Positions 1 through 23,789 of a DNA stretch of 23,789 bases are shown in pieces. Source of the stretch: a virus; the IMG/VR virus record IMGVR_UViG_3300044568_000839, positions 1 through 23,789 of that record; one strand, written 5' to 3'. Position numbers and translations under genes: made by a program. Position 1 is the first letter of the stretch, and every line of letters starts with the position of its first letter. Below the pieces are notes generated by a model that saw only the letters and a program-made list of their open reading frames with translations, was not told where the DNA came from and did not search any database.

Positions 1-183
1 GCTGACACCAAAAACTTCATCCCCTACAGCGACATTACCCAGTCTGAGGCCGTGCTGTGGACACAAGATGCACTGGGTGCAGAACGTGTTGCAGCGATGG
101 AAGCCGAAGTGGATGCACTTATTGCACAAGCGGCAATCCCTGAGCCAGTACCAACGCCACTACCTTGGATTGTTACCGAATAA
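1..183 (+). CDS. Small phage protein, C-terminal part (5' end outside window)
   Basis: The frame is open from the first base and ends at TAA 181-183, giving 60 residues without a start codon, so the gene begins upstream of the window. The visible part is acidic, has an Ala/Glu-rich helical stretch (roughly residues 30-44) and ends in a Pro-rich tail (PEPVPTPLPW). Small proteins with this look occur between capsid and tail genes in podovirus-like genomes, but I cannot give a function. Its place directly before the tail-fibre gene suggests the end of the head or neck gene block. I am confident it is coding, less so about any role. Confidence 0.6.
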   Translation, partial: ADTKNFIPYSDITQSEAVLWTQDALGAERVAAMEAEVDALIAQAAIPEPVPTPLPWIVTE

Positions 184-229
184 CATTATTGCCACAACGG
201 ATGCCCCAAGTACAACAGAGTTATAAAAA

Positions 230-1132
230 ATGGCGCAAGCAGGATTTACCCCTTTATTGACTTACAGTTCTAGCACAGCGTTGTCTGCGCCTGGCGCAAG
301 CGACCTGATTAATAGCGTTTTAGGGTCAGAACTTGCAATCAATATTACCGACGGTAAATTGTTTTACAAAGACAATGCAAACGCCGTCCAGGTAATTGCG
401 TGGAAAATTACACCGGCGACAGCTGGTGGAACGGGGCAAACATCGTACACAACCGGCGATTTGTTATTTGCATCAAGTTCCACTACGCTGTCGAAATTAG
501 AGGATGTGGCCACCGGCAACGCTCTTATATCGGGCGGCGTAGGTGCAGCACCGTTTTATGACAAAATTGGTCTAACTACTCATGTATCTGGAACGCTTGC
601 ACCGCTAAACGGCGGGACGGGCATTACTTCCCTGGGAACTGGTGTGGCGACTTGGTTGGGTACGCCATCGAGCGCCAATCTAGCTGCCGCGGTGACCGAC
701 GAAACCGGAAGCGGCGCCTTAGTGTTCGGAACTGCACCAACGATTTCTAACCTTACGGTTACGGGCACGGGCGGCAACGTCTACAGCAGCACTTACACGC
801 CTACGCTCACCAATTCAACCAACGTGGCCGCATCAACAACTGGTGCCTGTCAATATATGCGCGTGGGTAATGTGGTGACGGTATCGGGTCAAATCAGCGT
901 AGACCCGACAGCCGCAGCGGTTTTAACCGTACTTTTGATTTCTTTGCCTATTGCCAGCACTTTCAGCAGCTCAAGAAGCGCAGGGGGCAGCGCAGCGTCC
1001 GTCAGCAACATATACGGCGAAGTGGGTGGAATCTTAGGCAATACAACGACCGACGAGTTTGAATTGCGGCTATTGCCGTCGAGCCTTGCCAACCAATCTT
1101 ATGCCTTTCAAGCGACTTACCTAATACAATGA
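230..1132 (+). CDS. Tail fibre / structural protein with Gly-Thr repeats
   Basis: A 300-residue protein of low complexity, rich in Ser, Thr, Gly and Ala. It carries tail-fibre-type segments, such as GGTGQTSYTTGDLLFAS near residue 67 and LNGGTGITSLGTGVATWLGT near 126, which are common in phage fibre and collar proteins. The C-terminal third is probably a beta-rich receptor- or tail-binding region. No enzyme motif is visible. It sits immediately before a small coupled gene and the tailspike, and its stop overlaps the next start (ATGA at 1129-1132). The ribosome site is weak (AGAG about 10 bases upstream). The call rests on repeat style and context; the receptor is unknown. Confidence 0.7.
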   Translation: MAQAGFTPLLTYSSSTALSAPGASDLINSVLGSELAINITDGKLFYKDNANAVQVIAWKITPATAGGTGQTSYTTGDLLFASSSTTLSKLEDVATGNALISGGVGAAPFYDKIGLTTHVSGTLAPLNGGTGITSLGTGVATWLGTPSSANLAAAVTDETGSGALVFGTAPTISNLTVTGTGGNVYSSTYTPTLTNSTNVAASTTGACQYMRVGNVVTVSGQISVDPTAAAVLTVLLISLPIASTFSSSRSAGGSAASVSNIYGEVGGILGNTTTDEFELRLLPSSLANQSYAFQATYLIQ

Positions 1133-1305
1133 TGAAAATTGACATTATTGAATTTAATTCAGAATATGACCAAATAGTAATCACGACGGTCGATGGCCAA
1201 ACTTTGGTATTTACTAAAGAAAACATAAAACAATATTTAAACAGTTTCCCTGACCGCGCTGCCGATTTGGTGGCAATGGGTTGGCAACAAAAGGAACAAG
1301 CATGA
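1129..1305 (+). CDS. Small hypothetical protein between fibre and tailspike (58 aa)
   Basis: ATG ATG at 1129-1134 starts a 58-residue frame whose first ATG overlaps the tail-fibre stop (ATGA) and whose stop overlaps the tailspike start in the same way (ATGA at 1302-1305). The protein begins MMKIDIIEF, is mixed alpha/beta in appearance and ends QQKEQA. It has no signal sequence, Cys cluster or known motif. The double stop/start overlap implies translational coupling with both fibre genes, so it may be a small chaperone or accessory factor for them. That role is inferred only from position. Confidence 0.65.
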   Translation: MMKIDIIEFNSEYDQIVITTVDGQTLVFTKENIKQYLNSFPDRAADLVAMGWQQKEQA

Positions 1306-3647
1306 GCGTAAATTTTTCGTTATTGGCTGGCGCCGGTTGGCAATTTTTTACTGATGCTGGGGTTGTTTTAAGTGGCGGCAAGCTGTACACATACGCGGCC
1401 GGAACGACGACGCCCCAGACCACCTACACATCGGTTTCAGGGTCAATTGCAAACTCTAACCCAATAATTTTAGATTCGTCTGGCCGAGTGCCTGAGCAAA
1501 TTTGGCTGACCCCCAGCATTTCGTATAAATTTGTTTTGTACGATGCGAATGACGTTTTGATTTGGACCGAAGACAATATTTCAAGTGCTGATGATTTGGA
1601 CGCATTTGTTGCTGATTTGGCCAACGCATCGGACCCAGCAAAGGGCGACGCATTGGTTGGTTTTCGTCAATCCAATAGCAGCGGCAACCTTACTGGATCG
1701 GTCAACAGCACCGTCCACAAGAAACTGCAAGAGATTATTAGTTTTAAAGATTTTGGCGCAACTGGCGACGGTACAACAAACGACCAGGCTGCAATCCAAG
1801 CCGCGCTCTATGCTGCCAATGGTCAGATTATTGATGGGCAAAACTTAACTTACAAAGTAAATGCGTCGCTGGCTATTATTAATTCAAATACTGTTGTTCA
1901 AAACGCAACGTTTGATTTTTCTGATATGCCTGACGGCGCAGGAATTGACAGATGTTTGGATGTTTATGGAAGCATTGGAACAGCTGACCTGTTAACTGCA
2001 AACCTAAACATTAACTCAGCGACGGTTACGGTAACAAGCACAACTGGCTGGGCCGCGAATGACCTGGTGTTTTTAAAATCAACGACTGTTTGGGATTCTG
2101 CCTCGTCGGTAACTTACGGTCAGTATGCAAGAATCAAATCTATTGATTCCGCAACGCAAATCTCTCTTTATGAAGGCGTATTGCTTTCATTTACAACAGC
2201 GGCCAGCGCATCAATCGCAAAAGTCACACCCATTAAAAACATCAGTATTGACCATGTGACCTTTATTGGTAAAGACGCTAATTTGCAGAATGCGTTATAT
2301 GTCCAGTATGGCGAAAACGTTAGCATTACAAATTGCGAATTTATAAAATTTGATTATGCGGGCGTTGCATTTTTTCGGTGCTATAAGTCAACGATTGACA
2401 AGTGTAGACAGCGCAATGGGTCAGGCGTTGGGTTCAGCTATGGATATGCTTTGCTTGATGGATGCTACGCTTGCAGCGTCACTAATTCGTGGGGCGAAGA
2501 CAACCGACACACAGTCACCGTCGGCGGCAATACCGGCATCAATATGTTTTGTAAGATTATTGGCTGCAACGCCAATGGTTCAAAAGATGCAGGGTTTGAT
2601 TCCCATTCAGCGTCGTTAAATACGTTGTTCATGGGCAACCATGTTATTAACTCAGCCGCAAGATTTGGCGCAAGCGCACACGATGGCATTATTAGCCAGG
2701 GCGCAAACACCACAATCATCGGAAATACAGTTATTAATCCGTTAAATAATGGAATTTTTTACCAACCGGTGTTTCAGGACGGGACATATTCCGGCGCAAT
2801 TATTAGCGATAACACTGTTGTCGTTTCAGCAGCTGGCGATGGTTCTGTGGGGATTGGGATTTACATTCAATTATCCGCCACCACAGGTCCGACAGCGTTG
2901 AACGGGATTCTAATTAAAAACAATCGAATCTCTGGCGGCGACACAAACGCCAGTGGCGTGTACGGTATTTATGTACAGTCACAAAAAGCTAGTTCGACAG
3001 TCAACGGATTAATTATTGAGGGTAATTATGTCACGCTGGCCAACGCCACAACGGCCTACCCTTTATATTTGCGAACAAACGCTGCTGGCGCGGCTATTTC
3101 TAATGTTTCAATATCTAACAACACGCTAAAATCTGACAACCAAGATTACGCCATGTTTTTACAGGCGTCGAATGCAACGTCGTCAATTTCAAACGTCACC
3201 GGCACAAGCAACATTTTTGACGGTAATCTGTACTCAATAATTCTCAGCCCAACTGGCACCATTAGCAAATTAAGATTTAGCAAAAACATTTCTCTGGCGC
3301 CCGATTTTATTGATAACAACGGCGCAACTGATTACTTGTTCGATGACATAGACGCAGCTGGAATATTTACCGCAACGAACGCTACGCTTATCGACTTCAC
3401 CGAATACGATTGGTATATTTTCAACAGAGCCGGTACGGTAACCGTCACGCTGCCATCGTCCACTACGTCTAAGGGTCGCACACTTAACTTTAAAACGATA
3501 CAAGCGCAGACCGTTGTATCAGCGACCAGCAACGTGCAACCAATTAACGACACGGTGCTAGGCACGGCAATTCTGCCCGCAACCGACGGCGCCTGGGCGA
3601 CGTTGTATTGCAACGGCACCGATTGGGTCATCATGGCAAGGGGCTAA
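1302..3647 (+). CDS. Tailspike with pectate-lyase-type beta-helix
   Basis: A 781-residue tailspike. An upstream in-frame ATG at 1281 exists, but 1302 is preferred because it overlaps the previous stop (ATGA). Residues 1-100 form a virion-attachment region with SGGKLYTYAAGTTTPQTTYT (25-43) and SGRVPEQIWL, a pattern shared by many phage tailspikes. Residues about 147-170 (FKDFGATGDGTTNDQAAIQA) are the classic opening of the Pectate_lyase_3 parallel beta-helix, followed by several hundred residues of N/S/G-rich coils. The C-terminal about 90 residues (from DWYIFNRAGTVTVTLPS) look like a separate beta-sandwich or trimerisation cap. Such proteins bind and often cleave surface polysaccharide; the substrate cannot be read here. 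Confidence 0.85.
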   Translation: MSVNFSLLAGAGWQFFTDAGVVLSGGKLYTYAAGTTTPQTTYTSVSGSIANSNPIILDSSGRVPEQIWLTPSISYKFVLYDANDVLIWTEDNISSADDLDAFVADLANASDPAKGDALVGFRQSNSSGNLTGSVNSTVHKKLQEIISFKDFGATGDGTTNDQAAIQAALYAANGQIIDGQNLTYKVNASLAIINSNTVVQNATFDFSDMPDGAGIDRCLDVYGSIGTADLLTANLNINSATVTVTSTTGWAANDLVFLKSTTVWDSASSVTYGQYARIKSIDSATQISLYEGVLLSFTTAASASIAKVTPIKNISIDHVTFIGKDANLQNALYVQYGENVSITNCEFIKFDYAGVAFFRCYKSTIDKCRQRNGSGVGFSYGYALLDGCYACSVTNSWGEDNRHTVTVGGNTGINMFCKIIGCNANGSKDAGFDSHSASLNTLFMGNHVINSAARFGASAHDGIISQGANTTIIGNTVINPLNNGIFYQPVFQDGTYSGAIISDNTVVVSAAGDGSVGIGIYIQLSATTGPTALNGILIKNNRISGGDTNASGVYGIYVQSQKASSTVNGLIIEGNYVTLANATTAYPLYLRTNAAGAAISNVSISNNTLKSDNQDYAMFLQASNATSSISNVTGTSNIFDGNLYSIILSPTGTISKLRFSKNISLAPDFIDNNGATDYLFDDIDAAGIFTATNATLIDFTEYDWYIFNRAGTVTVTLPSSTTSKGRTLNFKTIQAQTVVSATSNVQPINDTVLGTAILPATDGAWATLYCNGTDWVIMARG

Positions 3648-3648
3648 T

Positions 3649-3801
3649 ATGATATACGACGCAGATTTTGAGATTGTGATTAAAGGCGAGAAAATACGCG
3701 ATAGCGTTTATGTAAATTTTGAAGACGGGTTGTCTGCGTCGCAAATTAAACAATTGCAGCAAGAACGCGCTCAGCAGATTTACGACGAAACCCACGAGTA
3801 A
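3649..3801 (+). CDS. Small acidic hypothetical protein (50 aa)
   Basis: ATG 3649 lies two bases after the tailspike stop, and the frame ends at TAA 3799-3801, eleven bases before the next gene. It begins MIYDADFEIVIKGEKIRDSV and ends with a helical Gln/Glu-rich stretch (SQIKQLQQERAQQIYDETHE). It is small, acidic and soluble in appearance, with no known motif. The position just after the tailspike resembles small co-transcribed companions of phage fibre genes, but no function can be assigned. Confidence 0.6.
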   Translation: MIYDADFEIVIKGEKIRDSVYVNFEDGLSASQIKQLQQERAQQIYDETHE

Positions 3802-3811
3802 GGCAAACAAA

Positions 3812-4792
3812 ATGACCAAGCCCATCGACATTATTACTCGCGCAATGAAGGACATTGGTGCCTTGGCGGCCGGAGAAAATCCGACTTCTGAAGAAGCGCA
3901 AGACGGTCTGGATATGTTGAACGACATGATCGCGCAATGGTCCAACGAAAACATGATGGTTTTTTATCGAACCGAAATCATATTTCCGTGTGTTCAAAAC
4001 CAAATTCAATACACTATTGGACCAAGTGGTAACGTCGGGGCAACGTTTACAGGTTCCATTACTGGCACAACGCTTACGGTCCCAGTCAATGGCGTCACCA
4101 GCGGCGCAATTACCATCGGTATGACATTGACCGGTCCTGGCGTTATTTCAGGCACAACGATTGTAGGTTTTGGCACCGGCGCGGGTGGAAACGTCAATGA
4201 AGGCGGCACGTACACGGTCAGCAAGGCGCATTTAACGCCTGTGGTGAGCCAAACCATTACCGCCTATTATGAGCGCCCCCTAACCATCGAATCAGCGTTT
4301 GTGCGGGTCACCACAACGTCGAACGGCGCACCGATTTACGGGGGCGGTTTAGATTATCCAATTAGCATTTTTAGCCTGGAAGAATACGAATCCATCGGTT
4401 TAAAAAGCCTGAACGGCCCTTGGCCCAAGGGTTTGTATTACCAACCGTCGGAATTGTTAGGCACCATATACTTATGGCCCAACCCGTCGCAGGGTGAAAT
4501 GCACTTGTTCACACAAACTATTTTTCGTGAATTTAGCGATTTGTATGGCCAAATGCAATTTCCGCAAGGCTACAACATGGCCCTGCGCTGGTGTTTGGCT
4601 GAACGATTAATGCCAATGTTTGGCAAGATTAACCAGATACAAGTGGCACAATTAACTGCCTACGCAGCCCAAGCAAAGGCTACAATTAAGCGAACGAACA
4701 TGAAGCCGCCACAGGTCAGTCGTTACCCTGATGTTTTGATGACTGGACGCACTAAAGACGCGGCGTTTATTCTGGACGGGGGATTTAACTAA
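3812..4792 (+). CDS. P22 gp4-like tail accessory factor, with an inserted domain
   Basis: A 326-residue protein. Start ATG 3812 is chosen because MTKPIDIITRAMKDIGALAAGE is the expected N-terminus of the family; longer in-frame starts run back into the preceding small gene. Residues 1-70 (helical, GLDMLNDMIAQW) and 153-326 (RPLTIESAFVR, ISIFSLEEYESIG, YYQPS, WCLAERLMPMFGK) match the P22 gp4 tail accessory family, which closes the portal and joins it to the tail hub. P22 gp4 is about 166 residues; this relative is longer, partly through a Gly/Thr-rich insert at about residues 74-152 with repeats such as GTTLTV and GAITIGMTLTG. The stop overlaps the next start by one base (TAATG). Confidence 0.85.
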   Translation: MTKPIDIITRAMKDIGALAAGENPTSEEAQDGLDMLNDMIAQWSNENMMVFYRTEIIFPCVQNQIQYTIGPSGNVGATFTGSITGTTLTVPVNGVTSGAITIGMTLTGPGVISGTTIVGFGTGAGGNVNEGGTYTVSKAHLTPVVSQTITAYYERPLTIESAFVRVTTTSNGAPIYGGGLDYPISIFSLEEYESIGLKSLNGPWPKGLYYQPSELLGTIYLWPNPSQGEMHLFTQTIFREFSDLYGQMQFPQGYNMALRWCLAERLMPMFGKINQIQVAQLTAYAAQAKATIKRTNMKPPQVSRYPDVLMTGRTKDAAFILDGGFN

Positions 4793-6264
4793 TGCCTGAT
4801 TTTGGTTTTGTCGGCGCTTCCTATACTACGCGGTCTATTTATCAAAACGACCAAGAATGTATCAATTTTTATCCCGAAATCGACCCGACAAAACAACCAG
4901 GGCAGCGCGGGATTGTTGCGCTATACCCGACGCCTGGCTTGGTGACAGAAATCCAATTGCCCGCGGCCGCCGAAGTTCGCGCGATGCGGGCGTTGTCGGG
5001 CTTGGAATATGCGGTTGCGGTAAGTGGCAACAAAGTATATTTAATTGAAAAAGATTTAACTTATACGGAAGTTGGCATTTTGGGGACCAGTTCTGGGCCT
5101 GTTCAAATTACCGACAACCAGATGACGGAAGACGGGCTGACCGCCTACATTGTTGACGGGTTAAGCCGGTATTACTTAGAAGTCAAAGACAAAACATTTA
5201 TAAATTTGCCCGCAACTGATGGGGCGTGGGTCGGCGCGTCGGTTTGCGATACAGTAGACAATTACATTGCATACAACGAAGTAGGCACACAAAACTGGTC
5301 TGTCACAGATTTAGGTTCGCCATTGTCAACGCAAGCGTGGTTCGGTACTAAAGACGGTTCGCCGGATAACTTGGTGTCGTTGATTGTTGACCATCGGCAA
5401 GTTTATTTGCTGGGTGAAGTGACAACTGAAGTTTGGATCGATGTTGGAACTGCAATACCAGGGTTATTAACATTTCCGTTTCAGCGGGTATCTGGGACCT
5501 CAAGCCAAAACGGCTGTGGGGCGCCTTTTTCTGTGGCCAGATTTGCCGAAACGTTTATGTTTTTGGCGCGGGATACGCTTGGAACGGCCACGATTGGCGA
5601 GATGAAGGGGTACGAATTTCGTCGTTTATCTACTCATGCGGTTGAAACCAGCTTGGTTGGTTACGACGTTTCAGACGCCCGCGCCTGGACGTTTCAACTT
5701 GAAGGCCACGAATTCTATGTTATTAATTTTCCCCAGATTGATTTGACGTGGGCTTATGATTTGACGACGCAGCAATGGTTTAAGTGGCTGTGGTGGGACG
5801 CGCCGAACGCAACATATAAGCGCCATCGCGCTCAATGCGGCATGGCGTTTGCCAATAAAAATTTGGTCGGCGATTACGAAAACGGCAAAATTTACAGTTT
5901 AGATTTGGACACGTTTACCGATGCGGGCAACCCAATACGTCGATTGCGACGCGCCCCGCACATGACGACCGATTTGCAGCGCCAATATTTTGAGGAATTC
6001 CAAATCCAATTCCAGCCTGGCGTCGGGTTATCAATTGGTCAGGGTAACGATCCCCAGGCGATGTTACGGTGGTCCAACGACGGCGGTTCTACCTGGTCGA
6101 ACGAACATTGGGTGACGATTGGGAAAATTGGTAAATATTTGAACCGTGCTATTTGGCGGCGCCTAGGCTGGTCGCGGGACCGTATTTTTGAGGTGGCGAT
6201 ATCGGACCCAATTAAAGCGGTTGTGATTAGTGCAAACTTAAAAGCATCGCTTGGTGATAACTGA
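4792..6264 (+). CDS. P22 gp10-like packaged-DNA stabilisation / tail hub protein
   Basis: A 490-residue protein that begins MPDFGFVGASYTTRSIYQND and continues with QECINFYPEID, both typical of the phage stabilisation protein family (P22 gp10, PF11134). P22 gp10 is 472 residues, so the length fits. In P22 it forms the hub that plugs the portal-gp4 channel and holds the tail needle. The body is beta-rich with many aromatic residues and repeated Asp/Gly turns, as expected for a beta-propeller-like hub. The ATG overlaps the gp4-like stop, with GGGGG as the ribosome site. Gene order gp4-gp10 is conserved with P22. Confidence 0.88.
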   Translation: MPDFGFVGASYTTRSIYQNDQECINFYPEIDPTKQPGQRGIVALYPTPGLVTEIQLPAAAEVRAMRALSGLEYAVAVSGNKVYLIEKDLTYTEVGILGTSSGPVQITDNQMTEDGLTAYIVDGLSRYYLEVKDKTFINLPATDGAWVGASVCDTVDNYIAYNEVGTQNWSVTDLGSPLSTQAWFGTKDGSPDNLVSLIVDHRQVYLLGEVTTEVWIDVGTAIPGLLTFPFQRVSGTSSQNGCGAPFSVARFAETFMFLARDTLGTATIGEMKGYEFRRLSTHAVETSLVGYDVSDARAWTFQLEGHEFYVINFPQIDLTWAYDLTTQQWFKWLWWDAPNATYKRHRAQCGMAFANKNLVGDYENGKIYSLDLDTFTDAGNPIRRLRRAPHMTTDLQRQYFEEFQIQFQPGVGLSIGQGNDPQAMLRWSNDGGSTWSNEHWVTIGKIGKYLNRAIWRRLGWSRDRIFEVAISDPIKAVVISANLKASLGDN

Positions 6265-6503
6265 TGGCGCTTAATACAAATATTCGTTTCCCGACGTCTC
6301 CTTTCATTGAGGAATCAACAGGGCGCCCATCGCGGGAATGGATTATTTGGTTGCAAAACCCTCAAGTGGTTACGCAAACAGTCAACAATTCAATCATTAA
6401 CGGCGGGTCAATTAACAATACGACGATTGGTTTAAGCATACCGGCCGCGGGTCAATTTACAGATTTAACGGCCTTAAACGGTATTGGCGGGGGTACATTT
6501 TGA
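6264..6503 (+). CDS. Small tail-associated protein (79 aa)
   Basis: Starts at ATG 6264 sharing the last base of the gp10-like stop (TGATGG), with GGTGAT upstream. It begins MALNTNIRFPTSPFIEESTG and contains REWIIWLQNP followed by INGGSINNTTIGLSIPAAGQ. This last part matches the G-(S/T)-I-(N/D)-NT-x-IG phrase found in many phage fibre and needle proteins. The likely role is a minor tail or tail-needle-related protein, because it occupies the place after gp10 where P22 has gp26. It is far shorter than the 233-residue P22 gp26 needle and has no long coiled coil, so equivalence with gp26 is not supported. Confidence 0.65.
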   Translation: MALNTNIRFPTSPFIEESTGRPSREWIIWLQNPQVVTQTVNNSIINGGSINNTTIGLSIPAAGQFTDLTALNGIGGGTF

Positions 6504-6868
6504 CCACTAAGATTGTTGAAAACCGCGAAAATGGTTTAAAAGTGGGCTACGAAGCAACCGATTGGTCGGAAAAAATTTCATTTGATGATTATGTGAAATC
6601 GTTGGAAAATTGGACAGTTAAGACATTGGAAAAAAATGGGCAACCAATTGGTGCTATTTATTTAAAAAATGATGAACTTCACGTTTCGGTTAAGCCAGAA
6701 TGGCGTCGAAAGTGGGCAACAAAAAGTTTGTATGTGGAATTATTTGTAGGTAAAAAAGTAACAACAAGAGTGACAAACGGTCACGATTTTATGTATGACA
6801 TTTTGCGCCGTTTGAATTTTCGTGATGACGGTACTGGCTTAATGATAAGGAATAAAAATGGGCATTGA
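6500..6868 (+). CDS. Hypothetical internal-virion-region protein (122 aa, TTG start)
   Basis: TTG at 6500 overlaps the previous stop, with a GGCGGGGG stretch just upstream as ribosome site; no ATG gives a comparable frame. The protein is charged and mixed alpha/beta, with residues such as VKPEWRRKWATKSLYVELF and a C-terminal LNFRDDGTGLMIRNKNGH. The WRRKW / REW-type helix followed by strands recalls the acetyltransferase-like fold of the T7 gp13 class of virion proteins, but I see no acetyl-CoA loop and treat this as weak. It is the first gene of the ejection block and overlaps the next gene by 11 bases. Confidence 0.6.
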   Translation: MTTKIVENRENGLKVGYEATDWSEKISFDDYVKSLENWTVKTLEKNGQPIGAIYLKNDELHVSVKPEWRRKWATKSLYVELFVGKKVTTRVTNGHDFMYDILRRLNFRDDGTGLMIRNKNGH

Positions 6869-7544
6869 AACCGCATTGTTTGCAACCGCGGCCGCAAGCA
6901 TAGGCAGCAGTCTTATCGGAGGCAGCGCCGCAAAGTCAGCAGCATCCAAACAAGCCGACGCGGCCCAATATGCGGCCGACCAACAACGCGAAATGTTTGG
7001 CCTTGTCAATGAACAACAAAAACCGTATCGCGAAGCTGGATATGGGGCATTGACGCGCATTGGACAATTATTGCCAGGCTTGACAGCGCCGATTTCTGCG
7101 GCAGAACTAAGACGTATGCCTGGTTACCAGTTCGCCATCAACCAAGGCACTCAAGCTGCGCGGCAAAATATGAATGTGGGCGGCGGTGGTTCAAACGTGG
7201 ACCGTGCCGCACAAAAGTTTGCTATTGATTACACCAGCACAACAGCGATGCCCCAAGCTATTGCACAACGCAATCAAATTTATAATACGCTTGCGGGGAT
7301 TGCCGGATTGGGCCAAGTTGGTACACAGCAAACAGGAAACGCAGCAATGTCGGCGGGTACAAACATCGGACAAGCGGCAATTGGCGGGGCTACTGCAATC
7401 GGTGCTGGCCAAATTGGGGCAGCAAACGCATATGCCGGTGGATTGCAAGGTATTGGAAACGCTGGCTTTATGTACTCATTGTTAAATCAGGGCGGTGGCG
7501 GCGGTGGTATGTTTAGCGACGCAAACCAACCGATGAAAGGATAA
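6858..7544 (+). CDS. DNA transfer (ejection) protein, P22 gp7/gp20 type
   Basis: A 228-residue protein rich in Ala, Gly and Gln, with AAGGA seven bases before ATG 6858. It opens with a hydrophobic glycine-rich helix (TAAASIGSSLIGGSAAKSA), then QADAAQYAADQQREMFGL and a long Q/A-rich helical body. The tail is Gly-rich (NQGGGGGGMFSDANQPMKG). This is the usual look of short-tailed phage DNA transfer proteins, which leave the capsid before the DNA and help form a conduit across the cell envelope. It is followed four bases later by two larger ejection proteins. Which of the P22 ejection proteins it corresponds to cannot be decided. Confidence 0.75.
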   Translation: MGIETALFATAAASIGSSLIGGSAAKSAASKQADAAQYAADQQREMFGLVNEQQKPYREAGYGALTRIGQLLPGLTAPISAAELRRMPGYQFAINQGTQAARQNMNVGGGGSNVDRAAQKFAIDYTSTTAMPQAIAQRNQIYNTLAGIAGLGQVGTQQTGNAAMSAGTNIGQAAIGGATAIGAGQIGAANAYAGGLQGIGNAGFMYSLLNQGGGGGGMFSDANQPMKG

Positions 7545-7548
7545 AGAA

Positions 7549-9216
7549 ATGGCAGACTTAACCGTAAATCCAGTTGGCGCACAGATCAAGCCGGTTCCAA
7601 ATATGAGCCTGGGCGAGATGGTTAACGTCGGCCGCGGTGTGCAAGAGTATCAACGAGGCGCAATTAATCTGACGCTTGAGCAACAAAAAGAAAGTGAACG
7701 AAAAAGATTACAAGATTTCTTGTCGCGGCCAGAGAATTTTCAAACTGAAGGCCGCATGGATATTGACAAATTAAACGCTGCAATCCCACAGATTGCGCCG
7801 TTAACGGGTCCAGATTTCATTAGTAAATTCACAACGTTATCCACAGCACAAACCCAAGCGGGACAAGCCGCCCAGAATCTGACGCAAACACAGCGCGAAA
7901 TAATTGCGTCGCGATTAAGCATGATGGGTCGTTTAGGAATCAAAGACAAACGCGCTTATATTGCGGAACTTGACCAGTTGTCTAAAGAAAACCCAAACAA
8001 TCGCGCATTAACAACATTAATTAATTCATACAAAACAACATTGAATTCATTGCCTGAGGGCGCAGATTTGCCATCGTTGTCGATTTCTGCTGCCAATTCA
8101 TTGTTAAGCCCACAACAACAACAGGCAACATTTGCACCGCAGCCAGGCACAATAAGCACCGGCGCGGCAACGTTCCCAACCGTTACAACGCCGTCTATAT
8201 CTGGTGCAAGCCCACAAGTAAGCGTTGGTCAAACGCCGTTAGCCACAGCACAGCTGCCGCCTGGTTCGCGTGAAGTGCCGACCGGTCAAGTAGATATAAA
8301 CAACAATCCAATTGTTAACGTTTACGATGCCAATGGTCGATTTGTTGGCCAGCGAGCTGGAACAGGTACGCCATCGGCTACGCAATTGCCTGGTCAACAA
8401 ACGCAGCGGCCGGTATCAACGCCGACAGCGCCAGGCGCACCAAGCGCACCAATGGCGCCCCCAAGCGGTTCTACGCCAGGCGCTGCTACATCAATTCCTG
8501 TGCAACCACCGGCACCTATTACTGCCCAGCCAATCTCTGGTCAACCAGCCGATGGCACACAACCCGTTGCGCGTATGCGTCCAGGTGAAACAGCGGAAAC
8601 ACTTGCGGCAGCTAACCAATTGCGGGTTAGAACCCAAGAGGCGGCTGGACAAGTGCCAATACAAATGTTTAATAACAATCAAATTATTAAACTGGCCGAT
8701 GAAGCACTTACTGGCCGCGGCGCTAATTTTGTTGGTGCCTTAACTGGTGGCTATGCAGGATTGCCGTTTACTAGCGACAATGCCACCAACTTAAACGTGC
8801 TGGGTCACTATATTTCTATGCAAACGGCATCGTTGGCACAGTCTGCCGGTCTTGGTGGTACGGATGCTGGTCGCGCAATTGCGGGTGAAATGGCTGGCAC
8901 TACAAGCTGGACCGCCCCCGCTATTAAACAAACAGCGCGGGTAAACCGAGCATTAACAACTGCAACGGATTTGTTTAATCAAGGCGCACAAGCCGCATTT
9001 AACAAATCAAACGACCCGTTTGCTGTGCGTGATTTTCAAACCAAATGGGCGCAAACTGTGGACATTAACGCCATTCGCTTGTTTGATGCGTTGCGGAATA
9101 ATGATAAAGACGCAATTCGCGAAGTGGTTACCGCGGCCGGTGGTCCTAATTCCGCTGGATACAAAAAACTAACAGCTAATATTCAAGCCATAGAAAAACT
9201 AATTAGGGGGCAATAA
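7549..9216 (+). CDS. Ejection / internal virion protein (555 aa)
   Basis: AAAGGA precedes ATG 7549. The N-terminal about 190 residues are helical and Gln-rich (VGRGVQEYQRGAINLTLEQQ, then TQTQREIIASRLSMMGRLGI). A disordered Pro/Thr/Gln/Ala linker spans about residues 190-350. The C-terminal helical domain contains LADEALTGRGANFVGALTGG and HYISMQTASLAQSAGLGGTD, phrases that recur in podovirus ejection proteins. No enzyme motif is seen. It is probably packaged in the capsid and delivered into the cell with its neighbours. The stop shares a base with the next start (TAATG). Confidence 0.7.
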   Translation: MADLTVNPVGAQIKPVPNMSLGEMVNVGRGVQEYQRGAINLTLEQQKESERKRLQDFLSRPENFQTEGRMDIDKLNAAIPQIAPLTGPDFISKFTTLSTAQTQAGQAAQNLTQTQREIIASRLSMMGRLGIKDKRAYIAELDQLSKENPNNRALTTLINSYKTTLNSLPEGADLPSLSISAANSLLSPQQQQATFAPQPGTISTGAATFPTVTTPSISGASPQVSVGQTPLATAQLPPGSREVPTGQVDINNNPIVNVYDANGRFVGQRAGTGTPSATQLPGQQTQRPVSTPTAPGAPSAPMAPPSGSTPGAATSIPVQPPAPITAQPISGQPADGTQPVARMRPGETAETLAAANQLRVRTQEAAGQVPIQMFNNNQIIKLADEALTGRGANFVGALTGGYAGLPFTSDNATNLNVLGHYISMQTASLAQSAGLGGTDAGRAIAGEMAGTTSWTAPAIKQTARVNRALTTATDLFNQGAQAAFNKSNDPFAVRDFQTKWAQTVDINAIRLFDALRNNDKDAIREVVTAAGGPNSAGYKKLTANIQAIEKLIRGQ

Positions 9217-11888
9217 TGGCAACAGGATTATTTGACCCCGCACAATTGGATGCTGCGGTAAATGATGCATTTGGCATTAAGCCATCAGGCAAGGCGCACC
9301 CGTTCGCGATGGCGCCTAATTTTGAAGGAATGCAGCCTGAATTAAATACACGATTGACCCAAGCGCGTGAAGCGTATCGCAAGCAATTTGGGCAGGAAAT
9401 GCCAATTACGTCTGGCGTTCGGACGCGCGCAGACCAGCAACGTTTGTATGACCGTTGGAAGGCGGGCGATAAAAACATTTTTATGCCTACTAACCCTGCG
9501 GATTTTCCAGACCGCAAAACGTTTCATGATGACGCTGTAGACATTCCTACGTCGGTATCGGAAGACTTTTTAAAACAGTTTGGCATTCACCGCCCCTTGG
9601 GTTCGCGCGACCCTGTTCACGCGGTCACCATGCCAAACTTTGGCAATCAACCACAAGCCGCGGCACCAGCTGCCGCACCGCAAGCTGCGCCACAAACTGC
9701 ACCCCAAGCCGCACCGACTATGGCACCGGCAGCGGCACCCATGCAAGCGCCGATGGGAACGCCCACAACAGCGCCCACAATGGCATCAGAAACGCCGTCA
9801 GCTGCGCCGACAGGCCAAACGCCTAGTCAACTGTCTGTTATGGATTTGATGAAGCCTGACGCGATTGACGCAGCTGTTGGTGAAGCGTTTGGCGCAGCAC
9901 CCAAGAAAGGCAAGGTTGCCCAAAAGGTCACCGGCCTGTTGCGTGAATCTGCCGCACTTGCCGATACGCTTTATGGCGTGGTGCCTGGTGCTGTCGGTAT
10001 GGTGACATATGCCGGTGCGCGCGCTGTTGGTCAGTCACCAGAACAGGCCGCACAAACACAGCAATCCGTTACCGGCGCAATAGACCGTCCGTTTGGTAAA
10101 GCCTTTGGCGTGACTGAAACGCCAGAATATAAAGGCGAAGCCTCTCAGCAGCTGATGGAATTTATCGGCAAAAACATAGACAAAGGCGCCGATTGGATTG
10201 CTAAAAACACCGGTGTTCCAAAAGCTGACGTTCAGTATTACATGGAGTTGGGCGCCACTGCCTTGCCGTTTACTAAAACTGGCCGCGCAGTTGTTAGGGA
10301 AGTTGGGGAAGCTGCCGGTTATGTCGGCGGCAAGGCTGTTGACGTATTAAAGCAAGCTACCCCAGAATCCGTGCAACGAGGCGTGACAAGAGCCACCGAA
10401 GCTGTATTGCCTGGCACGACTACCATGCCAACCAGAGCGCCGACCGCGCCTACCCTTGGCGCACCAGGGCAAGTTATGCCTGGCGAAGTGCCAAGCATGG
10501 CAGCGCCTGGTCAGCCTGGTGCGGTGCCTGGGCGCGGCAGCATTGGTGCCATGGGTGTGCCAGATGCAAATATTGTGCGCCAGGCTTTGCAAACAGCAAC
10601 GCCTGAATTCCAAAAGCTGTACGGCGATATGCCGTTGGATAAGGTCAACACGCCTGTTGTGATGCGTCATTTAGAGGCAGATTCGCTGCCAATTCCAATA
10701 CGTTTAACTGAAGGCGAAGCAACAGGAAATATTAAATTAATTTCTGAAGAAATGAATATGCGCGGGCAACGTCCCGAAATTGCATTTCGTAAAAATGAAA
10801 CAAATCAAGCCTTAGTTGATAACGTCCCGTTGATTCGCGAAAAAGCGGCACCAGACGTATATGCAACTAAAACTATCGAATCCAGCCAGGCTTTAATTGA
10901 CGCATACAAAACGCTAGATGATGCCCGCGGCACAGAAATTACGGCTGCATATAAGGCGCTGGAAGACGCAGCTGGCGGTCAATTTCCTGTTGACGGTGTG
11001 ACATTAGCTAAAAACGCTGAAGCTGCATTGGCAAAAAAACTTAAAACGGATTTTTTACCTACACCAATTAAAACGCAATTGGACCGTTTTAAAAACGGCG
11101 AACCAATGACGTTTGAACAGTTTGAAGCCATGCGTACCAACTTGGCTGCCGAGATTCGTAAAGCCGAGCGCAGCGGCGATGGTAACGCGGCCATGGCTGC
11201 CAGTATCGTGCGCGAAGCCTTAGAGCAATTGCCATTAAAAGGCGAAGCTGCCCAGCTAAAACCATTGGCCGATAATGCCCGCAGCCTGGCCAAAGCACGA
11301 TTTGATGCGCTGAAAAAAGACCCAGCCTACAAAGCTGCAATTGATGACGCAATCCCCGCCGATAAGTTTTTTGACAAGTTTGTTGTTAACGGCGTGAATA
11401 AAAACATCAATACTATGGTCGATACGTTGGGGCGCGATTCAACAGCACATCAGCACATGAGAGCCGGAACCATTAACTGGTTATCAGACAAAGCCGGTAT
11501 CGTTGATGGCAAGGGAAATTTCAGCCAGGCTAATTACAACAAAGCGTTAAAACGGCTGGACGATGTGAATAACTTTGGGGCAATATTTGACCCTGAAAGC
11601 CAGCTGCAATTAAAGACATTGGGCAACGTTGCTGGATATACTCAATTCCAGCCGCGTGGTTCGTATGTCAACAATTCCAACACATTGGTTGGTTATTTGG
11701 CCAACAAAGCCGCGGGGCTTGCTGAAGGCGCTGGAAACGTGGCAGGATTTAAATTTATGGGCGGTGTGCCACTTGGAACAATGGCTCGACAAGTAGTGCA
11801 ATCATCCAAACAAAAGAAACGCGCTGAACGTGCATTGCAACCAGGCGCCGGTAGCACACTCGACGAAATTAGCAAAAAAGGGCAATAA
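9216..11888 (+). CDS. Large ejection protein with N-terminal M15-like peptidase region
   Basis: An 890-residue protein. Residues about 38-140 resemble M15/VanY D-Ala-D-Ala peptidases: TSGVRTRADQQRLYDRW (65-81), FHDDAVDIP (103-111) and DPVHAVTMP (132-140). H104, D109 and H135 are the candidate zinc ligands, so local peptidoglycan cutting during ejection is plausible. An Ala/Pro/Gln linker follows (about 146-205). Then come a Gly/Ala region with possible membrane-active helices (about 250-300), a second Pro-rich stretch (about 400-450) and a long helical C-terminal part. The spacing H104 to D109 is shorter than the usual family spacing. Residues 5-20 and 211-226 share a repeated phrase. Start ATG overlaps the preceding stop, with GGGGG upstream. 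Confidence 0.75.
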   Translation: MATGLFDPAQLDAAVNDAFGIKPSGKAHPFAMAPNFEGMQPELNTRLTQAREAYRKQFGQEMPITSGVRTRADQQRLYDRWKAGDKNIFMPTNPADFPDRKTFHDDAVDIPTSVSEDFLKQFGIHRPLGSRDPVHAVTMPNFGNQPQAAAPAAAPQAAPQTAPQAAPTMAPAAAPMQAPMGTPTTAPTMASETPSAAPTGQTPSQLSVMDLMKPDAIDAAVGEAFGAAPKKGKVAQKVTGLLRESAALADTLYGVVPGAVGMVTYAGARAVGQSPEQAAQTQQSVTGAIDRPFGKAFGVTETPEYKGEASQQLMEFIGKNIDKGADWIAKNTGVPKADVQYYMELGATALPFTKTGRAVVREVGEAAGYVGGKAVDVLKQATPESVQRGVTRATEAVLPGTTTMPTRAPTAPTLGAPGQVMPGEVPSMAAPGQPGAVPGRGSIGAMGVPDANIVRQALQTATPEFQKLYGDMPLDKVNTPVVMRHLEADSLPIPIRLTEGEATGNIKLISEEMNMRGQRPEIAFRKNETNQALVDNVPLIREKAAPDVYATKTIESSQALIDAYKTLDDARGTEITAAYKALEDAAGGQFPVDGVTLAKNAEAALAKKLKTDFLPTPIKTQLDRFKNGEPMTFEQFEAMRTNLAAEIRKAERSGDGNAAMAASIVREALEQLPLKGEAAQLKPLADNARSLAKARFDALKKDPAYKAAIDDAIPADKFFDKFVVNGVNKNINTMVDTLGRDSTAHQHMRAGTINWLSDKAGIVDGKGNFSQANYNKALKRLDDVNNFGAIFDPESQLQLKTLGNVAGYTQFQPRGSYVNNSNTLVGYLANKAAGLAEGAGNVAGFKFMGGVPLGTMARQVVQSSKQKKRAERALQPGAGSTLDEISKKGQ

Positions 11889-11890
11889 CG

Positions 11891-12112
11891 GTGGATACAC
11901 AAATGTTATTTAACATCGTGATTGGCCTGGCGTCTTTTTTCGGCGGCTGGGTGCTTAATAACATCACGAAAGCTATTGACCGCCTGGACGATGACGTGCG
12001 GAAAATGCCTACAACTTACCTGTCTAAAGACGAATATCACCGCGATATTGCCGAAATCAAAACAATGCTTGGCAAGATTTTTGACAAACTAGACAATAAA
12101 ATGGATAAATAA
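11891..12112 (+). CDS. Single-TM small membrane protein with coiled-coil tail
   Basis: A 73-residue frame from GTG 11891 (AGGG eight bases upstream); ATG 11903, with GGTGG upstream, would give 69 residues and is about equally likely. It has one hydrophobic segment (LFNIVIGLASFFGGWVL), then a charged helix (IDRLDDDVRKMPTTYL) and an acidic/basic coiled-coil tail. The N-out or N-in topology is not determined. It could be a second holin-type or lysis-modulating protein, as it directly precedes the lysis cassette, or an envelope protein linked to ejection. The stop overlaps the next start (TAATG). Confidence 0.6.
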   Translation: MDTQMLFNIVIGLASFFGGWVLNNITKAIDRLDDDVRKMPTTYLSKDEYHRDIAEIKTMLGKIFDKLDNKMDK

Positions 12113-12786
12113 TGGTTGCGGCTAAAAAAGTTGTTACCAAAAAAGCAACGGTTAGGAAAGCACCAGTAAAGCGAGCCAAGCCCGTCCAAAAGCAAGACAT
12201 GACGGACAAGATACTTGATCTGATTAAGTGGGTGGATAACCCGTTCAAACTTGTTTCTGTTGTTTTGTTGTCTACTATTTTTTTCCTTGGCTATCTGACT
12301 TGGGACAGCCGACAAGTCATTCTTGCAGCAATTAGTAGCAACAGCACTATGCCGCAGCTAAAAGCGCACGAAGAATTATTGCCTTTGGCTAATAGATTGG
12401 TTAAAGACATTAACGCTGTCGGCATCGTAGTCAATAAAGTAAACCTAGCCACCAATAGCCGTACAACCGTGCTTGCGCTTGCTAACGGTGAACGCAATCA
12501 CAAATTAGAAGGTGTAACCGTATCCTTGTTTGCCGCAAGCCCTGAGCGCAACGCTGATATCGTTAGTATGCTGAACAACGAGGTAGCTTGTAAGCCCTTT
12601 CAATCATCATCGCCAGTTGGCGAATGGGCTAAGTCACAAGGTGTAACTTATATGTGTAGAGCATCAATTCCCAACGAGATTGGTAAGTTTGCCGGATACA
12701 TTGCGGTCGGCTTTAGGAGTGAGCCGCAAGACCTTACATCAATTAAAACCCGCATGATTCTAACCGCATCGGAGATGGACAAATGA
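12112..12786 (+). CDS. Lys-rich, single-TM hypothetical protein (224 aa)
   Basis: The N-terminal 35 residues are very basic (Lys/Arg/Val/Ala repeats). A membrane segment of about residues 46-63 (FKLVSVVLLSTIFFLGYL) and WDSRQVILAAI follow. The rest is probably periplasmic, with two Cys (in NEVACKPF and VTYMCRASI) that could form a disulphide. The positive-inside rule predicts a cytoplasmic N-terminus. Its position before the holin suggests a role in lysis timing or in excluding other phages, but no family function is recognised. The stop TGA overlaps the ATG of a 20-residue frame (ATGA). Confidence 0.65.
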   Translation: MVAAKKVVTKKATVRKAPVKRAKPVQKQDMTDKILDLIKWVDNPFKLVSVVLLSTIFFLGYLTWDSRQVILAAISSNSTMPQLKAHEELLPLANRLVKDINAVGIVVNKVNLATNSRTTVLALANGERNHKLEGVTVSLFAASPERNADIVSMLNNEVACKPFQSSSPVGEWAKSQGVTYMCRASIPNEIGKFAGYIAVGFRSEPQDLTSIKTRMILTASEMDK

Positions 12787-12845
12787 ACTGGATAAAAGCT
12801 AAGTGGGCGCAACTGGTCGAATGGTTTAAAAGGTTAAAATTATGA
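12783..12845 (+). CDS. Possible 20-residue amphipathic peptide gene before the holin
   Basis: The frame reads MNWIKAKWAQLVEWFKRLKL. Its ATG overlaps the previous stop (ATGA 12783-12786), GGAG stands eight bases before it, and its stop overlaps the holin ATG (ATGA 12842-12845). The ribosome site of the holin (AAAAGG) lies inside it. The peptide has three Trp, five Lys/Arg and one Glu. I4, W8, L11, F15 and L18 fall on one helix face, so it could lie on a membrane. It may be a real lysis peptide or only a coupling leader for the holin. Confidence 0.45.
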   Translation: MNWIKAKWAQLVEWFKRLKL

Positions 12846-13273
12846 TCCCGCTTATGGAAATATTTAATATAGGCGGCAAGATCATCGACAAAATATGGCC
12901 TGACCCTGCACAGGCAGATCAAGCAAAACTCAAGCTATTAGAGATGCAGCAAAATGGCGAACTTGCCAAAATGCAAGCCGATATGCAAGAACAGGGCGAG
13001 TTAACCAAGCGCCAAGAAAACGACATGAGGTCAGATTCTTGGCTATCCAAGAACATTCGTCCGATGACGCTGATTGCGATTCTTGCTGGCTACTTCACGT
13101 TCGCCATGATGAGCGCGTTTGATATGGAAACAAACAAAGCCTACGTCGAACTGCTTGGGCAATGGGGGATGCTGATAATGTCTTTTTATTTTGGTGGCCG
13201 CACATTAGAAAAGATTATTGATATGAAATCTAAAGAAAAAGTCATTGAAACGGAGATTAAAAATGCTAAGTAA
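12842..13273 (+). CDS. Holin, 3TM / GTA-holin family
   Basis: A 143-residue protein starting MIPLMEIFNIGGKIIDKIWPD. The N-terminal amphipathic helix, the DKIWPDPAQADQAKLKLLEM phrase and a charged Gln/Glu helix to about residue 65 match the Holin_3TM family (PF11351). Two clear membrane segments follow (about 75-93 TLIAILAGYFTFAMMSAF and 103-119 LLGQWGMLIMSFYFGG), and then a charged tail. It would release the downstream endolysin, which has no signal of its own. Start is coupled to the preceding 20-residue frame. The end overlaps the endolysin gene by 11 bases. Confidence 0.85.
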   Translation: MIPLMEIFNIGGKIIDKIWPDPAQADQAKLKLLEMQQNGELAKMQADMQEQGELTKRQENDMRSDSWLSKNIRPMTLIAILAGYFTFAMMSAFDMETNKAYVELLGQWGMLIMSFYFGGRTLEKIIDMKSKEKVIETEIKNAK

Positions 13274-13775
13274 TTGGGATAATGCCTTTAAAATGATGCT
13301 GGCAAGCGAAGGCGGTTACGTTAACCACCCGTCGGACCCAGGCGGCATGACCAATCTTGGCGTGACAAAGCGGGTCTGGGAAGAGTGGGTTGGGCGAGAG
13401 TCCAACGAAAAAGAAATGCGTAGTCTGACCCCAGACATGGTTGAATCGCTGTACAAACGCAAATTTTGGGACGCCTGTAAGTGCGATGATTTGCCCAGCG
13501 GGATTGATTACCTAGTGTTTGATTTTGCGGTAAATGCTGGCCCAGGGCGTTCGGCTAAGATTTTGCAAACGGCTATTGGCGTCCCAGCTGATGGCGGCAT
13601 CGGTCCAATTACTTTGGCCGCGGTCAATGCACAGGAACCAGATGTACTAATTGAAAAATTCAGCCAAGCCAAAGAAGATTTTTATCGTTCATTAAATACG
13701 TTCGACACTTTTGGCAAAGGCTGGCTGAATCGGGTCGCTGCGGTCAAAGTCAAAGCGGAATCAATGCTTGGCTAA
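13263..13775 (+). CDS. Endolysin, GH108 N-acetylmuramidase
   Basis: A 170-residue muramidase. Start ATG 13263 is chosen because GGAG lies seven bases upstream and MLSNWDNAFKMMLASEGG is the normal family N-terminus; an upstream in-frame ATG at 13245 lies inside the holin. ASEGGYVNHPSDPGG contains the catalytic Glu (E16) and the family DPGG turn, followed by GVT. FDFAVNAGPGRSAKILQ and GIGPITLAAV match the C-terminal peptidoglycan-binding half (PG_binding_3). No signal peptide or SAR segment is present, so it needs the holin to reach the wall. It converges on the leftward HTH gene and overlaps it by 15 bases. Confidence 0.9.
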   Translation: MLSNWDNAFKMMLASEGGYVNHPSDPGGMTNLGVTKRVWEEWVGRESNEKEMRSLTPDMVESLYKRKFWDACKCDDLPSGIDYLVFDFAVNAGPGRSAKILQTAIGVPADGGIGPITLAAVNAQEPDVLIEKFSQAKEDFYRSLNTFDTFGKGWLNRVAAVKVKAESMLG

Positions 13776-13958
13776 CCGATAACGAGCAAATCTGCTTTTT
13801 TCAGTTTCAATTAATTCTGTTGAAATGTTTAAACCTTTGCATCGAAGTTTAAAAATAATATCAGCCAAGCGGGTTGCGCGATACAACGTAATTGCTTCCC
13901 AGCTGGTGATTGAACGGTTCTTTTTTAAATGCGCCAATACTGCGTCGGTTTTATTCAT
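13761..13958 (-). CDS. Small helix-turn-helix protein (65 aa)
   Basis: The protein begins MNKTDAVLAHLKKNRSITSW and continues with EAITLYRATRLADIIFKLRC, the pattern of the HTH_39 family of phage winged-helix proteins. The second helix (ATRLADIIFKLRCKGL) would contact DNA. AGGA stands six bases before its ATG. It reads leftward after a 166-base gap behind the SSB-like gene, so it may be the last gene of the leftward early operon, or have its own promoter. A role as a late-gene or early-shutoff regulator is inference. The 3' end overlaps the endolysin end by 15 bases. Confidence 0.7.
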   Translation of the reverse strand: MNKTDAVLAHLKKNRSITSWEAITLYRATRLADIIFKLRCKGLNISTELIETEKSRFARYRLAKH

Positions 13959-13960
13959 TT

Positions 13961-14128
13961 ATGATCCTAAATATGATTAAAGTTATTTTGTCTTTTTTGT
14001 TCGGGTTAAGCCTGTGTTTTTTTATTCAGGCTGAACAAATAGAACAAATCAACGAATTAATATTAAAAAACCTAGAACTAGCAGAACAAAACAATCAGCT
14101 ACGAATAACTGATTGTTTGCAACATTAA
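13961..14128 (+). CDS. Possible spanin-like small membrane protein
   Basis: A 55-residue frame (ATG 13961; ATG 13973 would give 51) with an N-terminal hydrophobic segment (MIKVILSFLFGLSLCFFIQA) and then a charged coiled-coil-like tail (EQIEQINELILKNLELAEQN). One membrane anchor plus a coiled coil just after the endolysin is the pattern of i-spanins (Rz), though Rz is normally more than 100 residues. LSLC is not a good lipobox. No ribosome site is visible for either start, and the frame starts three bases from the divergent HTH start. The leftward strand has no long frame over this stretch, which supports this one. Confidence 0.4.
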   Translation: MILNMIKVILSFLFGLSLCFFIQAEQIEQINELILKNLELAEQNNQLRITDCLQH

Positions 14129-14400
14129 AACGGAACGTCGTCGGCCGGATCGTCTGGCAACCCGTCGTACTGGGGGCGCATCGGTGGCATGGCCTTGGGT
14201 TCATCCTTTGGCCGCGGGTCGTTAATGTATGCCCAACCGTCCCACGAACCCTCTTTAAGTGGGATTACGTCCAGTTTGAGCATTGGACCGTTTTTGGTGT
14301 CGATAATTGATCCAATGCGCTGATAACGGTATTTCTGTTCGCCCTGGGCGTTTGTGTACTGGCCGACTGTACAGCTGATTTCTTTAATGATTTTGGACAT
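14125..14400 (-). CDS. SSB-like protein with DDVPF C-terminal tip
   Basis: A 91-residue protein. Start ATG 14400 is preferred to GTG 14409 because AGGTGA stands just before it. The N-terminal 55 residues are beta-rich and basic (KIIKEISCTVGQYTNAQGEQ, then KYRYQRIGSIID), consistent with a small OB-type domain. A Pro-rich, acidic linker leads to the C-terminal PDDPADDVPF, close to the DDDIPF tip with which bacterial SSB recruits partner proteins. It is the third gene of the ERF-YqaJ block, so it probably coats single strands during recombination or replication. The 3' end overlaps the opposing small gene by four bases. Confidence 0.7.
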   Translation of the reverse strand: MSKIIKEISCTVGQYTNAQGEQKYRYQRIGSIIDTKNGPMLKLDVIPLKEGSWDGWAYINDPRPKDEPKAMPPMRPQYDGLPDDPADDVPF

Positions 14401-14401
14401 T

Positions 14402-15019
14402 CTATTCACCTATGATTTTTTTAAGGGCTGCTACTTTGGCATCAACTTCAGCCAAAAACTTTACGACTTCAATTTCGGTGGCCGCAATCCATTCATCGTC
14501 GCGCTCGACCCGATCAATAAATAACTGGGCTTTGGCTGGCATACGCGGGTCAAAAACTACGTAATCACACCAATGTCTATCACTACAACGCATTTGCCAT
14601 TGCATCTGAGCCATGTATTTAGATTCCACAGGGTTGTCGGACAACCAGCATTCCAGCGCCGTCTTGCTGTCTGGGCATTTAATCTCGACCATCCCATCAT
14701 CACCCACAAGGCCGTCAGGCGACGCGCCAGACATTTCTATGCTGGGATGTGGGACAAAAGCTATTTCGTCCACCATGACCCCTTTGGCGGCCTCATACGC
14801 TGCCCTGGCAAATGGTTCCTGATCTATCCCCCATTGCATGGCTGAGTTTGTATAAGATTCTGCCTTGGCGCCGGTTATTCGTTCTAGGACCAATTGGGTC
14901 ATGTAATTGCCGCGGTCGGCGCCGTACCCTGTTTTAGTACGTGCCAAAACTTTAAAGAGGGATGATGCGGTGACTTTACCCAGGCGGGCGGTAAACCAAT
15001 CGTCGGTGCGTTGTTCCAT
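14402..15019 (-). CDS. YqaJ-family recombination exonuclease
   Basis: A 205-residue protein of the YqaJ / lambda-exonuclease family (PF09588). It starts RTDDWFTARLGKVTASSLFK, has WGIDQEPFARAAYE (E68) and the metal-binding core SPDGLVGDDGMVEIKCPDSK with D102, E112 and K114. These are the catalytic residues of the PD-(D/E)xK fold. Such enzymes digest one strand of a DNA end so that the annealing protein can load. Here the annealing protein is the ERF protein directly upstream, whose stop shares one base with this start. Length is normal for the family. Confidence 0.88.
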   Translation of the reverse strand: MEQRTDDWFTARLGKVTASSLFKVLARTKTGYGADRGNYMTQLVLERITGAKAESYTNSAMQWGIDQEPFARAAYEAAKGVMVDEIAFVPHPSIEMSGASPDGLVGDDGMVEIKCPDSKTALECWLSDNPVESKYMAQMQWQMRCSDRHWCDYVVFDPRMPAKAQLFIDRVERDDEWIAATEIEVVKFLAEVDAKVAALKKIIGE

Positions 15020-15600
15020 TATTTTGTTCCTTTTTCTTTTTTAGCGCGGTCAATCCGTTTCTTTTTTGCTGCAATTACTTGGGCTTGAAGTGCCTGGTTG
15101 CCCGCGCAAGCGTCGTAAGCAATCTTGTAAGCGGCGGTTAATTCGTCGCTGTTTGATGTGGCCTCAATGGCTGATAGGTGGTCGGTAATGTCAATTACGG
15201 GCGCAGCTGGTGCCGTGCGTCGCGTGGCCGCGTTACCATCGTCGTCTTCCGGGGCGACACCACAGGCGGCCATCAAACTATAGCGACGCGCATACGTCAA
15301 AGCGCTGCCGTACCCCTGTGCGTCTTGTTTGGATGCCGGAACGTGTAAGGGGCCGCTGGTGATAACTTCACCGGATTCGTGAATAAACACGGTTTCCACG
15401 CATACGCCGGTTTCGCTCGGATGAATGCGCTGAGTTAATGCTATTCCGTTGTCGTTTAAAGCGTCTATGACGGCTTCAACAACTGCGGACAGGTCTGCAT
15501 AGCGACTCCGGAAATGCGGGTTCGTGCTGGTCTTTAAAGCGGGTCCAAAAGCCTTTTGTGCTTTGACCAAGGCGGCGGCTACTTTGCTGAAGTTTTCCAT
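15019..15600 (-). CDS. erf: ERF-family single-strand annealing protein
   Basis: A 193-residue protein. The N-terminal half has KAFGPALKTSTNPHFRSRYA, and the hallmark ERF motif GYGSALTYARRYSLMAACGV followed by APEDDDGN lies at about residues 97-123 (PF04404). P22 Erf is about 204 residues. The protein binds single strands and promotes annealing, which helps circularise the genome and repair ends. After residue 124 there is an Ala/Thr/Pro linker and a helical Lys-rich C-terminus. AGGA lies six bases before the ATG. It is coupled to YqaJ exonuclease and SSB-like genes downstream, forming a lambda red-like module. Confidence 0.92.
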   Translation of the reverse strand: MENFSKVAAALVKAQKAFGPALKTSTNPHFRSRYADLSAVVEAVIDALNDNGIALTQRIHPSETGVCVETVFIHESGEVITSGPLHVPASKQDAQGYGSALTYARRYSLMAACGVAPEDDDGNAATRRTAPAAPVIDITDHLSAIEATSNSDELTAAYKIAYDACAGNQALQAQVIAAKKKRIDRAKKEKGTK

Positions 15601-15609
15601 AATAATTCC

Positions 15610-15759
15610 TTAGAGTGGTTTGTCTTTGTTTTTTAATTCTGACGGTGGCACCCAGCCTAAAGCGCGAAACCGTTTTAATACGTCGGTATTCGCGGCTGGG
15701 ATGTAGACAAAATTTGGGTCCCGAATGCCAAAACGTTTAACTTGTTTTTTGTTGTTCAT
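15610..15759 (-). CDS. Small hypothetical early protein (49 aa)
   Basis: The ATG at 15759 (reading leftward) is preceded by AGGAATCAAC, a good ribosome site. The protein starts MNNKKQVKRFGIRDPNFVYI and ends PPSELKNKDKPL. It is basic and soluble, and the middle IPAANTDVLKRFRALGWVPP suggests one helix and one strand. No family is recognised. It lies nine bases before the ERF gene, whose ribosome site follows its stop, so co-translation with the recombination genes is likely. Small basic early proteins of this kind can act on host proteins, but that is speculation. Confidence 0.6.
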   Translation of the reverse strand: MNNKKQVKRFGIRDPNFVYIPAANTDVLKRFRALGWVPPSELKNKDKPL

Positions 15760-15767
15760 GTTGATTC

Positions 15768-15866
15768 CTAAAAAATTGCCATCGCGAGCCAGACGGGGGC
15801 ATACAGCGCCGCCGCCGTAGCAAGCGCCATTAGAACGATTTTTAAATTGCTTGGTTCGTTTTTCAT
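15768..15866 (-). CDS. Tiny single-TM early protein (32 aa)
   Basis: The frame reads MKNEPSNLKIVLMALATAAA followed by LYAPVWLAMAIF: a short polar N-terminus and a hydrophobic segment of about 22 residues ending at the C-terminus. GGAA stands seven bases before the ATG. It lies between the 49-residue and 81-residue genes in the leftward early operon, eight to ten bases from each. A single-span inner-membrane micro-protein expressed early could alter host membrane functions or exclusion; nothing in the sequence proves this. Confidence 0.5.
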   Translation of the reverse strand: MKNEPSNLKIVLMALATAAALYAPVWLAMAIF

Positions 15867-15876
15867 GGCGCGTTCC

Positions 15877-16122
15877 TTATTGACGACCGGCGTTTAAATT
15901 GCCGTCCATCACATTGAACAAAACTAATTTTGCGCGATTGAGAGTAAGCCTGGCAGCTTCAGCGTTGCCGTGGGACATTTCCTCTTGTGCATCAGACATT
16001 AGGCCAGCAACGACCATGTTTGCGCCTAGCATTTTGTAGGTGCAGCTGTCTTTGATTTGAGCGAGGAATTCATCAGCGATGCAACCATACATTGATTGTT
16101 CGCGATTTGTAGTAGTAGACAT
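15877..16122 (-). CDS. Hypothetical early protein (81 aa)
   Basis: Strong AAAAGGAAAT ribosome site before the ATG at 16122. The protein starts MSTTTNREQSMYGCIADEFL and is mostly helical, with two Cys in the first 30 residues and EEMSHGNAEAARLTLNRAKL in the middle. It has no recognised domain. It is the first gene behind promoter P1 (16162-16190) and therefore likely one of the first leftward products. A Met/Ala-rich helical protein of this size could be a small regulator or inhibitor, but no function can be assigned. Confidence 0.65.
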   Translation of the reverse strand: MSTTTNREQSMYGCIADEFLAQIKDSCTYKMLGANMVVAGLMSDAQEEMSHGNAEAARLTLNRAKLVLFNVMDGNLNAGRQ

Positions 16123-16161
16123 TTTTATTTCCTTTTAAAAGACCCGTGAGGGATTAATTAC

Positions 16162-16190
16162 ATTGTAAGACAGCTTTACATAAAAAACAA
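16162..16190 (-). promoter_or_regulatory. Leftward promoter P1 with overlapping operator
   Basis: Reading leftward: -35 TTGTTT (16190-16185), a 17-base spacer, then -10 TACAAT (16167-16162). An imperfect palindrome, TGTAAAGCTGTCTTACA (16180-16164), fills most of the spacer and ends inside the -10 box. A regulator bound there would block the promoter. It stands just past the end of the 56-residue gene and drives the 81-residue gene and the recombination genes. Assigned by sequence only; the start site is expected near 16155. Confidence 0.6.
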
Positions 16191-16191
16191 A

Positions 16192-16362
16192 CTATTTGTT
16201 TTTGAAAGGTGAATTTGCTTTGAAATTGTAACCAAGATTTTTTAATTCATTAGTTGTATCGGCAAGACTCATTGCATTGATTTGTTGGGTTGTATAACCA
16301 AAATTGATTAATGCTCTACGTTGAGCATTTGCCAGAGTAACCATCCAATTGCAATTCATCAT
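16192..16362 (-). CDS. Hypothetical early protein (56 aa)
   Basis: ATG ATG at 16362-16357 with AAGGAAAT upstream; either Met could be used. The protein starts MMNCNWMVTLANAQRRALIN and contains FGYTTQQINAMSLADTTNEL, a helix-turn-helix-helix pattern of a small three-helix bundle. It ends in a basic tail, NSPFKNK. It is the first leftward gene behind promoter P2 (16413-16441) and has its own leader similar to that of the next gene. No repressor-type HTH is evident, so I do not call it a CI homologue. Function unknown. Confidence 0.6.
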   Translation of the reverse strand: MMNCNWMVTLANAQRRALINFGYTTQQINAMSLADTTNELKNLGYNFKANSPFKNK

Positions 16363-16412
16363 TTTAATTTCCTTATTAGTCCCGTCAGGGCGTTATCAAT
16401 CACAACAATTCC

Positions 16413-16441
16413 AATGTAAGCCAGCTTTACAAAAAATGCAA
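16413..16441 (-). promoter_or_regulatory. Leftward promoter P2 with overlapping operator
   Basis: Reading leftward: -35 TTGCAT (16441-16436), a 17-base spacer and -10 TACATT (16418-16413). The operator TGTAAAGCTGGCTTACA (16431-16415) differs at one position from the copy in P1 and holds the same place relative to the -10 box. The box scores are modest, but the repeated geometry at P1 and P3 supports it. It would drive the 56-residue gene and then the leftward operon. Confidence 0.6.
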
Positions 16442-16467
16442 CATTTATTTAAAATTATTTAAAACTG

Positions 16468-16496
16468 TTGCAAAAAGGGGAAAGTGGGCTTACCAT
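16468..16496 (+). promoter_or_regulatory. Rightward promoter P3 with operator-like site
   Basis: -35 TTGCAA (16468-16473), a 17-base spacer and -10 TACCAT (16491-16496). GGGAAAGTGGGCTTACC (16478-16494) matches the P2 operator at 12 of 17 positions in the matching orientation, and its last four bases again form the start of the -10 box. Predicted transcription starts at or next to the A of ATG 16504, so the Cro-like message would be leaderless. It is divergent from P2, with 26 bases between the two -35 boxes. Confidence 0.55.
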
Positions 16497-16503
16497 TCTG
16501 TGC

Positions 16504-16665
16504 ATGGATAAATTACAAGCAATCGAACGGGCTGGTACGGCTACGGCACTGGCTAGGCTATTGGGCATCACTCGCCAGGCGATATACCAATGGGGTGACG
16601 AGTTGCCGACGCAGAGATACTGGCAGCTGAAGGTGCTGCGGCCCGAATGGTTTACAAACCTGTAG
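16504..16665 (+). CDS. Cro-like helix-turn-helix repressor
   Basis: A 53-residue protein: MDKLQAIERAGTATALARLL, then GITRQAIYQWGDELPTQRYW. The AxARLLGITRQAIYQWG stretch is the helix-turn-helix of the P22 Cro / YdaS type (P22 Cro is 61 residues). An in-frame TTG at 16468 would add 12 residues but is itself the -35 box of P3, so ATG 16504 is preferred. No ribosome site precedes it, and the -10 box ends eight bases before the ATG, so the mRNA is probably leaderless. It is the likely ligand of the operators at P1, P2 and P3. Confidence 0.75.
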   Translation: MDKLQAIERAGTATALARLLGITRQAIYQWGDELPTQRYWQLKVLRPEWFTNL

Positions 16666-16717
16666 TTGTCCGTTATTATTTTGGCATCCCTTGGCGGGGG
16701 TGATTATTTGGACAAGT

Positions 16718-16796
16718 CTTAGTTAGCGTCCTGCTTGTGTCCACAAGTCCGCCAACACCTTAAAACGGTGAGGATGCTATCTAAGGCTTTTTTTTT
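16718..16796 (+). terminator. Structured terminator-like RNA between Cro-like and O-like genes
   Basis: CTTAGTTAGCGTCCT (16718-16732) pairs with AGGATGCTATCTAAG (16771-16785): 15 positions with one mismatch and one G-T. Inside are two hairpins, CTTGTGTCCACAAG (16734-16747) and CACCTTAAAACGGTG (16756-16770). Nine T (16788-16796) follow. The shape is a three-way junction on a T tail, 11 bases before the O-like ATG. It occupies the place of lambda tR1/nutR, so it could be an intrinsic terminator that is read through under control, or an attenuator. GGCGG (16693-16697) could pair with CCGCC (16749-16753), and GGACAAG (16710-16716) with the first inner hairpin, as an alternative fold. Confidence 0.55.
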
Positions 16797-16807
16797 GGGC
16801 TTTTAAT

Positions 16808-17554
16808 ATGCAGATAAAAAATTGGTCAAAGTTTCAACACTTTAAAGACCGTAAACCGCCCTGGGTGAAGTTGTACAGGGAATTATTGGATGACATTGAA
16901 TGGCACCTTTTAGACCCAAAGGCCGCTAAAGTTTTGACAATGCTGTGGTTGATAGCAAGTGAATTTGACGGCAAATTGCCAGACAATAAAACTTTGGCAT
17001 TCCGTTTGAGATTGTCTGAAACAGAAACAAAAACAGCAATTTCTAAGCTGTCTCATTGGCTGATACAAGATGATATCAAGACGATATCAAAACAATATCA
17101 AGATGATAGTCTAGAGACAGAGACAGAGACAGAGAGAGAGAAAGAGACAGAGAGAGAGGTTAGCAAACCGATTTCTGCGAAATCTCAATCCACCAGATTG
17201 GCTGATGATTGGCAATTGCCAGATGATTGGGCGATATGGGCAAAAGAGAATCGGCCAGAATTAAACCTGAATCAAATTGCCGACGGGTTCAAAGATTATT
17301 GGATTGCCCAACCAGGTGCCAAAGGCCGCAAGGCCGATTGGTTTGCAACATGGCGCAACTGGATACGCACCCAGAAATTAAGCAAGCAGGACAAAGTTTA
17401 CGAATCGCCCTGGCAAAAGGCGGCGCGTTTACGCATGGCCGAGTTTGCACCAGGCGTGGCCGCTAAAGACCCTAATTCAGCTGCCGTCATCGACATGGAG
17501 TTTTTTAACAAACCACAGGAAATCAAAAATGGCACTTCCAACAGCAGCGATTGA
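16808..17554 (+). CDS. O-like replication initiator (wHTH + DnaT-like C-terminus)
   Basis: A 248-residue protein. Residues 1-85 are a winged-helix-type DNA-binding domain (NWSKFQHFKDRKPPWVKLYR, then LAFRLRLSETETKTAISKLS). Residues 85-118 are a polar linker with ETETETEREKETERE. Residues about 131-188 (DDWQLPDDWAIWAKENRPEL, FKDYWIAQPG, DWFATWRNWIRTQ) match the C-terminal domain shared by DnaT-like and phage O-like initiators, which contacts helicase loaders or single strands. The next gene is a lambda P-like loader overlapping by 26 bases. The linker-coding DNA carries tandem repeats and a purine tract (see the origin entry), as lambda O does. Confidence 0.75.
   Translation: MQIKNWSKFQHFKDRKPPWVKLYRELLDDIEWHLLDPKAAKVLTMLWLIASEFDGKLPDNKTLAFRLRLSETETKTAISKLSHWLIQDDIKTISKQYQDDSLETETETEREKETEREVSKPISAKSQSTRLADDWQLPDDWAIWAKENRPELNLNQIADGFKDYWIAQPGAKGRKADWFATWRNWIRTQKLSKQDKVYESPWQKAARLRMAEFAPGVAAKDPNSAAVIDMEFFNKPQEIKNGTSNSSD
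17062..17159 (+). other. Candidate replication origin: 11-bp iterons plus purine tract
   Basis: Four tandem units lie at 17062-17104: GATACAAGAT, GATATCAAGAC, GATATCAAAAC and AATATCAAGAT, then a partial GATAG. From 17113 to 17159 the top strand has 43 purines in 47 bases and no T. Lambda ori is likewise four iterons followed by an A/T-rich, strand-asymmetric segment inside the O linker. The order and location are the same here; the repeat length (11 instead of 18) is not. Confidence 0.5.
17113..17159 (+). repeat. Purine-rich low-complexity tract (GAGACA / GAGA)
   Basis: Tandem GAGACA units followed by GAGAGAGAG, AAAGAGACAG and AGAGAGAGG. It encodes an acidic/basic Glu-Thr-Arg linker in the O-like protein. 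It may serve as the easily melted or strand-biased part of the origin. Dinucleotide and hexanucleotide runs like this also gain or lose units by slippage. Confidence 0.7.
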
Positions 17555-17972
17555 TCGTTTGTTTGACCGGCTGGCGATGTCATATGGTGCCGAGTTTACA
17601 AACAAGTGGGGAACTCTTGGTAGCGCCGAGGTTAAATCCCATTGGGCGCACGAACTGGGTATTTTTGTTGACAACTTGCAAGCTATCGGCTGGGCATTGA
17701 AAAACTTACCAGCCCGTTGCCCAAACTTAATTGAGTTTAAAAGCCTATGCCGCCAGGCGCCGCGGCCGGATATGAAGGCATTGCCACCGCCCAAAGCGAA
17801 TCCTGAAGTGGTGGATAAGGAATTGTTAAAAATTGTTCAGAAATTGGCAAAGCCGGTAACCGACAACGTTGACCACAAGCGTTGGGCTAAGAAATTAAAG
17901 CAGCGGCATGAGAAAGGCGAAAACCTTTCAATGTTTCAAATTAAATGCTACAGGGAAGCGTTGGACCAATAA
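17529..17972 (+). CDS. Lambda P-like helicase loader
   Basis: A 147-residue protein. Start ATG 17529 gives MALPTAAIDRLFDRLAMSYG, which resembles the N-terminal part of the phage replication protein P family (IDxLFxRL, then KWGTLGSAEVKSHWAHELGI and PNLIEFKSLC). P-family proteins deliver the host DnaB helicase to the O-bound origin. The C-terminal half is Lys-rich and charged. Lambda P is 233 residues, so this is a short version. It overlaps the O-like gene by 26 bases, which is the expected coupling of the pair. The ribosome site is weak (ACAGGAAATCAAAA). Confidence 0.65.
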   Translation: MALPTAAIDRLFDRLAMSYGAEFTNKWGTLGSAEVKSHWAHELGIFVDNLQAIGWALKNLPARCPNLIEFKSLCRQAPRPDMKALPPPKANPEVVDKELLKIVQKLAKPVTDNVDHKRWAKKLKQRHEKGENLSMFQIKCYREALDQ

Positions 17973-17985
17973 GCAAGGAAAAAAA

Positions 17986-18189
17986 ATGAACAAACAAATT
18001 GACGAGATATTTCAGCAAGTGTTGGATGAAGATTGTGCTGACCCGTTGTATCGCTTTGCAGAACTGGTGGCTGCCGACGAGCGTGAGGCCTGTGCGAGGG
18101 TGTGTGAGAATTTATCTCAACGATGGTATGACGAAGGTGGGTCGGCGTCAGACTGCGCGACGGCAATCAGAGGGAGAGGTAGAAAATGA
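17986..18189 (+). CDS. Hypothetical early protein (67 aa)
   Basis: ATG 17986 follows AAGGAAAAA. The protein starts MNKQIDEIFQQVLDEDCADP and contains FAELVAADEREACARVCENL, a helical phrase seen in many small proteins of phage early regions, then a basic GRGRK end. Two Cys lie close together in ACARVCE. No enzyme motif is visible. The stop overlaps the next start by four bases. It is clearly a gene, but I cannot assign a role. Confidence 0.65.
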   Translation: MNKQIDEIFQQVLDEDCADPLYRFAELVAADEREACARVCENLSQRWYDEGGSASDCATAIRGRGRK

Positions 18190-18410
18190 CTGAAGACGAA
18201 GCCTGGGACGAAATCGAGCGCAAGCAATTAAAACAAAAGCCCAAACCTGTGGTTGATTACAGCGAATCATTAATTAAACTAAACGCTGCCATCAATCAAT
18301 ACAGAAATTTAGTTTGTGAGCAAAAATATCAACTGGCTGCAAACGTGGCCGTTGAGATGCAATTTCTGACAATGCAAATTCAAGAATGGGCAGAAAAAAA
18401 TGAGCCATGA
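18186..18410 (+). CDS. Hypothetical early protein (74 aa)
   Basis: GGGAGAGG lies just before ATG 18186, and the start overlaps the previous stop. The protein is helical and charged, beginning MTEDEAWDEIERKQLKQKPK and ending QIQEWAEKNEP. It has no membrane segment, Cys cluster or known motif, and looks like a short coiled-coil protein. It lies between the P-like and nuclease genes in the rightward early operon. Function unknown. Confidence 0.6.
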   Translation: MTEDEAWDEIERKQLKQKPKPVVDYSESLIKLNAAINQYRNLVCEQKYQLAANVAVEMQFLTMQIQEWAEKNEP

Positions 18411-18591
18411 ACTGTTAAAACAAGTTGCTGAAATCACAAATAAAAAAACCACAAAGCTGTCGGCCACCGAAGTTTTTGAGTTGCAATTGTGCGCCTGTGT
18501 TTTAGATTTTATAAATGACGTTGGCAGCGTGGACGAATTAAAACAAAAAGTTCAAGACTTTATTGACAAAAAAAAGGCAAAAAATGAATAA
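18400..18591 (+). CDS. Hypothetical early protein (63 aa)
   Basis: ATG 18400 overlaps the preceding gene by 11 bases. The frame starts MSHELLKQVAEITNKKTTKL and contains VFELQLCACVLDFINDVGSV, a hydrophobic helix with two Cys, before a Lys-rich end (KKKAKNE). No ribosome site stronger than the coupling itself is seen. The helical content and Lys tail could suit a nucleic-acid or protein partner, but nothing specific can be said. Confidence 0.55.
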   Translation: MSHELLKQVAEITNKKTTKLSATEVFELQLCACVLDFINDVGSVDELKQKVQDFIDKKKAKNE

Positions 18592-18790
18592 CCAGCCAGA
18601 CTTGTTTGACGCGGCGCAGCAATTCTTGATTGATGAGATTAAGCGGCTCACTGACCTTAATCGCCAGCTGGTGGTCACAGCTAAAGAACTTGGCGCAGCT
18701 GATGATGTCCACGAATGGGACGATGCCTGGGCAAAAATGGCAAAACTAATGCGACAAGAGGAAATAAATGCGACGAGCCGCCAGAACTGA
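18584..18790 (+). CDS. Hypothetical early protein (68 aa)
   Basis: Start ATG 18584 overlaps the previous gene by eight bases; an in-frame ATG at 18563 would add seven Lys/Arg/Gln-rich residues. The N-terminus MNNQPDLFDAAQQFLIDEIK contains QPDLF, a short hydrophobic motif of the kind that binds the bacterial sliding clamp (QxxLF/QLxLF consensus). This could be an early protein tethered to the clamp, but the motif is short and can arise by chance. The rest is helical and acidic (DDVHEWDDAWAKMAKLMRQE). Confidence 0.55.
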   Translation: MNNQPDLFDAAQQFLIDEIKRLTDLNRQLVVTAKELGAADDVHEWDDAWAKMAKLMRQEEINATSRQN

Positions 18791-19067
18791 TGAAAACCAA
18801 GAGCAAATTGTAAAGGCGCTGCGGGCCGTGGGCGCGTCGGTTCAAAGTCTGGCGGCCGTCGGCCATGGTGTGCCGGACTTACTCGTGGGTTATCAGGGCA
18901 AAAACATTTTGATTGAAATCAAAGATGGCAATAAAACGCCCTCTAAGCGCAAATTGACTGATGACCAAGTAAAGTGGCACGACAACTGGAACGGGGGCGC
19001 TGTGGCCGTTGTAGAGAGCGTAGACGCTGCTTGGGCGGCACTGGGCATAATGAGGGGTAACGCATGA
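18768..19067 (+). CDS. VRR-NUC domain nuclease
   Basis: A 99-residue protein with AGAGGAA inside the previous gene as ribosome site. The core is HGVPDLLVGYQGKNILIEIK: D37, E50 and K52 are the PD-(D/E)xK metal-binding residues of the VRR-NUC family (PF08774). RKLTDDQVKWHDNWNGGAVA and a C-terminal helix complete the minimal fold. Phage VRR-NUC proteins are proposed to cut branched or flapped DNA, such as Holliday junctions, during replication and recombination. That role fits the neighbouring replication genes. It overlaps the next gene by four bases. Confidence 0.82.
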   Translation: MRRAARTDENQEQIVKALRAVGASVQSLAAVGHGVPDLLVGYQGKNILIEIKDGNKTPSKRKLTDDQVKWHDNWNGGAVAVVESVDAAWAALGIMRGNA

Positions 19068-19408
19068 GCGAAAAACGCATTGATCCTGAGCAATCAGCCG
19101 AAGACATACGGAACAAAGCCCCAGCTTTTGGTGAAGCAAAAGCCCAAAGGGTATATTTGGAGGAATTCAGACGCAGCAAAAAGGCAATGCTGATGAAAGA
19201 TTGCTACACCATGGGGGTTGAGGCTGCCAACGCGCAAGAGCGCGAAGCACTAGCTGACCCAGAGTACGTTCAGCTGCTCAAAGGATTGGCGGCCGCGATA
19301 GAAAAAGAGGAAACCCTAAAGTGGGAAATTGAAGCCGCTAGGCTGGAAATCGAAATTTGGCGAACCCGACAAGCAACTGCGCGGGTAGTCAACAGGTCGC
19401 ACGAATGA
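19064..19408 (+). CDS. Helical early protein (114 aa)
   Basis: GAGGGG precedes ATG 19064. The protein starts MSEKRIDPEQSAEDIRNKAP and contains YLEEFRRSKKAMLMKDCYTM, EAANAQEREALADPEYVQLL and a C-terminal charged helix ending IEIWRTRQATARVVN. Similar helical proteins sit beside resolvase-type nucleases in many phage early regions, but their function is not settled as far as I know. It looks like a long coiled coil, so it may act by binding another replication protein. The stop overlaps the next start (ATGA). Confidence 0.65.
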   Translation: MSEKRIDPEQSAEDIRNKAPAFGEAKAQRVYLEEFRRSKKAMLMKDCYTMGVEAANAQEREALADPEYVQLLKGLAAAIEKEETLKWEIEAARLEIEIWRTRQATARVVNRSHE

Positions 19409-19749
19409 TTCTGAAACACAAATACGTGCGAAGCAAAAAACTATTGCGGCTAGTGGCCGGTCTGGATTGCCAGCTGTGCGGCAGCAGCCAACGCGTCCAG
19501 GCGGCGCACACGAACTGGGGCGGCGGCAAAGGGCGAGGAATTAAAGCCGACGACAACCTGGTGGCCGCGTTGTGCATGAATTGCCACCACGAAATTGACC
19601 AGGGCAGCAAATGGTCCAGAGATATGCGCCAGCAAGCCTGGTATTTTGCCCACAAAAACACCGTTGAAAATTTGGTAAACACTAAGCAATGGCCTGTAGA
19701 CATACCGGTGCCGGATGAATCACAATTCAATTTCCTTAGTTCGTGGTAA
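19405..19749 (+). CDS. YbcO/DUF1364-type HNH-like nuclease
   Basis: A 114-residue protein from ATG 19405 (overlapping the previous stop). DCQLCGSSQRVQAAHTNWGG, then GRGIKADDNLVAALCMNCHH and EIDQG: C22 and C25 pair with C57 and C60 as a likely zinc site, and H35/H61/H62 supply the HNH-like active centre. This is the DUF1364 (YbcO) family found in place of Nin-region nucleases in lambdoid phages. The role in recombination or DNA processing is inferred from the family. It is the last gene of the rightward early operon, with the terminator seven bases after its stop. Confidence 0.82.
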   Translation: MILKHKYVRSKKLLRLVAGLDCQLCGSSQRVQAAHTNWGGGKGRGIKADDNLVAALCMNCHHEIDQGSKWSRDMRQQAWYFAHKNTVENLVNTKQWPVDIPVPDESQFNFLSSW

Positions 19750-19755
19750 TTTTTA

Positions 19756-19784
19756 GGGGGGGGACTATTCCCCCCCGTTTTTTT
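19756..19784 (+). terminator. Intrinsic terminator, G8-C7 stem
   Basis: Eight G (19756-19763), the loop ACTATT, seven C (19770-19776), then G and seven T (19778-19784). The stem is an uninterrupted run of G-C pairs, unusually uniform. It ends the rightward early operon and, because the next gene starts 16 bases later, insulates it from that operon. Confidence 0.9.
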
Positions 19785-19788
19785 GCAT

Positions 19789-19794
19789 TAATAT
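19789..19794 (+). promoter_or_regulatory. Possible -10 box for the DUF5856 gene
   Basis: TAATAT ends seven bases before ATG 19801, so a transcript would start at or next to the ATG. No good -35 box lies at the right distance, because that region is the terminator stem. A TG-containing extended -10 (TTGCATTAATAT) could compensate. Weakly supported. Confidence 0.3.
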
Positions 19795-19800
19795 CGCGTT

Positions 19801-20160
19801 ATGGATGACGAAGCCGCCGAATTTATTGCCGCCCTGTTGCATAGCAGCACGGTGACGCATTTCATGCACTTATCGACCGATTCATATTCGGCCCATAAGG
19901 CATTGGGCCGTTATTACGACGAAATTATTGATTTGGCAGACGATTTTGCCGAAGCCTACCAAGGGCGATATTCTAAGATTAAGAAGTATCCAGAGGAATT
20001 TCACAGCGCAAAAGACCCTGTGAAATATTTGAAATCGTTGCAAAAATTTGTTGATGAATCCCGAAAAGATTTGCCCACAGATTCAGAAATTCAGAATATT
20101 ATTGACGAAATTTCACAATTGATTGATTCCACGCTGTATAAACTAAAATTTCTTGATTAA
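19801..20160 (+). CDS. DUF5856-family protein
   Basis: A 119-residue helical protein: MDDEAAEFIAALLHSSTVTH, then FMHLSTDSYSAHKALGRYYD and FAEAYQGRYSK. The LLHS-x-THxxHL-x-S-x-HKAL-x-YYD pattern is that of DUF5856, a small four-helix family of tailed phages whose fold resembles Dps/ferritin-like bundles. The conserved His, Asp and Tyr residues look like a metal or cofactor site, but no activity is established that I can cite. It stands alone between a strong terminator and the next block, with no ribosome site before the ATG. Confidence 0.7.
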   Translation: MDDEAAEFIAALLHSSTVTHFMHLSTDSYSAHKALGRYYDEIIDLADDFAEAYQGRYSKIKKYPEEFHSAKDPVKYLKSLQKFVDESRKDLPTDSEIQNIIDEISQLIDSTLYKLKFLD

Positions 20161-20169
20161 GGAAAAACC

Positions 20170-20388
20170 ATGAAAAACAACGCAGAAATGCAGCCTAAAG
20201 GCTACGGTACAAGCGCAAAAGCACCAGCTGGCGCAACAGCAAGCGACAAATCTGGCGAGCGCATGGGCAAAGTGGTTGACGGCATTGGTATGGGCAAAGC
20301 CGATGCAACTGGTCCCGATAAGATGTTTGACGGTGGCCGCAGCCAGGGCGTTTGCTACGTACACGACCGCAAATCGTACCAGAAGTAA
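20170..20388 (+). CDS. Small Gly/Lys-rich hypothetical protein (72 aa)
   Basis: AAGGAAAAACC precedes ATG 20170. The protein starts MKNNAEMQPKGYGTSAKAPA and is rich in Gly, Lys, Asp and Ala with no predicted long helix (SGERMGKVVDGIGMGKADAT). It looks intrinsically disordered and ends GVCYVHDRKSYQK. It is followed directly by the zeta-like gene (stop 20386-20388, ATG 20389), so the two are probably translated together. An antitoxin role for its neighbour is possible on position only; it is much shorter than the known epsilon antitoxin and lacks its helical look. Confidence 0.6.
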   Translation: MKNNAEMQPKGYGTSAKAPAGATASDKSGERMGKVVDGIGMGKADATGPDKMFDGGRSQGVCYVHDRKSYQK

Positions 20389-21363
20389 ATGGCTACCCAG
20401 CTGTCGCAACTAGCAGCGGCTGGGCAGCAACCACAGGCGCCACAAGCACCGCAATCGACGCAAGCTAGTCTTGCGTCAATGGTGCCACAGCCACAGCTGC
20501 CCCAGACCGGACAATTGGCAACGCCCCAAGCTGGGCGGCCGACCATGCCACAAGCCGGACAATCGAATAATCCAATTGAATCCGCGTATTTTGATCGCCT
20601 ACAGAACGATTATTCTGGCCTGGCGGCTGAGTATTCTCAATTGCCGCAAACAGACAACGGGCGCATTCTCAATACTGATGATGCCCGCGAAATGTCCCCA
20701 GAGTATCGGGCTGACCGAACTAGATCGGCTGATGTGCACGAACCGTCGTCAGCGTTTGTAAAACAGATGTATGCTGAAAAGCTGTCGCAAGATACCCCGC
20801 CAGGCAAAAGTAATACTGTTGTGTTCACAGCTGGCGGCACAGGGGCGGGCAAAACAACGGGTTTGCAAGAGGCGCAAAAGGTCAATCAGAATATTAAAGA
20901 TTCAGAGATTGTTTACGATACAAACATGAATTCGTTTGACTCTGCCGATAAGAAAGTGGAACAAGCGCTGAAGGCCGGACGCAACGCCAGCATTATCTAC
21001 ACTTACCGCGACCCAGTTGAATCCATGGAAAACGGTGCATTAAAACGCGCCAGCCGCATGGAAGCCGAACTTGGTACTGGTCGAACCGTGCCAATCGACG
21101 AACATTTCAAGACTCACGCAGGGTCGCGTGAAGTCATGGAACAGCTGCAATCTAAGTACGGAAACGACCACCGATTTCATTTGATGGTTATTGATAACAG
21201 CCGCGGCGCGGGTAAAGCCGCGGTGGTAAGCGGTCTTGACAAATTACCCAAGTTGGACCATACTGTAGTAAGAAAGGGGTTGAATGATGCACTCGAAAAT
21301 GCCTACAAGTCTGGAAAAATCAGCCAAGCAATCTACGAAGGAACGCGCGGCAACGCCCGCTGA
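20389..21363 (+). CDS. Zeta-toxin-like P-loop kinase with PQ-rich N-terminus
   Basis: A 324-residue protein. Residues about 12-60 are Pro/Gln/Ala-rich (QQPQAPQAPQSTQ, VPQPQLPQTGQ), and 61-140 are polar. TVVFTAGGTGAGKTTGL holds a Walker A motif (G149-T156). YTYRDPVESMENGALKRASR, then GRTVPIDEHFKTHAGSREVM and LMVIDNSRGAG, are typical of zeta-toxin-like kinases of the type seen as domains in large phage and mobile-element polyvalent proteins. Zeta enzymes phosphorylate UDP-activated amino sugars. No clear epsilon-type antitoxin lies nearby. The PQ linker resembles those of the ejection proteins, so packaging and injection are possible. Confidence 0.7.
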   Translation: MATQLSQLAAAGQQPQAPQAPQSTQASLASMVPQPQLPQTGQLATPQAGRPTMPQAGQSNNPIESAYFDRLQNDYSGLAAEYSQLPQTDNGRILNTDDAREMSPEYRADRTRSADVHEPSSAFVKQMYAEKLSQDTPPGKSNTVVFTAGGTGAGKTTGLQEAQKVNQNIKDSEIVYDTNMNSFDSADKKVEQALKAGRNASIIYTYRDPVESMENGALKRASRMEAELGTGRTVPIDEHFKTHAGSREVMEQLQSKYGNDHRFHLMVIDNSRGAGKAAVVSGLDKLPKLDHTVVRKGLNDALENAYKSGKISQAIYEGTRGNAR

Positions 21364-21466
21364 ACATCGTATGAAGCGAATGCACGAGGCCAAAACAAAA
21401 GACATGGCCCAAGCGATGGCTGACGCCTTAAATGCTGCTGTACGTGCTGGCAAGGCAATCAGATGA
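21284..21466 (+). CDS. Small basic protein overlapping the zeta-like gene (60 aa)
   Basis: ATG ATG 21284-21289 is preceded by AAAGGGG, a good ribosome site inside the end of the zeta-like gene, and the frame overlaps that gene by 80 bases. A later in-frame ATG (21371) has no ribosome site. The protein starts MMHSKMPTSLEKSAKQSTKE and is strongly basic and helical (HRMKRMHEAKTKDMAQAMAD). It could bind nucleic acid or modulate its neighbour. The stop overlaps the next start by four bases. Confidence 0.5.
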   Translation: MMHSKMPTSLEKSAKQSTKERAATPAEHRMKRMHEAKTKDMAQAMADALNAAVRAGKAIR

Positions 21467-21711
21467 GCGAAATGCGTTGTAAAACGTGCCGTTTCTTTAG
21501 TTCGGCGCAAATTATGGGTTTGTGCCGTCGCTATCCCGAAACGCAAAACAAGCATGAGCGCGATTGGTGTGGCGAGCACCAGCTGGTGCAGAGCGTTATG
21601 GTGCCGATTTACAACATTATGACCGACGAAACAAAGCCGGTTGAAATGCCTGTCGAACTTAAAAAACGTGGAAGAAAACCAAAAGATGTGTCCAATACGT
21701 CCGCTGCGTGA
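21463..21711 (+). CDS. Zinc-knuckle protein with C-terminal AT-hook
   Basis: An 82-residue protein. CKTCRFFSSAQIMGLCRRYP and DWCGEH give C6, C9, C21 and C36 as a likely zinc site. The C-terminus contains KKRGRKPKD (67-75), the AT-hook pattern R-G-R-K-P that grips the minor groove of A/T-rich DNA. Small CxxC proteins are common near terminase genes, but pairing one with an AT-hook is less usual. The role could be DNA binding in packaging or regulation. It overlaps the previous stop and the following GroES gene (26 bases). Confidence 0.65.
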   Translation: MSEMRCKTCRFFSSAQIMGLCRRYPETQNKHERDWCGEHQLVQSVMVPIYNIMTDETKPVEMPVELKKRGRKPKDVSNTSAA

Positions 21712-21946
21712 CCGAATCGTTGTACAGCCAAACGTCAGAAAGTTATCTGACATTATTTTTACTGTGAACAGCGAAAAGATAAACGAAGGCACCATCGTGG
21801 CCGTCGGGTCCAAGGTTCACCAGGCTAAAGTTGGCGATTTCATCAAGTACGGTAACGGCACATATTTAGATTGGCCCATCCATGAGTTTGATGGCCAAGA
21901 CTATCAGATTATTCAGGAAGCAGATATCTGCGCGATTGTGGAGTGA
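21686..21946 (+). CDS. GroES-like cochaperonin
   Basis: An 86-residue protein from ATG 21686 (upstream in-frame starts lie in the zinc-protein gene). MCPIRPLRDRIVVQPNVRKL is the GroES N-terminus. Residues 16-33 are the mobile loop with hydrophobic I23-I24-F25 in place of the host IVL, followed by EGTIVAVG and VGDFIKYGNGTY, and YQIIQEADICAIVE closes the barrel. GroES caps GroEL; phage versions such as T4 gp31 adapt it for folding capsid proteins. No GroEL is in the window, so it would work with the host one. Position near the terminase genes fits capsid-assembly timing. Confidence 0.85.
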   Translation: MCPIRPLRDRIVVQPNVRKLSDIIFTVNSEKINEGTIVAVGSKVHQAKVGDFIKYGNGTYLDWPIHEFDGQDYQIIQEADICAIVE

Positions 21947-21948
21947 CC

Positions 21949-22212
21949 ATGGCTAAAGCAATCCCCAAAACAACGACCGGCAAGGATAAAAACTACAACC
22001 CAACGGAAAAGGGCGCGGGGATGACGGCCAAGGGTCGCGCAGAATATAATCGCAAGAATGAATCAAATTTAAAACCACCAGCACCAAACCCAAAAACAAA
22101 AGCTGACGCTGGACGAAAAGCCAGTTTTTGCGCGAGAATGGAAGGGGTGGTAAAAAACGCCAAAGGCCCAGCTGAACGAGCCAAGGCATCCCTTAAAAAT
22201 TGGAACTGTTAA
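21949..22212 (+). CDS. Small basic protein, DUF6321-like (87 aa)
   Basis: ATG 21949 has GGAG five bases upstream; GTG 21943 would add two residues. The protein begins MAKAIPKTTTGKDKNYNPTE and contains GAGMTAKGRAEYNRKNESNL, then KASFCARMEGVVKNAKGPAE, and ends KASLKNWNC. The GxGMTAKGRAxYNRKN and SFCARM phrases recur in a family of small basic phage proteins. It is highly basic and probably binds DNA or RNA, but its role is unknown. It lies between the GroES gene and the beta-rich protein. Confidence 0.7.
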   Translation: MAKAIPKTTTGKDKNYNPTEKGAGMTAKGRAEYNRKNESNLKPPAPNPKTKADAGRKASFCARMEGVVKNAKGPAERAKASLKNWNC

Positions 22213-22225
22213 AAGGAATTGAATT

Positions 22226-22684
22226 ATGCCTAATACTAAAGCAGTAGGAGTAGCCTACTCAGACCCTGATTTATCAGGCGGTACAATTGACAACACACCT
22301 ATTGGTGCAACAACGCCCAATACAATCGAAGGCACAACTATCTATGCAGACGTAGAGATTGGTTATGCGGCTGTTGCCCAAGGCGCAGTTACTCAAGCTA
22401 CAAGCAAATCGACAGGTGTGACGCTAAACACGTCAGCAGGTCAAATCACGATGAACGCAGCATCTTTGGCTGCCACCACAAACGTGACTTTTACGCTGAC
22501 TAACAGTTTGTTGTCGGGTAAGGACGTGTTGATCTTAAACGTCACTAACGGTACTTCTGCTGCGTACAACTGTTGGGTATCTAGCATGGGTGCAGGTTCG
22601 GCGACTATTACGTTGCGTAACATCAGCGCAAGCCCCCTTGCTGAAGCTGTTGTTATTAATTTTGCGATCATCCATGCCGCGTAA
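22226..22684 (+). CDS. Beta-rich virion-like protein (152 aa)
   Basis: AAAAGGA stands before ATG 22226. The protein begins MPNTKAVGVAYSDPDLSGGT and has IDNTPIGATTPNTIEG, the fibre-type phrase also seen in the 79-residue gene at 6264. The rest is a beta-sandwich-like run of alternating Thr, Val, Ser and Asn (ATTNVTFTLTNSLLSGKDVL, ATITLRNISASPLAEAVVIN). No catalytic residues are evident. It could be a minor capsid decoration or fibre-associated protein, placed unusually among the small genes before terminase. It overlaps the next gene by 11 bases. Confidence 0.6.
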   Translation: MPNTKAVGVAYSDPDLSGGTIDNTPIGATTPNTIEGTTIYADVEIGYAAVAQGAVTQATSKSTGVTLNTSAGQITMNAASLAATTNVTFTLTNSLLSGKDVLILNVTNGTSAAYNCWVSSMGAGSATITLRNISASPLAEAVVINFAIIHAA

Positions 22685-22835
22685 CGGCCTATATGCAAAT
22701 ATCCACGCCAAGCGCGAACGGATAGAACAGCAAAAAGAATCGGGTAAGAAAACCGAGCGTATGCGAAGCCCTGGGGACAAAGGCGCCCCCACGGCCAAAG
22801 CATTTAAGCAGAGTGCAAAGACAGCGAAAAAATGA
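22674..22835 (+). CDS. Small basic protein (53 aa)
   Basis: Start ATG 22674 overlaps the preceding gene by 11 bases. It reads MPRNGLYANIHAKRERIEQQ and ends PTAKAFKQSAKTAKK, with GAPTAKAF in the middle. The NGLYANIHAKRERI opening and a Lys-rich C-terminus occur in small phage proteins near terminase genes. It is rich in Lys, Arg and Gln, so nucleic-acid binding is plausible. No defined domain. The stop overlaps the next ATG by four bases. Confidence 0.65.
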   Translation: MPRNGLYANIHAKRERIEQQKESGKKTERMRSPGDKGAPTAKAFKQSAKTAKK

Positions 22836-23020
22836 CACTTGAACAAATTGCGAAACGCCTGGCTGAATTGCAAGAACTGGCGAAGCAACACGAATCAATA
22901 TTGTTGCAAATCAGCGGGGCCATCCAAGAGTACAACCGCGTTTTGGCAGAACTAAGCCAGAACCAAACAAAGGAAGCCGACCATGCCGCTGACCAAAGAA
23001 CCACGCAAGAAAGCGCCTAA
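22832..23020 (+). CDS. Small coiled-coil protein (62 aa)
   Basis: The ATG overlaps the previous stop (ATGA). The protein starts MTLEQIAKRLAELQELAKQH and continues as a heptad-like Leu/Ile helix to about residue 45 (ILLQISGAIQEYNRVLAELS), then a polar tail. It looks like a dimeric or trimeric coiled coil. Its 3' end overlaps the terminase small subunit gene by 38 bases. It could assist terminase or be a head-completion helper; this is from position only. Confidence 0.55.
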   Translation: MTLEQIAKRLAELQELAKQHESILLQISGAIQEYNRVLAELSQNQTKEADHAADQRTTQESA

Positions 23021-23513
23021 AGCCGTCGAACCTGTTAAGCGTAAGGTAGGCCGCCCAACGGTCTACAAAGACGAATTCCCCGACATGATGATTGAATACT
23101 TCAGTCAATCACCAACAAGGGAAGTCACCACTTACGACAAACACGGCAACGAAAACACCCAGACGCTGCCTGGCGTATTCCCAACCCTTGCACGATTCGC
23201 AACCAACATCGGGGTAACTAAAGATACCTTGCACGACTGGGCAACAGCGAAAGATATTCAAACCGGCTATTTAAAACACCCTGAATTTTCATGCGCCTAT
23301 AAAAAGGCGAAGGATTTACAGGAAGCTAACCTAATCGAAGGCACGATTGGAAACGCTTACAACAGCACGTTTGCGATATTTACGGCCAAGAATGTTTTGG
23401 GCTGGCGCGACAAGATAGAGCAAGAAATTACCGGCAAAGACGGCGCCCCACTTTCGGGAATACAGGTAATGTTTGTGAATGCAGATGGAACTGGCCGCGA
23501 CACCGAGCATTGA
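22983..23513 (+). CDS. Terminase small subunit, P22 gp3-type
   Basis: A 176-residue protein with AGGA before ATG 22983. A basic N-terminus (TKEPRKKAPKAVEPVKRKVG) leads to RPTVYKDEFPDMMIEYFSQS, FATNIGVTKDTLHDWATAKD and FSCAYKKAKDLQEANLIEGT, the pattern of the GP3/DNA-packaging small terminase family (PF16677). The HTH-like region (about 75-95) recognises the packaging site, and a C-terminal helix assembles the ring. P22 gp3 is 162 residues. It overlaps the large subunit gene by 29 bases, as usual for the pair. Confidence 0.85.
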   Translation: MPLTKEPRKKAPKAVEPVKRKVGRPTVYKDEFPDMMIEYFSQSPTREVTTYDKHGNENTQTLPGVFPTLARFATNIGVTKDTLHDWATAKDIQTGYLKHPEFSCAYKKAKDLQEANLIEGTIGNAYNSTFAIFTAKNVLGWRDKIEQEITGKDGAPLSGIQVMFVNADGTGRDTEH

Positions 23514-23789
23514 CCAGGCGATAGCCAAAGCCCAATTCCCAGCCAAACTGGAAGGGCTATTCCGCAAAAGCCGGTACAAGGTTTTGTATGGGGGGCGGGG
23601 CGGCGCTAAGTCTTGGGGGATTGCCCGCGCATTATTGATTCTGGGCGCCAAAAAGCCGATGCGAATTCTCTGTGCGCGTGAGTACCAGACAAGCATTAAG
23701 GATTCAGTTCACAAGCTGTTGTGCGACCAGATCGAAGCGCTGGGGTTGTTGGGGTTTTACGAAATCACCCAGGCAAGCATACGGGGCGC
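23485..23789 (+). CDS. Terminase large subunit, N-terminal part (3' end outside window)
   Basis: The frame from ATG 23485 stays open to the last base (101 codons). It begins MELAATPSIDQAIAKAQFPA and has VLYGGRGGAKSWGIARALLI, the Walker A region of phage terminase large subunits (Terminase_3 group), followed by MRILCAREYQTSIKDSVHKL. The ATPase drives DNA into the capsid, and the missing C-terminal half should carry the nuclease. There is no strong ribosome site, so translation is probably coupled to the small subunit, which it overlaps by 29 bases. Confidence 0.85.
   Translation, partial: MELAATPSIDQAIAKAQFPAKLEGLFRKSRYKVLYGGRGGAKSWGIARALLILGAKKPMRILCAREYQTSIKDSVHKLLCDQIEALGLLGFYEITQASIRG

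Follow-up and report, generated by a model that had tools for sequence, protein, structure and literature searches.

Origins of replication that lie within the gene for their own initiator are known in detail for few replicons (lambda, pSK41). The lambda ori occupies the middle of the O gene and has its iterons beside an AT-rich tract (PMC7466680), one strand of which holds nearly all the purines (PMC5043065). In pSK41, the ori is central in rep and codes for a linker; the N-domain of the protein binds the repeats and its C-domain resembles a primosome protein (PMC5703833). The window analysed here is the whole of IMG/VR record IMGVR_UViG_3300044568_000839 (23,789 bp), a complete record of a phage contig. 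Positions 17072–17159 of this window are very probably a phage replication origin, set within the stretch of its own initiator gene that encodes the linker.

The initiator gene (16808..17554, plus strand) codes for 248 aa and was assigned from PHROG matches together with an AlphaFold2 model. The protein comprises a winged-helix N-domain (aa 1–89), a disordered linker (90–125) and a helical C-domain (about 139–190). Its N-half matches phrog_26426 (replication protein; E 3.6e-19, aa 3–147), as do 60/60 members of the initiator family, and its C-half leads to phrog_1408/3992, replication initiation/primosomal. In the model, built on a 60-sequence alignment, pLDDT is below 50 at linker residues 90–125. 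The repeats and the tract described below take up codons 89–118 of the 248 and fall inside this predicted disordered linker, where the sequence-only reading had already placed them. The DnaT DNA-binding domain (PF17948) was found in 7/60 relatives with a best E of 2e-05, the window initiator itself giving primosomal PHROGs only. A fold search of the C-domain against the PDB returned no match, which is not evidence of a new fold.

Upstream of the initiator lies the gene for a Cro-like regulator (16504..16665, plus strand; Pfam P22_Cro 2.2e-12; start assumed at an internal ATG). Downstream lies a P-like gene, a candidate helicase loader of 147 aa (17529..17972, plus strand), with a weak match to phrog_1524 (E 0.03); the same PHROG finds lambda P, again weakly (E 0.013), and orf5 of Xanthomonas phage PBR31 (6.8e-05). 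The downstream gene is not conserved among relatives. Recombination genes of the ERF and YqaJ types (Pfam) are found on the opposite strand, left of the initiator, and the arrangement of the early region is therefore lambda-like. The window further contains a 324-aa ORF with a Zeta-toxin-like kinase domain (20389–21363, plus strand; Pfam 5.7e-13).

The likeness to lambda extends to the element itself: in both cases the middle of the initiator gene holds a four-unit array followed by a strand-asymmetric purine-rich segment, with cro upstream and a P gene (here the P-like candidate) downstream. However, the lambda iterons are 18 bp long and spaced 20–24 bp, whereas the repeats here measure 11 bp, and the lambda segment is 78% A+T compared with 50% for the tract in the window, the purine asymmetry being common to both. 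Alignment of the window initiator with lambda O by hhalign gave a probability of 0.3%, i.e. no homology was detected, and the protein matched neither an O-like PHROG at E up to 0.1 nor the Pfam replication-O family. Some relatives do match the O-like PHROG 345/678, in the checked ones via the C-domain only. Membership of the lambda O family was thus rejected, as there is no detectable homology, the iteron length differs and the A+T-rich segment is absent. Consequently, the earlier description of a lambda-style origin in an O-like gene holds for the layout, with purine hexamers, not rich in A/T, in place of the A/T-rich segment, and "O-like" is retained by analogy only.

RepA_N initiators (pSK41 Rep) likewise carry the repeats centrally in the gene, the ori-coded stretch being the linker, but their hosts differ, these being Firmicutes plasmids. 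The N-domain fold scores Z 5.2–5.6 against the RepA_N structures 5kbj, 4pql, 4pt7 and 4pta, tied with LexA and other winged helices, and the RepA_N domain PF06970 gave no Pfam match in the 60 members at E up to 0.01. By analogy with the two systems, the element in all likelihood works like lambda ori or pSK41 ori.

Homologous N-domains are found in two named phages. The product of orf004 in the cultured phage PBR31 has an N-domain 66% identical to that of the window initiator and a perfect 3x GATATCA array with the tract, joined to another C-domain; the PBR31 paper remarks on distant O/P homology but makes no mention of an origin or of iterons. Iodobacter phage phiPLPE gp04, annotated 'putative replication protein' (phrog_26426), has an N-domain homologous to that of the window initiator, and its linker contains an 11-bp array of its own, GCTAGCA, which differs from the repeat in the window, together with a purine tract. 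Its C-domain is different and a DnaC-type gene stands downstream. No origin is reported in the phiPLPE genome paper, and a related-locus scan with the phiPLPE protein as query gave no matches.

The array in the window consists of three RATATCA-N4 units at exact 11-bp spacing (starts at 17072, 17083 and 17094) with a degenerate fourth at 17105, and the core GATATC is a 6-bp palindrome (6–7-bp core) repeated with an 11-bp period. Iteron 1 (GATATCAAGAC, 17072..17082, plus strand) has GATATC in 100% of 50 dereplicated class members, which were selected for the array. It is followed by iteron 2 (GATATCAAAAC, 17083..17093, plus strand) and by iteron 3 (AATATCAAGAT, 17094..17104, plus strand), which has one core mismatch, most relatives having GATATCAA at this place. 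The sequence-only reading had counted four tandem units of 10–11 bases, the first being GATACAAGAT (17062..17071, plus strand, 10 nt). The three units at 17072–17104 stand, and the real fourth is the degenerate GATAGTCTAGA (17105..17115, plus strand; consensus GATNNNCYAGA), the position and phase of which are kept in relatives. The unit at 17062 is doubtful and may represent a degenerate upstream half-unit; it is weakly conserved in relatives (consensus TGGAACAAGAT, 54–92% per position). TRF independently detected a period of 11 at 17062–17108 and of 6 at 17113–17158, and the RATATCA-N4 triple (≤3 mismatches) had 0 matches in 100 dinucleotide shuffles of the window.

Adjoining the iterons is a tract of purine hexamers, (AGAGNN)n, with the sequence AGAGACAGAGACAGAGACAGAGAGAGAGAAAGAGACAGAGAGAGAGG (17113..17159, plus strand; 47 nt; TRF period 6). 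The 47-base purine-biased tract described beforehand is the same stretch, refined here to an AGAGNN hexamer repeat rather than a mere purine bias. Like the triple, the AGAGNN pattern was absent from all 100 dinucleotide-shuffled versions of the window, and no 44-mer elsewhere in the window is purine-richer than those inside 17113–17159. The tract is 91% purine on one strand and 50% A+T, with a duplex stability slightly below that of the surrounding DNA; duplex instability alone therefore cannot be its role. Averaged over 41 loci, the profile shows no A+T-rich unwinding region next to the array, and the tract is not a classical unwinding element. A role in H-DNA/triplex or R-loop formation also appears less likely, because C, T and G occur at the variable positions and one tract is inverted. 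The latter belongs to locus L070 (L070:3001–3615), where the tract codes for SVSVSVS and the GATATC array is enlarged.

Codon usage was compared among 30 N-domains of <90% identity, with relatives gathered by protein and not by DNA pattern. In this set, codons in the array and the tract are all but invariant: GAT 21/21, ATC 21/21, ATA 20/20 and TCA 19/21 (the last two in iteron 2), GAG 28/28 and ACA 20/20. Relative to a background of 0.32, ATC has a log10P of −10.3, and the corresponding values for ATA and GAG are −11.1 and −7.0, although such comparative counts include related sequences, which are not independent trials, and most of the loci come from metagenomic fragments. Outside the array and tract, conserved residues of the N-domain mostly show the expected codon variation. 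A codon simulation, in which 0.13 of 50 arrays were expected to persist, points in the same direction but is biased, since the set took in loci chosen by DNA pattern. As the 11-bp period is not divisible by three, GATATCA passes through the three reading frames in turn along the array, which accounts for the conserved peptide DI..IS..YQ. The array is in another phase in L094, and in L110 it is present twice in tandem, duplicated by 33 bp. When phage contigs were scanned for the triple repeat, this linker accounted for about 74 of the 80 matches listed; the linker matches were on the strand of the gene, with the purine tract nearly always after the array. By these comparisons, the repeats and tract are a conserved cis-acting DNA element, selected as DNA and not as a protein feature.

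Phage contigs were also scanned with the tract sequence AGAGACAGAGACAGAGACAGAGA alone, which yielded at least 80 loci. Among the matches listed, the 62 nt preceding the tract had 11 bp as their best period in 66/77 (86%), compared with 11/76 for ETETET in other codons and 9/68 for an (AAGGAC)n tract (13–14%). The tract is translated as ETETET in most of the listed loci, as RDRDRD in about six (L279, L280, L288, L290, L313 and, less certainly, L286) and as QRQRQR in L323 and L330, both of them uncertain. These observations bear on the reading that an acidic low-complexity linker, ETETET together with DI..IS..YQ, is functional as a peptide. Most members do encode ET/ER/EK repeats and this peptide, yet such a reading has next to no probability: it is already contradicted by the frozen codons of array and tract, other codings of ETETET in phage contigs lack the 11-bp excess, and several relatives translate this DNA as RDRDRD, while L070 has it inverted.

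Conservation as DNA leaves the question of which part of the protein goes with which repeat. For genes selected by tract or by protein, pairs in the 70–90% identity band were compared with respect to repeat class. N-domain pairs in this band shared the class in 1238 cases and differed in 0, and for C-domain pairs the corresponding numbers were 703 and 188. For example, L109 and L275 have C-domains 83% identical and differ in repeat class, and the GATATC array is found joined to C-domains of several families. L016 and L017 combine a wholly different N-domain with a like C-domain type and have another 11-bp array (AACGCAT). Thus, across the sequences compared, the repeat travels with the N-domain and not with the C-domain; physical linkage may contribute to this pairing, since N-domain and array adjoin on the DNA. 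In L016, L017, L028 and L031, which share the C-domain type but whose N-domain is unrelated, the linker contains 11-bp repeats and a 14-bp A-rich repeat.

C-domains are thus exchanged against N-domain and iterons, the two parts joining at the tract, and belong to mixed families. This shuffling would fit an element kept mainly as a recombination site for the exchange of initiator domains, the tract providing shared homology. That explanation is very unlikely, as it leaves the initiator-specific 11-bp arrays and their pairing with the DNA-binding domain unaccounted for, and shuffling can in turn follow from a shared tract.

The arrays upstream of the tract in the at least 80 tract-selected loci comprise GATATC, GCTAGC and others. 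The rarer ones include GATCGCAAACG x4 (L270) and GTAACGAAACC (L315) and, with other periods, GATAGGGCTAT x3 at 12 bp (L300) and GCAAGCATCC at 10 bp (L309). Proteins with unusual arrays matched replication initiation, primosomal or helicase-loader PHROGs in 10/10 cases. Three control matches (L513, L547, L562) turned out to be initiator genes in which 11-bp arrays precede AAGGAC/AAGGAT tracts and not AGAGAC; the layout may therefore extend beyond AGAGNN and be general, with several purine tracts. An exact search for GCTAGCA x3 (class B) gave 7 matches, none in an open frame, and was of no use because class B repeats vary. Among 369 bacterial genomes belonging to a single class, the tract matched once, within repetitive ET-rich coding sequence that has no array. 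Unrelated N-domains have their own 10–12-bp iterons directly upstream of the same tract, which would point to a common recogniser other than the iteron-binding domain. We tentatively suggest, at somewhat less than even probability, that the AGAGNN tract acts as an origin element common to many tailed phages and independent of the initiator, with a recogniser that they share. Candidate recognisers would be the helicase loading machinery, a host factor or a single-stranded-DNA-binding step comparable to the DnaA-trio. A purine tract common to unrelated initiators seems undescribed so far; no description of array or tract was found in the open-access literature, most subscription journals lying outside the search.

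The GATATCA repeat also occurs beyond this family. In bacterial genomes, 2/44 triple GATATCA matches were this element and the rest were mostly other things. Arrays without an open frame, often near gene starts and tract-less, were seen in the bacterial loci L206, L213, L214, L224, L225, L232 and L236, possibly as the operator of some widespread regulator. In L204 (Aeromonas tecta), more than 15 tandem 11-bp GATATCARAGC units are present on the minus strand at about 3234–3410. The array in the window might likewise be read as an operator rather than an origin, used by the initiator or by a repressor to control its own early transcription, given that many of the 11-bp GATATCA arrays outside this family are intergenic near bacterial gene starts and operator-like. 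We consider this unlikely: the array is located well within the gene, about 260 bp in, the purine tract comes directly after it, and it persists through C-domain swaps. Moreover, none of the operator-like bacterial arrays shown has the tract, and iterons placed inside the gene serve as origins in lambda and pSK41 (PMC7466680, PMC5703833).

With the origin reading, the winged-helix N-domain would occupy adjacent 11-bp GATATCA repeats along a single face of the helix. The resulting nucleoprotein complex would distort the adjoining strand-asymmetric purine tract, exposing one strand or allowing its capture. Together with the P-like protein or with host factors, the C-domain would bring the replicative helicase to the tract. 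We infer all of these steps, from binding, tract opening and helicase loading to origin activity, from comparison. In the four complete relatives, the GC-skew minimum lies 0.4 kb from the array in MW202462, 1.2 kb in PBR31 and 7.7–8.5 kb in MW202640 and DC33; being close in two of the four only, and confounded by gene orientation, skew is of no help as an origin marker. The sequence-only reading had proposed an origin in the linker with iterons unlike those of lambda, and the frozen synonymous sites, the use of three frames, the pairing of N-domain and iteron and the tract-selected loci all argue strongly in its favour.

On the same comparative basis, many other phages share the layout with different repeats. 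At least two repeat classes are well populated (GATATC, GCTAGC), several others are rarer, and the classes pair with N-domain types. As the layout is readable from sequence alone in many uncultivated phages, it could serve for origin prediction, replicon grouping and incompatibility prediction. The natural swaps of N-domain and repeat provide material for working out how the initiator domain reads its repeats, and the layout raises the question of what role a common purine tract has when it is not A+T-rich. The initiator gene is unannotated in the GenBank entries of two relatives, L251 (MW202462, 1027–1725) and L252 (MW202640, 2001–2630). For Limnohabitans phage DC33 (PQ492659; L247/L259), the taxonomy line Inoviridae is a misfit, as the phage has a 39-kb circular genome, a peptidase lysin and very large genes.
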